Source of the DNA: Geothrix terrae
GTDB taxonomy: Bacteria > Acidobacteriota > Holophagae > Holophagales > Holophagaceae
DNA length: 64,000 nucleotides
Reading direction: 5' to 3'
Assembly (NCBI RefSeq): GCF_022808775.1
Contig: NZ_JAKZLA010000006.1
Location: 62,001 to 126,000 of the forward strand
The notes below the pieces were generated by a model. That model was not told the origin of the DNA. It saw only the letters and a program-made list of their open reading frames with translations, and ran no database searches. Made by a program: the position numbers and the translations under genes. Positions 1 through 64,000 of this stretch are shown here, one piece after another (positions within the stretch are counted from its first letter, which is position 1; every line of letters begins with the position of its first letter).

Positions 1-392
1 TGGGCCGCCCGGAGCTTGGCGCGCCAGAGGAACACCATGAAGGCCAGCGAGAGGGCCGAGATCACGAGTCCTGGCACTGTGGTGGGTGGGTGGGCGCGGG
101 CCGTGAGCTGGAGGACGGCGCCGCCCGCGATGCCCGCGGCCAGGAAGAGGAACAACCGGCCGATGCCGAGCGTGGCCTTGCGCTCGCGCTCGAGGTTGCC
201 GTGGTCCAGGAGCTTCCACAGCACCAGCAGCGCCGAGGCCACCTCGATGAAGCTGTCGGCGCCGAAGCCGAAGAGGGCGACCGAGTCGTCCGCCCAGCCG
301 AAGGCCATGGAGACTAGGCCTTCCACCAGGTTGTAGGCGATCGTGAAGCCCGCCAGCCAGAGCGCCCGGCGGCGCCAGTCCGGACCGCTCAT
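1..392 (-). CDS. Cation transporter (CDF-like), N-terminal part, runs off the window
   Basis: The reverse strand stays open from an ATG at 392 to the window edge, giving about 130 residues that begin MSGPDWRRRALWLAGFTIAY. The segment has a first transmembrane helix, then FGFGADSFIEVASALLVLWK, the Asp-containing helix typical of cation-diffusion-type transporters, and further hydrophobic helices. The start overlaps the stop of the upstream anti-sigma gene as ATGA, so the two are probably translationally coupled. The C-terminal part lies outside the window, so the full length and the metal specificity cannot be judged. It could also be one of the short CDF-related proteins that lack the cytoplasmic domain. 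Confidence 0.7.
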   Translation of the reverse strand, partial: MSGPDWRRRALWLAGFTIAYNLVEGLVSMAFGWADDSVALFGFGADSFIEVASALLVLWKLLDHGNLERERKATLGIGRLFLFLAAGIAGGAVLQLTARAHPPTTVPGLVISALSLAFMVFLWRAKLRAA

Positions 393-829
393 GCGTGGGC
401 TTCCCGTACCTTCCGCGCCTTCACGAGCACCAGGGTGGAGCCCTGGGGATGGCATTCCATGTGGACCTCGTCCATGACCTGGCGCATGAAGTACACGCCC
501 CGGCCGCCCGGCTTCAGGAGGTTCTCGGGCAGGTTCGGATCGGGCAGGGCCTCCAGGTCCACGCCGGGTCCCCGGTCCTCGATGCGGATCTCGAAGCGGT
601 CGGTCTTGGGGGTGAAGGTCACCTTCACGGGCTTGTCCCGGTCCAGCTTGTTGCCGTGGCGCATGGCGTTGGCGATGCCTTCCTGGATCGCCAGCCACAG
701 GCGCTCACCATCCTCCTGGGTGAAGCTCAGGTGCTTCAGGAACTCCGCGCCCACCACCTGGATGAGGTCGATGAAGCGCAGGTCCGTATTGCAGGTGAGG
801 ACGACGGGCAGGAGGGCGGGGTGGGCCAT
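389..829 (-). CDS. RsbW-type anti-sigma factor / serine-protein kinase (HATPase_c_2)
   Basis: This 146-residue protein is a single GHKL ATPase domain. The N-box is visible as AIQEGIANAMRHGNK (about residues 48-62), followed by the G1 box EDRGPGVD and the G2 box GGRGVYFMRQVMDEV. This is the arrangement of RsbW/SpoIIAB-like anti-sigma or partner-switching kinases. Such proteins bind a sigma factor or phosphorylate an anti-anti-sigma protein; neither partner is seen here, so the target is unknown. It ends in an ATGA overlap with the cation transporter gene. The long conserved N-box makes the family call firm, but the pathway is inferred only from the family. Confidence 0.85.
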   Translation of the reverse strand: MAHPALLPVVLTCNTDLRFIDLIQVVGAEFLKHLSFTQEDGERLWLAIQEGIANAMRHGNKLDRDKPVKVTFTPKTDRFEIRIEDRGPGVDLEALPDPNLPENLLKPGGRGVYFMRQVMDEVHMECHPQGSTLVLVKARKVREAHA

Positions 830-960
830 GGGACGGGAATTCCCTTTCAGAGATCAGGCATGCCAAGGTCAAGGTACTTGGAATCTGCCTTCCGAAGCCA
901 GAGGTTTTGCCATGTCCCGATAGGCATCCGGGGAGGGTGAGGGGCGTGTCGGAGATCACA

Positions 961-973
961 ATTAAGAATTAAT
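961..973. promoter_or_regulatory. AT-rich inverted repeat upstream of the NO reductase gene
   Basis: ATTAA-GAA-TTAAT is a perfect 5-bp inverted repeat with a 3-base spacer. It lies in a strikingly AT-rich stretch (about 958-994) inside otherwise GC-rich DNA, about 70 bases before the start codon at 1042. It is a plausible operator or promoter region for the NO reductase. I could not match it to a known NsrR, FNR/Dnr or NorR site. Confidence 0.3.
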
Positions 974-1041
974 GGTCCTAAATATGGAGAATTGTGGAAC
1001 ACTGCTGTCCGGCGCCCAGAGCGGGCAAGACGGAGGTTTCC

Positions 1042-3273
1042 ATGAAGGCAAGGTGGTGGCTGGTGTTGCTGGTGCTCCTGGCGGGCTTCGGCGTGCTGGG
1101 GTTGGGGGGGAGGCAGATCGCCCAGAACGCTCCGCCCATTCCGCAGCATGTGGTGGCCGAGGATGGCACCCAGCTGGTGGGCCCCGGCCAGATCCTGGAA
1201 GGCCAGGTGAGCTACCTGGGCCACGGCGGCCAGCACATCGGCTCCATCTGGGGCCATGGGGCCTATCTGGCGCCTGACTGGACGGCCAAGGCGCTGCACC
1301 AGTGGGCCGCCCACACCCTGGACGGCGTGAAGGCCCAGGGGGCATCCCTCGCGGACGCGAAGGCCACCACTGTGTCCATATTTCAGAGCAATCAGTATGA
1401 AAATTCCACGGAAACCCTGAAGCTGAATGCCGCCCAGGCCGCCGCCTACCTGAAGGCCCGGGAGGAGCTGGCCAAGGTCGCCGTGGAAGGCGACAAGGGC
1501 GCGGCCATTCCTGCCCACTGGATCCCCACCATGCAGGAGGGCGAACGCGTGGCCGACTTCTGGCTCTGGACCGCCTGGACCGCGGCCGCCCGCAGGCCCG
1601 GGGCGGACCACAGCTACACCCAGAACTGGCCCCAGGAGCCCCTGGTGGGCAACACCATCACGCCCATCAGCCACCTCTGGAGCATCCTGTCGATCATCCT
1701 GCTGATCCTGGGCGTGGGCCTCATGGTCTGGCACCACGCCAGCCAGCCCGCCGAGGAATTCCCGGACCCCAAGCCCATTCCGCCCGCCCCGGCGACCCCC
1801 AGCCAGCGCTGGTCAGCCATCTACTTCGCGGTGGCCATGGCCCTGTTCCTGGTGCAGATCGGCATGGGCGTCCTGACGGCCCATGACGCGGTGGAGGGCA
1901 ACGGGCTCTACGGTCTCGACCTCTCGCACATCCTGCCCTACGCGGCGTCCCGCACCTGGCACCTCCAGCTGGCGGTCTTCTGGATCGCCACCTGCTGGCT
2001 GGCCACGGGCCTCTACCTGGGCCCCAAGCTCAGCGCCAAGGAGCCCAAGGGCCAGTGGCTGGGCGTGGCCGGCCTGCTGGCGGCGCTCGTGGTGGTGGTG
2101 GTCGGCGCCCTCGCCGGCGCGCACCAGGCCATCGTGGGCAAGCTCTCCGGCTCCTTCATGCTGGGCCACCAGGGCTATGAGTACGTGGAACTGGGCCGCC
2201 TCTGGCAGATCCTCCTCACCCTGGGCATGGTCATCTGGCTGGTGCTGGTGCTGCGCTCGCTGATCCCGGCCCTGAAGGGCGAGAAGGGCCGCCTGGGCCT
2301 GCTCAAGCTCTTCGTGCTGTCCGCCATCGCCATCCCCCTCTTCTACTCCGCGGGCTTCATGTACACCCGCGAGACGCACCTCGCCCTGGCCGAGTACTGG
2401 CGCTGGTGGGTGGTCCACCTCTGGGTGGAGGGCTTCTTCGAGGTCTTCGCCACCGTCGCCATCGCGCTGCTCTCCACCCGCATGGGCCTGCTCCGCGAAG
2501 GCACCGCGCTGCGCGCCGTGAGCCTCTCCATGGGCCTCTTCCTGGGCAGCGGCGTCATCGGCACCTTCCACCACCTCTACTACACCGGCTCCCCGGCCTC
2601 CATCTCGGCCCTGGGCTCCGTGTTCAGCGCCCTGGAGATCGTGCCCCTCACCATCGTGGGCTTCGAGATCGCCATGAGCCTCAAGGCCGGCCGGGCCCTC
2701 GGCAGCGGCTATGAGTGGCCGTTTAAGTACTTCGCGGCGGTCTGCTTCTGGAACCTGCTGGGCGCCGGCGTCTTCGGCATGCTCATCAACCCGCCCTCGG
2801 TGCTCTACTTCGGCCAGGGCCTCAACACCACGCCCATCCACAGCCACGCCGCGCTCTTCGGGGTCTACGGCTTCCTGGCGATCTCCCTCATGCTCTTCGC
2901 CCTGCGCGGCATGACGCCGGACAAGGCCTGGGACGAGAAGTGGCTGAAGTGGGGCTTCTGGGGCCTGAACCTGGGCCTGGTGCTGATGCTGGCGATGTCG
3001 CTGGTTCCCAGCGGTCTCTACCAGATCACCCAGAGCCTGAACCAGGGCACCTGGTACGCCCGCAGCGCCGAAGTGGTGCAGAGCCCGCTCATGCGCACCT
3101 TCACCTGGCTGCGCATGCCCGGCGACACCCTCTTCGGCCTCGGCGCCCTGGCGGTGATCATCTTCACCTTCAAGGCCGTCATCGGCGCCTGGGGTTGGAG
3201 AACCGCGGAAGAGACCAAGCCCGCCCGCGAGGTCGTGGACGGCGCCCCCGCCTTCGCCCTGAACGAGGACTGA
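1042..3273 (+). CDS. norB: Quinol-dependent nitric oxide reductase (qNor)
   Basis: Single-chain NO reductase of 743 residues that reduces NO to N2O with quinol electrons in the cytoplasmic membrane. It has an N-terminal helix, a periplasmic domain of about 200 residues, then a heme-copper-oxidase-like core of about 12 helices. The catalytic FeB ligands are present: His459 in HLWVE (with the nearby Glu463) and the His510-His511 pair in TFHHLYYTG. His307 (RTWHLQL) and His600/His602 (PIHSHAALFG) are candidate heme ligands. The intact FeB histidine argues against the related NO dismutase. I start at 1042 rather than at an in-frame ATG 48 bases earlier, because GGAGG lies at 1032-1036 and the membrane anchor begins there. 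No other denitrification gene is nearby, so the role is probably NO detoxification. Confidence 0.93.
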   Translation: MKARWWLVLLVLLAGFGVLGLGGRQIAQNAPPIPQHVVAEDGTQLVGPGQILEGQVSYLGHGGQHIGSIWGHGAYLAPDWTAKALHQWAAHTLDGVKAQGASLADAKATTVSIFQSNQYENSTETLKLNAAQAAAYLKAREELAKVAVEGDKGAAIPAHWIPTMQEGERVADFWLWTAWTAAARRPGADHSYTQNWPQEPLVGNTITPISHLWSILSIILLILGVGLMVWHHASQPAEEFPDPKPIPPAPATPSQRWSAIYFAVAMALFLVQIGMGVLTAHDAVEGNGLYGLDLSHILPYAASRTWHLQLAVFWIATCWLATGLYLGPKLSAKEPKGQWLGVAGLLAALVVVVVGALAGAHQAIVGKLSGSFMLGHQGYEYVELGRLWQILLTLGMVIWLVLVLRSLIPALKGEKGRLGLLKLFVLSAIAIPLFYSAGFMYTRETHLALAEYWRWWVVHLWVEGFFEVFATVAIALLSTRMGLLREGTALRAVSLSMGLFLGSGVIGTFHHLYYTGSPASISALGSVFSALEIVPLTIVGFEIAMSLKAGRALGSGYEWPFKYFAAVCFWNLLGAGVFGMLINPPSVLYFGQGLNTTPIHSHAALFGVYGFLAISLMLFALRGMTPDKAWDEKWLKWGFWGLNLGLVLMLAMSLVPSGLYQITQSLNQGTWYARSAEVVQSPLMRTFTWLRMPGDTLFGLGALAVIIFTFKAVIGAWGWRTAEETKPAREVVDGAPAFALNED

Positions 3274-3290
3274 GGTTTCCCGCCCACGGA

Positions 3291-3320
3291 CAAGGCCCCC
3301 GCCGCGAGGCGGGGGCCTTG
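3291..3320 (+). terminator. Rho-independent-type hairpin after NO reductase
   Basis: A perfect 13-bp stem (CAAGGCCCCCGCC pairing with GGCGGGGGCCTTG) closes on a GCGA loop 17 bases after the stop codon. It is followed by TTGTCT, a weak T-rich tail. Confidence 0.8.
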
Positions 3321-3464
3321 TTGTCTATCCCATCATGATGCATTGACGCCCAAGGATGGCGAATGTAGATTTCCGTGCCGTTTCAAAATAATGAGACACG
3401 GTATCAATCACCATTCGGTCCTGAATCGCGTCCGGATCCCCCGGACATCATCACGGAGGGCGGT

Positions 3465-4658
3465 ATGAGGTGGATGAAAGCACGTTCGGTGATCCTCGGA
3501 TTCGGGCTGGGCCTGGCCAGCCTCGCCGGGCAGGAGGCTCCCCCAGTCACCCACGGGGACATCCTGATTCCCGACACCAGCCTTGAGGCCCGGGAGGATA
3601 TCGGCCTCAGATCCCACACGAACCACCTGATTCTGCTCCGTCCAGCCGGGGGCCTGGGACCGGGGGGCGGCATGTCCCCGACGCAGCTCCGCGACTTCTA
3701 CCACCTTGCCGCCACCGGGGGCCATGATGTCATCGCCATCATCGACGCCTACCACTACCCGACGGCCCTGAGCGACTTCAACACCTTCTCGGCCCAGTTC
3801 GGCCTGCCGCAGGAGGCGTCCACCAACCCCACCGCCTCCACCAACACCGTCTTCCAGGTCGTCTACCAGGGAGGGAAGAAGCCCCGGACCAATTCCGGCT
3901 GGGCCCTGGAGGCGGCGCTCGACATCGAGTGGGCCCACGCCCTGGCGCCCAACGCCAAGATCGTCCTCGTGGAGGCACAGTCCAACAGCAACGCGAACCT
4001 CTACGCCGCGGTGGATCTGGCGGTGTCTCTCGCAGGCGTGAAGCAGGTGTCCATGAGCTGGGGCGGCAGCGAGTCCTCGGGAGAGACCGCCTACGACACG
4101 CACTTCAACGTGAACGGGCCCGTGTTCTTCGCCGCCAGCGGGGACACCGGCGGCAAGACCATCTACCCCTCCACCTCGCCGTACGTCGTCGCCGTGGGCG
4201 GCACCAGCGTGGCCACGGACGCCAACGGAGCCTTCACGGGCGAGACCGGCTGGAGCTCCGGGGGAGGCGGCAACAGCCCGTACGAGGCGAAGCCCAGCTG
4301 GCAGGTGGCCGTGTCCATGACGGGTTCTGGCCGCGGCGTGCCGGACATCTCCTCCGATGCGGATCCGAGCACGGGGGTGGCGGTGTACGACACCACGTCC
4401 TACCAGGGACGGTCCGGCTGGTGGGTGGTGGGCGGTACGAGTGTCTCGTCCCCCTGCATGGCCGGCATGGTGAACCTGGGCGGAGGGACCTTCACCAACA
4501 CCACCCAGCTGCTCACGGCCATCTATGCCAACTACCTGAATCCGCCAGCCACGCCGGTCTTCCGGGATATCACCTCCGGGAACAACGGCTTCCCGTGCCT
4601 GGTGGGATGGGATTACGTCACGGGCGTGGGCTCGCCCCAGGGGACCGGAGGGTTCTGA
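3465..4658 (+). CDS. Secreted S53-family (sedolisin-like) serine-carboxyl peptidase
   Basis: A 397-residue exported endopeptidase of the sedolisin/kumamolisin class. The catalytic signature is complete: Glu149 and Asp153 (in LEAALD), the oxyanion Asp227 (in ASGDTGG) and the nucleophile Ser326 in GGTSVSSP. The calcium site follows near the C terminus (DITSG ... GWDYVTGVGSP). The N terminus MRWMKARSVILGFGLGLASL is a signal peptide. I start at 3465 because GGAGGG sits just upstream and the longer reading adds 30 non-signal-like residues. The usual N-terminal pro-domain is largely missing: mature-type sequence begins within about 80 residues, so activation may differ from classical sedolisins. 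It is a monocistronic gene between two hairpins. Confidence 0.9.
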   Translation: MRWMKARSVILGFGLGLASLAGQEAPPVTHGDILIPDTSLEAREDIGLRSHTNHLILLRPAGGLGPGGGMSPTQLRDFYHLAATGGHDVIAIIDAYHYPTALSDFNTFSAQFGLPQEASTNPTASTNTVFQVVYQGGKKPRTNSGWALEAALDIEWAHALAPNAKIVLVEAQSNSNANLYAAVDLAVSLAGVKQVSMSWGGSESSGETAYDTHFNVNGPVFFAASGDTGGKTIYPSTSPYVVAVGGTSVATDANGAFTGETGWSSGGGGNSPYEAKPSWQVAVSMTGSGRGVPDISSDADPSTGVAVYDTTSYQGRSGWWVVGGTSVSSPCMAGMVNLGGGTFTNTTQLLTAIYANYLNPPATPVFRDITSGNNGFPCLVGWDYVTGVGSPQGTGGF

Positions 4659-4675
4659 TCTGCGCATCGGACCGC

Positions 4676-4713
4676 GTGAAGCCGGAGCCCTCTTCATCGA
4701 GGCCCGGCTTCAC
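4676..4713. terminator. Shared convergent terminator hairpin between the S53 peptidase and ppc
   Basis: GTGAAGCCGG (4676-4685) pairs perfectly with CCGGCTTCAC (4704-4713). The right arm covers the stop codon of ppc on the opposite strand. The hairpin can form in both transcripts; there is no clear T-tract. Confidence 0.55.
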
Positions 4714-7472
4714 CCGCTGTTCCGCAGTCCTGCGGCGATGCCATTGATGGTGAGCAGGATGCTGCGCACGGTGAGGCCGTCGCTGTCGCGGGCCTGATCG
4801 CCGGCGCGGTAGCGCCGCAGCAGCTCCACCTGGAGGTGGTTCAGGGGGTCGATGTAGGGGAAGCGGTGCTGGATGGAGCGTCTCAGCGTGGGGTTGTCCT
4901 CCAGCAGCTGACCCTGTCCGGTGATGGCCTTCAGGGCCTGGATGGAGGTTTCACATTCCTTCTGGAGGCGCTCGAAGATCTCGCTCCGCAGCTTCGCGTC
5001 CTCCACCAGGCCCACGTAGCGTGACGCGATCCCGAGGTCGACCTTGGCCAGCACCATGTCCATGCTGGAAAGCAGGCTTCGGAAGGTGGGCCAGCGGGCG
5101 TGCATCTCCCTCAGCAGGGCCATGCCCCGCTCTCCGTGCTTCTGCTCGAACGCCGAGATCGCCGCGCCGAATCCGTACCACCCCGGTAGCATCACGCGGC
5201 ATTGGCTCCAGCTGAAGACCCAGGGGATGGCTCGAAGGTCGGTGATGGCCCGGCTCGCCTTCCGGCTGGCGGGTCGCGATCCGATGTTGAGCCTGGCGAT
5301 CTCGGCGATGGGCGTGGATTCCCAGAAGAACCGCTCGAAACCCTCGGTGCCGTAGACGAGCTCGCGGTAGGCCCGGCAGGCCTCGTTCGAGAGCTCATCC
5401 ATGGCCTGCGCGAAACGCGGATCCAATCCGGAGCCGTCGGCGTCCGGAAGGCTCGCCTCCAGAGTGGCGGCCACCAGCACTTCGAGGTTCCGGCGCCCCA
5501 CGGCCGGGTGGCCGTACTTGGCGGCGATCACCTCGCCCTGCTCAGTGAGGCGGATCTGGCCCTGCACGGCGCCGGGGGGCTGGGCCAGGATGGCCTCATA
5601 GCTGGGGCCGCCCCCCCGGCCCACGGACCCTCCCCGCCCATGGAAGAGCCGGAGGCGGACGCCGTGCCGTGCGGCCACCTCCACGAGGCGGAGTTCGGCT
5701 TTGTAGAGCTCCCAGCGCGAGGTGAGGAAGCCACCGTCCTTGTTGCTGTCCGAATAGCCCAGCATCACCTCCTGCACCCCCCCGCGGCTGTCCAGCAGAC
5801 GCCGGTAGAGGGGCAGGGTGAGCAGGCCATCCAGGATGCCACCGCAGCGCTGGAGGTCTTCGATGGTCTCGAAGAGGGGGATGAGGTTGATGTCCAGGCG
5901 ACCCTCCGCCGGACGCAGAATCCCGCCCTCCCGCAGCATCACCGCCGCTTCCAGGAGGTCGGAGACGCTTTCCGTGTGGCTGACGATGCAGCTGGGGAGC
6001 GCCTCGGTTCCCAGGCGCCGCTGCGCCTCGGCGGCGGCCCGGAACAGGGCCAGCTCGCCGCTGGTCTCCGGGCTGTAGACCAGGTAGGGCGAGGCGAGGG
6101 GCCGGGGGCTTTCCAGCTCGGAGGCCAGGAGGGCCACCCGCTCCGCTTCGCCAACGGCCAGGTATCCAGCGCCAGGGCGCACCGCCTCCAGGAGCTCGGC
6201 CACCACCCGCTCGTGGACATCGGAACTCTGACGCAGGTCGAGAGGGGCGAGGTGGAAGCCGAAGACCGAAACCGCCCGCCGCAATTCCCGCAGGCGCCCC
6301 CGGGCCAGCCGGCGCCCACCGTGGGTTCGCAGGGAGCGGTCCAGGGCATCCAGATCATCCTTGAGCTGGGCAGGGGAATCGTAGGATTCCCGGGGACCAG
6401 GCGCGGCGCCTGCCTCCTGGGTCACCTCCTTCCGATGGGTGGCCGTCAGCCGGTCGAAGATCAGGGACAGGGCACGCCGGTAGGCTTCGTCCGCGTGCCG
6501 GAGGGTCTGGTCCGGGGACCGTTCCGCCAGGTCCAGCACCTCCTGGGAGGCGCTGGACACCTGCAGGCTCAGGGAAAGCTCCTCGGCGAGGGCCCGGGTC
6601 TCCCGCAGCAGGTGTTCGAGGACGACGCGGGACTGGGTGCGCAGGGTCTGCTGGAGCACCTCGGCCGTCACGAACGGATTGCCATCCCGGTCGCCGCCGA
6701 TCCAACTGCCGATCTGGAGAAAGGGCGGAAGCTCCGTGTCGCCCCAGGCGGGATCCTCCCCCAGGCGGTCCTCCAGGTCCGCATAGAGGGCCGGGACCTC
6801 CCGCAGGAAGGTGTGGTCGAACGTGGAGAGGGCGCTGGAGACTTCATCGGCGACCGCGGGGCGCTGGGGGCGCAGCATGCGGGTCTGCCACAGCAGCAGG
6901 ACCAGTCGCTGCAGGTGCTCGTCCCACAGGGCCGCTTCCCTGGGCGTCCAGGCGCGGCGGTCCCGCTCGTCCAGCAGCCGGGCGATCCCGAGGTGGGCAT
7001 TGAGGATGCTCTTGCGGTGGACTTCGGTGGGATGGGCCGTGAGCACGGGCCGGACCAGCGCCCCGCTGAAGAAGGCGCGCAGGTCCGCCGCATCCAGCCC
7101 CGCCTCGGTGGCCCGGTCCAGGGCGTGGTCCAGGGAACTGGGCCTGGACGTGGCGTCCTCCATGTGGTGGGCCCGGGAGCGCCGGATGTGATGCTGATCC
7201 TCTGCCAGGTTGGCGAGCTGCGAGAAATAGCTGAAGGCGCGGACCACTAGGATGGCGTGGCCAGGGCTGAGGCTCTTCAGAATCGCCTTCAGGTCGTCGT
7301 CGGTGCCGGACTCCCGGGTCCGGCGGAAGCGGACTGAACTCTGCCTGATCCGCTCGATGAGCTGGAAGACCTCCTCGCCCTCCTGCTCCCGCACCGTGTC
7401 TCCCAGAAGGCGTCCCAGGGTGCGGATGTCCTCCTTCAGGGGCAGGTCCTTGTCGGAGGGCGTGGCATCCAT
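4710..7472 (-). CDS. ppc: Phosphoenolpyruvate carboxylase
   Basis: This 920-residue protein carboxylates PEP to oxaloacetate with bicarbonate, the anaplerotic entry to the TCA cycle. All signature motifs are present. TAHPTEVHR (about 145-153) carries the first catalytic His, followed by GYSDSNKDGGF and then LFHGRGGSVGRGGGP with the second catalytic His and Arg. The C terminus is NGIAAGLRNSG, close to the family's usual NTG end. Length matches bacterial PEPC. It is monocistronic and convergent with the S53 peptidase, and its last codon lies inside a hairpin arm. Confidence 0.97.
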   Translation of the reverse strand: MDATPSDKDLPLKEDIRTLGRLLGDTVREQEGEEVFQLIERIRQSSVRFRRTRESGTDDDLKAILKSLSPGHAILVVRAFSYFSQLANLAEDQHHIRRSRAHHMEDATSRPSSLDHALDRATEAGLDAADLRAFFSGALVRPVLTAHPTEVHRKSILNAHLGIARLLDERDRRAWTPREAALWDEHLQRLVLLLWQTRMLRPQRPAVADEVSSALSTFDHTFLREVPALYADLEDRLGEDPAWGDTELPPFLQIGSWIGGDRDGNPFVTAEVLQQTLRTQSRVVLEHLLRETRALAEELSLSLQVSSASQEVLDLAERSPDQTLRHADEAYRRALSLIFDRLTATHRKEVTQEAGAAPGPRESYDSPAQLKDDLDALDRSLRTHGGRRLARGRLRELRRAVSVFGFHLAPLDLRQSSDVHERVVAELLEAVRPGAGYLAVGEAERVALLASELESPRPLASPYLVYSPETSGELALFRAAAEAQRRLGTEALPSCIVSHTESVSDLLEAAVMLREGGILRPAEGRLDINLIPLFETIEDLQRCGGILDGLLTLPLYRRLLDSRGGVQEVMLGYSDSNKDGGFLTSRWELYKAELRLVEVAARHGVRLRLFHGRGGSVGRGGGPSYEAILAQPPGAVQGQIRLTEQGEVIAAKYGHPAVGRRNLEVLVAATLEASLPDADGSGLDPRFAQAMDELSNEACRAYRELVYGTEGFERFFWESTPIAEIARLNIGSRPASRKASRAITDLRAIPWVFSWSQCRVMLPGWYGFGAAISAFEQKHGERGMALLREMHARWPTFRSLLSSMDMVLAKVDLGIASRYVGLVEDAKLRSEIFERLQKECETSIQALKAITGQGQLLEDNPTLRRSIQHRFPYIDPLNHLQVELLRRYRAGDQARDSDGLTVRSILLTINGIAAGLRNSG

Positions 7473-7584
7473 GAGGGGATCCCCTGGAAACGGAAGTCGG
7501 GCGGAGTGGAGCCAGGGTACCCGATTGGTCCGATCCCATCCGGCCCATCTGACAGGCGCCCCACTCGCGGTATGATGAATATCT

Positions 7585-7599
7585 TGACCAACTCGGTCA
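7585..7599. promoter_or_regulatory. Operator-like inverted repeat upstream of ispH-ubiA
   Basis: TGACC-AACTC-GGTCA is a perfect 5-bp inverted repeat with a 5-base spacer, 16 bases before the start of the fusion gene at 7616. Its size and position suit a repressor site, for instance for a TetR-type dimer. TTGACC at its left end could also serve as a -35 box, but I see no good -10 at the right distance. Confidence 0.4.
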
Positions 7600-7615
7600 G
7601 GTTTATGGGGCTCCC

Positions 7616-9337
7616 ATGAAAGTCATCGTCGCCAAGACCGCAGGGTTCTGCTGGGGAGTGAAGCGCGCCATGGACGCGGTGCTGGAGGCCTCCGTGCGCA
7701 ACGACGGCCGCAGTGTGCAGACCCTGGGCCCGCTCATCCACAATCCCCAGGCCCTGGAGCTCATCGGCCGGCGCGGCGTGGGGGTGGCCGAAGCGCCGGA
7801 GAAGGTGCAGAACGGCACGGTGGTGATCCGGGCCCACGGCATTCCCATCCAGGATCTGCGTGGCCTGAAGGAGCGGCAGAAGAAGGGCGAGCTCAAGATC
7901 GTGAACGCCACCTGTCCCGAAGTGGCCAAGGTCCACCACAAGATCAAGAAGTGGAGCCCCAAGGGCTACTTCACGGTGATCCTGGGCAGCCACGGCCATG
8001 CGGAGAGCGTGGCCCACCGCAGCTTCGCGGAGAACGGTTCGGTGATCGTCTCGAACATGGCGGAGGCGGAAGCCCTCACGGACGAACAGCTGAAGAAGGT
8101 CCTGGTGGTGGCCCAGACCACCTTCACGGTGAAGGACTATCACGCCATCACGGACTACCTCCGCGCCCGCGCGGTGGACGCGGTCTTCGAGAACACCATC
8201 TGCGAAGACACCTGGATGCGCCAGGACGAGGCCCGGGAACTGGCCCGCACCGTGGATACCGTCATCGTCGTGGGCGGCAAGACCTCCAGCAACACCAAGC
8301 ACCTGGCCGAGCTGGCCCACCACTACGGCAAGCCCGTGCAGTACGTGGAGACGGCCATGGAGCTGGATCTGGGCGCCTTCACAGGCCGCGAGACCGTGGG
8401 CGTGCTGGCGGGCGCATCCACCCCCACCTGGCTGGTGGACGAGGTGGTGGATGTGCTGGAGCAGCTGGGGGACGGCCCGAGCCGCTGGCGCAGCTTCCTC
8501 CAGGCGACCTTCGGCAGTTCCTCGCTGATGGCGGTGGGCGCGGCGCTCATGACCCTCGGTGTCCACAGGTGGCTGGACCTGCGCATGGGCTGGCGCTACC
8601 CGCTCCTGACGGGAACCTACGTGTTGGCCATGTACCTGCTGACGCCGTTCCTGGACCCCCTGGGTCTGGGCGTCAAGGGGCCCGCGCGGGCCCGGTTCCT
8701 GGAGCGCAACCGCAGGGTCCTCGTGGCCCTGGGGGTGGTGGCGCTGCTTCTTACCCTGGGGCTCGCGGCGAGCCTGGGGCCGAAGGCCCTGGCCGTGGCG
8801 GCGGCCGCGTCTCTGGTGGGCGCGGGCTACAAGCGGCGCTTCCAAGTCGGTGGGTGGGTCCTCAGCCTCAGGAAGGTCCCCGGCTCCAAGGATGTGGTGG
8901 TGGCCCTGGCCCTGGCCACGGTGGCCGTCATCATGCCGGTCTGGCAGGAGGGCCGGGCCTGGGACCTCCGCGCCTTCGCGGCCATGTTCCTGGTGGGGGT
9001 GCTCACCTTCGTCCGGACGGTCATCTACGAAATCCGGGACATGCAGAACGATCAGATCGTGGGGAAGGAGACCTTGCCCATCTTCATGGGCAAGTCCGCC
9101 ACCAAGGCTGTGCTGGTGGGCCTCCTCGGCACGCTGCTGGCAGGCACCCTCTGGCTCACCTTCGAGAACCGCCAGCATGGGCATCCCCTGGCCGTGGCCC
9201 TGGTGCTGGTGGCCTGCGCGGCCTACCCGGTGCTCTACCTGTGGCTCTACCACGAGCGCTTCACGGCGGGGAAGCACCGCTTCGAGCTCAGCGTGGACCT
9301 GAGCTTCTGGATGGTGGGGCTGCTGGCCATCGTGTAG
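7616..9337 (+). CDS. ispH: IspH (HMBPP reductase) fused to a UbiA-type prenyltransferase domain
   Basis: 573 residues in one frame. Residues 1-285 are IspH, the last step of the MEP isoprenoid pathway (HMBPP to IPP and DMAPP). The three [4Fe-4S] cysteines are Cys12 (AGFCWG), Cys100 (NATCPEVAKVH) and Cys196 (NTICEDTWMRQ). Active-site His128/Glu130 (GHAE), the Thr pair in AQTTF and SSNT (224-227) are intact. Residues about 295-573 are a hydrophobic UbiA-like domain with some eight helices. The second aspartate motif is present (Asp475 and Asp479 in IRDMQND, followed by GKETLPIFMGK). The first Asp-rich motif expected near 340-365 is degenerate (FLDPLGLGVKGPARARF). UbiA proteins prenylate quinone or lipid precursors, so the fusion may join prenyl-unit supply to prenyl transfer; this is inference. 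Confidence 0.88.
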   Translation: MKVIVAKTAGFCWGVKRAMDAVLEASVRNDGRSVQTLGPLIHNPQALELIGRRGVGVAEAPEKVQNGTVVIRAHGIPIQDLRGLKERQKKGELKIVNATCPEVAKVHHKIKKWSPKGYFTVILGSHGHAESVAHRSFAENGSVIVSNMAEAEALTDEQLKKVLVVAQTTFTVKDYHAITDYLRARAVDAVFENTICEDTWMRQDEARELARTVDTVIVVGGKTSSNTKHLAELAHHYGKPVQYVETAMELDLGAFTGRETVGVLAGASTPTWLVDEVVDVLEQLGDGPSRWRSFLQATFGSSSLMAVGAALMTLGVHRWLDLRMGWRYPLLTGTYVLAMYLLTPFLDPLGLGVKGPARARFLERNRRVLVALGVVALLLTLGLAASLGPKALAVAAAASLVGAGYKRRFQVGGWVLSLRKVPGSKDVVVALALATVAVIMPVWQEGRAWDLRAFAAMFLVGVLTFVRTVIYEIRDMQNDQIVGKETLPIFMGKSATKAVLVGLLGTLLAGTLWLTFENRQHGHPLAVALVLVACAAYPVLYLWLYHERFTAGKHRFELSVDLSFWMVGLLAIV

Positions 9338-9395
9338 TTCTTGCCCTTTCATGGGGGACTGCTAGCCTTGGGGCACCTTTTCTAAGGAGAGCCCC

Positions 9396-9683
9396 ATGCG
9401 CATGAAGTCTCTCGCCGTCCTGTCGGCCACGGCCATTCTCGGCGCCGCCCTCGGCTGGGCCGCCGCGGCCGCCAGCTACCAGAAGACCGGCACCGTGAAG
9501 GAAGTGGCCCCAGACAGCTTCACCCTCGACCTCGGCAAGGAAGCCTGGCGCTTCTACACCGACGGTGGCACCGCCGGCAAGGAGGCCCTCAAGGTCGGCG
9601 ACAAGGTGACCGTCACCTACAAGCAGGTGGCCACGAAGATCGAGGCGAAGGGCGCCGCCAAGGCTCCTGCGAAGAAGAAGTAG
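9396..9683 (+). CDS. Small secreted protein with Lys/Ala-rich tail, function unknown
   Basis: 95 residues. MKSLAVLSATAILGAALGWA is a clear signal peptide. The mature part (about 70 residues) begins YQKTGTVKEVAPDSFTLDL and has the alternating pattern of a small beta-barrel (OB/SH3-like), with KVGDKVTVTYK near its end. The tail is KIEAKGAAKAPAKKK, a low-complexity basic stretch. The gene starts behind AAGGAGAGCCCC. The DNA encoding the tail is repeated downstream of the stop codon. The fold resembles small periplasmic proteins described only as hypothetical; I cannot assign a function. Confidence 0.65.
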   Translation: MRMKSLAVLSATAILGAALGWAAAAASYQKTGTVKEVAPDSFTLDLGKEAWRFYTDGGTAGKEALKVGDKVTVTYKQVATKIEAKGAAKAPAKKK

Positions 9684-9856
9684 TCGGTTCTTCGCACTGC
9701 CCACCTTCGAGGTCTCGCGTATGGCCGCAAGGCCATGCCGAGAAGATCGAGGCGAAGGCTGCGGCCAAGGCCCCCGCGAAGAAGAAGTAGTTCACGATGA
9801 GGAGTGTTGCCTCGGCGGTCTCGCGTATGGCCGCAGGTCATACCGAGAAGAAGTAG
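9635..9856 (+). repeat. Tandem 106-107 bp duplication of the preceding gene's 3' end
   Basis: The 48-base 3' coding end plus stop at 9635-9683 recurs at 9742-9790, still reading KIEAKAAAKAPAKKK-stop. A GAAGAAGTAG remnant recurs at 9847-9856. The spacer block GGTCTCGCGTATGGCCGCA occurs at 9711 and again at 9817. This gives two full periods of 106-107 bp and a truncated third. Downstream copies have no start codon or signal peptide, so they are not genes as they stand. Confidence 0.75.
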
Positions 9857-9878
9857 CAGTTCCGCCGCAGGCGGCAAC

Positions 9879-9912
9879 GGCAAAACGGGGCGCGTTCGCG
9901 CCCCGTTTTGCC
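9879..9912. terminator. Strong hairpin terminator
   Basis: GGCAAAACGGGGCG (9879-9892) pairs perfectly over 14 bp with CGCCCCGTTTTGCC (9899-9912) around the loop CGTTCG. The descending arm carries TTTT. It ends transcription from the small secreted-protein gene and separates it from the SDR starting at 9933. Confidence 0.8.
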
Positions 9913-9932
9913 ATGTATGGAAAGATGGCTGC

Positions 9933-10757
9933 ATGCGGAACTGGGTCCTCATCACGGGATGTTCGACGGGTATAGGGCGGGCGCTGGTGCCCCTCTGCCG
10001 CGCGGCGGGCTGGGGCGTGGTGGCCACAGCGCGGCGGGTGGAGGCCCTGGCGGACCTGCCCGCGGGCGAGGACCTGCGTGTGCTGCCGCTCGATGTGACC
10101 GATGGCGCGAGCGTTGCCGCAGCAGTCACCGCCTGTGGAGACCTGCCCCTCAAAGCCCTGGTGAACAACGCCGGCTACGGCCAGGTAGGGCCCCTTGAAC
10201 TTCTACGTCCGGAGGAACTCCGCGCGCAGTTCGAGACCAATGTCATCGGCCTCCACCACGTGACCACCGCCTTCCTGCCCCTGCTGCGCCGGGAGTCAGG
10301 GGCGCGGATCCTCCAGGTGGCCTCCATGCTGGGGCGCCTGTCCATCCCCCTGGCCGGGCCCTACAACGCCTCCAAGCATGCGGTGGTGGCCCTGGCGGAG
10401 AGCCTGCGCCTGGAGATCGGCGAGTCGGTGGCTGTGGTGCTGGTGGAACCCGGCGCCATCCGGACGGGGTTCAGGGAAACCCTGACCAAGGCCTGGGGCG
10501 ACCTGCCCGAGCGGGCCCGCGGCACCCGGTACGAGGCCATCCTCGCCCGCTACCTGGCGGTGCGGAAGCACCAGGGTGAGCGCTTCGCCATGGATGCCGA
10601 GCGCTGCGCCCGGAAGATTATGAAGGCCCTGGTGGCCGGGCGCCCCCCGCGGCGCGTGGTCATCGGCCGGGACGCTTTCTGGGTGGGCAAGCTGAAGGCC
10701 CTCCTACCCGCGGCCTGGTGGGAGGCGATCCTGCGCAGGGCCTACGGGCTGCGCTAA
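9933..10757 (+). CDS. Classical short-chain dehydrogenase/reductase
   Basis: A 274-residue NAD(P)-dependent oxidoreductase with a Rossmann fold. Visible motifs are TGCSTGIG (cofactor binding, about residues 8-15), LDVTD, NNAG (about 79-82) and the catalytic set S-x12-YNASKHA with the following PGAIRTGF loop. The C-terminal extension of about 70 residues (KALLPAAWWEAILRRAYGL) resembles the retinol-dehydrogenase-like SDR branch. The start at 9933 places the Rossmann strand at the N terminus; a longer in-frame reading would begin inside the upstream terminator and is rejected. It is convergent with the hydrolase gene, with a 4-base overlap. Substrate unknown. Confidence 0.85.
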   Translation: MRNWVLITGCSTGIGRALVPLCRAAGWGVVATARRVEALADLPAGEDLRVLPLDVTDGASVAAAVTACGDLPLKALVNNAGYGQVGPLELLRPEELRAQFETNVIGLHHVTTAFLPLLRRESGARILQVASMLGRLSIPLAGPYNASKHAVVALAESLRLEIGESVAVVLVEPGAIRTGFRETLTKAWGDLPERARGTRYEAILARYLAVRKHQGERFAMDAERCARKIMKALVAGRPPRRVVIGRDAFWVGKLKALLPAAWWEAILRRAYGLR

Positions 10758-11683
10758 GCCGTTCTGAGATCGCGGTGAAAGAGGTGCCATTCCAGGGCGC
10801 GGAGTCCGTCTCCATGGAAGGGAAGGATCGCGGCACTCACGCCTTGGCTCAGGAAGGCCACTGATCGCTCCACCACGGCGGCATCCCGGAGGATCCGGCG
10901 ATGACCCAGTCCCTCCGTGCTGTGGAGGTGTGCCGCGGGCCAGGCCGATACGATGGCCGCGCCGCTGGACCAGGGAACTTCCCGGTCCCCTCGGTCATGG
11001 ATCACCAGCAGCGGTGCGGAGAGTCGCGGCGCGAGGCTGCGCAGACGCACACGGGCCCAGGGGACGCCGAGGCGGGCCGCGAAGGCCTCGAAGGCGGCCG
11101 GGTGCTCTTTTTCAGGGACGCCGAGTGCCGAAAGGAGTCCACCGTAGAAGGGATCCGGCTCTGCGGGCGGCGCGATGAAGACCGCGAGCGGTACGCACGC
11201 GCCGCGATCCATGGCGATGGCCGCGCCGGCCGCGCCGAGCGAATGGGCCACGATTCCGTGGATGGGGCCGATCTCGTTGATCAGGGCCTCCACAGCCTGT
11301 GCCCAGATCAACGGCCCGGCCTGGCGGCCCTGGGAACGGCCATGGCCGGGCTGGTCAAAGCTGATGGCGGAGAAGCCCGCTTCCACCAGGGGATCGATGA
11401 AGGCGTGGAACTGGGCGCCGCGGCCCTCCCAGCCGTGGAGGAGCAGCACAGCCGGGCCTTCGCCCCAGGCGTGCGCTTGCAGGCGCAGACCATTCGATTG
11501 GACCTGGAAGGCACGGCCCCGGCGAAGGGCGGCCAACTCCGGCTCCGGCTCCCGGTGCCGGCGGGGCGTGCAGAAGAGCCGCTCGGCCCAGCGAAGCGCA
11601 AGATCGGGCGATGCGGCCCGCAGCACCAGGAAACCGAGCCGCAGCGCGCGGAACTTGAAGGGAAGGGCGGATCTCCGGTTCAT
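10754..11683 (-). CDS. Alpha/beta hydrolase
   Basis: 309 residues. The alpha/beta hydrolase core begins near residue 75: LLLHGWEGRGAQFH (oxyanion loop), SFDQPGHGRSQG, then the nucleophile elbow AHSLGAAGA with the catalytic Ser. LLVIHDRGDREVPW holds the acid Asp and GLGHRRIL the catalytic His. The start at 11683 is preceded by GAGGA and lies 7 bases after the tetR stop; the longer frame would read through tetR. Co-transcription with tetR suggests that the repressor controls this hydrolase, perhaps in response to its ester, lipid or xenobiotic substrate. Specificity is unknown. Confidence 0.85.
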   Translation of the reverse strand: MNRRSALPFKFRALRLGFLVLRAASPDLALRWAERLFCTPRRHREPEPELAALRRGRAFQVQSNGLRLQAHAWGEGPAVLLLHGWEGRGAQFHAFIDPLVEAGFSAISFDQPGHGRSQGRQAGPLIWAQAVEALINEIGPIHGIVAHSLGAAGAAIAMDRGACVPLAVFIAPPAEPDPFYGGLLSALGVPEKEHPAAFEAFAARLGVPWARVRLRSLAPRLSAPLLVIHDRGDREVPWSSGAAIVSAWPAAHLHSTEGLGHRRILRDAAVVERSVAFLSQGVSAAILPFHGDGLRALEWHLFHRDLRTA

Positions 11684-11690
11684 GGCGTCC

Positions 11691-12365
11691 TCACAGCGGT
11701 GAGAAGCGCGCGCCGGGCGCGCTGAAGGTCTTGAGCCGCTCCTTGATGGCGCGGCGCGCCATGGCGAAGGTGCGGTGATCCCGGTGGAGCTGATAAGTTC
11801 CGTTGGCGCCCATCGACAGCGCATCGAACTCGAAGGCCAACTGCTCCGGATCCGCGCCGCGGGACAGCTCGCCCGTGTCCTTGGCTTCCCGTACCAGGCG
11901 GGCGAGGGAACCCATCCAGTCCATCATGCAGGCTGCCACGAGGTCCCTGACTGGACCGGGGCGGCCGTCGAATTCCACTGACACCTCGGCGAAGAAGCAT
12001 CCGCCGCGGAACATCTCGCGCTCGGCGTAGTCCAGCCAGGCCGCGAGGACGGCACAGAGGCGCCTGAGGCCCCGAGGCGCCTTGAGCGCAGGCAGAAGGA
12101 CCCGTTCCTGGAAAGCCGCCCTGGCTGCCTGGACAGTGGCCAGCTGGAGTTCCTCCTTGGATCCGAAATGGGCGAAGAGGCCGCTCTTGCTCATGCCCGT
12201 CGCCGCCGCAAGGGAGCCGATGGTGAGCCCTTCCAGTCCGTTCACGGAGGCCAGGTCCATGGCCTCATGCAGGATGGCCTGCCGGGTGAGGGTGCCCTTC
12301 CCTAAGGCGAGGGGGATGGCAGGGCTGGCGTTTGAGGCGGGCATGGGAAGCTCCCGATCGGTCAT
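11691..12365 (-). CDS. TetR-family transcriptional repressor
   Basis: 224 residues. The N-terminal helix-turn-helix reads ILHEAMDLASVNGLEGLTIG then SLAAATGMSKSGLFAHFGSK (about residues 31-70), the canonical TetR DNA-binding signature. The C-terminal ligand domain includes FRGGCFFAEVSVEFDGRPGP and a MGANGTYQLHRD segment, seen in TetR proteins often paired with lipid or hydrolase genes. It is the first gene of a two-gene operon with the alpha/beta hydrolase. A perfect palindrome lies 10 bases upstream of its start, strongly suggesting autoregulation. Confidence 0.9.
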   Translation of the reverse strand: MTDRELPMPASNASPAIPLALGKGTLTRQAILHEAMDLASVNGLEGLTIGSLAAATGMSKSGLFAHFGSKEELQLATVQAARAAFQERVLLPALKAPRGLRRLCAVLAAWLDYAEREMFRGGCFFAEVSVEFDGRPGPVRDLVAACMMDWMGSLARLVREAKDTGELSRGADPEQLAFEFDALSMGANGTYQLHRDHRTFAMARRAIKERLKTFSAPGARFSPL

Positions 12366-12374
12366 CCAAAAATA

Positions 12375-12386
12375 GAACGATCGTTC
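12375..12386. promoter_or_regulatory. Palindromic TetR operator candidate
   Basis: GAACGATCGTTC is a perfect 12-bp palindrome 10 bases upstream of the tetR start codon, in the intergenic space shared with the divergent polA. Palindromes of the form GAACGnnCGTTC are common TetR-family sites, so this is the likely autoregulatory operator. Confidence 0.65.
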
Positions 12387-12470
12387 GTGCTGTCAAGAGG
12401 CTATCCAAACAGCCCGAGGAGGGGGGACCTGGGCACGCTTGAACGAGGTGGGTTCTGAGACACTGGAGGC

Positions 12471-15269
12471 ATGTCCGAAGACCGCCTGTATCTCATCGAC
12501 ACCTTCGCCTTCATCTTTCGAAGCTACTTCGCCAACCCCCGGCTGAAGAACGGCGCCGCCTACACCTTCACGAGGCTGGTGCTCCAGCTGCTGGAGAAGC
12601 ACCAGCCCACGCACATCGCCTGCGTGTTCGACATGCCGGGGCCCACGTTCCGGCACGAGATCTACCCCGAATACAAGGCGAACCGTGCCGAGATGCCCGA
12701 GGACCTGCGGCCCCAGATCCCCATGATCCGCCAGCTGGTGGAGGCCCTCTCCATCCCCATCGTGGAACTCTCTGGATACGAGGCCGACGACGTCATGGGC
12801 ACCCTGGCCCGGGAATCCGCCGCCCACGGCCTGCCGGCCGTCATCGTGAGCCCGGATAAGGACCTGCTCCAGCTGGTGGACGACAGCCTGAAGATCCAGG
12901 TGCTGAACACCAAAGATGGGGAGATCTGGCACGACCGCGAGGGCGTGAAGGCCCGCATGGGCGTGTGGCCCGAGCAGGTGGTGGACTTCCTCAGCCTGGT
13001 GGGCGACGCCTCCGACAACGTGAAGGGCGTGCCCGGCATCGGCGAGAAGGGCGCAGCCCTGCTGCTGGAGAAGCACGGCAGCCTGGAGGGCGTGATCGCC
13101 GCCAAGGCCGACCTCAAGCCCAAGCAGAGGGAGGGTCTGGAGGCCGCCGCCGAGTGGCTGGACCTCACCAAGCGCCTGGTCACGGTGGTGACCGACCTCG
13201 ACCTGCCCCTGCATCCGAAGGATCTTGTCTACTCCGGCGTGGACGAAGCCAGGGCCCGGGAGACCTTCAAGGCCCTGGGCTTCCAGACCCTCACCAAGGA
13301 GTTCACGCAGAGCGCCCAGGAGGCGGGCAGCGCCCGGAAGTACCGGGCCGCGGCCACCGTGGCGGATCTGGAAGCCGCCGTGGCCGCCTGCCGCGCCGCG
13401 GGCCGCTTCGGCCTCGACACGGAGACCACCAGCATCGATCCCACGCGGGGGCACATCGTGGGCCTCAGCCTGGCCTGGACGGCCAACGAGGGGCTCTACG
13501 TGCCCCTGGCTCACCTGAAGCCGGCCACCGCGGATATGGAGGGCTCCCTGCCGGGGCTCCTGCCGGACTCGGGCCTGCCCGCGTCCCTGCTGGACCTGCG
13601 GGGAGATGCCGTGACCTTCTTCGGCGAGCTGGCGCCCCACCTCGATCCCCGGAACGTGCCTTTCGCAGAGGCCCGGCGCATCCTCGCTCCACTGCTGGCG
13701 GATCCCGCCGTGGGCAAGTGCGGCCAGAACCTCAAGTACGACCTGCAGGTGCTGGCCCGCCACGGCCTGCCGGTGGCCGGGCTGGCCGACGACAGCATGG
13801 TGCTGAGCTTCCTGCTGGACAGCGGCGTGCGCCACAACCTGGATGATCTCTCCGTGCGCCACCTGGACGTGAAGCCCATCGCCTTCGAGGAGGTGGTGGG
13901 GAAGGGCAAGGCCCAGAAGCGCTTCGACGAGGCCGTGTTCGAGCAGGCCGTGCAGTACGCCGCCGAGGATGCGGACTTGGCCCTCCAGCTCTGCGACAAG
14001 CTGCGGGCCCGGCTCACGGACGAGCGGCTGAAGCGGCTCTACGAGGAGGTGGACCTGCCCCTGGTGGACGTGCTCGCCGCGCTGGAGGGCCATGGCGTCA
14101 GGCTCGATCTGGACGTCCTCTCCCAGATCGCCGTGCGCATGAACGGAGAGCGGAAGCGCGCGGAAGCCCGTGTCCTCGAGCTGGCTGGCGAGCCCTTCAA
14201 CCTCAACAGCCCCACCCAGCTGGGCGGCATCCTCTTCGGCAAGCTGGGCTTCAAGCCAGTGAAGTACACCGGCAAGACCAAGGCGCCCAGCACGGACGAG
14301 GACGTGCTCCAGGAGCTGGCGGAGAAGCAGGGCGCGGAGATCGCGCAGGAGCTGCTGCGCCACCGCCAGATGGTGAAGCTGCTGGGCACCTATGTGGAGG
14401 CGCTGCCCCAGATGGTGAACCCCGTCACGGGCCGGGTGCACACGCGGTTGCACCAGGCGGCCGTGGCCTCGGGGCGGCTGGCCTCCAGCGATCCCAACCT
14501 CCAGAACATCCCCGTCCGCACCGAGGAGGGCCGCGCCATCCGGGGCGCCTTCGTGCCCGGGCCCGGCTGGGTGCTGCTGGACGCGGACTACAGCCAGATC
14601 GAGCTGCGCGTGGTGGCGGCCCTGGCCGAGGATCCGGTCCTGCTGGGGGCCTTCGCGGCCGGCGAGGATATCCACCGCCGCACGGCTTCGGAGGTCTTTG
14701 GCGTGCCCATGGACCAGGTCACCTCCGACCAGCGCAGCGCCTCCAAGGCCGTCAACTTCGGCCTGCTCTACGGCCAGGGGGCCTTCGCCCTCGCCGCCAA
14801 CATCGGGGTCAGCCAGAAGGAGGCCAAAGCCTTCATCGAGCGCTACTTCGAGCGCATGCCGAAGGTGGCCGCCTGGATCGAGCACGCCAAGGAGCGCGCC
14901 CTGGCCGAGGGCTTGGTGCGCACCCACTGGGGCCGCATCCGGCGCATCCCCGAGCTGGAGAGCCCCAACAAGCAGTTCCAGGCCCAGGGCCTGCGCGAGG
15001 CCGTGAACACCATCGTCCAGGGCACCGCCGCCGACCTCATGCGCCGGGCCATGGTCCGCCTGCACCGCAGCCTGAAGGCCTCGGGCCTCCAGGCGCGCCT
15101 GCTGCTCCAAGTCCACGACGAGCTGCTCCTGGAAGCGCCGCCGGAGGAGGTGGAGCGTGCCTCGGCCCTGCTGAAGGAGGCCATGGAAGGGGCGGACGAC
15201 CTGGGTCCCCTGGGCGTGAAGCTGGCGGCGGAGGTCCGGACCGGCGACAGCTGGCTGGCTGCCAAGTAG
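12471..15269 (+). CDS. polA: DNA polymerase I
   Basis: 932 residues with all three activities. The N-terminal 5'-3' exonuclease domain begins LYLIDTFAFIFRSYFA and includes GYEADDVMGTLA and a GVPGIGEKGA helix-hairpin-helix. The 3'-5' exonuclease domain keeps its metal ligands (FGLDTETTSID, GQNLKYDLQVL, YAAEDADLAL), so proofreading is probably active, unlike in many family A enzymes. The polymerase has motif A DADYSQIELR, motif B SASKAVNFGLLYG and motif C QVHDELLLE. Length matches the E. coli enzyme (928). It is monocistronic and divergent from tetR. Confidence 0.97.
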   Translation: MSEDRLYLIDTFAFIFRSYFANPRLKNGAAYTFTRLVLQLLEKHQPTHIACVFDMPGPTFRHEIYPEYKANRAEMPEDLRPQIPMIRQLVEALSIPIVELSGYEADDVMGTLARESAAHGLPAVIVSPDKDLLQLVDDSLKIQVLNTKDGEIWHDREGVKARMGVWPEQVVDFLSLVGDASDNVKGVPGIGEKGAALLLEKHGSLEGVIAAKADLKPKQREGLEAAAEWLDLTKRLVTVVTDLDLPLHPKDLVYSGVDEARARETFKALGFQTLTKEFTQSAQEAGSARKYRAAATVADLEAAVAACRAAGRFGLDTETTSIDPTRGHIVGLSLAWTANEGLYVPLAHLKPATADMEGSLPGLLPDSGLPASLLDLRGDAVTFFGELAPHLDPRNVPFAEARRILAPLLADPAVGKCGQNLKYDLQVLARHGLPVAGLADDSMVLSFLLDSGVRHNLDDLSVRHLDVKPIAFEEVVGKGKAQKRFDEAVFEQAVQYAAEDADLALQLCDKLRARLTDERLKRLYEEVDLPLVDVLAALEGHGVRLDLDVLSQIAVRMNGERKRAEARVLELAGEPFNLNSPTQLGGILFGKLGFKPVKYTGKTKAPSTDEDVLQELAEKQGAEIAQELLRHRQMVKLLGTYVEALPQMVNPVTGRVHTRLHQAAVASGRLASSDPNLQNIPVRTEEGRAIRGAFVPGPGWVLLDADYSQIELRVVAALAEDPVLLGAFAAGEDIHRRTASEVFGVPMDQVTSDQRSASKAVNFGLLYGQGAFALAANIGVSQKEAKAFIERYFERMPKVAAWIEHAKERALAEGLVRTHWGRIRRIPELESPNKQFQAQGLREAVNTIVQGTAADLMRRAMVRLHRSLKASGLQARLLLQVHDELLLEAPPEEVERASALLKEAMEGADDLGPLGVKLAAEVRTGDSWLAAK

Positions 15270-15294
15270 TTTTTGACGATCTGTAGGTCCGGAG

Positions 15295-15317
15295 AGCCGA
15301 AACGCACGTTTTCGGCT
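15295..15317 (+). terminator. Hairpin after polA
   Basis: AGCCGAAA (15295-15302) pairs with TTTCGGCT (15310-15317) around a 7-base loop, 25 bases after the polA stop. TTTTT precedes the stem rather than following it, so intrinsic termination is only possible, not certain. Confidence 0.4.
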
Positions 15318-15424
15318 GGATTTGTGATGGCCGCCCGGGCCCGAAGTTAACGGGGAGGTCATGATTGGGCGTTCCCGGCGCAGCCTGTGCCGTACCCGCA
15401 GACCCCTTGCGAAGGAGCCTGATC

Positions 15425-16543
15425 ATGAGCCAGTTCAACATCGCGTGGTTGCCCGGTGATGGTGTGGGCGTGGAAGTCATGGAGGCGGCGAAGATCTGCC
15501 TCGATGCGCTGAAGTTCGACGCCCAGTACACCCATGGCGACATCGGCTGGGAGTTCTGGTGCAAGGAGGGCGAGTCCTTTCCCCAGCGCACCATCGACCT
15601 GCTGAAGCACAGCCACGCCGCCATGTTCGGGGCCATCACCTCGAAGCCGGTGAAGGACGCCGAGGCGGAGCTGGTGCCCGAGCTCAAGGGCAAGGGGCTC
15701 GTCTACCGCAGTCCCATCGTCCGCATGCGCCAGATGTTCGACCTCTACACCTGCCTGCGCCCCTGCAAAGCCTATCCGGGCAACCCCCTGAACTACCAGG
15801 ACGGCATCGACATGGTGATCTTCCGCGAGAACACGGAGGATCTCTACTCCGGCGTGGAGTTCAGCCCTGTTCCGGATGAGCTGAAGGACACGCTGAAGAA
15901 GCTGAGCAAGCCCTTCGGCCACTTCGCGGAGCTGCCGGGCGACGAGTTCGCCATCACCTGCAAGGTGAACACGAAGAAGGGCTGCGACCGCATCATCCGC
16001 GCCGCCTTTGAGTATGCGAAGGCGTTCAACTATCCCAAGGTGACGATCATCCACAAGGCCAACGTGGTGCGCGCCACCGAGGGCATGTTCCTTGAGACCG
16101 GCAAGCGCATCGCCAAGGAGTACCCGGGCATCGCCATGGACGACGCCAACGTGGACGCCATCACCATGTGGATGCTGAAGAACCCGAAGAACTACGGCGT
16201 CATGGTGGCCACGAACCTCTTCGGCGACATCGTGAGCGACCTGGCGGCCCAGATGGTGGGCGGCCTGGGTTTCGGCTGCTCGGGCAACATCGGCGAGAAG
16301 CTGGCGGTCTTCGAGCCCAGCCACGGCAGCGCGCCGAAGTACGCCGGGCAGTACAAGGTGAACCCCATCGCCACCATCCTGGCTGCCAAGATGATGCTCG
16401 ACTGGCTGGGCGAGACGGAGAAGGGCGCGCGCCTGGAGAAGGCCGTGGCCGCCGTCATCGCCGAGGGCCAGGTCCGCACCTACGACATGGGCGGCAGGGC
16501 CTCCACCCTCGACATGGGCGAGGCCATCGCGCGGAAGCTCTGA
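15425..16543 (+). CDS. Isocitrate/isopropylmalate-family dehydrogenase (isocitrate-type)
   Basis: A 372-residue NAD(P)-dependent beta-decarboxylating dehydrogenase. Features are WLPGDGVGVEVMEAA at the N terminus, the substrate loop SPIVRMRQMFDLYTCLRPCK, FRENTEDLYSGVEF, the catalytic Tyr/Lys neighbourhood (HKANVVRATEGMF) and the metal-binding Asp helix (TNLFGDIVSDLAAQMVGG). The ENTEDLYSG segment resembles isocitrate or homoisocitrate dehydrogenases more than LeuB. The start at 15425 follows AAGGAGCC; 20 upstream in-frame codons are rejected. It is first in a five-gene operon with lyase, CoA-transferase and aconitase-type genes, so its physiological substrate may be a branched malate rather than isocitrate. 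Confidence 0.85.
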   Translation: MSQFNIAWLPGDGVGVEVMEAAKICLDALKFDAQYTHGDIGWEFWCKEGESFPQRTIDLLKHSHAAMFGAITSKPVKDAEAELVPELKGKGLVYRSPIVRMRQMFDLYTCLRPCKAYPGNPLNYQDGIDMVIFRENTEDLYSGVEFSPVPDELKDTLKKLSKPFGHFAELPGDEFAITCKVNTKKGCDRIIRAAFEYAKAFNYPKVTIIHKANVVRATEGMFLETGKRIAKEYPGIAMDDANVDAITMWMLKNPKNYGVMVATNLFGDIVSDLAAQMVGGLGFGCSGNIGEKLAVFEPSHGSAPKYAGQYKVNPIATILAAKMMLDWLGETEKGARLEKAVAAVIAEGQVRTYDMGGRASTLDMGEAIARKL

Positions 16544-16550
16544 GGTCGCC

Positions 16551-17459
16551 ATGGATCGCATCCTCATCCACGAAGTCGGCCCCCGCGACGGCCTCCAGGT
16601 CGAAGCCGCCGTGGTGCCCACGGAGCTGAAGCTCGACTGGATCCGCCGCGTGGCGGACTCGGGCGTGGACATCGTGCAGGTGGGCTCCTTCGTGCGGGGC
16701 GACAAGGTGCCCCAGATGGCGGACACGGACGACCTGTTCCGCATCCTGGCGAAGGAGCCCCGCCGGGCCCTGCTGTCGGGCCTGGTGCTCAACGAGAAGG
16801 GGTTGGAGCGGGCCCTGGAGGTGGGCGTGCCGCTCATCTGCCTGGGGGTGTCCGCCTCGGAGACCCACAGCCGCAAGAACACCGGCATGGGCACGGAGGA
16901 GGCCCAGCGGCGCATCATCGCCACGGCGCTGGTGGCGAAGCAGGCCGGCCGGAAGGTCCAGGTGAGCGTCCAGAGCGCCTTCGGCTGCGGCTTCGAGGGC
17001 TCCATCCCGGAGGAACGCGTGCTGGACATCGTGGCCGCCTACTTGGAGTCCGGGCTCACCGCCATCAGCCTCGCGGACACGGCGGGGCACGCGCACCCGA
17101 ACCAGGTCCGCCGCTACGTTCAGAAGGTATTGGCGCTGGATCCCGCCGCGGAGGTCACGGCCCACATCCACAACACCTACGGCCTGGGCATGGCCAGCGT
17201 CTACGCCGCCATGGAGGCCGGTGCCACGGCCATCGAGACCAGCTTCGGCGGCCTGGGCGGCTGCCCCTTCACCAAGGTGGCGGCAGGCAACGTGGCCACG
17301 GAAGACCTGGTGCATGGCCTCCAGCGGACCGGACAGCGCCTGGACATCGATCTGGCGGCTCTCATCGGCGTCACCCGGGATGTGGCCATGCACTTCGGCC
17401 GCGAGCTCCCCGGCTGCGTCTACAAGACGGGCCCCATCGCTGCGAAGGTGACGGCATGA
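16551..17459 (+). CDS. HMG-CoA-lyase-like enzyme (DRE-TIM metallolyase)
   Basis: 302 residues, the size of bacterial hydroxymethylglutaryl-CoA lyase. HEVGPRDGLQVE carries the Arg-Asp metal/catalytic pair at the N terminus. SAFGCGFEGSIPEERV, SLADTAGHAHPNQVR, the metal His pair HIHNTYGLG and the CoA-lyase cysteine loop GGLGGCPFTKVAAGNVATEDLV follow. The last loop separates HMG-CoA lyases from isopropylmalate synthases. Genuine HMG-CoA lyase cleaves HMG-CoA to acetoacetate and acetyl-CoA. Here no leucine-degradation genes are adjacent, so a related 3-hydroxy-3-methylacyl-CoA, for example citramalyl-CoA, is an alternative. It lies 7 bases behind the dehydrogenase and overlaps the next gene by 4 bases. 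Confidence 0.87.
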   Translation: MDRILIHEVGPRDGLQVEAAVVPTELKLDWIRRVADSGVDIVQVGSFVRGDKVPQMADTDDLFRILAKEPRRALLSGLVLNEKGLERALEVGVPLICLGVSASETHSRKNTGMGTEEAQRRIIATALVAKQAGRKVQVSVQSAFGCGFEGSIPEERVLDIVAAYLESGLTAISLADTAGHAHPNQVRRYVQKVLALDPAAEVTAHIHNTYGLGMASVYAAMEAGATAIETSFGGLGGCPFTKVAAGNVATEDLVHGLQRTGQRLDIDLAALIGVTRDVAMHFGRELPGCVYKTGPIAAKVTA

Positions 17460-18655
17460 GCAGGAAGATCCTCGAAGGCATCAAGGTCCTGGACCTCACC
17501 AACGTCCTCTCCGGGCCCTTCACCACGCTCCACATGGCGCTGCTGGGGGCCGAGGTCATCAAGGTCGAGAATCCCAAGGACGGCGACCTCGCCCGCAAGC
17601 TGGGCATCGTGCCTGAGCTGAACAAGAAGCTCATGGGCACCAGCTTTCTGGCTCAGAACTGCAACAAGAAGTCCGTCACCCTGAACACCAAGTCCCCCGA
17701 AGGCAAGGAGCTGTTCCGTCGCCTGGTGAATGACGCTGACGTGGTGGTGGAGAACTTCCGCCCTGGCGTCATGGACCGCCTAGGTCTCGGCTACAAGGCC
17801 CTGGCGGAGCTCAACCCCCGCCTGATCTACTGCGCCATCTCCGGCTTCGGCCAGACGGGGCCAGACGCCCTCAAGCCCGCCTATGACCAGATCATCCAGG
17901 GCCTCTCGGGCGAGATGGCGGTCAACGGCGACGAGCGGCTGAACCCCCTGCGCACGGGCTTCCCGGTGTGCGACACCGTGGGTGGCCTGAACGCCGCCTT
18001 CGCCGTCATGGCGGCCCTCTTCCACCGGGAGCGCACGGGGCAGGGGCAGGCCATCGACATCGCGCTGCTGGACAGCATCATGCCCCTCATGGGCTGGGTG
18101 GCGGCGAACCTCCTCATCGGCGGCGAGCAGCCCGCGCTCATGGGCAACGACAACTTCACGGCGGCACCCAGCGGCACCTTCCGCACCCAGGACGGCCACA
18201 TCAACATCGCCGCCAACAAGCAGGAGCAGTGGGAAGCGGTCTGCGACGTGCTGGAGGTGCCGGAGCTGAAGACGGACCCCCGGTTCCAGGAGCGGGATAC
18301 CCGCAAGAAGCACCGCCGGGAACTCACGCCCTTGCTGGAGGCCAAGCTAGCCCAGAAACCCACCGGTTTCTGGGTAAGGGAACTGAATGCGAAGGATGTC
18401 CCCAGCGGGGAGATCCTGGGGCTGGAGGAGGCCCTGCGGCAGCCGCAGATCGCGCATCGCGGGGTGCTCCAGAAGGTGCAGGTCGGGGGCGTGGGCGAGA
18501 TCGAGGTCTTCGGCCTCACGGCGCTGTTCGAGAAGACGCCGGGCTCCGTGGACGCGCCACCGCCAGCGCTGGGCGAGCACAATGCCGAGGTCTATGGCCA
18601 CCTGGGGCTTGGCGAGCCTGATCTGGCTGACCTGAAAACCAAAGGTGTCATCTGA
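17456..18655 (+). CDS. CaiB/BaiF family (class III) CoA-transferase
   Basis: 399 residues. The class III CoA-transferase signature is present: GIKVLDLTNVLSGPFTT, LGAEVIKVENPKDGD, ADVVVENFRPGVMDRLGLGY, then ISGFGQTGPDALKPAYDQ and DIALLDSIMPLMGW. The Asp that forms the aspartyl-CoA thioester intermediate in this family falls in the segment between ENPKDGD and GTSF. These enzymes move CoA between carboxylic acids without ATP. The start overlaps the stop of the lyase gene (ATGA), implying coupled expression and that the transferred CoA ester is the lyase's substrate or product. Confidence 0.9.
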   Translation: MSRKILEGIKVLDLTNVLSGPFTTLHMALLGAEVIKVENPKDGDLARKLGIVPELNKKLMGTSFLAQNCNKKSVTLNTKSPEGKELFRRLVNDADVVVENFRPGVMDRLGLGYKALAELNPRLIYCAISGFGQTGPDALKPAYDQIIQGLSGEMAVNGDERLNPLRTGFPVCDTVGGLNAAFAVMAALFHRERTGQGQAIDIALLDSIMPLMGWVAANLLIGGEQPALMGNDNFTAAPSGTFRTQDGHINIAANKQEQWEAVCDVLEVPELKTDPRFQERDTRKKHRRELTPLLEAKLAQKPTGFWVRELNAKDVPSGEILGLEEALRQPQIAHRGVLQKVQVGGVGEIEVFGLTALFEKTPGSVDAPPPALGEHNAEVYGHLGLGEPDLADLKTKGVI

Positions 18656-18665
18656 GGAGGTTCCC

Positions 18666-19952
18666 ATGGGTATGACGGTCGTCGAGAAAATCCTGGCCCG
18701 CGCCGCGGGCCTGCCATCCGTGAAGGTCGGGGATGTGGTGGAGCCCAAGGTGGACCTCGCCATGTCCCACGAGAACGCGGCGCTGGTGATCAACCAGTTC
18801 CTCGAGGTGTTCCAGGGTACGGGCCTGGCGCCGAAGATTTGGGACCCTTCGAGGATCGCCATCATCTTCGACCACCGCGTCCCGGCGGAGTCCCCGAAGA
18901 CCGCCACCAACCAGAAGAAGATCCGCGGCTTCGTGGCCGAGCACGGCATCACCAAGTTCCATGATGTGCGGGGCGACGTGGGCGGCATCTGCCACCAGAT
19001 CCTCCCGGAGTACGGCTATGTCCGGCCGGGCTACGTGGTGGTGGGCACCGACTCCCACACCACCAGCCACGGGGCCCTGGGCGCCTTCAGCTTCGGCATC
19101 GGCGCCACGGAGATGGCCTCCGTGTGGAGCCTGGGCATCGCCGTCAACATCGAGGTGCCGGCCACCATCAAGGTGGTGGTGAAGGGCGAGTTCCCGCCCA
19201 TGGTGGGGCCCAAGGACCTGATCCTCCACCTCATCGGCAAGCTGACGGCCCAGGGGGCCAACTACAAGGTGCTGGAGTTCCATGGCGAGACCATCCGGAA
19301 GATGAGCACCAGCGGCCGCCTCGCCATCTGCAACATGAGCGTGGAGGCGGGCGCCACCTCGGGCATCGTGCCCGGAGATGCGGAGACCCTGCGGTACCTG
19401 CGGGAGGAGGCGGGGGTGACCGACCCCATCCCGTGTGTCACGCCGGATCCGGAGGCCACCTACATCCAGACCGTGGAGATCGACGTCTCCACCCTGGCGC
19501 CCCAGGTCGCCTGCCCGCACATGGTGGACCACGTGAAGTCCGTGGATCAGGTGGCGGGTACCAAAGTCCAGCAGATCGTCATCGGCAGCTGCACCAACGG
19601 CCGCCTGGATGACCTCGAGGCCGCGGCGGACATCCTCCGCGGGAAGAAGGTCGCGGAGGGCACCCGCATGCTTGTGTTCCCGGCCTCCAGCAAGATCTTC
19701 GCGAAGGCCCTGGACAAGGGCATCGTCCACGACCTCATGAAGGCCGGCGCGGTGGTGATGAACTCCGGATGTGGGCCCTGCCTGGGCGTCCACGAGGGCG
19801 CCCTGGGCGACCACGAGGTGGCCCTCAGCACCACCAACCGCAACTTCAAGGGCCGCATGGGCAACCCCACGGGTGAGGTCTACCTCTGCAGTCCCGTGGT
19901 GGCGGCGGCCTCCGCGATCACCGGCGTCATCACCGATCCGAGAAAGGGCTGA
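18666..19952 (+). CDS. 3-isopropylmalate dehydratase/homoaconitase-type large subunit
   Basis: 428 residues, the short LeuC/HacA-type large subunit of an aconitase-family hydro-lyase. The three [4Fe-4S] ligands are Cys309 (IGSCTNGR) and Cys369/Cys372 (NSGCGPCLG). GTDSHTTSHGALGAFSFGIG and the C-terminal NRNFKGRMGNP loop are conserved. I use the ATG at 18666 because GAGGAGG lies 5-7 bases before it; an in-frame ATG at 18645 inside the previous gene and one at 18672 are alternatives. It works with the small subunit 3 bases downstream to isomerise a 2- or 3-hydroxy di- or tricarboxylate through the dehydrated acid. Substrate cannot be read from the sequence. Confidence 0.9.
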   Translation: MGMTVVEKILARAAGLPSVKVGDVVEPKVDLAMSHENAALVINQFLEVFQGTGLAPKIWDPSRIAIIFDHRVPAESPKTATNQKKIRGFVAEHGITKFHDVRGDVGGICHQILPEYGYVRPGYVVVGTDSHTTSHGALGAFSFGIGATEMASVWSLGIAVNIEVPATIKVVVKGEFPPMVGPKDLILHLIGKLTAQGANYKVLEFHGETIRKMSTSGRLAICNMSVEAGATSGIVPGDAETLRYLREEAGVTDPIPCVTPDPEATYIQTVEIDVSTLAPQVACPHMVDHVKSVDQVAGTKVQQIVIGSCTNGRLDDLEAAADILRGKKVAEGTRMLVFPASSKIFAKALDKGIVHDLMKAGAVVMNSGCGPCLGVHEGALGDHEVALSTTNRNFKGRMGNPTGEVYLCSPVVAAASAITGVITDPRKG

Positions 19953-19955
19953 TCC

Positions 19956-20447
19956 ATGTCCAAGGTCATCATCGCGCTCGGCAACGACATCAGCACGGAC
20001 GACATCTACCCCGGCCGCTTCATGGCCACGGTACTGCCTTCGGAGACCCCCCAGTTCGCCTTCTTTGATCGCACGGAGTTCAACGCGCAGCTGAAGGCCA
20101 AGGCCTTCCCGCCCGGATCGATCATCGTCGGCGGCGAGAACTTCGGCTGCGGCTCGAGCCGCGAGCAGGCCTGCTCCACACTCAAGGGCCACGAGGTGGC
20201 CGTGGTGGCCCGCAGCATCTCGCGCATCTTCCTGCAGAACAGCATCAACCTTGGTTTGCAGGTCGTGATCTGCCCGGGCATCGAGGCCAGCGAGGGCGAC
20301 GAGCTGGAGATCACTGCCGACCAGGTGATCAACCGGACCACCGGCCAGCGCTTCGAGCAGATGAAGCTGCCCGCCGCGCGCAAGGGCATCATGGACGCGG
20401 GTGGGCTCATCCCCTACACCCGCGCCCGGCTGATGGCGCGCACCTAA
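19956..20447 (+). CDS. 3-isopropylmalate dehydratase/homoaconitase-type small subunit
   Basis: 163 residues, the LeuD/HacB-like swivel domain. ALGNDISTDDIYPGRFMAT is the N-terminal signature, ENFGCGSSREQA carries the catalytic Ser loop, and ARSISRIFLQNSINLGL follows. Substrate recognition in this family sits in the loop after the Asp-rich start (here FMATVLPSETPQFAFFD), which does not match the leucine-pathway consensus I know. It is the last gene of the operon. It ends in a 4-base convergent overlap with the ArsR regulator. Confidence 0.9.
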   Translation: MSKVIIALGNDISTDDIYPGRFMATVLPSETPQFAFFDRTEFNAQLKAKAFPPGSIIVGGENFGCGSSREQACSTLKGHEVAVVARSISRIFLQNSINLGLQVVICPGIEASEGDELEITADQVINRTTGQRFEQMKLPAARKGIMDAGGLIPYTRARLMART

Positions 20448-20963
20448 GTCGGATCTGGGCCACTACCGCGATGAACCGGGGACAGGCCAAGCCCCTGCTC
20501 CAGTTCGTCGCGGCCTAGGGGCGTGATCCACAGCGCCCGGCTTTTCGGATCCCGCTGGAACCAGGCCGCACTGGCCATGGCCCCCGCCAGCGAGCGGCCG
20601 AGGCGGCCGGCCAGGTGGCCATAGCAGAGGCGGCCGTGGCGCAGCGCCTCCGAAAGCCCGGACCTCGCCCGGCGTGCGGGTCCCAGGTTTGGGCGCGATG
20701 CTGGCGGAGCTCTCCAGGAAGGAGGCGATGCCTCCGCCGGCCAGGCGGTAGTAGCGATAGCGGCCCTGGGGATGCACGGTGATCCAGCCCCGTTCGAGCA
20801 GCTTCGACAGGTGCGAGCTTCCCGTGGAAGGTTGGATGGCGGCGGCTTTGGCCAGCTCCGCGGCGGTCCAGCTCCGTCCATCCAGGAATCGGCTGAACAT
20901 CGCGGCCCGGGCGGGACCGGCGAGCAGGGCGGCCGCGGTGGCCAAATCGGGATCTGAGCTCAT
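20444..20963 (-). pseudogene. ArsR-family regulator split by a one-base frameshift
   Basis: Reading from 20963, about 93 residues form an intact winged-helix domain (MSSDPDLATAAALLAGPARA, SSHLSKLLERGWITV, GRYRYYRLAG). Near 20680-20684 that frame turns into Pro/Gly-rich nonsense. The neighbouring frame then supplies the expected C-terminal domain: ALRHGRLCYGHLAGRLGRSL, then ALWITPLGRDELEQGLGL. Together they match the two-domain ArsR proteins of about 170-220 residues. The break coincides with a GGG run, consistent with one extra base. It may be a sequencing error or a real disruption. The gene is divergent from the NIPSNAP/ABM pair, which it would be expected to repress. Confidence 0.75.
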
Positions 20964-21022
20964 TTCGATCCAGACCGAAACATGGGTCGCCCAGGATGGA
21001 CCGGAGGTGAAAGGAGCCTGAC

Positions 21023-21364
21023 ATGACCCTGACGTGCATGATCCGCTACCAGATCGATCCCTTCCAGCGTGAGGCCTTCAAGGCCTATGCGGAGGCCTGG
21101 GGTCGCATCATCCCCCGCTGCGGCGGCCACCTGGTGGGCTACTTCCTGCCCCACGAAGGCACCAACGACATCGCCTGGGGCCTGATCGCTTTCGACAGTC
21201 TGGCCGCCTATGAAACCTACCGTTCGCGCCTGCGGGCCGATGCCGAGGGTCGCGAGAATTTCCAGTGGGCCCAGGATATGCGTTTCATCTTGCGGGAAGA
21301 GCGCACCTTCGTCGAAGTGGTGGACGGAACTTTCGGACTGCGGCCAATGGAGGCCCGGTCATGA
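21023..21364 (+). CDS. NIPSNAP-family protein
   Basis: 113 residues forming a dimeric alpha/beta (ferredoxin-like) barrel of the NIPSNAP family. Visible are [40 protein letters not shown] and the second half [19 protein letters not shown]. The biochemical role of bacterial NIPSNAP proteins is mostly unknown. Neighbouring ABM and ArsR genes suggest a small stress- or compound-responsive operon. Its stop overlaps the next start (ATGA). Confidence 0.85.
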
Positions 21365-21711
21365 TCGCGGTCCTCTTCGAAGTCATTCCCGCCGAAGATC
21401 AGCTTTCCACCTACCTCGACACGGCCGCGGCACTGGTGCCGACTCTGGAATCCACGGATGGCTTCATCTCCATTGAGCGCTTCCGAAGTCTCAAGCATCC
21501 TGAAAAATTTCTGTCCCTCTCCTTCTGGCGGGACGAGCAGGCCGTGGCGGCATGGCGGAACACCGAGGTTCATCGCGAGGCGCAGTCCATGGGCCGAGGT
21601 GGCGTTTTCCGGGACTACCGCCTTCGGGTGGCCGAGGTGATGCGGGATTATGGCCTGCATGAACGGGAACAGGCTCCCGCGGACAGCCGCACCCGTCACA
21701 AGCACGCTTGA
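21361..21711 (+). CDS. Antibiotic-biosynthesis-monooxygenase (ABM) domain protein
   Basis: 116 residues with a single ABM/ferredoxin-like fold: [53 protein letters not shown] and a final [11 protein letters not shown] strand. Members oxidise polyphenols or quinones or degrade heme, or have unknown roles. The ATG at 21361 overlaps the NIPSNAP stop; an ORF extended upstream is rejected. It is probably controlled by the divergent ArsR gene. Substrate unknown. Confidence 0.83.
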
Positions 21712-21720
21712 GGCGCGCCC

Positions 21721-22266
21721 CTACTCCGTCGTCTCGAGGGCGTCCTCGGGGCAGGGGTGGTGATGGCTCCGGATGGCGTGGACGGCCAGGTCGTAGTCGG
21801 GTTCCTTGGTGAGCTCCGGTACCAGCTCGGTGTGGATGATCGTGCCGTTCTCGTCCAGCGCCACCACGGCCCGGGCCAGGAGGCCGCGCATGGGCCCGTC
21901 GATGAGGGTGACCCCGAACTGCGCCCCGAATTCGGGGTGGCGGAAGGCGGACATCGGGTGCGCCCGCTCCAGCTCCCTGGAGCCGCAGAAGAGGTCCTGA
22001 GCGAAGGGCAGGTCCATGGAGACGCACAGCAGCACCGTGTCGCTCAGATCCTGCGTCAGGACATTGAACTTGCGGACGCTCTCCGCGCAGGTCGGCGTAT
22101 CCAGGCTGGGGAAGATGCTCAGCAGGACGCGCTTCCCCTCCAGATCCACACTCGTGATGTCACGCAGGTCCGTGCGGGTGAGGGCGAACGCAGGGGTGGG
22201 GGAACCGACTGCGGGCAGCTCGCCACAGGTATGGGTGGGGGTGCCGTTCAGGGTGATCGTGGCCAT
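21721..22266 (-). CDS. tpx: Thiol peroxidase (Tpx, atypical 2-Cys peroxiredoxin)
   Basis: 181 residues, slightly longer than E. coli Tpx (168) through a C-terminal tail. It reduces hydroperoxides using thioredoxin. The peroxidatic Cys lies in FPSLDTPTCAESVRKFN and the resolving Cys in DLPFAQDLFCG, both canonical. The start at 22266 follows GGGAGGTCC; a reading 11 codons longer has no ribosome site. It is convergent with the ABM gene and divergent from the LytS-type kinase. Confidence 0.93.
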   Translation of the reverse strand: MATITLNGTPTHTCGELPAVGSPTPAFALTRTDLRDITSVDLEGKRVLLSIFPSLDTPTCAESVRKFNVLTQDLSDTVLLCVSMDLPFAQDLFCGSRELERAHPMSAFRHPEFGAQFGVTLIDGPMRGLLARAVVALDENGTIIHTELVPELTKEPDYDLAVHAIRSHHHPCPEDALETTE

Positions 22267-22302
22267 GGGGACCTCCCGGCGCGCACATGCTACTCCCAAT
22301 GG

Positions 22303-22322
22303 AGAATTCCGGCACGAATTCT
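22303..22322. promoter_or_regulatory. Inverted repeat between tpx and the LytS-type kinase
   Basis: AGAATTC-CGGCAC-GAATTCT is a perfect 7-bp inverted repeat with a 6-base spacer. It lies 37 bases upstream of tpx and about 100 bases upstream of the kinase gene, so it could regulate either. The bound protein is unknown. Confidence 0.4.
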
Positions 22323-22420
22323 TGGCCGAGCGCGAGCCTTTGGCTGGGCTCGCCCCTGATAAGCCTCGACTCGCCCCACCTTTCCTGGCGGGAACGGCTT
22401 CACGTTCCTAGTCTTGGACC

Positions 22421-23500
22421 ATGGAACCCACGCTCGGCAAGTGGCGCTGGTACTGGAGCATCTGGGGCCTGATGGGCCTGTACATGGCCACCTGGGACAT
22501 GGCTATGTATCCGGCCGCGCCGGTGCTGCGGCTGCTGGGGATGAACCTCCTCCAGAACGGGGCCTGGGGCCTGCTGGGTCTCCTCCTCATCCGGCTGGCG
22601 GACCGGAAGCCCATCGAGTCCTTCGCGTGGAGCCAGTGGCGCACCTGGGGCCTGCACCTGCTGGCCAGCGTCCTGGCGGCCACCCTCGGGCTGTTCCTGG
22701 CCTACCTGATCTCCCTGGCCGTGGAAGGAGGCGGGAGGCACCTGGATCTCGCGACGGTCCGGAAGGGGCTGCCCCGGTTCTACCGGGCCTACTTCCACAC
22801 GAATCTGCTCTTCATGTGGGCGGTGGTGGCGGCCTTCCACGGCTTGCGGATCTACCGGAAGTACCAGATCCGCGAGATCGAGGCCGCCAAACTCGAGGCC
22901 CGGTTCGCCGAGGCCCGGAACCAGGCCCTGTGCATGCAGCTCCAGCCTCACTTCCTCTTCAACACGCTCAACTCCATCTCCGCCCTTGTCCATACGAACC
23001 CCGAGGGGGCGGACGACATGATCAGCCGATTGGGGGACTTCCTCCGGATGACCCTGGAGGCGACGCCGGACCAGATGGTGCCGCTGTGGAAGGAACTGGC
23101 CTTCATCCAGGCCTATCTCTCCATCGAGCAGGTTCGTTTCCAGGGCCGCCTGCGGGTCGAAGTGGATGCGCCCTCCACCGTCCAGAACCTGCGGGTGCCC
23201 ACTTTCATCCTCCAGCCCCTGGTGGAGAACGCCCTCAAGCACGGCCTTTCCGACCGGCAGCAAGGCGGCACGCTCGGGCTGCGGGCCTCGCGGGATTCCG
23301 AATGCCTCGTGCTGGAAGTTCGGGACGATGGTGCGGGCTACCGACCGGGCCGGGAGGGGGTGGGCCTGAGCAATGTCCGGGCCCGCCTGGGATTGATCTA
23401 CAAGGGTTTCTATCACCTGGACATCCTCGGTGTGGCCGGCCGCGGCACCCTGGTGACGCTCCAGTTGCCCCTTGGGGATGCTGGCGGGGGCGTGTCGTGA
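22421..23500 (+). CDS. LytS/YehU-type sensor histidine kinase
   Basis: 359 residues. The N-terminal half has four predicted transmembrane helices (for example SIWGLMGLYMATW, LLQNGAWGLLGLLLI, LLASVLAATLGLFLAYL). A short coiled linker leads to the His_kinase domain with phospho-acceptor His in LQPHFLFNTLNSI (about residue 184). The ATPase follows: LVENALKHGL as N-box and DDGAGY with GVGLSNVRARL as G boxes. It overlaps the response regulator start by 4 bases (GTGA), so it forms a stoichiometric two-component pair. The stimulus is unknown; the membrane domain is not of the 5TM-Lyt type. Confidence 0.9.
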   Translation: MEPTLGKWRWYWSIWGLMGLYMATWDMAMYPAAPVLRLLGMNLLQNGAWGLLGLLLIRLADRKPIESFAWSQWRTWGLHLLASVLAATLGLFLAYLISLAVEGGGRHLDLATVRKGLPRFYRAYFHTNLLFMWAVVAAFHGLRIYRKYQIREIEAAKLEARFAEARNQALCMQLQPHFLFNTLNSISALVHTNPEGADDMISRLGDFLRMTLEATPDQMVPLWKELAFIQAYLSIEQVRFQGRLRVEVDAPSTVQNLRVPTFILQPLVENALKHGLSDRQQGGTLGLRASRDSECLVLEVRDDGAGYRPGREGVGLSNVRARLGLIYKGFYHLDILGVAGRGTLVTLQLPLGDAGGGVS

Positions 23501-24249
23501 ATCTCCGCGCCCTGGTGGTGGATGACGAGACGCTGGCCCGGCAGCGTATCCGCCATCTGCTCCGCCGGTCCACGGACATCGAGGTGGTCGGGGAGTGCGC
23601 CAACGGCCTGGAGGCGGTGAAGGCCATCGAGGAGCTGGCTCCGGACCTGGTTTTCATGGATATCCAGATGCCCGAGCTGGATGGCTTCGGGGTGGTGGAG
23701 GCCATGGGCGCGGATCGCATGCCGCCCACCCTCTTCATCACGGCCTACGACCAGCACGCCCTCCGGGCCTTCGAGGTCCATGCCGTGGACTACCTGCTGA
23801 AACCCTTTTCGCCTGAGCGGTTCCACCATGCCCTCGAGCGCGCGCGGCGGTGGTGCCGGTCCTCCACCCGGGAGAAGGGGCAGGACCTGGAAGCCCTCAT
23901 GGCCGGCCTGCGCCGGGACCGGCCCTGGGCGGATCGCCTCCTGGTCCGGCAGGGGGACCGTCACCTTCTGGTGAGGACGGACGCCGTGCAGTGGATCGAA
24001 GCGGAGGACAACTACGTCCGCCTTCACGTCGAAGGTACCTCGCACCTGGTCCGGCAGACCATGGCCGGTCTCCTCGCAAGGCTCGATCCCGCCCGGTTCC
24101 GGCGGATCCACCGCTCCGCCATCGTGAACCTCGACTGCATCCGGGAGTTCCAGCCCTGGAGCGGAGGGGACCACCTGGTGATCATGCGCGACGGCACCCG
24201 CCTGACCCTCAGCCGGACCTACCGGGACCAGTTCGGCGAGTGGCTCTGA
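23497..24249 (+). CDS. LytTR-family response regulator
   Basis: 250 residues starting with GTG at 23497. The receiver domain has the acidic pair (VVDDETLARQ), the phosphorylation Asp in LVFMDIQMPELDG and the conserved Thr/Lys positions (ITAYDQ, DYLLKPF). From about residue 140 a LytTR DNA-binding domain follows (LVRQGDRHLLVRTDAVQWIE, then FRRIHRSAIVNLDCI). The AlgR/LytR output domain binds pairs of direct repeats. Only the adjacent kinase is co-transcribed, so targets lie elsewhere. Confidence 0.93.
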   Translation: MNLRALVVDDETLARQRIRHLLRRSTDIEVVGECANGLEAVKAIEELAPDLVFMDIQMPELDGFGVVEAMGADRMPPTLFITAYDQHALRAFEVHAVDYLLKPFSPERFHHALERARRWCRSSTREKGQDLEALMAGLRRDRPWADRLLVRQGDRHLLVRTDAVQWIEAEDNYVRLHVEGTSHLVRQTMAGLLARLDPARFRRIHRSAIVNLDCIREFQPWSGGDHLVIMRDGTRLTLSRTYRDQFGEWL

Positions 24250-24286
24250 CGCAGAAAGGCCCGGCGCCGAGCCGGGCCTTTCTGCG
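24250..24286. terminator. Bidirectional hairpin terminator after the response regulator
   Basis: CGCAGAAAGGCCCGGC (24250-24265) pairs perfectly over 16 bp with GCCGGGCCTTTCTGCG (24271-24286) around the loop GCCGA. It lies directly after the stop codon and 13 bases before the end of the convergent gene, so it can serve both. Confidence 0.8.
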
Positions 24287-24298
24287 CGGGGGAGCGGG

Positions 24299-24868
24299 TC
24301 ACTCCGGGGCGAGGACCGTGACGGTGGCCATGCCCGCCTCGCGGAGCACCAGGGCGCCCTTTTCGGTCATGGTGCGGCTGGGCAGGATGACGTCCACGGT
24401 CCCGATGAGTCGGTCCGTCACAAGCAGTTCGCCGTTGGTGCCGTCACCCACACTGAAGACCGCCCCCTGCCTCAGGGCCACGGGGGTGGTGGCGATGGCG
24501 GGCACGCCGCGCCTCCCGAGCTGGGAGATGGCCTGGGTGGCGCCGATGGAACCATCCCGGAACATCCGGTCTCCGGGCAGCAGCACCAGGTAGTCCGCAT
24601 GGTGGTTGGCGATGAGATGGGCGGCGGGGACGGCCTTGTCCCAACTGCGCGCGTCCACCACGGTGATGTATGCGCCTTCGCCGGCCGCCCGGGCCAGGGC
24701 CAGCACCGCGTCCTGACTGGCCGGGTAGTCGCAGATCACGCCGATGTGCTGCTTGGCGGGCCAGGTGGCCTGGGTGGTCTTCATCAGCGGGCGGAAGTCC
24801 TCGGCATGGAGCGCCAGGCCGACGAGGGCCGTCGCGGCCACCACGAGGGATGCTGAGATGCGGTTCAT
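24299..24868 (-). CDS. Exported protein resembling an ABC substrate-binding (TrpX-like) domain
   Basis: 189 residues with a signal peptide (SASLVVAATALVGLALHAED). The mature part alternates strands and helices: HIGVICDYPASQDAVLALAR, ITVVDARSW, DYLVLLPGDRMFRDGSIGAT, RRGVPAIATTPVALRQGAVF, DVILPSRT. This resembles one or two lobes of ABC_sub_bind/TrpX-type periplasmic proteins, but it is shorter than the usual 300 residues and no permease or ATPase gene is adjacent. The start at 24868 has GGAGG in front. It may be a stand-alone solute binder or a degenerate receptor; function uncertain. Confidence 0.6.
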   Translation of the reverse strand: MNRISASLVVAATALVGLALHAEDFRPLMKTTQATWPAKQHIGVICDYPASQDAVLALARAAGEGAYITVVDARSWDKAVPAAHLIANHHADYLVLLPGDRMFRDGSIGATQAISQLGRRGVPAIATTPVALRQGAVFSVGDGTNGELLVTDRLIGTVDVILPSRTMTEKGALVLREAGMATVTVLAPE

Positions 24869-25089
24869 GATGCCTCCGGAAGAAAGGCGGTCGGGGACGG
24901 ATCCCCGGCGACGGGTGGAAGGGAGCCCGAACGATGTCCGACGGGCGGGGTGAACGCCGCCAAACATGAGCGGCCGTCTCAGCTCAGGCCATGGATCTGG
25001 GACGAACAGGCCCAGATGGGGGCGAGGGGTTTCTTTCCGGGGGTGGGTCCGGCCCTGCTCCGGGCGATACTTGGGGTTCGGAGGCACCC

Positions 25090-26394
25090 ATGAAAATCCT
25101 GATCCTCGGCTCGGGCGGACGGGAACACGCGCTGGCGCTGAAGCTCAAGGCTTCGGCCACCCCGGTGGAACTGGTCTCCGCGCCGGGCAGCGATGCGCTG
25201 GCGGAATTGGGGACCTGCGTGGCACTTGACCTAGGCTCTCCGGCCGCCGTGGCGACCTGGTGTTCCGCGAACCGGCCGGACCTGGTGGTGGTCGGTCCCG
25301 AGCTGCCCCTGGTGGCCGGGGTGGCCGATCTGGTGCGGTCCATGGGCATCCCAGTGTTCGGCCACGATGCCGCCACGGCCCGCCTGGAGGGCAGCAAGGC
25401 TTTCGCCAAGGCCTTCATGCAGCGCCATGGGATTCCCTGCGCCGCGAGTGAGACCCTGACCGACCTCGCCGAGGGCGTCGCCCTGATCCGGGGCTGGTCC
25501 TACGGCTATCCCATCGTCCTCAAGGCCGACGGCCTGGCGGCGGGGAAGGGCGTGGTGCTGGCCCAGAGCGAGGCCGAGGCGCTCGAGACCTTCCGGGCCT
25601 TCCTGGAGGGCCAGTTCGGGGACGCCAGCCGCACCGTGGTCTTCGAGGAACCCCTGCACGGCATGGAGCTCTCCCTGCACGTGCTGGTGGACGTGGACGC
25701 GAGCCACGTGGCCTACGCCATGCTGCCCGCCTGCCAGGACCACAAGCGCATCTTCGAAGGCGACCATGGCCCCAACACCGGCGGCATGGGCGCCTTCGGA
25801 CCCATCCCCTTCCTGCGGTCCGAGGATGTCGAGCGGATGCGGGTCGAGCTGGTGGAGCCCACGGTGCGCGGTCTTCAGAAGGACGGCCTCTCGGGGCGGG
25901 GCGTGCTGTTCCTGGGCGTCATGTGGACGACCGCGGGCCCCAGGCTGCTGGAGTACAACGTCCGGTTCGGCGACCCCGAGACCCAGGTGCTCATGCAGCT
26001 GCTGGACGAGGACCTGGCCTCTCTGCTGCTGGAGGTGGCCGAGGGCCGGCTGGCCTCCCGCGAGCTGAAGCTGAAGGCCCATACCGCCATCACCGTGGTG
26101 CTGGCGGCGGAGGGGTATCCGGAAGGCGCCAAGAAGGGTGTGCCCATCTCCCTCGGGACGCCCGGCGTCACGGTGATCCACGCCGGCACGCGCAAGGAAG
26201 CCGGACAGTGGCTCACCCACGGGGGCCGCGTCCTGAACCTGGCTACGTCAGGGCCGGACCTGGCCGCGGCCCGCGCTGCCATCGAGGCGGCCCTGCCGCA
26301 GGTCCACTGGCCCGGCATGCAGGTCCGCCGCGACATCGGCCTCAAGGCCCTGCGGCACGCCCAGGCGGGCAAGACCGTCCAGGACCGCTGGTGA
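25090..26394 (+). CDS. purD: Phosphoribosylamine-glycine ligase (GAR synthetase)
   Basis: 434 residues; ATP-dependent ligation of glycine to phosphoribosylamine, step two of de novo purine synthesis. The ATP-grasp fold is clear: KILILGSGGREHALA at the N terminus, VVGPELPLVAGV, the ATP loop KADGLAAGKGVV, HDHK-like QDHKRIFEGDHGPNTGGMGA, and EYNVRFGDPETQ near the metal site. The start at 25090 is preceded by GGAGG; a reading 33 codons longer has no homology. No other pur gene is adjacent. Confidence 0.96.
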   Translation: MKILILGSGGREHALALKLKASATPVELVSAPGSDALAELGTCVALDLGSPAAVATWCSANRPDLVVVGPELPLVAGVADLVRSMGIPVFGHDAATARLEGSKAFAKAFMQRHGIPCAASETLTDLAEGVALIRGWSYGYPIVLKADGLAAGKGVVLAQSEAEALETFRAFLEGQFGDASRTVVFEEPLHGMELSLHVLVDVDASHVAYAMLPACQDHKRIFEGDHGPNTGGMGAFGPIPFLRSEDVERMRVELVEPTVRGLQKDGLSGRGVLFLGVMWTTAGPRLLEYNVRFGDPETQVLMQLLDEDLASLLLEVAEGRLASRELKLKAHTAITVVLAAEGYPEGAKKGVPISLGTPGVTVIHAGTRKEAGQWLTHGGRVLNLATSGPDLAAARAAIEAALPQVHWPGMQVRRDIGLKALRHAQAGKTVQDRW

Positions 26395-26430
26395 GGCTTG
26401 GTGAGCGCTGGTGAGCCCTGGTGAAACTGG
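26391..26430 (+). repeat. Four-copy 10-bp tandem repeat overlapping the purD stop
   Basis: Four consecutive 10-mers (gtgaggcttg, gtgagcgctg, gtgagccctg, gtgaaactgg) share GTGA-n4-TG/GG. The first one supplies the purD TGA stop. Copies differ at two to four positions each. Confidence 0.6.
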
Positions 26431-26434
26431 TTTC

Positions 26435-26782
26435 CTAGCGGTTCCGGAGGAACCAGGCTGCCAGCGTGAGGCCCGTAAGGATCAGGGTGACGGCCCCGGC
26501 CGCGCGATGGATCCGCGGGACGGTGGCCCGGGTGCTGCGGCCTTCGCGCCAAGCCAGGGCCGCCCGGCCCAGGAGCAGGGTGGTCCCGGCCACGGCCAAC
26601 AGCGCCAGCCACAGGAGGAGGTGGCGAAGGGCAAGGGCCCGGGGATGCAGGACCACCCGGAGCAGCACCACGGTCACGGTGGCGGCCATGAGGTGCCCAT
26701 GGAGCCGGTGGTCCCCCCGCCGGACGGCGCGCAGGGCGAAGGCCAGCAGGATGGCGGCGGGGATGAGCAGGAGATCCAGCAT
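26435..26782 (-). CDS. Small four-helix membrane protein (DUF420-like)
   Basis: 115 residues, almost entirely hydrophobic, with four predicted helices: LLLIPAAILLAFAL, a second starting LMAATVTVVLLRVVL, LLLWLALLAVAGTTLL and AGAVTLILTGLTLAAWFL. Histidines and arginines cluster at helix ends (RRGDHRLHGHLM; RIHRAAG), resembling DUF420 proteins found with cytochrome oxidases. No oxidase gene is nearby. It is convergent with purD and follows the hydroxyacyl-CoA dehydrogenase, 24 bases away on the same strand. Function unknown. Confidence 0.6.
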   Translation of the reverse strand: MLDLLLIPAAILLAFALRAVRRGDHRLHGHLMAATVTVVLLRVVLHPRALALRHLLLWLALLAVAGTTLLLGRAALAWREGRSTRATVPRIHRAAGAVTLILTGLTLAAWFLRNR

Positions 26783-26806
26783 CCGGGCCAGGGTACCTCA
26801 GGTGGC

Positions 26807-27694
26807 TCAGAGCGGGAGCGCTTCCTGGCGCTTCTCGCCCTCCCAGCGGTAGAAGCCCGCGCCGGACTTGCGGCCCAGGCGGCCGGCGGCCACGAGCTGG
26901 CGCAGCACCGGGGGCGCCTTGAACCGGGGCTCCCCGAAGGCCTCGAACAGCACCTCGGCCACGCTCTGCATGGTGTCGAGGCCGATGAAGTCGCTGAGGT
27001 GCAGGGGGCCCATGGGATGGCCGCAGCCCAGTCTCATGCCCGTGTCGATGTCGTCCACGGTGGCGAGCTTCTGCTCGGCGCAGCGGATGGCGTCCAGCAG
27101 GTAGGGCACCAGGAGGCGGTTCACCACGAACCCCGGGGCGTCCGGCGCCAGCACGGCGGTCTTGCCGAGCCGCTGGACGAAGCCCTTCAGGGTGGCCAGC
27201 GTGTTGCCGTCCGTGGCGAGGGTGCGGACGATCTCCACCAGCGGCATGGCGGGAACCGGATTGAAGAAGTGCAGGCCCGCCAGGTTGGGCAGGCGGCCCG
27301 GCGACAGCACCGGGCTGAGGTGGGCGACCGTGAGGCTGGAGGTGTTGGTGCAGAGGATGGCGTTCGGCTCCATGACCTTGTCCAGCGCGGCGAAGGTCTC
27401 GAGCTTGAGGTCCATGCGCTCCGGCACGGCCTCCACCACCAGGTCGCAGCCGGCCAGCGCGGCGAAGGTGAGGGTGCCGTGGAGGCGGCGGGCGAAGGTG
27501 GTGCTCTGGTCCTGGGTGATCCTCCCCTTGGCCACGGCGCGGCCCCAGGTGTCCTGGATCCGCGCCAGGCCCTTGGTCAGCAGGGAGTCGTCCACCTCCT
27601 TCACCCAGACCTCGCAGCCCGTCTCGGCCGCGCACTGGGCGATGCCCGAACCCATGAGTCCGCAGCCGACAATGCCGATGCGCTGGATGTCCAT
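26807..27694 (-). CDS. 3-hydroxyacyl-CoA (3-hydroxybutyryl-CoA) dehydrogenase
   Basis: 295 residues. It oxidises 3-hydroxyacyl-CoA to 3-ketoacyl-CoA with NAD. The N-terminal Rossmann motif is IGIVGCGLMGSGIAQCAAE; catalytic residues lie in ESVPE-like VVEAVPERMDLK, TNTSSL, and GLHFFNPVPAMPLVEIV (His). The C-terminal domain has PGFVVNRLLVPYLLDA and GCGHPMGPLHLSDFIGLD. Length equals stand-alone HbdA/PaaH enzymes. The start at 27694 is chosen because the dinucleotide fold must be N-terminal; the longer frame overlaps the divergent DinB gene. No thiolase or crotonase is adjacent. Confidence 0.93.
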   Translation of the reverse strand: MDIQRIGIVGCGLMGSGIAQCAAETGCEVWVKEVDDSLLTKGLARIQDTWGRAVAKGRITQDQSTTFARRLHGTLTFAALAGCDLVVEAVPERMDLKLETFAALDKVMEPNAILCTNTSSLTVAHLSPVLSPGRLPNLAGLHFFNPVPAMPLVEIVRTLATDGNTLATLKGFVQRLGKTAVLAPDAPGFVVNRLLVPYLLDAIRCAEQKLATVDDIDTGMRLGCGHPMGPLHLSDFIGLDTMQSVAEVLFEAFGEPRFKAPPVLRQLVAAGRLGRKSGAGFYRWEGEKRQEALPL

Positions 27695-27815
27695 GTCGCT
27701 CTCCCGCTGGAATGGTGATGGTCTGGTCTCCATTCTCCGACGATTGGGGTCCGGGCGGAGCGATGACCTGGAGTAGGGTGCTTCCGCTATGATCGGCCAG
27801 TGCCCGGGGGTGCCC

Positions 27816-28298
27816 ATGACCGGCCTTCTGAAAGATCTGCTTGGCCACCAGGCCTGGGCGGATGCGATGTTCTTCCATGCCTGGGGCAAATCGGGTTTCA
27901 CGGAGGATCCCGAGCTGCGGGCCAGGACCAGCCATCAGGTGGATGTCCAGGAGGCCTTCCTGGACATCCTCAAAGGCGGGATGCCTCCTTCGGAAGAGCC
28001 GCCCACGGGCGCCTTTCCCGACCTGCTGCGCCGGTGCCGCTCTGCCCAGGAGGCCTTCCGGGCGCTGGGCCGGGGCCTCGACGAGGCTTCTCTGGCCCGC
28101 GTCGTGCGGGTGCCCTGGTTTCCGGATCCGCCCTGCCTGGTCTCCGTCGGTGAGGCGCTGACCCAGGTATGCCTGCACTCCCAGCACCACCGCGCCCAGA
28201 ACATGGCTCGCCTGAAGGCCCTGGGCGCTGGGGCGAAGAACGTGGACTACATCATCTGGCTCTGGAAGCAGCGGCCCGAACCGCGCTGGGACCTTTGA
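27816..28298 (+). CDS. DinB-family protein
   Basis: 160 residues, a four-helix-bundle DinB/YfiT-like protein with the probable metal histidines His12 (LLGHQAWAD), the His in TSHQVDVQEAF and the HSQHHRAQNMAR motif. Members include bacillithiol/mycothiol-type S-transferases and many proteins of unknown role. The start at 27816 follows GGGGG; an in-frame ATG nine codons upstream is less well placed. It is followed by guanine deaminase in the same direction after 40 bases. Confidence 0.82.
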   Translation: MTGLLKDLLGHQAWADAMFFHAWGKSGFTEDPELRARTSHQVDVQEAFLDILKGGMPPSEEPPTGAFPDLLRRCRSAQEAFRALGRGLDEASLARVVRVPWFPDPPCLVSVGEALTQVCLHSQHHRAQNMARLKALGAGAKNVDYIIWLWKQRPEPRWDL

Positions 28299-28338
28299 AC
28301 GCGGTGACCGTGGGACGGAACCATCTCTGGGGAAGCCG

Positions 28339-28821
28339 ATGAGGATAGATGGGAGTGCCCTGCGATTCATGCGGCGCGCCATCGAGCTATCCCGCATCCA
28401 CATGGAGGCGGGCGAAGGCGGGCCCTTCGGCGCGGTGATCGTGAGAGGCGAGGAGATCCTGGGGGAGGGCTGGAACCAGGTCACGACGAGCCATGACCCC
28501 ACCGCCCATGCGGAGGTGATGGCCATCCGGCGGGCCTGCGCGCGCCTGGGCACCCACCAGCTGCGGGGGTGCGAGATCTACACGAGCTGCGAGCCCTGCC
28601 CCATGTGCCTGGCGGCCATCTACTGGGCCCGCCTGGACCGCGTCTGGTACGCCAACGGCAGGGCCGACGCCGCAGCCATCCGCTTCGACGACGACTGGCT
28701 CTACCGCGAGCTGGCACTCCCCCTCGAAGCGCGCCGTCTGCCCGCCTTCCAGCTGCTCCGCGAGGAGGCCCTGCCCGTCTTCCACGCCTGGGACGCCAAG
28801 ACGGACAAGATCCCCTACTGA
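28339..28821 (+). CDS. guaD: Guanine deaminase (CDA-fold)
   Basis: 160 residues of the cytidine-deaminase fold, like Bacillus GuaD. Zinc ligands and catalytic Glu are in AHAEVMAI and SCEPCPMCLAAIYWARL. The distal part RADAAAIRFDDDWLYREL and the C-terminal AWDAKTDKIPY resemble GuaD rather than TadA, which needs an RNA-binding tail. It converts guanine to xanthine in purine salvage. TadA-like activity is less likely but not excluded from sequence alone. Confidence 0.85.
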   Translation: MRIDGSALRFMRRAIELSRIHMEAGEGGPFGAVIVRGEEILGEGWNQVTTSHDPTAHAEVMAIRRACARLGTHQLRGCEIYTSCEPCPMCLAAIYWARLDRVWYANGRADAAAIRFDDDWLYRELALPLEARRLPAFQLLREEALPVFHAWDAKTDKIPY

Positions 28822-28845
28822 CCGCTGAGAGCCGATAGCTGACAG

Positions 28846-30741
28846 TTAGATTTCCAGATACGTGTGCAGGTTCCGTTCTTCAGTGAGCAGGGCCCGCAGG
28901 GCCTCGGCGGCGTCGCTCTTGGCGCTGGTCTTCCGCTTGGTCTGGGGGCCCTGGACGAGCACGTCGGGATCGTAGTGGACGCTGCGGAGCACGTGATCCA
29001 CCGTGTCGCCCCTGACGAGGTGCTGGATCTTGAAGGTGTCATCCTCATCCACCACGATGTGGGCCTCGTTGGGGGCGCCGAAGAGGTTGTGGCGCATGCC
29101 CAGGATGTCCTGGTAGGCCCCGGTCAGGAAGAAGGCCACGTAGTAGGCCTCCCCGCCGCGGGGCTCGTGGAAGGGGAGCTCGTCGCGGACGTCCTTCAGG
29201 TCGATGAACTTCTCCATCTTCCCGTCGCTGTCGCAGGTGATGTCGCAGAGGGTGGCGGAGAGGCCTGGCTTCTCCTTGAGCCGGTGGATGGGCATCACCG
29301 GGAAGAGCTGCTCGATGGCCCAGTGGTCCGGCATGGACTGGAAGAGACTGAAGTTGGCGATGAGCTTGTCCGCCAGGCTCTTGTTGAGGTCCTGGAACTC
29401 CTCGGGGACGTACTTCAGGCTCTTGCTGCTGAGGATGCGGGAGAGCTTGCGGCAGACCTCCCAGAACAGCGTCTCGCCCTTGCTGCGGTCCTCCAGGCCC
29501 AGGTAGCCCAGGTTGAAGAGGGTGAGCAGCTCGTCCTTCTGGGTGATGGCGTCGTGGTACATCTCGGCGAAGTTCTTCACGGAGATGTTGTCGCGGGTGT
29601 AGGCCAGCTCCTTGAGGATCTGGGGCTCGTTGCCGGTGAGCGTCACCGTGTACTTGGTGTGGGTGGTGTCGATGAGGCCGATGATGTCGACCACGACGAC
29701 CTCGTGGTAGGCCACGATGGCGCGGCCGGACTCGCTGAGCAGATCGGGCATGGGCACCTGCTCCTGGGTGCAGATGTCCTTGGTGGTGTAGACCACGTCC
29801 GCCGCGTACTCGGCGATGGTGTAGTTCATGGAGCTGCTGAAGGTGGTCTTGCTGCCGTCGTAGTCGACGCCGAGGCCGCCGCCCACGTTGAGGTAGCGGA
29901 TGGGCACGCCCAGCTTCCGCAGCTTGGCGTAGATGCGGGTGGCCTCCTTCATGGCCGACTTGATCTTGCGGATGTCCGTGATCTGGCTGCCGATGTGAAA
30001 ATGCAGCTCGATGACGCTGTCCAGGAGGTCGCGCTTCTCCAGCACCTCGACGGCGTCCAGGATCTCTCGGGTGGTGAGGCCGAACTTGGCGTGGTCCCCG
30101 GCGCTGGTCTCCCACTTGCCCGAACCCTGGGCATTGAGCTTGGCGCGCAGCCCGATGAGGGGCTCGACCTTCAGTTCTTTGGCCACCTTCAGGATCAGGG
30201 GCAGCTCGGTCATCTTCTCGACCGTGATGACCACCTTGCGCCCGGCCTTGCGGGCCAGCAGGGCCATGCGGATGAAGGACTCGTCCTTGTAGCCGTTGCA
30301 GAGCACCAGGGCCTCGGGATGCAGGTCCTGGCTGAGGGCGATGATCAGCTCGGGCTTGGAGCCGGCTTCCAGCCCGTAGTGGTACTTGTTGCCCGAGCGG
30401 ATGATCTCCTCGACCACTTCCTTGGTCTGATTGGTCTTCACCGGGTAGACGCCCTGGTAGCCGCCCTCGTAGCCGAACTCGATGATGGCGCGCCGGAAGG
30501 CCTCGTTGACCTCCACCACGCGGTGGTCCAGCACCTGCGGGAAGCGCAGGTTCACGGGGGTGCGGATGCCCTTCTTCTTCAGGTGCTGGACGATCTCGTA
30601 GACGTCGCAACTGAGGGACTCGTCCTTGGTGGGCGTGATCTCCAGATGGCCCTTGGCATTGATGCCGAAGTAGCCGTTCCCCCACTCCTTCACGCCGTAC
30701 AGGGTCGCGGCGTCCTGGACCGTCCAGTGCTTCATGGGCAT
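28846..30741 (-). CDS. speA: Biosynthetic arginine decarboxylase
   Basis: About 631 residues, a PLP-dependent fold III enzyme converting arginine to agmatine, the first step of the agmatine route to putrescine. The PLP lysine lies in YPVKTNQ; other hallmarks are CNGYKDESFI, RAKLNAQGSGKWETS, LHFHIGSQ, DVGGG-like LNVGGGLGVDYDGS, DITCDSDG and GAYQDILGMRHNLFG. Organisation and length match E. coli SpeA (658). I choose the ATG at 30741 because GAGGAGG precedes it by six bases; a second ATG two codons later and a longer frame are alternatives. The speD gene at 63 kb supplies aminopropyl donor for the same pathway. Confidence 0.95.
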   Translation of the reverse strand: MPMKHWTVQDAATLYGVKEWGNGYFGINAKGHLEITPTKDESLSCDVYEIVQHLKKKGIRTPVNLRFPQVLDHRVVEVNEAFRRAIIEFGYEGGYQGVYPVKTNQTKEVVEEIIRSGNKYHYGLEAGSKPELIIALSQDLHPEALVLCNGYKDESFIRMALLARKAGRKVVITVEKMTELPLILKVAKELKVEPLIGLRAKLNAQGSGKWETSAGDHAKFGLTTREILDAVEVLEKRDLLDSVIELHFHIGSQITDIRKIKSAMKEATRIYAKLRKLGVPIRYLNVGGGLGVDYDGSKTTFSSSMNYTIAEYAADVVYTTKDICTQEQVPMPDLLSESGRAIVAYHEVVVVDIIGLIDTTHTKYTVTLTGNEPQILKELAYTRDNISVKNFAEMYHDAITQKDELLTLFNLGYLGLEDRSKGETLFWEVCRKLSRILSSKSLKYVPEEFQDLNKSLADKLIANFSLFQSMPDHWAIEQLFPVMPIHRLKEKPGLSATLCDITCDSDGKMEKFIDLKDVRDELPFHEPRGGEAYYVAFFLTGAYQDILGMRHNLFGAPNEAHIVVDEDDTFKIQHLVRGDTVDHVLRSVHYDPDVLVQGPQTKRKTSAKSDAAEALRALLTEERNLHTYLEI

Positions 30742-30790
30742 CCGAGGTGCCTCCTCAATACCAAGGCGGCCACCTTTGGCCGGAAGTTTG

Positions 30791-30820
30791 TTTATAGGAA
30801 AAAAAGCCAAGCATTACCAA
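30791..30820 (-). promoter_or_regulatory. Candidate sigma-70 promoter for speA
   Basis: On the reverse strand TTGGTA (30820-30815) and TATAAA (30796-30791) are separated by 18 bases, 4/6 and 5/6 matches to the -35 and -10 consensus. The -10 is about 50 bases upstream of the speA start, in a short AT-rich island just after the end of queG. Confidence 0.5.
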
Positions 30821-30827
30821 TGAAAAT

Positions 30828-31772
30828 TCACGGGTTCAGAATTCTGGCCAGGGTCGCCCGCCAGTGGCGGTCCCGTACGCGCCTCAGGGCGGTCCGGCGG
30901 GTGAGCTTCCGCCACTGGGCGGCACCTTGGGGGAGATCCTCCGCCGGGCGGGTGTGGAGGGGGCTGGGGCCGCCCCAGAGGGCCGGATCCCCCCATACCG
31001 GGGCCCGGTTCCAGGGGCAGGCCTCCTGGCAGGCGTCGCAGCCCGCCGCCCAGCGGCTCGAAGCCAGGGCGGCGGCGATGTCCGGAGGCGGCTCGGTCTC
31101 GGTCTCGATGGTGTAGGTGGTGAGGCAGCGGGCCGGATCCAGGCGGAAAGCCGAGAGGGCCTGGCTGGGGCAGGCCTCCAGGCAAGCGGTGCAGGTTCCG
31201 CATTGCTGGGTTCCGAAGGGCTCGTCCGGGGGCAGCTCCACGGACAGGAGCAGCACTCCCAGGAAGCCCCAGGAGCCGTCCTTCTCCGCGATGAGGAGGG
31301 TGTGCTTGCCCTGCCAGCCCAGACCCGCCCGGGCCGCCAGCTGCCGCTCCAGCAGGGGGGCCGTGTCCACGCAGACCCGGCCTTCCAGCCCCGGCCAGCG
31401 GACCTGGGCCGCTTCCAGCAGCCGGGCGAGCCGTGGCTTGAGGATCATGTGGTAGTCGGGGCCCCAGAGATATCGGCTGAGCTTGAGGGTGGCGGGGGCC
31501 GCGCCGGGGACGGCGTCGGGCCGGGCGTACGGGAAGAAACCCACCAGGGCCGTGCGGGCCTGGGGCCACAGGGCCCGCGGATCCAGGAGCGCGGCCGGGT
31601 TCAGGTAGGGAAGCAAGGAGCTCCGGCCTTCCTGGAACCAGGTCCGGAGATGGCCTTCCTCTTCATGGAAGGGGCCGCAGGCGGCGAACCCCGCCCGGGC
31701 GAACCCGGCGGCGAGGGCCTCGGATCGAAGCCAATCCCTGAATGCCAGCGGTTCCGGCGGTTCGACTGGCAC
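30828..31772 (-). CDS. queG: Epoxyqueuosine reductase
   Basis: 314 residues; cobalamin- and [4Fe-4S]-dependent reduction of epoxyqueuosine to queuosine in tRNA. Two ferredoxin clusters are clear: CGTCTACLEACPSQAL and CDACQEACPWNR, the second ending in the Pro-Trp-Asn-Arg typical of QueG. YLWGPDYHMILK and VDTAPLLERQLAARAGLGWQGKHT are family hallmarks. The length is a little shorter than usual because the C-terminal HEAT-like extension is lacking. It shares strand with speA but is separated from it by a candidate promoter. Confidence 0.93.
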   Translation of the reverse strand: MPVEPPEPLAFRDWLRSEALAAGFARAGFAACGPFHEEEGHLRTWFQEGRSSLLPYLNPAALLDPRALWPQARTALVGFFPYARPDAVPGAAPATLKLSRYLWGPDYHMILKPRLARLLEAAQVRWPGLEGRVCVDTAPLLERQLAARAGLGWQGKHTLLIAEKDGSWGFLGVLLLSVELPPDEPFGTQQCGTCTACLEACPSQALSAFRLDPARCLTTYTIETETEPPPDIAAALASSRWAAGCDACQEACPWNRAPVWGDPALWGGPSPLHTRPAEDLPQGAAQWRKLTRRTALRRVRDRHWRATLARILNP

Positions 31773-31897
31773 GCGGCGGCCTCCTCCCCAGGGGATATCC
31801 TCGCCCCCGGATCCCCGGATGTCACGGCCTTCCGGGCCTGGGCGGCGGCTCGGTCCGGGAAAAGGCGGTAGGCTGGATGCGGAGCCGAACGCCCGCC

Positions 31898-32551
31898 ATG
31901 AACCTGCCCAACGTCCTGTCGCTCGCGCGGATCCTCATGGTCCCTGTCCTGGTCGTGGTGCTCATGACCAAAGTGACGAACCACGAGGTCATCGGCGTGC
32001 TGGTGTTCTGGGCGGCCTCCATCACCGACGCCCTGGACGGCTACTTCGCCCGGCGCTGGAAGCAGGTGACCACCCTCGGCAAGCTGCTGGATCCGCTGGC
32101 GGACAAGCTGCTGGTGTCCGGGGCCCTGATCTCCCTGGTGGAGCTGAACCTGGCGCCAGCCTGGATGACCTTCATCATCCTGGCCCGGGAGTTCGCCGTG
32201 ACTGGCCTGCGCGGGATCGCCAGCGAGGAAGGCCACACCATTCCGGCCGGCACGATCGGCAAGTGGAAGATGGGCTTCCAGGTGGCGGCCATCTCCTGCC
32301 TCATCCTCGGCCCCAGGCTCGACTACTGGCTCTACGAGTGGACCCACAAGGACATCTTCCACCTCTTCATCCAGCTCAACCGGCCCTACAGCTTCTTCTG
32401 GGGCATGGGCGTGCTGCTGCTCTGGGGCGCCGTCATCCTGGCCATCTGGAGCGCCATTTCCTACTTCCACGGCTTCTGGAAGGTGGTGGGGCCCAGCATC
32501 ATGGCGGAGGACGGCCGCCTGACCGGAAACAAGGACACCGAAGGACACTGA
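31898..32551 (+). CDS. pgsA: CDP-diacylglycerol-glycerol-3-phosphate 3-phosphatidyltransferase
   Basis: 217 residues, an inner-membrane enzyme that makes phosphatidylglycerol phosphate. The CDP-alcohol phosphotransferase signature D-x2-D-G-x2-A-R-x8-G-x3-D-x3-D is complete in DALDGYFARRW through GKLLDPLADK. Five to six helices are visible. MNLPNVLSLARI is the typical N terminus, which fixes the start at 31898. The stop codon abuts the ATG of a short duplicated leader and the DUF502 gene follows, so the three form one transcript with the downstream SDR. Confidence 0.95.
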   Translation: MNLPNVLSLARILMVPVLVVVLMTKVTNHEVIGVLVFWAASITDALDGYFARRWKQVTTLGKLLDPLADKLLVSGALISLVELNLAPAWMTFIILAREFAVTGLRGIASEEGHTIPAGTIGKWKMGFQVAAISCLILGPRLDYWLYEWTHKDIFHLFIQLNRPYSFFWGMGVLLLWGAVILAIWSAISYFHGFWKVVGPSIMAEDGRLTGNKDTEGH

Positions 32552-32659
32552 ATGATCCGCAAGTACCTCCTCGCAGGTCTGCTCTCGGCATCCCCTGTGG
32601 GGATGCGCGAGACGCTCGGTGGGGCGTGGTCCGTGTGCCGACTTGGGGTGTGCCGATGA
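32552..32659 (+). other. 35-codon leader ORF duplicating the N terminus of the DUF502 gene
   Basis: Directly after the pgsA stop, an ATG at 32552 opens MIRKYLLAGL, the same ten residues that start the next gene at 32656. The 29-base match differs at three third-codon positions, all synonymous. The leader then diverges, contains a GCATCCCC/GGGGATGC hairpin (32588-32606), and stops at 32657-32659, overlapping the ATG of the DUF502 gene as ATGA. It is either a partial duplication remnant or a translated leader that couples translation. Confidence 0.5.
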
Positions 32660-33294
32660 TCCGGAAGTACCTCCTCGCGGGCCTCTTCACCTTGCTGCCC
32701 CTCGTCGTGACGCTCTGGATCCTCAAGGGCATCTTCACGGCACTGGTGGGCATCTCGCGGGAACCGCTCACCTGGGTGGCCCACCTGACCCACATGCCCG
32801 ATCCGCCCACCTGGGCGCTGGCCGCGATTTCCGCCTTGGTCACCGTCCTGCTGCTGCTGGTGGTGGGCGCCCTGATGGGCAACTTCATCGGCCGCCAGCT
32901 GCTGGGCTGGATGGACGAGCTGATGATGTCCCTCCCCGTGGTGAAGACCGTCTACGGCGCCACCCGTCAGCTCATGGGCGCCATCCAATCGGGGCAGGGG
33001 GGCAGCTTCAAGGAAGTGGTGATCGTGGAGTGGCCCCATCCCGGGTCCCACACCCTCGGCTTCGTGGCCAGCCGGGACTGCTCCTGGGCCATCCCCGGGG
33101 GGCAGAACCTGATCGCGGTCTACATCCCCACCGCCCCCAACCCCACCTCGGGCTACGTGGTGATGATCGAGGCCTCCAAGGTGCAGCCGGCGGACCTCAG
33201 CGCCGACCAGGCCCTGACCTGGGCCATCAGCGGCGGTGTGGTGACCCCGCCCCGTCCGGGAACGGGCTCCTTCCGGATGCCGGGGAAGCCGTGA
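32656..33294 (+). CDS. DUF502 family membrane protein
   Basis: 212 residues of the DUF502 family. Two transmembrane helices (GLFTLLPLVVTLWILKGIF; LAAISALVTVLLLLVVGALM) bracket a short loop. A soluble C-terminal part with MSLPVVKTVYGATRQLM, GFKEVV-like GSFKEVVIVEWPHPG and VYIPTAPNPTSGYVVMIE follows. The family is widespread and uncharacterised. The start at 32656 overlaps the leader stop and the end overlaps the SDR start (GTGA), so it is tightly coupled to both neighbours in the pgsA transcript. Confidence 0.85.
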   Translation: MIRKYLLAGLFTLLPLVVTLWILKGIFTALVGISREPLTWVAHLTHMPDPPTWALAAISALVTVLLLLVVGALMGNFIGRQLLGWMDELMMSLPVVKTVYGATRQLMGAIQSGQGGSFKEVVIVEWPHPGSHTLGFVASRDCSWAIPGGQNLIAVYIPTAPNPTSGYVVMIEASKVQPADLSADQALTWAISGGVVTPPRPGTGSFRMPGKP

Positions 33295-34019
33295 GCGCCC
33301 TCCAGGGGCGGCGTCTCCTCGTCACCGGCGCCGGCAGCGGCATCGGACGCGCGGCGGCACGGCTCTTCCGGGACCGCGGCGCGGACCTGATCCTGGCAGG
33401 CCGGCGCCTGGACACGCTGCGGGAGACGCTGCCGGACGCGATCCACGTGGTCCTGGATCACACGGACGACGCGGCCGTGGCCACCTTCGCCCGCGAGTGC
33501 CCGGAGCTGGACGGGATGCTCCTGAACGCAGGCGGATTGCTGCTGGGCTCGGTGGAATCGACGCCGGCGGCCGACTTCGATGCCGCGATCGCCGTGAACC
33601 TGCGGGGCCCCTGGCTCATGGCCCACCACCTGGGCCCACGGATGAAACCTGGCGGCAGCGTGGTGCTGGTGGGCTCCAACATCGGCCTCCGGGCCATCCC
33701 GGACAGCGCGGCCTACAGCGTGGCCAAGGCCGGCGTCCACATGCTGGCGAAGGTGCTGGCCCTGGAGTGGGCGCCCCGGCGGATCCGCTGCAACGCCATC
33801 GCGCCCGGGCCAATCCGGACGGCCATGGTGGAGGCCCGCCTCGCCGCCAGCGCAGACCCCGAGGGCGACCTGGCCGCGCTGTCGGCCGTGAATCCCCTGA
33901 AGCGCATGGGCACCGAGGTCGAAGTGGCCGCCCTGGCGGCGCACCTGCTGGGCAGCGAGAGCGGGTGGACGACGGGGATTGTGATCCCGATTGATGGCGG
34001 AGCCGACGCGGTCTACTAG
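33291..34019 (+). CDS. Short-chain dehydrogenase/reductase
   Basis: 242 residues starting with GTG at 33291, in a GTGA overlap with the DUF502 stop. Cofactor motif TGAGSGIG, a DHTDDAA acidic turn, LLNAGG in place of NNAG, and the catalytic S-x12-YSVAK (GSNIGLRAIPDSAAYSVAKAG). The C terminus WTTGIVIPIDGG is the classical FabG-like end. It is a probable NAD(P)-dependent alcohol/ketone oxidoreductase; the substrate is unknown and the pgsA-DUF502 context gives no clear hint. Confidence 0.87.
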   Translation: MSALQGRRLLVTGAGSGIGRAAARLFRDRGADLILAGRRLDTLRETLPDAIHVVLDHTDDAAVATFARECPELDGMLLNAGGLLLGSVESTPAADFDAAIAVNLRGPWLMAHHLGPRMKPGGSVVLVGSNIGLRAIPDSAAYSVAKAGVHMLAKVLALEWAPRRIRCNAIAPGPIRTAMVEARLAASADPEGDLAALSAVNPLKRMGTEVEVAALAAHLLGSESGWTTGIVIPIDGGADAVY

Positions 34020-34062
34020 GCCCGCTGGCCAGGTGATGCTCAGCAGGGCGGGGCCCCGCTCG

Positions 34063-34083
34063 GGAGGCTGCCGCGCAGCCTCC
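34063..34083. terminator. Hairpin between convergent SDR and MFS genes
   Basis: GGAGGCTG (34063-34070) and CAGCCTCC (34076-34083) pair around CCGCG. It lies 43 bases after the SDR stop and 56 bases from the end of the convergent transporter gene. It is a probable terminator without a T-tract. Confidence 0.5.
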
Positions 34084-34139
34084 GCTCGCGACCCGCCTCT
34101 GCTTCGCGGCGGGGCTGACGCCGCCTACTGAAGCGTGGA

Positions 34140-35372
34140 CTACTCCACGAAATCCAAGTCCCGCCCGTGGGTCTCGGCCATGCCCCACAGGGAGACCAAG
34201 GCCAGGGCGAAGCAGACGCCGCCCACGGTCCAGGCGGAGCCGATGTAGCCCAGGTGACCTCGCAGCATGACGAAGCTGCTGGTGATGAGGGGCACCGCGC
34301 CCCGCACGAAGTTGGGCACGGTGGTGGCCACCGTGGAGCGGAGGTTGGTGCCGAACTGCTCCGCGGCGATGGTGACGAAGACGGCCCAGTAGCCCGTGGC
34401 CAGGCCCAGGAATCCGGCCAGGGCATAGAAGGCCGCCGGCGTGAGCCCATGCAGGGTGAGGTAGATGGCCACCCCGGCCAGGGCCCCGAGGATGAAGAGC
34501 AGCACCACCTTCTTCCGGCTGCCCCACACCTGGCTGAGGATGCCGGAGGCCAGGCTCCCCAGGGTGATGCCGCTGTAGCAGAAGGCTACCGCCGTGCCTG
34601 CGCTGACCGGACCGGCCACCCCGATCTTGGGGGCGAACTCCGGCGCGGAGGTGATGAGGATGGCCACCACGAACCAGGTGGGCAGGCCGATGAGGATGCA
34701 GCGAAGGTAGCGCAGGAACCGCTCGCCCTTCGTGAACAGGCTGAAGAAGTCGCCCCGCTTGACGTTCTGGTGGCCCAGGTCGCGGAACATGCCGCTCTCC
34801 CGGAGACCGAAGCGGGTGGCCAGCAGCAGCAGGCCCAGGCCGCCCCCCGCGAGGTAGGCCACGCGCCAGGGCAGGTACTTGCCCACCAGGCTGGCGGTCA
34901 CGGTCCCGAAGATCCCCACGCCCGCCACGATGGCCGTGCCGTAGGCCCGCAGGTCCGTGGGGAGGATCTCGCTCACCAGCGTCACCGCGGCGCCCAGCTC
35001 GCCTGCGAGCCCCAGGCCCGCCAGGAACCGCCACACGGCGTAGGCGGGGATGCCGTGGACGAAGGCGTTGGCGATGTTGGCCACGGAATAGAGGGCGATG
35101 CTGCCGAACAGGGTGCTCAGGCGGCCCTTCTTGTCTCCCAGCACGCCCCAGAGGATGCCGCCCAGCAGCATGCCCACCATCTGCGCGTTGAGCAGCAGGA
35201 AGGTGGCCGAGACCTGGGCGTCGCCCTGGGGCACGCCCAGGGCCGTGAGGCTGGGCTGGCGCACGATGGGGAAGAGCAGCAGGTCGAACATGTCGACGAA
35301 GTACCCCAGGGCGGCCACGAGGACCGTGAGGTTCAGGATGGCGCGAAGGCGTGTCTGGGGCATGGGGGTCAT
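34140..35372 (-). CDS. MFS transporter (sugar/metabolite:proton symporter type)
   Basis: About 410 residues with 12 predicted helices. The MFS loop 2-3 motif is present as GGILWGVLGDKKGRLSTL, and RFLAGLGLAGELGAAVTLVSEI is typical of the sugar-porter/metabolite:H+ symporter branch. The second-half repeat has GILSQVWGSRKKVV. The start is ATG at 35372, with ATG 35363 as an alternative; no strong ribosome site is visible. It is divergent from a GlpD-like oxidoreductase 51 bases away, so it may import that enzyme's substrate or a related polyol or phosphate ester. Confidence 0.87.
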   Translation of the reverse strand: MTPMPQTRLRAILNLTVLVAALGYFVDMFDLLLFPIVRQPSLTALGVPQGDAQVSATFLLLNAQMVGMLLGGILWGVLGDKKGRLSTLFGSIALYSVANIANAFVHGIPAYAVWRFLAGLGLAGELGAAVTLVSEILPTDLRAYGTAIVAGVGIFGTVTASLVGKYLPWRVAYLAGGGLGLLLLATRFGLRESGMFRDLGHQNVKRGDFFSLFTKGERFLRYLRCILIGLPTWFVVAILITSAPEFAPKIGVAGPVSAGTAVAFCYSGITLGSLASGILSQVWGSRKKVVLLFILGALAGVAIYLTLHGLTPAAFYALAGFLGLATGYWAVFVTIAAEQFGTNLRSTVATTVPNFVRGAVPLITSSFVMLRGHLGYIGSAWTVGGVCFALALVSLWGMAETHGRDLDFVE

Positions 35373-35423
35373 TGAACCATACGAATCCTTGTGAGATCCC
35401 GGCACACTGCTGGGGAGGTGCCC

Positions 35424-36656
35424 ATGTCCGACGCCGCCTGGCCCGCCCCACCCCAGGGACCCTGCGCCCTTCCGCCCCGCCTGGAGGTCGAGGTGGCGAT
35501 CCTCGGCGCCGGCATCCACGGCGCGGCCCTCGCCCGGGAGCTGACCCTGCGCGGCGTGTCCTGCGCCCTCGTGGACCGGGGAGAGGTGGGCGGCGGCACC
35601 AGCCAGTGGTCCAGCCAGCTCCTGCACGGCGGCATCCGCTACATGCTCACGGGTGACATCCGCCAGATGCGCGAGGGCCTGGCCGAGCGGGCCACCTGGG
35701 CCCGTATCGCCCCCCGCCGCTGCCGCTGGGAGGCTTTCTGGATGCCCCACCGGTCGCGGCTGGAAGGGCTCGCCCATCGGGTGGGCATCGGCCTCTACGA
35801 CTTCTGGGGCTCCGAGCGCCCCGGCTGGCCCGCGGACCTGCGCCTGGGCCGCGTTTCTCGGCCGGATTTCCTGATCGATCCGCGGGCCACCCTCGGTCCC
35901 TTCCGCGGGGCCACGGCCTACGCCGACCTCATGACCTGGGACCGCGACCTGACGAAGGACCTGGCGGCCTCCAGCGAGGCGCTGCTCCTGGATTTCCACG
36001 AGGCGGAGCGGTTCGATCAGGGCAGCGACGGCTTGAAGCTCCTCCACCTCGTGGATCGCCGGGATGGTTCCCTCCGGCAACTCGCGGCTCGCCGCTGGGT
36101 GTTCGCCCTGGGGCCCTGGACGGACGGTGCCATGGCGCGCTGGTTCGGCGAGAGCCGGAAGCGCCTGCGCCTGTCGGCGGGCGTCCACCTCTGGTTCGAT
36201 GCGGTCCCCGGTTGCGAGCGGCCCTGGGCCATCCGGCGTCCGAAGGGGCGCATCCTCTTCGTGATCCCCCGGGACGGCATGCTCCAGGTGGGCACCACCG
36301 AGCGGGAGGTCGAGGACGGCTGGGTGCCCATCCTCAAGGCGGAGCGAGAGGAACTCCTCGACGCCCTGGAGGCCAACCTGCCCATCCTCCCCTGGCGCGA
36401 GATGCCCGTGCAGGCCGAGGAGCTGGGCGTGCGGCCGCTGGTGGCGGCCCGGGGCGCCACGACCCACCTCAGCCGAGAGGCCGTGCTCGAGCGCCACTCT
36501 CAGTTCCGGAACCTCACACTGGTGCTCGGCGGCAAGCTAACCACCGCCCGCGCCCTCATGGACCGCCTGGCCACCGACCTCACCGGCCGCCCCTGCGACG
36601 CCTCCCGCACCGCGCCCCTGCGCCTTTGGGATGGACAGCCCGCGCAGATCCGGTAG
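35424..36656 (+). CDS. GlpD-like FAD-dependent glycerol-3-phosphate dehydrogenase
   Basis: 410 residues. The FAD-binding GAGIHGAALARELTLRG motif is at about residues 27-43, followed by GGGTSQWSSQLLHGGIRYM, which parallels the GTSSRSSKLIHGGLRYL of GlpD. Near the C terminus LVAARGATTHLSREAVLE and GGKLTTARALMDRLA match the GlpD substrate/FAD region. It lacks the roughly 100-residue C-terminal cap domain of classical GlpD (about 500 residues), so the polyol-phosphate substrate is less certain. GGGGAGG precedes the ATG at 35424. It is divergent from an MFS carrier. Confidence 0.83.
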   Translation: MSDAAWPAPPQGPCALPPRLEVEVAILGAGIHGAALARELTLRGVSCALVDRGEVGGGTSQWSSQLLHGGIRYMLTGDIRQMREGLAERATWARIAPRRCRWEAFWMPHRSRLEGLAHRVGIGLYDFWGSERPGWPADLRLGRVSRPDFLIDPRATLGPFRGATAYADLMTWDRDLTKDLAASSEALLLDFHEAERFDQGSDGLKLLHLVDRRDGSLRQLAARRWVFALGPWTDGAMARWFGESRKRLRLSAGVHLWFDAVPGCERPWAIRRPKGRILFVIPRDGMLQVGTTEREVEDGWVPILKAEREELLDALEANLPILPWREMPVQAEELGVRPLVAARGATTHLSREAVLERHSQFRNLTLVLGGKLTTARALMDRLATDLTGRPCDASRTAPLRLWDGQPAQIR

Positions 36657-36672
36657 AATCATTTCTTCACGC

Positions 36673-36749
36673 GGTCCCGTAGCTCAGCTGGATAGAGCAT
36701 CAGACTACGAATCTGAGGGTCGGGCGTTCGAGTCGCTCCGGGACCACCA
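36673..36749 (+). tRNA. tRNA-Arg (anticodon ACG)
   Basis: A complete cloverleaf. The acceptor GGTCCCG pairs with CGGGACC, followed by A and an encoded CCA. The D arm is GCTC-AGCTGGATA-GAGC. The anticodon stem TCAGA/TCTGA encloses CTACGAA with anticodon ACG. The T arm GGGCG-TTCGAGT-CGCTC has one G-U pair. It reads CGN codons after A34-to-inosine editing. Confidence 0.95.
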
Positions 36750-36764
36750 CTCGTTACAACACTT

Positions 36765-36788
36765 AGGCCCACCTGATCCGGTGGGCCT
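36765..36788 (+). terminator. Rho-independent terminator after tRNA-Arg
   Basis: AGGCCCACC (36765-36773) pairs perfectly with GGTGGGCCT (36780-36788) around TGATCC, followed by TTTGTTTGG. It starts 16 bases after the tRNA 3' end. Confidence 0.85.
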
Positions 36789-36909
36789 TTTGTTTGGTCC
36801 TGCCTTCTTCCTGCGTCGACTCGCGCGGGAAGATGGGCTTCTCCTCGGGGCCTTCTGCCAGGGCATGACCGGCCTGGAGAAGCCACCCCGAGTTGAGAAA
36901 CCGGGCGGA

Positions 36910-38145
36910 TCAGATGACCTGGCTGATGTGCATCGCCTGGAACGCCCCGCCGCTCTGCTCCGCGGCGCGGGTCAGCTGGATCAGGCAGCCGGGGCAGGCG
37001 GTGACGACGACTTGCGCCCCGGTTCCCTGGATGTCCTCCTGCTTGCGGCGGAGGATGGCCTCGGCCGCGCGGGGGTGCTCCAGGTGGAAGCTGCCGGAGC
37101 CGCCGCAGCAGCGCTCCTTCTCCGCCAGCTCGATCAGCCTTCCGGCCTGCTCCAGGAGCTGCCGGGGCTGGCGGCGGATGCCCTGGCCCCGGGCCAGGTG
37201 GCAGGGGTCGTGGTAGGTGAAGGTGGCTCCGGGAAGAGCCTGAGGACGGTAGCCGGCCGCGGCGAGGTACTCCGTCAGGTCCATGACCTTGGTGGAGAAC
37301 CGCGCGGCCCGGTGCTCCCAGACGGGATCGTCCGCGAACCACGACGCCAGGTGCTTGAGGGTTCCGCCGCAGCTGGCGCAGTCGGTCACCACCAGGTCCG
37401 CAGCCTCGAAGGCCCGGATGTTCTCCCGCGCCAGTTCGAGGAACGCCTCGCGCTGGCCGTGGGCGAGGTGGGGCAGGCCGCAGCAGGGATGGTCCGGCTG
37501 CTGGAAGGGCGAGAGCTGGGCAAGGATCCGCTGGGTGCTCCGGGAGGCATCCGGGAAGAGCAGCTTCATGCCGCAGCCCTGGAAGTAGGCGACCTTGGCG
37601 CCAGGATGAAGGGCGGGTTCCGGTCTCGGACCGGGGGCGCCCAGCAGGGCGGGGCCGGCGTGTTCCGCGAGGTAGGCCTGGCGGGAGGTCTCCCGGGGTA
37701 CGAGCTGGGACGGTAGCAGACGATGGAGCCCCACCGCCCGCAGCCCGGCCAGGGTGGCGGCACCCAGGGCGACCATCCTCCGGCGGCGGAGCACCCGGCC
37801 GATCCAGCGGCTGCGGAGTGGGGTGCTCCCGAGCGTGTCGGCGAGGGCCTGGCGGACCTGCAGCATGGCCTCCTCCGTGGGGACCTTGCCGGGGCAGGCG
37901 TCCGTGCAGGCCCGGCACAGGAGGCAGAACTCCAGGGCCTCCTGGGCTTCCCGGTCCGGCGGGATGAGGCCCTCGGCCAGCCCCCGGACGAGGGCGTTCT
38001 TGCCCCGGGCGCTGGCCCGCTCCACATCCTGGACCTGGAACAGCGGGCAGACCGGCAGGCAGGTGCCACAGCGATCGCAGCCCAGCACCTTCCCCCGAGC
38101 GGCCGCGAAGGGCCCTTGGCCGGCCTTCGTGGCGGCGGTCACCAT
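36910..38145 (-). CDS. glcF: GlcF-like iron-sulfur subunit of a glycolate/lactate-type oxidase
   Basis: 411 residues. Two [4Fe-4S] ferredoxin motifs sit at the N terminus (CDRCGTCLPVCPLF; CLLCRACTDACPGK). Two cysteine-rich CCG domains follow: FQGCGMKLLFP with CCGLPHLAHG and DCASCGGTLK, then DPCHLARGQG, CCGGSGSF and CPGCLIQLT. Such subunits pass electrons from a GlcD-type flavoprotein to quinone. The start lies 7 bases inside the end of the flavoprotein gene, so the two are translated together as one complex. It is the last gene of the DASS-glcD-glcF transcript. Confidence 0.9.
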   Translation of the reverse strand: MVTAATKAGQGPFAAARGKVLGCDRCGTCLPVCPLFQVQDVERASARGKNALVRGLAEGLIPPDREAQEALEFCLLCRACTDACPGKVPTEEAMLQVRQALADTLGSTPLRSRWIGRVLRRRRMVALGAATLAGLRAVGLHRLLPSQLVPRETSRQAYLAEHAGPALLGAPGPRPEPALHPGAKVAYFQGCGMKLLFPDASRSTQRILAQLSPFQQPDHPCCGLPHLAHGQREAFLELARENIRAFEAADLVVTDCASCGGTLKHLASWFADDPVWEHRAARFSTKVMDLTEYLAAAGYRPQALPGATFTYHDPCHLARGQGIRRQPRQLLEQAGRLIELAEKERCCGGSGSFHLEHPRAAEAILRRKQEDIQGTGAQVVVTACPGCLIQLTRAAEQSGGAFQAMHISQVI

Positions 38146-39542
38146 ATCTTCCCCGGATTGAGGAGCCCCAGGGGATCCAGGGCCCGCTTGACGGCCCGGT
38201 GCGTCTCCAGGCTCACGGGTCCCACGGCGTTGGCAAAGTAGGGCCGCTTGGTGATGCCGATGCCGTGCTCCCCGGACAGGGTTCCCCCCAGGTCCAGGGC
38301 GGCCTGGAAGATGCCGTCCACCGCCTGGTGAGCCCGGGCCGCCTGGTCGGGGTCCGCCAGGTCGCAGAGCACGGAGGGATGGAGGTTGCCGTCTCCGGCG
38401 TGCCCGAACACGGGGATGCGGAGTCTGCTGGATGTCGAGATGGCGTTGATGCGTCGCACGACTTCGGGGAAGGCGCTGCGGGGCACCGAGATGTCCTCAC
38501 CGAGCCGGTTCGGCGCCATGGCCGCCACGGCGGAGCTGAGACCCCGGCGCTCGGCCCAGATCGCCTCGGTCTCCTCGCGGGAGGCCGCGGAGCGGAAGGC
38601 GATGCATCCGGCCCTGCCGGTGATGGCCTCGATCCGCCTGGACTGGGCTTCCAGGGCCTCGGCGCCGTCCCCGTCGATCTCCAGGATGAGGCAGGCGCCG
38701 GCCTCCTCCTCCACCGGGGTGTTCCGGGCCCGCGCCACCGCTTCCAGGCAGGTGGCGTCCATGATCTCGGCGGCCGAGGGGGTGACCCCGTCCAGCAGCA
38801 TCTCCTGCACGGCGGCACAGGCCTCGTCCATGGTCCGGAAGACCACCCGGAGGACGCCCCGGGCCTTCGGCAGGGGACGGAGCCGGAAGAGGGCCCGGGA
38901 GACGATGCCCAGGGTCCCCTCCGAACCCACGAACAGGCCCGTGAGGTCGTAGCCGGTGACGTTCTTCACGGCCTTGCCCCCGGTCTCGAGGATCGAGCCG
39001 TCCGCCAGGACCACCTCCAGGCCCATCACATAGTCCCGGGTCACGCCGTATTTCACGGCGCGCATGCCTCCGGCATTCTCGGCGACGTTGCCCCCCAGCG
39101 TGGAGAACTTCCAGCTTCCGGGGTCCGGGGGGAAGAACAGCCCGTGGCGGGCGCAGTGGTCGTGGAGGTCCACCGTGCGCACGCCGGGCTCGGCGCTCAC
39201 CATCATGTTGGCGGTGTCCAGCTCCAGGATGGAGGTCATCCGGTCCAGGGACAAGACGATCCCTCCTTGCAGCGGTACGGATCCCCCTGTCCGGCCGCTG
39301 GCGGCCCCCCGCGGCGTGATGGGGATGCGCCGCTGGTGGGCGAGGGCCATGACCCGGCTGATCTCGGCGGTGGTCCGTGGGCGCACCACCGCCTGGGGCA
39401 TGGTGTTCCGGTCCAGGGGCAGGAAGGATGCGTCGTAGGAGTACCCGAAGACTTCCAGGGGCGACTCGATGACGTGCTCGCGGCCGACAGCGTCGCGGAA
39501 CCCGTCCAGCACCTCCGGTTCGAATGCGGTGAAGGTCGTCAT
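38139..39542 (-). CDS. glcD: GlcD-like FAD-linked 2-hydroxy-acid oxidase (glycolate or D-lactate)
   Basis: 467 residues with an N-terminal PCMH-type FAD domain: PITPRGAASGRTGGSVPLQGG, the FPPDPGS loop, STLGGNVAENAGGMRAVKYG and GYDLTGLFVGSEGTLGIV. The C-terminal substrate domain contains VFGHAGDGNLHPSVL and LSGEHGIGITKRPY with its metal/substrate histidines. It oxidises a 2-hydroxy acid to the 2-oxo acid; glycolate and D-lactate cannot be told apart by eye. Only GlcD and GlcF are present, without GlcE, which is common outside the enterobacteria. Four bases separate it from the DASS carrier. Confidence 0.9.
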   Translation of the reverse strand: MTTFTAFEPEVLDGFRDAVGREHVIESPLEVFGYSYDASFLPLDRNTMPQAVVRPRTTAEISRVMALAHQRRIPITPRGAASGRTGGSVPLQGGIVLSLDRMTSILELDTANMMVSAEPGVRTVDLHDHCARHGLFFPPDPGSWKFSTLGGNVAENAGGMRAVKYGVTRDYVMGLEVVLADGSILETGGKAVKNVTGYDLTGLFVGSEGTLGIVSRALFRLRPLPKARGVLRVVFRTMDEACAAVQEMLLDGVTPSAAEIMDATCLEAVARARNTPVEEEAGACLILEIDGDGAEALEAQSRRIEAITGRAGCIAFRSAASREETEAIWAERRGLSSAVAAMAPNRLGEDISVPRSAFPEVVRRINAISTSSRLRIPVFGHAGDGNLHPSVLCDLADPDQAARAHQAVDGIFQAALDLGGTLSGEHGIGITKRPYFANAVGPVSLETHRAVKRALDPLGLLNPGKIW

Positions 39543-39546
39543 GGGA

Positions 39547-40950
39547 TCACCGCGTCAGGCCGAGCCAGTACCAGTAGGTGAGGGAGACCAGGGACATGAA
39601 GGTGGCCGCCAGCACGCTCATGACGGCGCCCGTGCGGATCATCTCCCGGGAGGTGACATGGCCGCTGCCCATGGCGACCGCATTGGGCATGTTGGTGACC
39701 GGCAGCAGGTACTGGTGCTGCATGTTCATGCCGAGGACGAGGGCGAAGGCCATGGGATCCACCCCGATGGCCAGGGCGTGGGCGATGACGATGGGCGTGA
39801 GGGCCGTGGTCTTCGGGCCGCCCCCCGTGAAGAAGATCTGGAGGGCCGTCACGACCCAGATGAGGATGATCACCTGCAGGACGTGGGCCATCCCCGCGAT
39901 GGGGCCCAGGAAGACGCCCGCCATCCACTTGGCCGCGCCGGAGGATGCCAGGGCCGTGCCCAGGGAGAGGCCCGCCCCGTAGAGGACGAACACGTTCCAG
40001 GGTACCCGGGTCTGGGCTTCCTTCCACTTCATGATGCCCTTGCCCGGCCAGAGCAGGGCGATGACGGAGGCCGCCCCCACGAGGACGACGTTCACCTTGT
40101 GGAAGGCGTCCGTGGCCCAGAGGAGCAGCGTCAGCAGGAAGACCGCCAGGGTGTACTTCTCGGCAGCCGAGAAGGGACCGAGGGCCTCGAGCTCCTTCTG
40201 GATGTAGTCGGCGCCGCCGCTGGCGGCTTCGGATTCGGGGGGCCACATCCAGCGGATCACGAACACGCTGAGGAACGCCAGCAGGAAGGCCGGCATGCCG
40301 CCCACCTTCAGCCAATAGGACCAGGAGACGGCGCGCTTCGTGGCCGCCTCGATGAGGCCTGCCGTGATGGGGTTGCCCACGTGGGCCGTGAGCACGCCCA
40401 GGCTCATCATCGTGCCGCTCATGGCCACGATGAACATCAGGGCCTTCATGGTGTTGCTCTTCCCGGGCTCGGCCCTCACCGCCTGGCCGATGCCGAGGAT
40501 GATCGGAAGCATCAGCAGGGTGCGGGCCGTGATGGAGGGGACCAGGAAGGTCATGACCGCCATCACCAGCGCCACCGCCCAGTAGATGCGGATGATGCTG
40601 CCTCCGGCCCGGGCCACGAGCCAGAGGGCCACCCGCTTGGAGAAGCCGGACTTCTCCATGGCGCCGGCCATGATGAAGCCGATCACGATGAGCCAGAGCG
40701 CGGTGTTGGAATACCCGGCGAACGCCGCCGCCAGAGGGACTGCGTTCAGCACCGCCAGCAGGAACACGATCACCAGGCCGCTGAGGGCGTCCTCCAGGGC
40801 TTCTGTGACCCACACCACGATGGCGAAGACCGCCACGGCGATGGAGGCCTTGCCCTGGGGGCTGAGCCCCTTGACGGCGGGCGTCAGCCACAGGATCGCG
40901 GCGAGCAGCGCGAACGCGGCCACCAGCGATGCGATTTTCCTTGGACCCAT
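39547..40950 (-). CDS. SLC13/DASS-family sodium-coupled anion symporter
   Basis: 467 residues with 11-12 helices. GYSNTALWLIVIGFIMAGAM and VPSITARTLLMLPIILGIG carry the SNT-type sodium/substrate hairpin features. AHVGNPITAGLI, GGGPKTTALTPIVIAHAL and LLPVTNMPNAVAMGSG correspond to the second repeat. Members import dicarboxylates, sulfate or other anions. The start at 40950 follows AGGAGGGTGGAC; a reading 24 codons longer is rejected. Because glcD and glcF follow immediately, I infer the carrier brings in their 2-hydroxy acid substrate or exchanges it for another carboxylate. Confidence 0.9.
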   Translation of the reverse strand: MGPRKIASLVAAFALLAAILWLTPAVKGLSPQGKASIAVAVFAIVVWVTEALEDALSGLVIVFLLAVLNAVPLAAAFAGYSNTALWLIVIGFIMAGAMEKSGFSKRVALWLVARAGGSIIRIYWAVALVMAVMTFLVPSITARTLLMLPIILGIGQAVRAEPGKSNTMKALMFIVAMSGTMMSLGVLTAHVGNPITAGLIEAATKRAVSWSYWLKVGGMPAFLLAFLSVFVIRWMWPPESEAASGGADYIQKELEALGPFSAAEKYTLAVFLLTLLLWATDAFHKVNVVLVGAASVIALLWPGKGIMKWKEAQTRVPWNVFVLYGAGLSLGTALASSGAAKWMAGVFLGPIAGMAHVLQVIILIWVVTALQIFFTGGGPKTTALTPIVIAHALAIGVDPMAFALVLGMNMQHQYLLPVTNMPNAVAMGSGHVTSREMIRTGAVMSVLAATFMSLVSLTYWYWLGLTR

Positions 40951-40960
40951 GTCCACCCTC

Positions 40961-41064
40961 CTCGTAGGCGCAACCGGGCCCCTCGGCCCGCCACAGGCAT
41001 CAGATCGCGACAAGGGGGTCAAGAAAATCCCCTGGGCGACGAACGGCCCTCAGGCGCCTACGAG
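40961..41064. promoter_or_regulatory. Widely spaced 11-bp inverted repeat upstream of the DASS operon
   Basis: CTCGTAGGCGC (40961-40971) and GCGCCTACGAG (41054-41064) are perfect inverted copies 82 bases apart, filling the gap between the LytTR regulator gene and the DASS carrier. They could be paired protein sites or the base of an mRNA stem. On the reverse strand TTGACC inside the loop is a possible -35, with no convincing -10. Confidence 0.4.
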
Positions 41065-41080
41065 CGGCCTTGCGGAAACC

Positions 41081-41824
41081 TTAAAGGTGGAAATGGGTCC
41101 GGATCCGGTCCGCGTAGGCCCGGCCCACGGGCACCTCGGTGGCCTTCTGGTCCCGGGGGGCCCGGAGCTTCAGCAGGTAGCCGTGGTTGAACCAGGGCGT
41201 GAGCTGCTGGACCTGGTCGAGGTTCACGATGAAGTTGCGGTGGCACCGCATGAACATCCGCGGATCCAGCTGCTCCTCCAGGTCCCGCAGGCTGGCGCGG
41301 ATGGGCCACTGGCGCCCGTCGAGGGTCTCGACGAGCACCTCCCGCTCCCGTGCCAGTACCAGGCGGATGCCGGATACCGGAACCACCTCCAGGCTGGCCC
41401 CGTGCTCCACCAGGAGGGTGCGGACCCAGGGTTCACGGTCCGGGTGCGGAGCCGGGGCCGGCCGTGGAAGCACCCGCTCCGCCACCCGCCGGAGATCGCT
41501 GGCGTCGAAGGGCTTGAGCAGGTAGTCCACGGCCCTCACCGAGAAGGCCTCCAGGGCGAAGGAGGCGTGGGCGGTCACGAAGACCACCCTGGGAGGCTGC
41601 GGGAGGGACAACAGGCGTCGCGCGACCTCCAGCCCATCCATGCCCGGCATGTCCACGTCCAGGAAAACCAGATCGGCTCCTTCCGCCTCGAGGAAGGCCA
41701 GGGCCGAGGGGCCATCGTGGTACACGCCCACCACCCAGGCCCAGCCCTGCTCCTCGAGCAGGCACTTGAGCTCCCCGCAGATGAGCGGCTCGTCGTCCAC
41801 GAGGACGGCCTTGAGGCGCTTCAT
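41081..41824 (-). CDS. LytTR-family response regulator
   Basis: 247 residues. The receiver has VLVDDEPLICGEL, phosphorylation Asp in LVFLDVDMPGMDGLE, FVTAHASFALEAF and DYLLKPFDASDL. The LytTR output domain spans about residues 145-247 (VSGIRLVLAREREVLVETLD, then FMRCHRNFIVNLDQVQQL). It is paired with the upstream LytS-type kinase through an ATGA overlap. It lies immediately before the DASS-glcD-glcF genes, the likeliest targets, and downstream of the porin gene. Confidence 0.93.
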   Translation of the reverse strand: MKRLKAVLVDDEPLICGELKCLLEEQGWAWVVGVYHDGPSALAFLEAEGADLVFLDVDMPGMDGLEVARRLLSLPQPPRVVFVTAHASFALEAFSVRAVDYLLKPFDASDLRRVAERVLPRPAPAPHPDREPWVRTLLVEHGASLEVVPVSGIRLVLAREREVLVETLDGRQWPIRASLRDLEEQLDPRMFMRCHRNFIVNLDQVQQLTPWFNHGYLLKLRAPRDQKATEVPVGRAYADRIRTHFHL

Positions 41825-43104
41825 GGGGCCTCCTCGCTTAGCGGCAAGTCCAGGGTAGCCAGCGTTCCGGCGCCCTCCCGGGCCCGCGAGAGCGTCAGCC
41901 CCGCGGGATCACCGCACAACAGCTCGAGCCGGCGCTGCAGGTTCCGCAGCCCGCTGCCTTCCCCGTAGCCTCCGGGCTCCCGGCGGTTGATCTGGTCCAG
42001 CCGGTCCTGGGGGAGGCCCAACCCGTCATCCTCGACGCGGATGAGCAGCCGTCCGCCCTCGCGCCCAGCCGTCACCGCCACCTGGCCGCCTTCCGGCCGG
42101 GGGCCGATCCCGTGCTTGATGGCGTTCTCCACCAGGACCTGGACGGAAAACACGGGCACCAGGGCGTGCGACAGGGCAGGGTCCACCTCGATCCGGCTGG
42201 CGATCCGGGGGCCGAAGCGGGCCTTCTCGATGCCCAGGTAGAGCTCGACCGTCTTCAGCTCCTCGGCCAGGGGGATCTGCTCCTCGCGACGGTGCAGGGA
42301 CCTCCGCAGGAACTCCGAGAGATGCTTGACGATCTCCCGCGCCCGGTCGGGGCTGGTGCGGGTCAGGGCGCCGATGGTGGCCAGGGTGTTGAAGAGGAAG
42401 TGCGGGTTCACCTGGGCCCGGAGGGCCTGGAGTTCCGCCTGGACCTGGAGCGCCTGGTTGCGGGCGTCGGCCGTGGCCTTCTCCTGTTCCCGGTACACGT
42501 CCTTCACCACCAGGAGGAAGATGGCCACGGCGGTGGCGTTCGCCAGGAGGGTGGGCACCGCGATGGTCTTCTCGAGCTTCCAGGCCATGTCGAAGGGCTT
42601 GGACAGGGTCAGGATGCAGGCCTTCAGCACCAGCTCCCCCGCCACACCCGTGAGGAAGGCCACGGGAACCGTGATCCGCCGGTAGCCCAGCCCAGTCTGG
42701 ACCCAGCCCCCCACGAGGCCCGCCAGCACGTTCGCCACGAGGGCCGCCAGGGCCGTATAGCCGCCCATGGCATAGCGGGCCAGGCCGCCCAGGATGCCGG
42801 CTCCGGCCCCCACCCAGGGGCCTCCGATCAGCCCGCCGGCGATGGGCCCGACGATGCGTGTGTTCGCGATGGCTCCATGGATGGGCAATCCCAGGAAGTT
42901 GCCGAGGATCGAGAACAGCCCGAAGACCAGGATGAGCACCAGCGTGTCCAGGCGCCGGGAGCGGGTTCCCGTGAGGGCGCGTCGCACCGCGCTCAGGCGG
43001 GTCACGAAATAGGCGCCCATGCCGTTGAGGGCCAGGTTGCGGAGGACATCCCAGAGCAACTTGCCTTCGAACGGACCCCACGAGAAGTTCGTCCAGTCCA
43101 TCAT
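41821..43104 (-). CDS. LytS-type sensor kinase with 5TM-Lyt membrane domain
   Basis: About 427 residues. The N-terminal half is a 5TM-5TMR_LYT domain: VLILVFGLFSILGNFLGLP, NTRIVGPIAGGLIGGPWVGAG and ANVLAGLVGGWVQ with conserved Gly-rich turns. A coiled linker (residues about 205-235) leads to the phospho-acceptor His in AQVNPHFLFNTLATI, then VENAIKHGI and DDGLGLP/GSGLRNLQRRL ATPase boxes. The reading frame can extend 12 codons to a TTG at 43140; the ATG at 43104 directly before MDWTNFSW is preferred. It resembles BtsS/LytS sensors, which in E. coli sense pyruvate; a small carboxylate signal would fit the adjacent carrier and oxidase. That last point is inference. Confidence 0.9.
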   Translation of the reverse strand: MMDWTNFSWGPFEGKLLWDVLRNLALNGMGAYFVTRLSAVRRALTGTRSRRLDTLVLILVFGLFSILGNFLGLPIHGAIANTRIVGPIAGGLIGGPWVGAGAGILGGLARYAMGGYTALAALVANVLAGLVGGWVQTGLGYRRITVPVAFLTGVAGELVLKACILTLSKPFDMAWKLEKTIAVPTLLANATAVAIFLLVVKDVYREQEKATADARNQALQVQAELQALRAQVNPHFLFNTLATIGALTRTSPDRAREIVKHLSEFLRRSLHRREEQIPLAEELKTVELYLGIEKARFGPRIASRIEVDPALSHALVPVFSVQVLVENAIKHGIGPRPEGGQVAVTAGREGGRLLIRVEDDGLGLPQDRLDQINRREPGGYGEGSGLRNLQRRLELLCGDPAGLTLSRAREGAGTLATLDLPLSEEAP

Positions 43105-43171
43105 CCGCTCAAGTATCCACCGCGCGACCGGCCCCACCAAGGGCGCGTCCCGCCCCCGGACGACACGGCAA

Positions 43172-43205
43172 AGCCCAGGCCTGCCCGGTCAGGCAGGCCT
43201 GGGCT
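43172..43205 (-). terminator. Strong hairpin after the reverse-strand porin
   Basis: AGCCCAGGCCTGCC and GGCAGGCCTGGGCT form a perfect 14-bp stem with a six-base loop. On the reverse strand it is followed by TTTGCC, 26 bases after the porin stop. It should reduce read-through from the porin into the kinase gene. Confidence 0.75.
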
Positions 43206-43230
43206 GGATCGCCGGGGAAGGCTCCGGGCC

Positions 43231-44472
43231 CTAGAACGCCACCAGCAGGGCGGCGACGACGGTGTTCCCGCCCTGCTCGCCGGTCTCGGTGCCGAAGGGC
43301 TTGAGGAAGTTCTTGCTGCGGGCGATGTAGTTGAGCTTGAAGTTGGCGGCCTTCACCTTCTCGGGAATCCAGGCATAGGTGTAGCCGACGGTGACCTCGG
43401 TGTACTTGGGGCTGTAGTCGGTGCCGGTGGGCAGGCCGGTGGCCACGTTCGTGGTGTAGGGGTTGGTGGCGGTGTACCAGTCGTCCCCGCTGTTGAGGTT
43501 CATCAGGTCGTAGCGGGCCAGGAAGCTGTGGGGGCCGAAGGTGTAGCCGCCCGTCACGTAGTAGCCCGTGAACTTCTGGTCCAGGTGCTCGCGCTTCACC
43601 GCGGGGGCGGTGGCAGCGAGGGTGGCGAAGCGGCGGCCGAGCTGGCCGGTCATGTATTCCGCGGTGAAGGTCCAGGTGCCGTCCTGGTAGGCGTAGAAGG
43701 CGCCCAGGTTGGTGGTCTTGTCCTTGTTGTCGTAGATGGCGGCTTGGCTGGGCCAGAGGCCCCCAGGGTTCGCCGCGATGGCGGTGGGAGGGTTGCCCTT
43801 GTCGGCCACGTCCGTGCCGCCCTGGAGGGTGTAGGCGCCGAACTTGTGCGCCTTGCCCAGGCTGAAGTCCAGGCGCAGGACGAAGTCCTTCTGGGCATTG
43901 GTGTCGTTGGTCTTGCCGGAGGTCGCGTCGTTCATGCCGTTGAACACGGCCGCGGTGACCTTGCCGGCGAAGCCCTTGGGGTCGCCGTAGGAGAAGCCGA
44001 GGGCGAGGCCACGGTCGCGCTTGTCGCCGAACATCCGGCCCAGCTGGCTGCGCTCCGCGAAGAGCAGTTCCGTGGAGCTGGTCACGCCCTCGTAGGTCTG
44101 GAGGTTCTTGAACTGGCCGGCCTTCACATCGATGCCGGCGATGGGCTTCCAGACCACGAAGGCGTCCTGCAGGATGATGGGATTCGACGCTCCCGTGGAG
44201 ATGGAGGGGTCGAACATGACCTCGTAATCCACGCCTTCGGCCACATTGCCGGAGATCTTGATCTCGGACCGGCGGATGGCGAACGTGTTCTCCTTGAACT
44301 CGCTGCGGAGGTTGTAGTACCCACCGGGAGCAGCGCTGTTGTACCGGAGATTGCTGTCCATCATCTGCGTGTACCAGAGCTGGATGTCGCCGCCGATCTT
44401 CGCGGTCTGGGCCGAGGCGGGCAGGGTGGCCAGGGCGAGGGCCGCCAGGCTGAGGGTGCGCGTGCGCTTCAT
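43231..44472 (-). CDS. Outer-membrane porin, phosphate-selective porin O/P-like
   Basis: 413 residues with a signal peptide (LSLAALALATLPASAQ) and an amphipathic beta-strand pattern throughout, ending in Phe (VVAALLVAF), as expected for an outer-membrane barrel. Family hallmarks are FKENTFAIRRSEIKISGNV, VKAGQFKNLQTYEGVTSS, ERSQLGRMFGDKRDRG and the NSGDDWYTATNPY loop. It is a close paralogue of the divergent porin at 44950-46212; FGDKRDRG, EHLDQKF and GDDWYTAT are shared exactly. It heads the block with LytS/LytTR, DASS and GlcDF and may admit the anion used by them. Confidence 0.87.
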   Translation of the reverse strand: MKRTRTLSLAALALATLPASAQTAKIGGDIQLWYTQMMDSNLRYNSAAPGGYYNLRSEFKENTFAIRRSEIKISGNVAEGVDYEVMFDPSISTGASNPIILQDAFVVWKPIAGIDVKAGQFKNLQTYEGVTSSTELLFAERSQLGRMFGDKRDRGLALGFSYGDPKGFAGKVTAAVFNGMNDATSGKTNDTNAQKDFVLRLDFSLGKAHKFGAYTLQGGTDVADKGNPPTAIAANPGGLWPSQAAIYDNKDKTTNLGAFYAYQDGTWTFTAEYMTGQLGRRFATLAATAPAVKREHLDQKFTGYYVTGGYTFGPHSFLARYDLMNLNSGDDWYTATNPYTTNVATGLPTGTDYSPKYTEVTVGYTYAWIPEKVKAANFKLNYIARSKNFLKPFGTETGEQGGNTVVAALLVAF

Positions 44473-44949
44473 GAGGTCTCCTAGGGGCCGACAGGCCGAT
44501 GGGGGAAAGGTTCCCGGCTCCCTGTGACATGCCCGCGAAGACCTTGGTCCGGTCCTGTGTCTGAGACGTGAATTCAGTCCGCCCCCCGCCGGTCCCGATT
44601 TTCTACAGGGGGCGCAGGCTTATGGAAATCTGGATTTGCCCAATCCACCCACGGTTCTTGACCAGTGCGGACCTTGGCCGATCACTCGTTGCGAAGGGGG
44701 CGGGATCTCCTGCCAGCCAGGCGGCCCTCGAGGTGTCGCCACACCTTTGTGCCTATCATCACAACCATCGGAACTTTTGGTTCATTTTTGATAGACGCAA
44801 GCGACTCCCCCGTTTAGCTTGAATCCGTTTGATCATCCCCCAGATTTTCCGCGACTGATGTCCCAGACATCTGGTGGTCTGACCTGATCCGTCCGCTCAT
44901 CTCCTCCACCCTTCAATCCCCTCAACCCTCCCTTATTAGGAGCCCACCC
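44473..44949. promoter_or_regulatory. 477-base divergent control region between two paralogous porins
   Basis: No gene is seen here. The part nearest the forward porin is unusually AT-rich. It holds an inverted repeat GATGTC-CCA-GACATC (44857-44871) overlapping the palindrome CCAGA-CA-TCTGG (44863-44874), about 75 bases upstream of the ATG at 44950. GGATT-TGCCC-AATCC (44632-44646) is a weaker repeat on the other side. These are candidate operators; I could not place convincing -10/-35 pairs. Confidence 0.45.
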
Positions 44950-46212
44950 ATGAAGATCACCCGCCTTGCTGGCGTTGCCGCCCTTCTCGCCGCTGGGGTC
45001 ACCCAGGCCCAGGCCCAGGACGTCAAGCTCACCGGCGTCCTCATCGAGTTCTGGCAGACCCAGATGCTGGACAGCAACCTGCGCAACAACGCGACCGCCA
45101 CGGCCGGTGCCTCGAAGTACTACGGCCTCGACTCCCGGTTCCAGGAGAACAACTTCGCGGTCAAGCGCGCCGAGATCTACCTGAACGGGAAGATCACCGA
45201 CGACGTCAGCTGGAACCTGATGTTCGATCCGAACAACAGCAACACTGCCGCCGTTCCCAACAACGTGCTGCACGATGCCGTCATCACCTGGAACATCGGC
45301 AGCGGTTTCAGCGTGAAGGCCGGCCAGTTCAAGATGCCCACGACCTATGAAGCCACCATGGTCGCCGCCACGAACATCCTGTTCTTCGAGCGCAACCAGA
45401 TCAACCGCGTGTTCGGTGACAAGCGCGACCGCGGCGTCTGGGGCATCTACAGCTGGGGCGACGCCAAGGGCTGGAACGGCAAGATCAACCTCGCCGTCTC
45501 CAACGGCACCACCGATGACGGCAGCGGCGGCAAGAACAACGAGAACACCGTGACCGGCTCCGGCAACGCCCAGAAGGACTGGACCACCCGCCTCGAGTTC
45601 GCCTACGGCCCCGAGCACAAGTTCGGCGCCTACTACCGCGAGGGCGTGACGAACCTGAAGGATTCCACCTTCAACAACGCCTCCGCCTGGGTGACCGCCG
45701 GCTATGTCAGCGCCGCCCAGATCAAGGACAACAAGGACAAGACGACCCTGATGGGCGCCTACTACGCCTTCGACAACGCCACCTGGCATGCCAGCGCCGA
45801 GTTCGCCACGGGCCTGCTGGGCCGCCGCTTCCCCACCCTCTTCGCGGCTGCCACCACCAATCCCCTCCGCGAGCACCTCGACCAGAAGTTCCAGGGCATC
45901 GCCGTGGATGGCGCCTACAAGATGGGCCGCCACTGGTTCACCGCCCGCTACGACGTGATGAACTACAACTCGGGCGACGACTGGTACACCGCGACCAGCC
46001 CCTACACGCCCGCCGCTGGTGGCGACTACAGCCCCAAGTACACCGAAGTCACCGTGGGCTACAACTTCCTCTTCAACCCGGCGAAGTACAGCGCGGGCAA
46101 GCTGAAGCTCGATTACGTCCACCGCAGCAAGAACTTCCTGGCTCCCCGCGCCGGCCAGACCGGCGAGCAGGGCGGCGACAGCCTCGTCGCTTCGCTCATG
46201 ATCGGCTTCTGA
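44950..46212 (+). CDS. Outer-membrane porin, phosphate-selective porin O/P-like
   Basis: 420 residues. Signal peptide KITRLAGVAALLAAGVTQAQA, then a barrel pattern ending in Phe (LVASLMIGF). Conserved blocks are FQENNFAVKRAEIYLNGKI, VKAGQFKMPTTYEATMV, ERNQINRVFGDKRDRG, EHLDQKFQGIAVDGAYKM and NSGDDWYTATSPY, parallel to the divergent paralogue. TTAGGAGCC lies in front of the ATG. A strong terminator follows, so it is its own transcript, but it sits directly upstream of the livJHMGF importer and probably provides outer-membrane entry for the same or a co-regulated substrate. Confidence 0.87.
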   Translation: MKITRLAGVAALLAAGVTQAQAQDVKLTGVLIEFWQTQMLDSNLRNNATATAGASKYYGLDSRFQENNFAVKRAEIYLNGKITDDVSWNLMFDPNNSNTAAVPNNVLHDAVITWNIGSGFSVKAGQFKMPTTYEATMVAATNILFFERNQINRVFGDKRDRGVWGIYSWGDAKGWNGKINLAVSNGTTDDGSGGKNNENTVTGSGNAQKDWTTRLEFAYGPEHKFGAYYREGVTNLKDSTFNNASAWVTAGYVSAAQIKDNKDKTTLMGAYYAFDNATWHASAEFATGLLGRRFPTLFAAATTNPLREHLDQKFQGIAVDGAYKMGRHWFTARYDVMNYNSGDDWYTATSPYTPAAGGDYSPKYTEVTVGYNFLFNPAKYSAGKLKLDYVHRSKNFLAPRAGQTGEQGGDSLVASLMIGF

Positions 46213-46253
46213 TCAGAGCACGTTCTACCTAGCAGATCCTTCTCTCTGCACGG

Positions 46254-46298
46254 TCACGGAACTCACGGGTCACAACCCGCGGGTTCCGTGATTTTTTT
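46254..46298 (+). terminator. Rho-independent terminator after the forward porin
   Basis: TCACGGAAC (46254-46262) pairs with GTTCCGTGA (46283-46291); a smaller CGGGT/CCCG helix sits inside. Seven T residues follow at 46292-46298. It is a textbook intrinsic terminator. Confidence 0.88.
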
Positions 46299-46361
46299 GG
46301 CCCTCGGCAGGTGTAGACTTCCCATACCTTCCAACCACATCTCTTTTGCATTGGAGCTGCC

Positions 46362-47507
46362 ATGCGAAAGCACCTCTTGGCCCTGGGCGCCGTTCTAGCC
46401 CTTTCTCCGTGTCTCATGGCGCAGAAGATCGGCGTCATCAACTCCATGAGCGGACCCGAGGCACCCATCGGGGAACACATCACCAACGGCATCAAGCTCG
46501 CCGAAGAGGACCTCAAGAAGAAGGGCATCAACCTCCAGCTCGTGTGGGAGGACGACACGGGCAAGCCGCAGATCTCCATGAGCGCCATGGAGAAGCTGGC
46601 CACGCGGGACAACGTCGTGGGCGTGGTGGGCCCCTACACCTCGGCCTGCTCCAACGCCGTCGCCAAGCTGGCGGAGAAGTACCGGGTCCCCCTCCTGATC
46701 CCCGCCGCCGCCAAGGAGGAGATCACGCGCCAGGGCCTCAAGTACGTCTTCCGGATGAACGCCCCCGCGGACAAGTACGCCTCCAGCCTCATCGATGCCG
46801 CCGCCGCCCTCGGCAAGCCGAAATCCATCGCCTTCATCTACGAAAACACTGACTTCGGCACGTCCACGACCAAGACCGCCAAGGAGTACGTGGCCAAGAA
46901 GGGCATGCAGGTCGTGGCCGACGAACCCTACCCCAAGGGCGCCGCGGACTACCGGTCCACTCTGGCGAAGGTGAAGTCGAGGAACCCGGACCTGGTGTTC
47001 ATGGTGTCGTACGTGGCCGACGCCATCCTGCTCATGCGGCAATCGAAGGAAGTGGGCCTCCAGCCCCAGGCTTTCCTGGGCGCCGGCGCGGGTTTCACCA
47101 CACCCGAGTTCGCCAAGGAGCGCGCGATCTCCGAGAACGTCATCTCCTGCACCCAGTGGACTGGCGACGTGAACTGGCCCGGAGCCAAGGAATTCGAGGC
47201 CCGCTTCAAGGCGAAGTTCGGCAAGGAGCCCACCTACCACGCCGCCTGCGCCTATGCCTCCATGATGATCATGGCGGAGACCGCCCGGAACGCGGGCGGC
47301 GACCGGGCCAAGACGCAGCATGGCCTGAAGGCCGGCAAGTGGAACGGCGTCATGGGCGAGGTCCAGTTCGCCGACTACGACGGCTTCACCAACCAGAACA
47401 ACCACCAGATGCTCGTGCAGCAGATCATCCAGGGGAACTACGAGACGGTGCTGCCCGCCAAGTTCGCCACCAAGAAGGCGATCTTCCCCTTCCCGAAGTG
47501 GAAGTGA
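46362..47507 (+). CDS. livJ: Branched-chain-amino-acid-type ABC transporter substrate-binding protein
   Basis: 381 residues, exported (KHLLALGAVLALSPCLMA signal). It has a periplasmic binding fold type I: KIGVINSMSGPEAPIGEHI, VVGVVGPYTSACSNAVAKLA, PLLIPAAAKEEIT, IAFIYENTDFGTSTTKTAKE, DLVFMVSYVADAILLMRQ, and AYASMMIMAETARNAGG. It binds a small substrate for the membrane complex encoded just downstream. LivJ-like proteins take leucine/isoleucine/valine, but related receptors bind amides, urea or aromatic acids, so specificity is open. TTGGAGC precedes the ATG. Two hairpins separate it from livH. Confidence 0.9.
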   Translation: MRKHLLALGAVLALSPCLMAQKIGVINSMSGPEAPIGEHITNGIKLAEEDLKKKGINLQLVWEDDTGKPQISMSAMEKLATRDNVVGVVGPYTSACSNAVAKLAEKYRVPLLIPAAAKEEITRQGLKYVFRMNAPADKYASSLIDAAAALGKPKSIAFIYENTDFGTSTTKTAKEYVAKKGMQVVADEPYPKGAADYRSTLAKVKSRNPDLVFMVSYVADAILLMRQSKEVGLQPQAFLGAGAGFTTPEFAKERAISENVISCTQWTGDVNWPGAKEFEARFKAKFGKEPTYHAACAYASMMIMAETARNAGGDRAKTQHGLKAGKWNGVMGEVQFADYDGFTNQNNHQMLVQQIIQGNYETVLPAKFATKKAIFPFPKWK

Positions 47508-47519
47508 GGCTGAATCTGA

Positions 47520-47583
47520 CCGGGGGTTCCGCGCTGCGCGCACACCCCCGGGCCCCCGTGTCCCGGTCCGGCGGAGCCGGACT
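47520..47583 (+). terminator. Two hairpins between livJ and livH (probable attenuator)
   Basis: CCGGGGGT (47520-47527) pairs with ACCCCCGG (47544-47551). GTCCGGC-GGA-GCCGGAC (47566-47582) follows and can be extended outward by a G-T pair and CCC/GGG. No T-tract is present. Such stems typically let the binding protein be made in excess over the membrane subunits. Confidence 0.55.
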
Positions 47584-47613
47584 GGGACTTTCCTTCCGGA
47601 GCCCCGCGAATCC

Positions 47614-48483
47614 ATGGCTGTCTTCCTACAATCCCTCATCAGCGGCGTCCTGATCGGTGGCGTATACGCGCTCATCGGCATCGGGCTCACGCTCATCTTC
47701 GGCGTGATGCGCGTCATCAACTTCGCCCACGGCGACATCATGATGGTCGGGATGTACCTCACCTATCTGCTGTTCACGCTGATGGGTGTGGACCCCTTCG
47801 TTTCCGTGCTCATCAGCTTCCCGCTGATGTTCTTCTTCGGGGGATTCCTCCAGAAGGTCTTCATCAACCGCGTGCTCAACGCCGTCGCCCAGAACCAGAT
47901 CCTGCTGACCATCGGCCTGGGCCTCATCATGAGCAACACGGTGATGCTGATCTTCACGTCGGACTACAAGATCCTCACCACCTCGTACTCCTCTTCCACC
48001 ATCCAGGTGGGTGGCGGGGTGTCGATCTCCACCCCCCTGCTGGTCTCCTTCCTGATCACGGCCGTCATCACGGCGGCCCTGGGCTGGTTCCTCCTGAAGA
48101 CGGACACGGGCCAGGCCATCCGGGCCACGGCCCAGGACCGTGACGCGGCCCAGTTGATGGGCATCAACGTCAGCCGCATGTCCGTCATCGCCTTCGGTCT
48201 CGGCGCGGCCCTGGCCGGGACGGCGGGGGCACTGATCTCGCCGACCTACTACATCTTCCCGCAGGTCGGCGGCACCTTCACCCTGAAGGCCTTCGTCATC
48301 ACGGTGCTCGGCGGCATGGGCAGCGTGGTGGGCGCCACGTTGGGCGGGATCCTCATCGGCATCACCGAATCCATGAGCGCGGTCTACATCTCCTCCGGAT
48401 GGAAGGATGTGGTGGTCTTCGTGCTCTTCCTGCTCGTACTCCTTTTCAAGCCCTCGGGCCTGATGGGCAAGTCGCGGACCTGA
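47614..48483 (+). CDS. livH: Branched-chain-amino-acid-type ABC permease LivH
   Basis: 289 residues with about eight helices. GGVYALIGIGLTLIFGVMRVINFAHGDIMMVGMY is the LivH N-terminal signature (read in two parts, GVYALIGIGLTLIFGV and NFAHGD). TDTGQAIRATAQDRDAAQLMGIN contains the EAA-like loop that contacts the ATPase, and LGGMGSVVGATLGGILIG closes the domain. It pairs with LivM in the inner membrane. It follows livJ after 106 bases with hairpins and precedes livM by 10 bases. Confidence 0.94.
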   Translation: MAVFLQSLISGVLIGGVYALIGIGLTLIFGVMRVINFAHGDIMMVGMYLTYLLFTLMGVDPFVSVLISFPLMFFFGGFLQKVFINRVLNAVAQNQILLTIGLGLIMSNTVMLIFTSDYKILTTSYSSSTIQVGGGVSISTPLLVSFLITAVITAALGWFLLKTDTGQAIRATAQDRDAAQLMGINVSRMSVIAFGLGAALAGTAGALISPTYYIFPQVGGTFTLKAFVITVLGGMGSVVGATLGGILIGITESMSAVYISSGWKDVVVFVLFLLVLLFKPSGLMGKSRT

Positions 48484-48493
48484 GGAGGACGAC

Positions 48494-49543
48494 ATGAACA
48501 AGAGCATGCTCAAGGCCGCGATCGGCCTCATCGTACTGGCGGGCCTCCTGGTCATTCCGCGTTTCGTGGAGAGCCCGTACGCGTTGCACATGATGATTCT
48601 GCTGTTCCTCAGCGTGTCCCAGGGCCAGAGCTGGAACATCCTCGGCGGCTACGCGGGTCAGTATTCCGTCGGCCACGCCGCCTATTTCGGCGTGGGCGCC
48701 TACACCACCATGATGCTCATGTATTCCAAGCAGGTGGCGCCTTGGGTGGGGGTCTGGGCCGGCGTGGCGGCGGTGATCGTCGTGGCCCTCGTGATCGGCA
48801 GCATCTGCTTCCGGCTGCGCGGCCCCTACTTCGTGCTGGCCTCCATCGCGGTGGCCGAGATCATGCGGCTGTCCGCCATCAACCTCACCACGCTCACCAA
48901 CGGCGCCGAGGGCATCCTGGTCACCGAGATCCCCGCCTTCAAGATCGGCGGGCGGGTGGTGACGGACTTCCTCACGAAGGTGCCCTTCTACTACATCGGC
49001 CTCTTCCTGGCCCTGCTGACCCTCGCGATCGCCTACTGGGTGCAGCACTCCAAGCTGGGCTACTACTTCCAGGCCATCCGGGAGGACCAGGACGCGGCCC
49101 ACTCCCTGGGCATCCACATCTCGGTCTACAAGAACATCGGGCTGGTCATCTCGGCGGTGCTGACGTCGCTGGCCGGGAGCTTCTACGGCATCTACGTCGG
49201 ATTCGTCGATCCCCCCACGGTGCTCGGGCTGGATGTGTCCGTCCAGATCATGCTGATCTGCATCATCGGCGGCATGGGCACCATCTGGGGCCCGGTGCTC
49301 GGCTCCCTGTTGCTCGTTCCCCTCTCCGAGGCCCTCCGCAGCAACATGATCACCGAGGGGCTCGTGAAGATCGGCCTCGTGAGCGCGGACTCGAAGGTGG
49401 GGCTCTTCCTCAAGGAGAACCTCGCCCACGCCCACGTCCTCCTCTACGGCATCCTCGTGGTGCTGGTGATCCTCTTCATGCCGGACGGCCTGATGGGCTT
49501 CGTCAAGAAACTGGCTTCGCGCCGGAAGCGGGAGGCGGCCTGA
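48494..49543 (+). CDS. livM: Branched-chain-amino-acid-type ABC permease LivM
   Basis: 349 residues with about nine helices. GQSWNILGGYAGQYSVGHAA, FRLRGPYFVLASIAVAEIMR and NLTTLTNGAEGI are LivM hallmarks; the coupling loop is REDQDAAHSLGIHISVYKN and the end GGMGTIWGPVLGSLLLVPL. GAGGAGG precedes its ATG. The stop overlaps the livG start by one base (TGATG). Partner of LivH. Confidence 0.94.
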   Translation: MNKSMLKAAIGLIVLAGLLVIPRFVESPYALHMMILLFLSVSQGQSWNILGGYAGQYSVGHAAYFGVGAYTTMMLMYSKQVAPWVGVWAGVAAVIVVALVIGSICFRLRGPYFVLASIAVAEIMRLSAINLTTLTNGAEGILVTEIPAFKIGGRVVTDFLTKVPFYYIGLFLALLTLAIAYWVQHSKLGYYFQAIREDQDAAHSLGIHISVYKNIGLVISAVLTSLAGSFYGIYVGFVDPPTVLGLDVSVQIMLICIIGGMGTIWGPVLGSLLLVPLSEALRSNMITEGLVKIGLVSADSKVGLFLKENLAHAHVLLYGILVVLVILFMPDGLMGFVKKLASRRKREAA

Positions 49544-50262
49544 TGCCCATCCTGGAGATCAAGAACGTCAGCAAGTTCTTCGGAGGCCTGGCGGCCAACT
49601 CCGATGTGTCCTTCTCCATGGAGCAGGGCATGATCATGGGCCTCATCGGACCCAACGGCGCGGGCAAGACGACCCTCTTCAACTGCATCACCGGCTACTA
49701 CCCCCCATCCAAGGGCGAGGTCATCTTCAATGGCCGGCGCATGAACGGGCTCCAGCCCGACAAGGTCTGCAAGCTCGGCATGGTCCGGACGTGGCAGAAA
49801 GTCCGCCCCCTGGCCAAGCTGTCCGTGGTGGACAACGTCATGGTGGGGGCCCTGGTCCGCACCATCTCGCTCAAGACCGCCCGGGACATGGCCATGGAGC
49901 AGCTCAAGGTGGTCCGCATGGAGCACCGGGCGGACTTCCTGGCCGGGGGCCTGCCCATCGGCGAACGGAAGAAGCTCGAGGTGGCCAGGGCCCTGGCCAC
50001 GCAGCCGAAGCTCCTGCTGCTGGACGAAGTCATGGGTGGCCTCAACCCCGCCGAGAGCGAGGAGATCATCCAGCTCATCCTGGACATCAAGGCGCAAGGG
50101 CTGACGCAGATGGTCATCGAGCACGACATGAAGGCCATCATGCGCATTTCCGACCGGATCGTCGTCCTCACCTCCGGTGAGAAGCTGACCGAGGGCACCC
50201 CCCAGGAGGTGGTGAGCAACCAGGACGTGATCGATGCCTATCTGGGTGAGAGCCATGCTTAA
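49543..50262 (+). CDS. livG: Branched-chain-amino-acid-type ABC ATPase LivG
   Basis: 239 residues. Walker A is GPNGAGKTTLFN, the Q-loop lies near VRTWQKVRPLAKLSV, the signature-like motif is GLPIGERKKLEVARAL (LSxGQ diverged to LPIGE), Walker B is LLLLDEVMGGLNPAE, and the H-loop VIEHDM. The degenerate signature is normal for LivG. The ATG at 49543 overlaps the livM stop, and the stop overlaps livF by eight bases. Confidence 0.94.
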   Translation: MPILEIKNVSKFFGGLAANSDVSFSMEQGMIMGLIGPNGAGKTTLFNCITGYYPPSKGEVIFNGRRMNGLQPDKVCKLGMVRTWQKVRPLAKLSVVDNVMVGALVRTISLKTARDMAMEQLKVVRMEHRADFLAGGLPIGERKKLEVARALATQPKLLLLDEVMGGLNPAESEEIIQLILDIKAQGLTQMVIEHDMKAIMRISDRIVVLTSGEKLTEGTPQEVVSNQDVIDAYLGESHA

Positions 50263-50959
50263 GGTCGAGAAGCTGAATTTCGCCTATGGCGATTTGAAAG
50301 TCCTGTGGGATGTGGATCTGGAAGTCCACGAAGGCGAGATCGTCACCGTGGTCGGTGCCAACGGTGCCGGGAAATCCACCACCCTCAAGAACATCTCGCG
50401 GCTCGTCAAACCCGCCTCCGGGAGCATCACCTTCCAGGGCAAGGATCTCGGCAAGATGCTCCCGCATCATGTGGTCGAGGCTGGGCTCGTCCAGGTGCCC
50501 GAGGGGCGCCGGATCTTCCCGGAGATGACCGTGATGGAGAACCTCCGCATGGGGTCCTACGTCAAGGCCACCCGGGCGGATCGCCAGAAGAACGTCGACT
50601 GGGTCTTCGAGCTGTTTCCGCGTCTCAAGGAGCGCGAACAACAGCTGGGCGGGACCATGTCCGGAGGCGAGCAGCAGATGCTGGCCATCGCCCGGGGCCT
50701 CATGGCCAACCCCAAGGTGCTCCTCCTGGATGAGCCCTCGCTGGGCCTGTCGCCCCTGCTGGTGAAGAACATCTTCGACATCATCACCGGCATCAACAAG
50801 CAGGGCGTTACCATCCTTCTCGTGGAGCAGAACGTCTACCAGTCCCTTCGCATCGCGCATCGCGCCTACGTCATGGAGACGGGCCGCGTGGTCATGACGG
50901 GCCGCGGGGAGGAACTGCTCGCCAACGAACACATCAAGAAAGCCTTCCTGGGCATGTGA
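50255..50959 (+). CDS. livF: Branched-chain-amino-acid-type ABC ATPase LivF
   Basis: 234 residues. Walker A GANGAGKSTTLKN, Q-loop LVQVPEGRRIFPEMTV, signature TMSGGEQQMLAIARGL, Walker B VLLLDEPSLGLSP and H-loop VEQNV are all canonical. It heterodimerises with LivG. The start at 50255 overlaps the end of livG. A CBS-pair gene follows after 11 bases. Confidence 0.95.
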   Translation: MLKVEKLNFAYGDLKVLWDVDLEVHEGEIVTVVGANGAGKSTTLKNISRLVKPASGSITFQGKDLGKMLPHHVVEAGLVQVPEGRRIFPEMTVMENLRMGSYVKATRADRQKNVDWVFELFPRLKEREQQLGGTMSGGEQQMLAIARGLMANPKVLLLDEPSLGLSPLLVKNIFDIITGINKQGVTILLVEQNVYQSLRIAHRAYVMETGRVVMTGRGEELLANEHIKKAFLGM

Positions 50960-50970
50960 GGAGACCCTTC

Positions 50971-51393
50971 ATGAATACCGTCGAAAAGTGGATGACCAAG
51001 AACCCCATCACCATCGAGGAGGATGCCTCGATCATCGAGGCCATCCACCTCATGAAGGAGAAGGGCATCCGGCGGCTCCCCGTCATGGCCAGGGGCGCGT
51101 TCGTCGGCCTGATCACCGAGCGCATGATCAAGGACTACACACCCGGTAAGGCCACGTCGCTGGACACCTGGGAAGTGCACTACCTGCTTTCCAAGACCGC
51201 CGTGAAGGAGGTCATGAATCCGAATCCCCACACGGTCACGCCGGACACGGACCTGGCCACGGCCGCCCAGTCCATCCTCGATCACAAGCTCTACGGCCTG
51301 TGCGTCGTGGATGCCAAGGGGCAGCTGGTGGGCATCATGTCCGTGGGTGACATGCTCAAGGCGGTGGTGGAGTTCGCGAAAGCCAGGGAGTAA
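50971..51393 (+). CDS. CBS-domain pair protein
   Basis: 140 residues made of two CBS motifs: VEKWMTKNPITIEEDASIIE with KGIRRLPVM, and VKEVMNPNPHTVTPDTDLAT with LYGLCVVDAKGQLVGIMSVGD. Paired CBS domains bind adenosine nucleotides such as AMP, ATP or SAM and act as energy-state sensors. GAGGAG precedes the ATG. Being 11 bases behind livF, it is most likely part of the importer transcript and may gate uptake by cell energy status, an inference. Stand-alone CBS pairs next to liv operons are not classical. Confidence 0.88.
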   Translation: MNTVEKWMTKNPITIEEDASIIEAIHLMKEKGIRRLPVMARGAFVGLITERMIKDYTPGKATSLDTWEVHYLLSKTAVKEVMNPNPHTVTPDTDLATAAQSILDHKLYGLCVVDAKGQLVGIMSVGDMLKAVVEFAKARE

Positions 51394-51543
51394 GTCCTCC
51401 ATCCGACACGCCACCGGGGCCTCGCGGCGCGATGGCGGCGGCCTCCCAGGCGCTTCCCAGGCAGGCTCCTGGAGGGCATGGGTTGACCCTGCCTCCGGTT
51501 CCCCGGGAAGATCGAAGGTCATCATCCTTCCCCAGGAGGTCCC

Positions 51544-52809
51544 TTGAGCCCAGCTCGACGCTTGCGTGAGATCCGCGACGGATTCGAACGCCCCTTCTGG
51601 GTCGCGAACGTCAGCGAGCTGTTCGAGCGGCTCTCCTACTACGCGGCCTTCGCCTCCCTGGCCAGATACCTGAACGAATCGCTGGGGTTTCCGACCCAGG
51701 ATGCCAGCAGCCTGGCCGGGTTGTTCGGAGGGCTGGTCTGGTTCCTGGCGGCCTTCGGGGGCGCGGTTGCCGATCGCCTCGGCTTCCGTCGCGCCCTCTC
51801 CCTCGCCTATCTGATCCTTAGCTGCTCCTATTTCCTTCTGGGATCGCTCGGCTCCTCCTGGATGGCTCCGGTGAGGGGCCTGGTGCCGCTCGGGGCGCTC
51901 GTGGCGTTCCTGCTGATGCTGCCGGCCCTCGGCATCGCGCTGGTGAAGCCGGCCGTGGTCGGAACCACCGCGCGCGCCTCGAAGGAGAATGTCCGCTCCA
52001 TCGGTTATTCGATCTATTACACGCTGGTGAACATCGGCGGCGCCGCCGGTCCCTTTGTGGCATCGTACGTCCACCGGCACATGAGCGTGGAGAATGTATT
52101 CCGCGTAGCGGCCATCAGCGTGTTCCTGATGTTCTTCGCGGTGTTGCTGCTGTTCAAGGAACCGCGCAAAGAGGGCGATGTGCCGCCTCCCTCTCTGGCG
52201 GAGACGGGCAGGAACTTCCTCACGGTCCTTTCGAACCCGAAGTTCATGCTGTTCCTGCTGATCTTCACGGGGTACTGGGTGGTGTACTGGCAGGAATTCA
52301 TCACGCTGCCCCTGTATGTCGCCAAATACATCGATCCGAAGGCGGACACGGAACTGCTGCTGATGACGGGCCCGCTGGTCGTGATCTCCCTGACGGTCCT
52401 GATCAATTTGGCCACCCAGAAGATCGCCTCGGTGAAGGCGGTCACCCTCGGCACCTTGATGTCGTCCCTCGCCTGGATCGTGCTGATCTTCAGGCCGACC
52501 GTGACGGGCGTGATCATCACGCTCGTCTGCGTGGCGCTGGGGGAGATCGTGCAGTCGCCGCGCTACTACGAGTACATCTCACGCCTCGCCCCCCCGGGTC
52601 AGCAGGGGACCTACATGGGCTTCGCCTTCCTGCCCATCGGCCTTGGCTCCCTCATCGGGGGCTGGTTCGGCGGGAAACTGATGCACCACTTCGGCGAGGT
52701 GACGCACAAGCCGGCGGGCATGCTCTGGACGATCATCGGCGTGGGCGTGCTCACGGCCGCGCTGCTCTGGGTGTACGACCGTATGCTGCCCGCAACACGG
52801 GAAGCCTGA
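51544..52809 (+). CDS. MFS transporter (POT/PTR-like), TTG start
   Basis: 421 residues with 12 helices. NVSELFERLSYYAAFASLARYL at the N terminus and GGAVADRLGFRRALSLAY in loop 2-3 resemble proton-dependent oligopeptide transporters. QSPRYYEYISRLAPPGQQGT and FLPIGLGSLIGGWFGG near the end fit the same group. The ExxER-type motif (ELFER) is present. The reading frame begins with TTG at 51544, supported by AGGAGG eight bases upstream; no ATG of similar quality is nearby. It lies 150 bases after the CBS gene and convergent with a dipeptidyl peptidase, which suggests di- or tripeptide uptake, by inference. Confidence 0.85.
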   Translation: MSPARRLREIRDGFERPFWVANVSELFERLSYYAAFASLARYLNESLGFPTQDASSLAGLFGGLVWFLAAFGGAVADRLGFRRALSLAYLILSCSYFLLGSLGSSWMAPVRGLVPLGALVAFLLMLPALGIALVKPAVVGTTARASKENVRSIGYSIYYTLVNIGGAAGPFVASYVHRHMSVENVFRVAAISVFLMFFAVLLLFKEPRKEGDVPPPSLAETGRNFLTVLSNPKFMLFLLIFTGYWVVYWQEFITLPLYVAKYIDPKADTELLLMTGPLVVISLTVLINLATQKIASVKAVTLGTLMSSLAWIVLIFRPTVTGVIITLVCVALGEIVQSPRYYEYISRLAPPGQQGTYMGFAFLPIGLGSLIGGWFGGKLMHHFGEVTHKPAGMLWTIIGVGVLTAALLWVYDRMLPATREA

Positions 52810-52813
52810 TCTA

Positions 52814-53084
52814 AGAGTGCCTAACACAACCCCGACGGGGCCGCGAGAAAGCCAGGTGGGATGCTCCGCAAGGAAGGTCCCGCAGGGCGATGCGGGACAT
52901 CGTTCAAGGGACCTGACGCCGCGAGGCGCCCACCTGGCCTTCTCCCTCCGGGCGAGGGCCGGCGGGCGTCGCGATGCCGCGTCACGCTCGTCGCGCGTAG
53001 TACCCGCTACGCTTTACTCGCGTTCCTCGCCTCGCTCGCCCGACGACCCTCGCGCGACCCCGTGGGGGTTTTGTTAGGCACTCT
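52814..53084. mobile_element. 271-bp MITE-like element with 32-bp terminal inverted repeats
   Basis: The left end (52814-52845, starting AGAGTGCCTAACACAACCCC) and the right end (53053-53084) are inverted copies matching at 29 of 32 positions. Nested inside are GCCAGGTGGG/CCCACCTGGC (52851-52860 and 52929-52938), GTCCCGCA/TGCGGGAC (52877-52884 and 52891-52898) and a CGTAG/CTACG hairpin. There is no ORF or transposase. I see no clear target-site duplication. The right end supplies the stop codon of the neighbouring peptidase gene. It could be a non-autonomous transposon, a REP-like palindromic element, or a large bidirectional terminator. Confidence 0.6.
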
Positions 53085-55245
53085 ATAGGTACTTCGACAG
53101 GAACTCCCACATGGCCTGGAAGCGCGCCCAGTTGTGCTGGGGCGCGCGGGGGCTGTGGTCGGAACCGGGCAGCAGCACGATCTGTGTGGAGAGCCCGGCC
53201 TTCTGGAGGGCGTCGATGAGCATGACGGTGTTCTGGGGATGGACGTTGTCATCCAGGGTGCCGTGGAGCAGCAGGAGCCTGCCGGTCAGGTTGGCCGCGG
53301 CCTTGAGCACGGAGCTGGAGTCGTAGCCCGCCTTGTTGTCGCTGGGCAGGCCCATGTAGCGCTCGGTGTAGATGCTGTCGTAGAGGTGCCAGTCCGTCAC
53401 AGGCGCTCCGGCGATGCCCAGCTTCCAGGCCCTGCTGTGCGTGAGGCCGTAGGTGGTCATGAAGCCGCCGTAGCTCCAGCCGTCCAGGCAGATCCGGTCC
53501 ATGTCCACCCAGCCCTGGGCCTTCAGCCAGGCCAGGCCGTCGAGCTGGTCCTGGAGCTCCTGGGCTCCCAGGTTGCGGTAGATGCCATGGGCGCTGGCCA
53601 GGCCCTTCCCCGAGGCGCTGCGGTTGTCGCAGATCCAGGTGGCGATGCCCTGCTGGGCCAGGAACTGGAACCAGGGCATGTCCCGTCGCCAGAGGTTCCG
53701 CACTTCGGGGGCCATCGGCCCGCCGTAGAGCGTCTGGAACACGGGGTACTTCTTCGCGGGATCGAAGTCCACGGGCAGGACCAGCATCGTTTCCATGGGG
53801 AAGCCATCGCGGGTTCTCACCTGCTGGAAGGTCACCTTGCCGAGCTTCAGGGCCTTCCAGGCTTCGGCGGGGTTGGCGTCGACGAGACGGACCAGCTTGC
53901 CCTGGCCGTCATGGAGCGCCTGCTGGAACGGGGTGTGGATGTCGCTCCAGGTGTCGAGGAAGGCGGTGAACGCGGCGTTGAGCTTCACCCGGTGGGTGCC
54001 GGGTCGGTCTGTCAGCCTCACGAGGCCCTTCCCGTCGAGTCCCACACGGTAGGTGTCCAGGCCGATGGGGCTGCGTTCGGTTGCGTCGAAATAGAGCTGC
54101 CCAGTTCCGGAGTCCACGCCATGCACCTGCCGGACATCCCAGTCCCCGGCCGTGACGGCGCCGATCAACTGCCCATCCTTCCCGTAGCGATAGACGTGGT
54201 GGCGCCCCGTGCGCCCGGACTCCCACAGGAAGCCCCCATCGGAGAGGAAGTGGGGCAGGGGCAGCCGCTCCTGCCAGGCGCGGCCGTTCTCATGGATGAG
54301 CAGCCGGGATGTGGCCCCATCGTAGCGGCGCAGGTCCAGCCAGCTCTGGATCCGGTCCTGATGCGTGGCCAGCAAGCGACCGGCCGGATCCCAGCCCACT
54401 TGCACGATGAGGGTCTCCTGGCCGGGATAGGGCTCGTCCATCCAGGTGGTGGCCCCCGTGAGGTCCACCACGCCCAGGCGGACGGTGGGATTGGGATCAC
54501 CGGCCTTGGGATAGCGGGCCCTCAGGGCCTTCTGGGGCTGGAATCGGTCATCCATGAGGGTGTAGACCGGCACTTTGGTCTCGTCGAGGCTGAGGTAGGC
54601 CAGGCGCTTCGAATCCGGGGCCCACCAGAAGGCGCGGAAGCTGCCCCGGCCATAGACCTCCTCCTGGTACACCCAGTCCAGGCGCCCATTGAACACGGTC
54701 TCCCCGCCACCGGTGGTGAGGCGCGTCTCCCTGGCTGTGGCCACCTCCACCCCATAGAGGTCGTTGCCCTTGAGATAGGCGACCTGCCGGCCGTCGGGGC
54801 TGAAGGAGGCTTCTTCCGGATTCCCCCCTGCGAGCCGCTTGGCCGTGGCCGCCTTCACGTCCACCAGGAAGAGGTCGTCCGCCACGGTCAGCAGGAAGGC
54901 GCTGTGGTCCTCCTTCCAGATGAAGGCGCCGCGCCCGAGGGCTTCCTTGGCAGCGGCGTCTCCGGCCCCCGCCGTCACGAGAGCCGATTGGAGGCGGGCG
55001 GACTCCAGCAGGGGCTTCCGTTCCCAGGTGGCGGGGTCGATCCGGTAGAGGGCCACCTGATCGCCCTCCCGGCGGGTTTCCACCAGGGCGCCGTCCGGCA
55101 GCCAGTCCAGGTGCGTGGCGGGCCGGCCCGCATAGGCCACCCGCTTCGTGGGATGCGCGACGGCTTCGAGGGTGAGCTGGCCGGAGCCCTGCCCCAACAG
55201 GGCGGGGACGAGGATCAGGCAGGCCAGGAGGGCGCGGACGGGCAT
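53083..55245 (-). CDS. Dipeptidyl-peptidase IV-type S9 prolyl peptidase
   Basis: 720 residues with a signal peptide (ALLACLILVPALLGQGSG). The N-terminal eight-bladed propeller (DPPIV_N) includes the DWVYQEEVYGRG segment whose Glu-Glu pair holds the substrate N terminus in DPP-IV. The C-terminal hydrolase domain has Ser591 in GWSYGG, Asp665 in HGTLDDNV and His697 in GSDHSPR. It removes X-Pro or X-Ala dipeptides in the periplasm or outside. The neighbouring peptide-type MFS carrier and pepQ suggest growth on proline-containing peptides. The final TAG lies within the terminal repeat of the adjacent element. Confidence 0.93.
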   Translation of the reverse strand: MPVRALLACLILVPALLGQGSGQLTLEAVAHPTKRVAYAGRPATHLDWLPDGALVETRREGDQVALYRIDPATWERKPLLESARLQSALVTAGAGDAAAKEALGRGAFIWKEDHSAFLLTVADDLFLVDVKAATAKRLAGGNPEEASFSPDGRQVAYLKGNDLYGVEVATARETRLTTGGGETVFNGRLDWVYQEEVYGRGSFRAFWWAPDSKRLAYLSLDETKVPVYTLMDDRFQPQKALRARYPKAGDPNPTVRLGVVDLTGATTWMDEPYPGQETLIVQVGWDPAGRLLATHQDRIQSWLDLRRYDGATSRLLIHENGRAWQERLPLPHFLSDGGFLWESGRTGRHHVYRYGKDGQLIGAVTAGDWDVRQVHGVDSGTGQLYFDATERSPIGLDTYRVGLDGKGLVRLTDRPGTHRVKLNAAFTAFLDTWSDIHTPFQQALHDGQGKLVRLVDANPAEAWKALKLGKVTFQQVRTRDGFPMETMLVLPVDFDPAKKYPVFQTLYGGPMAPEVRNLWRRDMPWFQFLAQQGIATWICDNRSASGKGLASAHGIYRNLGAQELQDQLDGLAWLKAQGWVDMDRICLDGWSYGGFMTTYGLTHSRAWKLGIAGAPVTDWHLYDSIYTERYMGLPSDNKAGYDSSSVLKAAANLTGRLLLLHGTLDDNVHPQNTVMLIDALQKAGLSTQIVLLPGSDHSPRAPQHNWARFQAMWEFLSKYL

Positions 55246-55291
55246 GGAGGCTCCAGGGGATCATCCATGTATATCGGAAAACGAGGCTTCG

Positions 55292-56131
55292 TCAGCCCAC
55301 TGCTTCATCCAACCGGATCTCCACCCAGGCCAGGGTTCCTGTGGCGAGTGGGATCAGGCCCATCTGCCCCCCCATCAGGTGGACGATGCCGGCGGCCAGG
55401 GGCAGGCCGATTCCGAGCCCGCCGCGCCGCCGGCGGAGGCTGCGCTCCTCTTGTTCGAAGGGTTTCAGCAGCCGCTCCCAGTCCGGCGGCAGGCCGGGGC
55501 CCTGATCCTCGATCTCGAGGCGCAGGTGCCAGGCGCGGCCCTCAGGTCGGGCGACCATGCGGAAGGACACCGTGCCGCGCTCGGTGAACCCCACGGCGTT
55601 GTCCAGCAGGGCCTCCAGGGCTTGCGAGAGGCGGGCCGCGTCGCAGGCCAGGGGGACCGGAAGCGGGTCCAGCTCGACCCTCGCCTCCAGGCCCTTGCTC
55701 CTGGCTTGGCTTTCGAGTTCCTTCCCGAGCTGTGCGAGATGGGAGCCCAGGTCCGTGGGGCCGGGCCGCAGCGTGAGGGTCCCCTGGGCGAGACTGGCGA
55801 AGTCGAGGAGCCCCTGCACCAAGTGGCCCAGGCGGGTGGTCGTTTCCTGGGCCCGTTCGAGGAGCGCGGTCTGCTCCGGCCCGAGCCCCAGGTCCCGCAC
55901 CATCTGCAGGTGCCCCGCCAGCACCTGCACGGGCGTGCGCAGCTCGTGGTGCGCGTTGTCTGTGAATGCTTCCTGGGCGCGCCGCAGCCGCTGCTCCGCC
56001 TCCAGGGTCCGGCGCTGCTCATGGATGATGCGGGATTTCGCCGACACCACGCTGAAGAGCGTGAGCCAACTCAGCAGCACCACGGCAAACGTGGCGAGCA
56101 CGAAGATCAGGACGAGGTGGGCTTCGGACAC
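55292..56131 (-). CDS. Histidine kinase with one membrane helix, orphan
   Basis: 279 residues, starting with GTG at 56131. One helix (LVLIFVLATFAVVLLSWLTLF), a coiled coil (about residues 32-55), HisKA with phospho-acceptor His in NAHHELRTPVQVL, then HATPase: DNAVGFTERG (N-box), EDQGPGLP (G1) and GGLGIGLPLAAGIV (G2). It lacks PAS or HAMP domains and no response regulator is adjacent. Its 5' end overlaps the upstream membrane-protein gene by 25 bases, so that protein is the probable sensory input. Confidence 0.87.
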   Translation of the reverse strand: MSEAHLVLIFVLATFAVVLLSWLTLFSVVSAKSRIIHEQRRTLEAEQRLRRAQEAFTDNAHHELRTPVQVLAGHLQMVRDLGLGPEQTALLERAQETTTRLGHLVQGLLDFASLAQGTLTLRPGPTDLGSHLAQLGKELESQARSKGLEARVELDPLPVPLACDAARLSQALEALLDNAVGFTERGTVSFRMVARPEGRAWHLRLEIEDQGPGLPPDWERLLKPFEQEERSLRRRRGGLGIGLPLAAGIVHLMGGQMGLIPLATGTLAWVEIRLDEAVG

Positions 56132-56781
56132 AGGAAGACTTTGGCGAGCATGACTTCATGGATGACGTGGATGAAGCCCGCGACCACCCAGGGAATGGGA
56201 AGCAGGTGCGGAGGGAGGGTGCGGAGAAAATAATTCGAGCTGGCGTTGAAGATCAGGGTGCCTGAACTGTACACCAGCAGGGCGGCAAGCAGCCAGAATG
56301 CCGGGAGACCAGCCAGGTGGTTCTCCTCTTCGGATTGAGTGAGGGTCTTCAGCTCCCAGGTGACCAGGCCGAGGTACACCAGGCTCATCGTGGAAGTGAA
56401 GACCGAGTTGCGCCATTTCACTCCGTTCAACTCGAAGCCTATGACGGCAGCCGCCAGGCCAGCCGCCAGGCACACGCCGTAGAGGGTCCGGCGCCTGCGC
56501 GACCCGGGGCCAAGGCGGAACAGAGTCCAGAGGAACCCCAGGAATACCAGTGGCTGGGTCAGGTGCCGCAGCCACTGGTTGTTCTGGTGGAGAAGGGCCA
56601 GTGTGATGAACACCGAACCCTGGGCAAGGTCGAAGACTTGGGTCCAGAGGAAAGGGCGGATCCAGGGCGGTTCCTGGTACCCGGTCCTGAATCGGCTCCA
56701 GGCGTATCCCAGCATGGGTGCCAGGATCCACGGGTCGATCAGGCAGATCAGGATCCAGTAGTAGACCGACTTGGATGCCAC
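56107..56781 (-). CDS. Multi-pass membrane protein, probable sensor partner of the kinase
   Basis: 224 residues with six or seven helices (YYWILICLIDPWILAPML, FLWTQVFDLAQGSVFITLAL, LTQPLVFLGFLWTLFRL, GVCLAAGLAAAVIGFEL, MSLVYLGLVTWEL, FWLLAALLVYSSGTLIF, IPWVVAGFIHVIHEVM). Polar residues and the FNASSNYF loop lie between helices 6 and 7. No known family is obvious to me. It precedes and overlaps the orphan kinase by 25 bases and follows a 110-residue soluble protein by 13 bases, forming a three-gene unit. Confidence 0.7.
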   Translation of the reverse strand: MASKSVYYWILICLIDPWILAPMLGYAWSRFRTGYQEPPWIRPFLWTQVFDLAQGSVFITLALLHQNNQWLRHLTQPLVFLGFLWTLFRLGPGSRRRRTLYGVCLAAGLAAAVIGFELNGVKWRNSVFTSTMSLVYLGLVTWELKTLTQSEEENHLAGLPAFWLLAALLVYSSGTLIFNASSNYFLRTLPPHLLPIPWVVAGFIHVIHEVMLAKVFLCPKPTSS

Positions 56782-56794
56782 GGCCCCCTGCCGT

Positions 56795-57127
56795 TCAGAG
56801 GCCGGCCGAGAGGCTGGATCCGGCGCAGAAGGGGGGGCAGTCGTGTGAGTTCTGGATGTAGGTGGCCTCGGGGGAATTCAGATCCACACCATTCGCATCC
56901 ACGGCCACCATCACCATGGTGGGCGACCCGTCCTCATGCTGGGCCCGGTAGATGCGGATGCCCGCGGCACCAGGCTGGGCGAGGAGCTGTTCGAAGGCGC
57001 TGCGGTTGAAGGCGGAGGCCCGGTGGGCGCCGGCCTCGGCCCGGGCATGGAAGTTCCGGACCAGGCTGACGGCCTCCTTGTGGGTGATGCGGTGGTCGCG
57101 GGCGGGGTCGAAGGGCTGGGCGGACAC
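56795..57127 (-). CDS. Conserved small protein with C-terminal CPPFC motif, unknown function
   Basis: 110 residues. ITHKEAVSLVRNFHARAEAG forms a first helix, FNRSAFEQLLAQPGAAGIRIYRA a second with a strand, followed by TMVMVAVDANGVDLNS and the tail SHDCPPFCAG. I have seen similar small proteins, with a DANG loop and a terminal CPPxC, annotated as hypothetical in Bacteroidota and other phyla; this recollection should be checked. The two cysteines might bind metal or form a disulfide. It is first in a transcript with the membrane protein and histidine kinase. Confidence 0.65.
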   Translation of the reverse strand: MSAQPFDPARDHRITHKEAVSLVRNFHARAEAGAHRASAFNRSAFEQLLAQPGAAGIRIYRAQHEDGSPTMVMVAVDANGVDLNSPEATYIQNSHDCPPFCAGSSLSAGL

Positions 57128-57290
57128 AGGGAGACTCCTGAAAGGCGGCCGAGGGCCTGGTTGGGAGGTAGATCAAAAGGATGACCCCCCCATCAGACCC
57201 GAAGATCTGTCGACTCACAAGATGGGACCGGAGCAAAACGCTCGGATGACCGGTCCGGATCGGGCGTCGAAACGTTTTTTGCCCAAAGCC

Positions 57291-57361
57291 TCAGTTCGGC
57301 AGGTGGGATCCGGTGAGGTTGCGATGCCAGGTGGGAGTCACCAGCAGGTTGTCCTCGATGC
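57291..57361 (-). pseudogene. Diverged fragment of the pepQ 3' end
   Basis: The reverse strand reads IEDNLLVTPTWHRNLTGSHL-PN-stop, matching the last 23 residues of the intact pepQ gene 157 bases away (IEDNLLVTPIGHRNLTRPHL-PN). Both segments are 71 bases long and end in a stop, but with different stop codons (TGA here, TAG in pepQ) and several substitutions. The rest of 57128-57447 holds no gene. A GCACAGCGC-GGG-GCGCTGTGC hairpin lies at 57400-57420. Confidence 0.75.
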
Positions 57362-57399
57362 AACGGGGCCCCCTCCGCGAAGCCGAAGGCTGAGTGGGA

Positions 57400-57420
57400 G
57401 CACAGCGCGGGGCGCTGTGC
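57400..57420. terminator. Hairpin downstream of pepQ
   Basis: GCACAGCGC and GCGCTGTGC form a perfect 9-bp stem with a GGG loop, 27 bases beyond the pepQ stop on the reverse strand. No T-tract follows, so termination is only probable. Confidence 0.45.
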
Positions 57421-57447
57421 GATCGGGGGGTAGTCCAGATCCGCAGG

Positions 57448-58761
57448 CTAGTTGGGGAGGTGAGGCCGGGTGAGGTTGCGATGGCCGATGGGAGTCACCA
57501 GCAGGTTGTCCTCGATGCGGATCCCGCCGCAGGGGGTGAGCTCGTCGATGAGCTTCCAGTCGAACCTTGCCTTGTGCTCGTTCTCCCGGAAGGGGCGCAG
57601 CAGCATGGGGATGAAGTAGAGGCCTGGCTCCACGGTGAACACCTGGCCCGCCTCGATGGTGCGGGTGGTGCGCAGGGTGGGGTGCTGGGGCGGCGGAGGC
57701 GCGAGGGTGCCATCGGGCGCGCCCTGGCGCCCGGCCACGTCGTGCACCTGGATGCCCAGGTGGTGGCCCAGGCCATGGGGGAAGAAGGGGCGGCTCAGGC
57801 CTTTTTCCACGGCCTCCTCGGGATCGGCCTTGAGGATGCCGTGCTCCTTCAGGAGGGCCGCGATGGCCAGGTGGCCCAGGTGGTGGAAGTCCCCATAGGG
57901 CATGCCGGGCTTCACAGCGTCGCAGAGGCCGAGTTCAAGCTTCACCATGCCGTCCACCAGGTCGGCGAAGCGGCTGTCGCAGTGGGGCGCGGCCACGGTG
58001 CGGGTGATGTCGGCGGCGTAGCCCCGGACCTGGGCGCCCGCGTCGATGAGGAGGACATCGCCGCTCCTGATGTTGGCGCGTTTGTGCTCGTAGTGGAGGA
58101 TGGCGCCCTTCTCGTTGAGGGCCACGATGCTGCCGTAGGGCATCTCGTGATCCACGATGCCGACGGCCTGGATGTAGGCGTAGTGGATTTCCAGCTCACT
58201 GGCGCCGGCCAGGAAGGCGGCCCGGGCGGCCAGGTGGCCCCGGGCGGCCAGCACCGTCGCCTCCTCGATGCTCTGCACCTCGTAGGCGGACTTGTTCGTG
58301 CGGTTCCAATCCAGGCGGGCGGTGAGACCCGCCGGATTCAGCTCCAGGTTGGCGGCCTCGGCCCGCTCAGTCTCGTTGCCGATGTAGGCGCCCCCGGCGG
58401 GGGTTCCCACGCGCTTCCACACGTCCTCGACGGTGCCCGCCTCCTCGATGTCGAATTCCTGGGCCCAGAACGGGTTCCCCAGGGGCAGCTGCTCGTACCA
58501 GAAATCCTCGGGGGCGTACCGGATGAGCCGGGGGCGCTGGCCGGGCCGGACCACGAGGACGTGATGGGGGCCCGCCATGGGGCACCAGTGGGCGAAGTGG
58601 GGAGTCGGATGGAAGGGGGCGTCCTGGTCGTCCGCGAAGTGCGTGTAGACCTGGCCGCTGGAGATCACCAGGGCGTCGAAGCCCGTCTCGGCCAGGGCCT
58701 CGGCGGCGGTCCGCTGGCGCTCGGCGATGTGGGCGTGGAAGAGGGAGGAGAGGTCGGTCAT
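57448..58761 (-). CDS. pepQ: Xaa-Pro dipeptidase (PepQ-like M24B)
   Basis: 437 residues, cytoplasmic, close in length to E. coli PepQ (443). It hydrolyses X-Pro dipeptides. Metal ligands are in LLIDAGAQVRGYAADITRT (two Asp), FFPHGLGHHLGIQVHD (His), VFTVEPGLYFI (Glu) and GGIRIEDNLLV (Glu). The N-terminal domain (SLFHAHIAERQRTAAEAL; SSGQVYTHFADDQDAPFH) also matches PepQ rather than PepP. It follows mqnA on the same strand after 36 bases. Together with the DPP-IV upstream it completes degradation of Pro-containing peptides. Confidence 0.93.
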   Translation of the reverse strand: MTDLSSLFHAHIAERQRTAAEALAETGFDALVISSGQVYTHFADDQDAPFHPTPHFAHWCPMAGPHHVLVVRPGQRPRLIRYAPEDFWYEQLPLGNPFWAQEFDIEEAGTVEDVWKRVGTPAGGAYIGNETERAEAANLELNPAGLTARLDWNRTNKSAYEVQSIEEATVLAARGHLAARAAFLAGASELEIHYAYIQAVGIVDHEMPYGSIVALNEKGAILHYEHKRANIRSGDVLLIDAGAQVRGYAADITRTVAAPHCDSRFADLVDGMVKLELGLCDAVKPGMPYGDFHHLGHLAIAALLKEHGILKADPEEAVEKGLSRPFFPHGLGHHLGIQVHDVAGRQGAPDGTLAPPPPQHPTLRTTRTIEAGQVFTVEPGLYFIPMLLRPFRENEHKARFDWKLIDELTPCGGIRIEDNLLVTPIGHRNLTRPHLPN

Positions 58762-58797
58762 GGGGCGTCCTGGTGGGGGTGTCGGTGGAGGGCGTGC

Positions 58798-59607
58798 TCA
58801 GAGGAACCGCAGCGGCTTTTCTTCAGGCGCGAAGCCGTGCCGCACGGCCTTCTCGAAGAAGAGAGCGAGGCTTTCGCGCTCGGCCTCGCCCAGGGTGTAG
58901 CTGATGTTCTCCGTCAGGTATTCGTGGAGCTCGATCTTGGTCCAGCCGATGGTGCGCCGGGCCTCCTCGATGATGGCCGGGAGCTGGGCCATGCCGATCT
59001 CATAGCTCTTGTGGAAGAAAGAGGCCACGCCGCCGGGCACGGGAAGCTGCGGGGCGTTCTTCCGGACCAGCCACAGGGCGAAGACGAAGGGGAGGCCGGT
59101 CCAGGCGTGCCACTCCTCCGCCAGGTCCAGCACGAAGAGCCCCTGCCGGGGGGCCCTCATGGCCGAGTCGCCGATCATGATGGCGGCGTCGTGGGCTTCG
59201 AGCATGGCCGGCAGGTCCGGCCCCATGTCCGTGATCTCGGGGCTCACCCCGTACCGCTCCCGGAGGATGAGCTGGCCCAGCACCACGCTGGTGCGGCTGG
59301 AGGTGTCCAGGGCGAGGGTCCGGATCTGCTCCGGCGGCACCTTGGAGAGGATCACCACACTGCGCACGCGTTTCGGCGATGCGATGCAGAGGCCAGGCAC
59401 GATCAGGAGATCCGGGATCCGCAGGTACTCGATGGAGCTGACGATCCCGGCGTCCACCTCGCCGGAGCGCAGGCGGTCCGCGCAGGCCGAGGGATAGTGG
59501 AACTTGAGGTGGAAGTGCTCCCAGCCGAGGCCATGCTTGAATCCGTGGTTCAGGGGAGCGGCGTTCAGATAGTCGATGATGGACAGGCGGAATGGTTCAG
59601 TGGCCAT
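58798..59607 (-). CDS. mqnA: Chorismate dehydratase of the futalosine menaquinone pathway
   Basis: 269 residues with the periplasmic-binding-like fold of MqnA, which converts chorismate to 3-enolpyruvylbenzoate. Hallmarks are LSIIDYLNAAPLNHGF at the N terminus, CADRLRSGEVDAGIVSSIEYL, CIASPKRVRSVVILSK and ALDTSSRTSVVLGQLIL. MqnD would lack the N-terminal YLNAxPL. It implies the organism makes menaquinone by the futalosine route. The other mqn genes are not in this window. Confidence 0.93.
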   Translation of the reverse strand: MATEPFRLSIIDYLNAAPLNHGFKHGLGWEHFHLKFHYPSACADRLRSGEVDAGIVSSIEYLRIPDLLIVPGLCIASPKRVRSVVILSKVPPEQIRTLALDTSSRTSVVLGQLILRERYGVSPEITDMGPDLPAMLEAHDAAIMIGDSAMRAPRQGLFVLDLAEEWHAWTGLPFVFALWLVRKNAPQLPVPGGVASFFHKSYEIGMAQLPAIIEEARRTIGWTKIELHEYLTENISYTLGEAERESLALFFEKAVRHGFAPEEKPLRFL

Positions 59608-59641
59608 GGAAACAGTCTACCGACCCTGCGATGATTCCCTG

Positions 59642-60106
59642 ATGGTCCTCTGGCACTACGAGATGAACACCCTGCTGGGGCCGATGCGTGCGGCCTTCGA
59701 TGGGCGTGGGCGTTTACGCGAGCTGGCCGTGGAGGGCCTCGATCCCCGCAAGACCAGCCCGTTGCCGCCCAAAGAGCAGCGGGAGGCCAAGCGCTACCTC
59801 GACCGCCAGCTGGACGCATACCTGGCGGGAACCCTCCGGACGTTCACGGTGCCCGTGGATCCCCAGGGCTCGCCCATGCAATTGCGCATCTGGGACACGG
59901 TGAGAACGATCCCCTACGGCCAATTCCGCCGTCCCGCCGACCTCGCCGCCTGGCTGGGGGTGGACGAGGACCTCATCGTCATGACCTGCGCAGCGAATCC
60001 CATCGTCCTGCTCGTCCCCTGCCACCGGGTGGTCCTGCCCGGTGAGGGGCCCATTCCGAAGGCGCTGCGAGAACTGGAATCGGGTCTGGGTTGGCGAAAT
60101 CCCTGA
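59642..60106 (+). CDS. MGMT/Ogt-like protein, diverged copy
   Basis: About 154 residues from ATG 59642 (59606 and 59660 are alternatives; none has a good ribosome site). The O6-alkylguanine methyltransferase fold is recognisable: MQLRIWDTVRTIPYGQFRRP, ADLAAWLGVD and the catalytic-Cys motif LLVPCHRVVLPG. The stretch before the Cys box reads LIVMTCAANPIV; the RAV/RAA-x2-A-x-GANP segment carrying the DNA-intercalating Arg in the other two copies is altered, and the C-terminal YAGG-x-KxxLLxLE segment is replaced. Repair activity is therefore uncertain; it may recognise damage without standard flipping. First of a forward cluster, divergent from mqnA. Confidence 0.75.
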   Translation: MVLWHYEMNTLLGPMRAAFDGRGRLRELAVEGLDPRKTSPLPPKEQREAKRYLDRQLDAYLAGTLRTFTVPVDPQGSPMQLRIWDTVRTIPYGQFRRPADLAAWLGVDEDLIVMTCAANPIVLLVPCHRVVLPGEGPIPKALRELESGLGWRNP

Positions 60107-60148
60107 TCCGTTGCAACAAAAAACCGTGATTCTGGCATGCTGGTGCCT

Positions 60149-60661
60149 ATGAACGGGCCCCTGCATCTGCTGCGCACCCCCCTCGGGGACCTGGGCGCGG
60201 CCTTCGACGGGGAAGGGCGCCTCTCTCATCTGGTGCGGCTGCACGGCCAACCTCCCCCGGTTCCGGCCGGCCCTGAGCCGAAGAGCCTCCCCTTCCTGAA
60301 GCGCCAGCTGGAGGCCTACTTCTCGGGAAATCTCCGGAATTTCAACATTCCCATGCACGCCGAAGGCACCGACTTCCAGGCCCGGGTCTGGAAGGAGCTG
60401 CAGAAGATCCCCTACGGGCAGGCGATCTCGTACCTGGAGTTGGCCCGGCGCCTGGGGGATGAGAAATGCATCCGCGCGGCAGCCCGCGCCAGCGGCGCCA
60501 ACCCCATCTCCATCCTGATCCCGTGCCACCGGGTCATCGGCTCGGACGGATCCCTGGTGGGCTACGCCGGGGGCCTGGACATGAAGGAATTCCTGCTGCG
60601 CCTCGAAGGCGTGCTGCCCAAGGCCCCGCCCCAGCCCAGACTGCCGCTGGAGTGGGATTGA
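60149..60661 (+). CDS. ogt: Methylated-DNA-protein cysteine methyltransferase
   Basis: 170 residues from ATG 60149 (ATG 60137 would add four). An N-terminal ferredoxin-like domain is followed by the DNA-binding domain: FQARVWKELQKIPYGQAISY, the Arg-finger region CIRAAARASGANPI, the alkyl-acceptor Cys in ILIPCHRVIGSDGSLVGYAGG and MKEFLLRLEG. All elements of functional Ogt/MGMT are intact. It removes methyl groups from O6-methylguanine in a single-turnover reaction. Second of three paralogues in a row. Confidence 0.92.
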   Translation: MNGPLHLLRTPLGDLGAAFDGEGRLSHLVRLHGQPPPVPAGPEPKSLPFLKRQLEAYFSGNLRNFNIPMHAEGTDFQARVWKELQKIPYGQAISYLELARRLGDEKCIRAAARASGANPISILIPCHRVIGSDGSLVGYAGGLDMKEFLLRLEGVLPKAPPQPRLPLEWD

Positions 60662-60726
60662 CGCGGAAAGAATTCCGGCGCCGCCCATCGGAGGACTTCC
60701 CCACGGCGGGCTTCTAGCATGGAGCC

Positions 60727-62139
60727 ATGCGCTGGTCGGATGAACACCTCTACGAACGGATCCTGGCGAAGGATGCCTCCTTCGACGGGCGGGTGCTCAC
60801 GGGCGTCCTGACCACCGGGATCTATTGCCTCCCCTCCTGCCCGGCGCGGAAGCCCCTGGCCCGCAACGTGCGGTTCTTCCTGGATGAAGCCGCTGCCCGG
60901 GCGGCGGGGTTGAGGCCCTGCAAGCGCTGCCGGCCCGATGCCTTCTACCGGGGCGAGGACGCGGACCTGGTCCGGCTGGAGGAGGCCATGGCCCAGGCCC
61001 GGGCGGATCCGGCCGCTTTTCCTGAGGTCGAGGTCCTGGCGGAGGTGGCCGGGGTGGGTCTCACGAAGCTGAAGGCCCTGTTCCGCGAGCATGCCCACAC
61101 CCAGCCCGCGGCCTTCCTCCAGCGCGCCCGCATCCAGGTCGCCTGTGCCCGGCTGAGGGCGAGCGCCGTGCCTCTGTTGGACCTCGGGGCCGCCGTGGGC
61201 TTCGAGAGCCCCTCCGGCTTCCACGAGGCCTTCCGGCGCCAGACGGGCCTGGCGCCCGGAGCCTACCGGGACCTGCTGGGCTCCGACCGCTTCACGCTGC
61301 CGCTGCCGGAGCGCACCCGACTCGGCGATCTGCTCCGGTTCCATGGCCGGGATCCCGAAAGCGTGTCCGAGCAGGTGCAGGGCGACACCCTGCGCAAGGC
61401 CGCCCACTTCGCCGGCCAGCCCGGGGTGCTGAGCCTGGCCTTCGGTTCCGGGGACGTGGTGGTGACCCTGGCGGGCGCCCGCGGCCCCGAGGCCATGGCG
61501 GAAGCCCATCGGGCGGCCCTGCGGCTGCTGGCCTGGTACGGGGATGCCGCCCCTTTCGAAGAAGCGCATCCCCGTCTGGCCCGGGGCCGCGAGGGCCTGC
61601 GGGTGCCCCTCACCCTGGATTCCTTCGAGGCGCTGGTCTGGGCCATCCTGGGCCAGCAGGTGAATCTGGCCTTCGCCTACGCCCTCCGGCGCGACCTGAT
61701 CCGCCTGGCGGGAACCCCCGTGGGCGGCCTCATCGCGCATCCGGATGCCGCCTCCATCGCGGCCCTGAGTCCCGCAGACCTGACGGCCCGGCGCTTCTCG
61801 CGGCGCAAGGCCGAGTACGTCCTGAACGCCGCGGCCCTGGTGGCGAGGGGCGAGCTGGACCTGGAGCGCCTGCTGACCGCCACCCGGGCCGAGAAGGCGC
61901 TCCTGGCCCTGCGCGGCTGCGGTCCCTGGACGGCCCAGTACGTGCTGATGCGCGGCCTGGGCTTCCGGGACTGTGTGCCCGTGGGGGACTCGGCGCTCAC
62001 CCTGGCCCTCCAGCGCTGGTTCCAGCTCGAGTCGCGGCCGGGTCCCGCAGAAACCCAGCGGCTCATGGCACCCTTCGCGCCTCACCGCAGCCTCGCCACC
62101 TTCCACCTCTGGGCCAGCCTGAAGGGAGTGCCCGCATGA
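60727..62139 (+). CDS. Ada-type regulator fused to AlkA-like 3-methyladenine DNA glycosylase
   Basis: 470 residues. The N-terminal Ada zinc domain has four Cys (GIYCLPSCPARKP and RPCKRCRPD) that in Ada accept methyl groups from phosphotriesters. An AraC helix-turn-helix pair spans about residues 95-180 (VEVLAEVAGVGLTKLKALFRE; LLDLGAAVGFESPSGFHEAF). The AlkA part has the FEALVWAILGQQVNLAFAY helix-hairpin-helix entry and LRGCGPWTAQYVLMRGLGFRDCVPVGDSAL with its catalytic Asp. This is the known Ada-AlkA fusion architecture. It likely activates its own cluster on methylation damage. The stop overlaps the next MGMT gene (ATGA). Confidence 0.92.
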   Translation: MRWSDEHLYERILAKDASFDGRVLTGVLTTGIYCLPSCPARKPLARNVRFFLDEAAARAAGLRPCKRCRPDAFYRGEDADLVRLEEAMAQARADPAAFPEVEVLAEVAGVGLTKLKALFREHAHTQPAAFLQRARIQVACARLRASAVPLLDLGAAVGFESPSGFHEAFRRQTGLAPGAYRDLLGSDRFTLPLPERTRLGDLLRFHGRDPESVSEQVQGDTLRKAAHFAGQPGVLSLAFGSGDVVVTLAGARGPEAMAEAHRAALRLLAWYGDAAPFEEAHPRLARGREGLRVPLTLDSFEALVWAILGQQVNLAFAYALRRDLIRLAGTPVGGLIAHPDAASIAALSPADLTARRFSRRKAEYVLNAAALVARGELDLERLLTATRAEKALLALRGCGPWTAQYVLMRGLGFRDCVPVGDSALTLALQRWFQLESRPGPAETQRLMAPFAPHRSLATFHLWASLKGVPA

Positions 62140-62693
62140 CGGGAATCCATCGCCTCGAGACCTCTCTCGGTCCCGTCCAGGTCGCCTTCGATGCCGAGGG
62201 GGCCGTCATCTACCTGGGCTTTGCGGACCATGAATTCCGCGGGGCCCTGCTGACCAAGATCGCCCGGTTGGGCCCGGTGGCGTTGCCGGATCCTGGCGTC
62301 CTAGCCTGCCTCCGCGACCAGTTGGAGGCCTACGCCGCCGGTCGGAGAACCACCTTCGAGCTCCCCGTCCACCTTCACGGAAGCCCCTTCGAACAGCGCG
62401 TCTGGGCTGAGCTCCAGCGCATCCCCTTCGGCGAGACCCGCAGCTACGGCCAGCTGGCGGAGGCCCTGGGCGGCGCGAGCCTCAGCCGGGCGGTGGGCCG
62501 CGCCAACGGCGCCAACCCGGTGTCCATCCTCGTGCCCTGCCATCGCGTCATTGGTGCCGACGGCACCCTCACAGGCTATGCGGGCGGCCTCGGGATGAAG
62601 GAGCGGCTGTTGCGGCTCGAAGGGGCGATCAGGGATGGACCGCCCGCAGGGGCCCGCGCTCCAGCGCCATCCGGGTTTCCCCCGTGGCCTTGA
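62136..62693 (+). CDS. ogt: Methylated-DNA-protein cysteine methyltransferase
   Basis: 185 residues; third MGMT-type protein of the cluster, translated from an ATGA overlap with the Ada-AlkA gene. FEQRVWAELQRIPFGETRSY, the Arg-finger region LSRAVGRANGANPVS, acceptor Cys in ILVPCHRVIGADGTLTGYAGG and MKERLLRLEG are all intact. The C-terminal tail (about 20 residues, Pro-rich) overlaps the 3' end of the convergent speD gene by 65 bases. Being coupled to the regulator, it is the likeliest functional partner of the adaptive response. Confidence 0.92.
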   Translation: MTGIHRLETSLGPVQVAFDAEGAVIYLGFADHEFRGALLTKIARLGPVALPDPGVLACLRDQLEAYAAGRRTTFELPVHLHGSPFEQRVWAELQRIPFGETRSYGQLAEALGGASLSRAVGRANGANPVSILVPCHRVIGADGTLTGYAGGLGMKERLLRLEGAIRDGPPAGARAPAPSGFPPWP

Positions 62694-63000
62694 AGGCGGC
62701 ATGAAGGACCGCCAGGCCCCGGCCCATGTCCACGGGCCCGCAGCTGAAGAAGTCCACGGCGGCGAAGCGGTGCTCGGGCCAGGTGTGGATGGCCAGGTGG
62801 CTCTCGGCAATGATCACCGCCCCGCTGACGCCATGGGGGCTGAAGTGGTGGAAGCTGTGGGTGACAATGGTGGCGCCGGAGGCCCGGGCGGCATCCAGCA
62901 TGGCGGTGGTGATCCGCTCCAGGTCCGCGAGGACGGCGGCGTCGCAGCCCGTGTATTCCACGAGCAGGTGACGGCCGAGGGCGCTCCCGGGGGCGCTCAC
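62629..63000 (-). CDS. speD: S-adenosylmethionine decarboxylase proenzyme
   Basis: 123 residues from GTG 63000, in a GTGA overlap with the upstream methyltransferase gene. The class 1B (SpeH-type) enzyme self-cleaves at Glu66-Ser67 in ESHLAIHTWPE to create the pyruvoyl cofactor. GRHLLVEYTGCD at the N terminus, HHFSPHGVSG, and AAVDFFSCG with the catalytic Cys complete the family pattern. It provides decarboxylated SAM for spermidine synthesis, complementing speA in this window. A longer open frame upstream runs through the methyltransferase gene out of frame and is rejected. Confidence 0.93.
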   Translation of the reverse strand: MSAPGSALGRHLLVEYTGCDAAVLADLERITTAMLDAARASGATIVTHSFHHFSPHGVSGAVIIAESHLAIHTWPEHRFAAVDFFSCGPVDMGRGLAVLHAAFKATGETRMALERGPLRAVHP

Positions 63001-64000
63001 GGCCGTTTGGCCAGCAAGGCCACGCACTCCACGTGGCTGGTGAGGGGGAAGAGGTCCAGCACGGCCAGCTGCTCGAGGTTCCACGCGGGCGCCAGGCGCT
63101 TCAGGTCCCGGCAGAAGGCGGCGCCGTCGCAGCCCACCAGCACGAGCTTTCCGGCTCCGGCGGTGCAGAGGCGCTCCGTGAGGGCCGGCTCCAGCCCCGC
63201 CCTCGGCGGATCCAGCAGGATCACGTCCCCGGGGTGCCCCAGCCCCTCGGGCACCCAGGCGGCCACATCGCCCACCTGGCATTCCGACGGCAGGCCCAGG
63301 GCCGCCAGGTTGCGGCGGGCCCAGGCCACGGCCGCCTCGCCGGACTCGACCAGCACACGGTGGTCGAAGCGCTTGCCGAGCAGCGCGGAGAAAAGACCCA
63401 CGCCGCCGTAGAGGTCGTAGAGGGTGCGGCCCCTCACGTTCCAGCCTTCGAGCAGGCTGCGGAAGGCCTCGGCGGCCCAGGGCGGGCTCACCTGGAAGAA
63501 GGCGCCGGGTTCGTGCCGGAGCGTGATGCCGCCGAGGCGCTGCGCGAGGGGCTCCTCGCTGCGATGCCAGCCATCGGGCTCCAGGCGCCAGGTGCGGCCC
63601 CGCTCATCGGTGGCGAGCACTTCGCTCGCGGGCGTGCCGGTGGACAGCTCCCAGCGGCCCGGGCGGGAGGTGAGGATGTGCGCCTCCAGGGCTTCCTGCA
63701 GGCGCGGAATGGCCTGGGACAGGGGTTCCGCGGCGGCAGGACAGGCGGAGACAGGTACCAGCGCATGGCTGTGGCGACGGAAATAGCCCAGGGCCGAGCC
63801 ATCCCAGTGGAGCTGGATGCGGTGGCGGCGGGCCTCCTCCGGGGCGGGGCGCCAGTCCCAGACCACCTCGTCACCCAGCTGGCGGCGAAGGAGGTCGGCC
63901 ACCATCTGGCGCTTCAGCTCGGGCGCGTGGCGGCCGGCCTCCCACAGCTCGCAGCCACCGCAGGTTCCGGCCACGGGGCATTCGGCCGGGGAGCGGCGGG
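62997..64000 (-). CDS. RlmD/TrmA-type rRNA (uracil-5-)-methyltransferase, N terminus beyond the window
   Basis: The reverse frame stays open to the window edge; about 334 residues are visible. Near the edge, CPVAGTCGGC gives three cysteines of the [4Fe-4S] cluster of the RlmD/RumA group; the start and any TRAM domain lie outside. The methyltransferase core has PGAFFQVSPPWAAEAF, the SAM loop TLYDLYGGVGLFSALLG, ILLDPPRAGLEP, and the catalytic region LVLVGCDGAAFCRDLKRL with LDLFPLTSHVECVALL. It makes 5-methyluridine in 23S rRNA or tRNA using SAM. It overlaps speD by 4 bases, linking a SAM user with a SAM decarboxylase. Confidence 0.88.
   Translation of the reverse strand, partial: RRSPAECPVAGTCGGCELWEAGRHAPELKRQMVADLLRRQLGDEVVWDWRPAPEEARRHRIQLHWDGSALGYFRRHSHALVPVSACPAAAEPLSQAIPRLQEALEAHILTSRPGRWELSTGTPASEVLATDERGRTWRLEPDGWHRSEEPLAQRLGGITLRHEPGAFFQVSPPWAAEAFRSLLEGWNVRGRTLYDLYGGVGLFSALLGKRFDHRVLVESGEAAVAWARRNLAALGLPSECQVGDVAAWVPEGLGHPGDVILLDPPRAGLEPALTERLCTAGAGKLVLVGCDGAAFCRDLKRLAPAWNLEQLAVLDLFPLTSHVECVALLAKRP

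Follow-up and report, generated by a model that had tools for sequence, protein, structure and literature searches.

An IspH-UbiA fusion protein as the sole IspH of a Geothrix genome, with a substrate-binding residue lost from its membrane half

The window analysed here, a stretch of 64,000 nucleotides from Geothrix terrae, carried at 7616-9337 on the + strand a frame that translated without interruption into 573 residues followed by a stop, which bore out the claim of an earlier, sequence-only reading of this DNA. The frame consisted of an N-terminal IspH domain and a C-terminal UbiA-type membrane domain, and the features of the locus are listed below.

7549..7576, + strand: sigma-70-like promoter match CTGACA-16-TATGAT upstream of the fusion; weak evidence only (1 found, 0.2 expected in shuffles)
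7616..8464, + strand: IspH (LytB, HMBPP reductase) domain, residues 1-283, with Fe-S ligands Cys12, Cys100 and Cys196 (Pfam LYTB, PDB 3dnf, predicted fold)
8465..8503, + strand: short linker between the domains, about residues 284-296, placed between the end of the IspH match and residue 297, where the structural match to UbiA begins; pLDDT is lower at about 281-300
8504..9334, + strand: UbiA-fold polytopic membrane domain, residues 297-573, about nine transmembrane helices (Pfam UbiA, AlphaFold model, 4od5 match)
8642..8668, + strand: degenerate first aspartate motif T343-PFL-D347-PLG-L351 (canonical NxxxDxxxD), from alignment with relatives
8828..8830, + strand: Tyr405, counterpart of a near-universal UbiA tyrosine (AfUbiA Y139), from HMMER alignment to 4tq3
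9038..9052, + strand: second aspartate motif D475-MQN-D479, aligned to AfUbiA D198 and D202
9335..9337, + strand: stop codon, from frame translation

The profile search of the genome (3.43 Mb, 97.7% complete) detected the fusion frame as the sole LYTB match, and IspG (GcpE), responsible for the step of the MEP pathway preceding IspH, was also encoded once. The genome harbored four UbiA proteins besides the fusion (L002-L005). L002 was MqnP-like and scored above the TIGR01475 cut-off, L003 was CyoE-like, and L004 and L005 were named by no curated NCBIfam cut-off. In a plasmid search, no place reached 80% query coverage. Upstream of the fusion on the opposite strand was a 920-residue frame resembling phosphoenolpyruvate carboxylase by eye, and downstream, at 9396-9683, was a frame for a small secreted-looking protein. 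The final approximately 48 bases of the latter (KIEAKGAAKAPAKKK) had a near-copy at 9744-9790, where the tail stood alone and the gene was absent.

IspH, normally a soluble protein, is essential and serves as a drug target. The IspH half of the fusion matched Pfam LYTB over residues 3-281 with 266 bits (cut-off 24.5) and TIGR00216 with 252 bits (cut-off 187.85). The closest solved IspH by sequence was PDB 3dnf (E 1.6e-50), and the predicted fold of this half matched that of E. coli IspH with a Z score of about 30. The three Fe-S cysteines C12, C100 and C196, which had been cited as the mark of an intact IspH, were all found at those positions together with the active-site residues H42, H74, H128, E130, T168/T169, S224, N226 and S268. 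Across 80 fusions, the key residues of IspH were invariant save for S225 and one T168S. The N-terminal half would be an ordinary 4Fe-4S HMBPP reductase, its activity being suggested by the sole-copy status of the gene.

The C-terminal half was assigned to UbiA by Pfam (PF01040) over residues 367-551, with 54.4 bits against a cut-off of 34.2, the match covering only profile positions 67-240. An AlphaFold2 model of the fusion, built on a 27-row alignment of fusions, gave a mean pLDDT of 83.7 and a pTM of 0.78, and placed helices at residues 303-319, 327-346, 366-387, 389-406, 424-444, 451-477, 493-517, 524-544 and 553-572. Structure comparison of this half with 4od5 resulted in a Z score of 18.3 (254 residues, rmsd 3.3), followed by 4tq4 (Z 17.5) and 4tq3 (Z 16.9), with polyprenyl synthases lower at about 15. 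The profile match, the predicted fold and the structure comparison thus agreed on a UbiA-like polytopic domain as proposed earlier, and the outcome named in advance as fatal to the proposal, a predicted C-terminal structure unlike UbiA, did not occur.

The second aspartate motif of UbiA (DxxxD), which the sequence-only reading had pointed out at Asp475 and Asp479, was present exactly there. The first motif, whose non-canonical form had escaped mention, did not conform to NxxxDxxxD, as the three positions were occupied by T343, D347 and L351 and the middle Asp alone was kept. The register of the first motif was taken from the alignment of fused relatives and L126, which has the canonical NRLTDFAAD in the same columns. 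When the fused UbiA domains were compared by hhalign with the four ordinary UbiA proteins of the genome, the match stopped short of motif 1 (58%). Tyrosine was found at the position of Tyr405 in 78 of the 80 fusions, and D475 and D479 were likewise strongly conserved. For AfUbiA K146 the counterpart could be either R419 or K425, and for R22 it was uncertain; neither residue was counted. AfUbiA coordinates two Mg ions through motif 1 (N68 and D72) and motif 2 (D198 and D202); the mutations N68A and D72A abolished the binding of GPP, and D198A and D202A weakened it (PMC4106721). The equivalent mutations in the Mg ligands of E. coli MenA resulted in inactive or nearly inactive enzymes (PMC4106721). 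T343 of the Geothrix fusion might still take part in the binding of Mg.

The spread of the fusion within Acidobacteriota, which had been proposed as a check, was then evident from the genomes searched. The full fused frame was present in nearly all genomes of the same genus, and all 18 genomes of the same family (Holophagaceae) in the LYTB search carried the fusion in open frames of 576-620, with one IspH each. Beyond this family, the fusion was detected in one more family of the class (f2), in the families f9 and f20, and in two more genomes of Acidobacteriota, as well as in Nitrospinota and several genomes found through their relatedness to a Nitrospinota genome. The IspH of the family f3, which belongs to the same class, was unfused. 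A tree was constructed from the IspH domain only, with 48 fused rows from Acidobacteriota, Nitrospinota and other genomes and 38 unfused rows. A single branch, with 100/99 support and found in 200/200 bootstrap trees, had all 48 fused rows on the same side; the bootstrap was not fully settled. This topology is consistent with one fusion event and no later separation in the sample, provided that the root lies on the unfused side.

Of the 48 representative fusions, 29 lacked one or more of the four Mg ligands. The other 19, including nearly all Nitrospinota rows and two Holophagaceae rows, kept all four, and so the ancestor of the fused domain probably worked, or nearly worked, as a prenyltransferase. 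The residue was changed in 18 fusions at the Asn position, 13 at the position of D347, nine at D475 and two at D479, and the third Asp position of motif 1 (Leu351 in the Geothrix fusion) was occupied by a residue other than Asp in 46/48. Parsimony on a quick tree counted seven changes at the N343 position, six at D347, five at D475 and one at D479, and those forced by well-supported branches alone were three, three, two and one, respectively. Within the genus, the dN/dS values against the window copy were 0.10-0.31 in the UbiA half and 0.06-0.19 in the IspH half. Purifying selection acts on the UbiA half, and the domain is therefore kept for something.

Individual fusions departed from the Geothrix form in other ways. 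The relative L170 (G575:C13:103075-105329), a fusion of 503 residues, has an open frame and falls on the fused branch in the IspH tree, but its UbiA-like part was shortened, with no residue at the positions of motif 1 and Tyr405 and with His in place of the first Asp of motif 2. In L115 and L116 of the family f20 (G085 and G073), motif 2 was destroyed (DIWIIQSNG and DIWVIQSNG) and the NxxxD of motif 1 was kept, the reverse of the pattern in Holophagaceae.

The reading that we prefer, held with about even confidence, is that the protein is a membrane-tethered IspH, in which the UbiA domain serves as an anchor, perhaps with prenyl diphosphate binding retained, and in which prenyl transfer is weak, changed or absent. 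The N-terminal IspH would supply the whole cell with IPP and DMAPP, and the nine-helix domain of UbiA fold would hold it at the cytoplasmic face of the membrane, near the enzymes using prenyl diphosphates. In the Geothrix lineage, D347, Y405, D475 and D479 of the diphosphate site are retained and the Asn ligand of motif 1 is lost. The membrane location and the reduced or absent transferase activity are inferred. The loss of the Asn makes the role as an anchor most likely and prenyl transfer doubtful, as the corresponding change eliminated the binding of GPP by AfUbiA and the activity of E. coli MenA (PMC4106721). The conservation of Tyr405, D475 and D479 counts against the anchor, as it fits retained catalysis. 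The presence of the separate MqnP-like UbiA indicates that quinone prenylation need not depend on the fused domain, and a quinone prenyltransferase by default, considered as a candidate for the fused domain, was judged unlikely with L002 above the TIGR01475 cut-off.

The alternative of a bifunctional enzyme, in which the UbiA half actively transfers prenyl groups to some acceptor and is fed with prenyl diphosphates derived from IPP and DMAPP, was the view of the sequence-only reading, and Rao et al. argued likewise from the two DXXXD motifs in the proteins of sulfate reducers (PMC4746011). The intact fold and second motif, the purifying selection on the UbiA half and the retention of all Mg ligands in 19/48 fusions are in favor of this alternative. 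We regard it as possible but doubtful for the Geothrix protein, in which the Asn ligand of motif 1 is missing. Most UbiA enzymes use longer chains supplied by a separate synthase, whereas IspH makes C5 units, and a direct hand-over is not obvious. Inspection by eye of the neighboring-ORF lists of the Nitrospinota and Acidobacteriota loci revealed no acceptor-pathway gene beside the fusion. Of the earlier proposal of a membrane tether next to a prenyl-acceptor reaction, the UbiA-like membrane fold was supported, but the reaction became questionable with the loss of the Asn and no adjacent acceptor gene seen in those lists. As the 19 fusions have all of the Mg ligands, the bifunctional reading may hold in other lineages, Nitrospinota above all, and in the ancestor.

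A further proposal, which we advance tentatively and consider rather unlikely, is that a single fusion was followed by repeated loss of the Mg-diphosphate ligands in separate lineages with selection on the domain maintained, leaving a non-catalytic membrane module that would anchor IspH and possibly regulate it by sensing prenyl lipids. If true, this would be a bacterial counterpart, in the MEP pathway, of the control of HMG-CoA reductase by UBIAD1. Feedback sensing in its specific form, where the degenerate UbiA domain would bind a long-chain prenyl diphosphate or prenylated lipid and adjust the activity or stability of IspH in the manner of UBIAD1 and HMG-CoA reductase, seems improbable. The catalytic ligands have been lost repeatedly with the domain retained, and the HMGCR-UBIAD1 complex (8djk) was among the Foldseek matches; UBIAD1, a UbiA protein too, is reported to use GGPP and to control the degradation of HMGCR. 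The idea is nevertheless built on analogy, and the lost residue is one of those required for GPP binding by AfUbiA, which argues against simple binding of the donor (PMC4106721). An artefact, either a sequencing or assembly error that merged two frames or one mRNA giving two proteins, has a negligible probability, and nothing was found in its favor. The uninterrupted frame recurs across several phyla in dozens of genomes that are independent of one another, with full length and 72-97% identity in those of the same genus, and in both halves synonymous changes are far more numerous than non-synonymous ones, giving low dN/dS; an assembly error is thereby rejected.

The combination of IspH and UbiA in one protein, for which the sequence-only reading named no precedent, was confirmed by the profiles, but the arrangement is not a novel architecture. 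Rao et al. described 47 IspH-UbiA fusion sequences in 2015, mainly from Desulfobacterales and all stated to come from sulfate-reducing anaerobes, proposed membrane tethering with a local supply of IPP and DMAPP, and could not express the full-length protein (PMC4746011). Our literature search found no later study of the IspH-UbiA fusion, only a citation of that paper. The two sets have in common the order of IspH followed by a C-terminal UbiA-like domain and the idea of membrane tethering, and this shared architecture suggests that the present fusions are related to the 47 published ones. They differ in that the present hosts are Acidobacteriota (Holophagaceae and others) and Nitrospinota, those of the published set being described as sulfate reducers, and in that the first motif of the Geothrix fusion is degenerate whereas two DXXXD motifs were reported previously. 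What is new is the hosts, the one-origin pattern in the sampled fusions and the lost substrate-binding residue in the membrane half, the type of fusion itself having been published in 2015.

Other known systems share a part of these features. The IspH-RPS1 fusions (PMC4746011; NCBIfam NF000907) likewise carry a second part C-terminal to IspH in the same protein, but this partner consists of ribosomal S1 repeats instead of UbiA. The Geothrix fusion scored 268 against the NF000907 cut-off of 624 with positions 1-278 alone matching, which excluded this type, and no S1 family was present among its Pfam matches. The archaeal AfUbiA and ApUbiA (4tq3 and 4od5) share the fold (Z 16.9 and 18.3) and the equivalents of Tyr139, D198 and D202, but are stand-alone proteins of 10-12% identity, and AfUbiA retains N68 and D72 of motif 1. 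UBIAD1 and HMG-CoA reductase similarly pair a membrane protein of UbiA fold with a reductase from an isoprenoid pathway, although they are separate eukaryotic proteins of the mevalonate pathway, and the regulatory coupling, experimentally shown there, is a guess here. A lineage-wide, fused and sole-copy IspH with an apparent single fusion offers a natural test of membrane-organised early isoprenoid synthesis. The degenerate UbiA half makes testable two ideas left by the 2015 paper, namely supply to a transferase and anchoring or feedback by a former transferase.

The searches also gave matches outside the set of fusions. The IspH matches in G079:C63, G115:C158, G609:C5, G599:C1 and G567:C3 were located in open frames of 674-922 residues with no co-located match in the fused-UbiA searches, and may be other IspH fusions or merely long frames. 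Five stand-alone UbiA-like proteins (L102, L105, L119, L131 and L132), two of which come from Bacteroidetes and Ferruginibacter records, matched the fused-domain profile with motif 2 kept and the canonical motif 1 missing.
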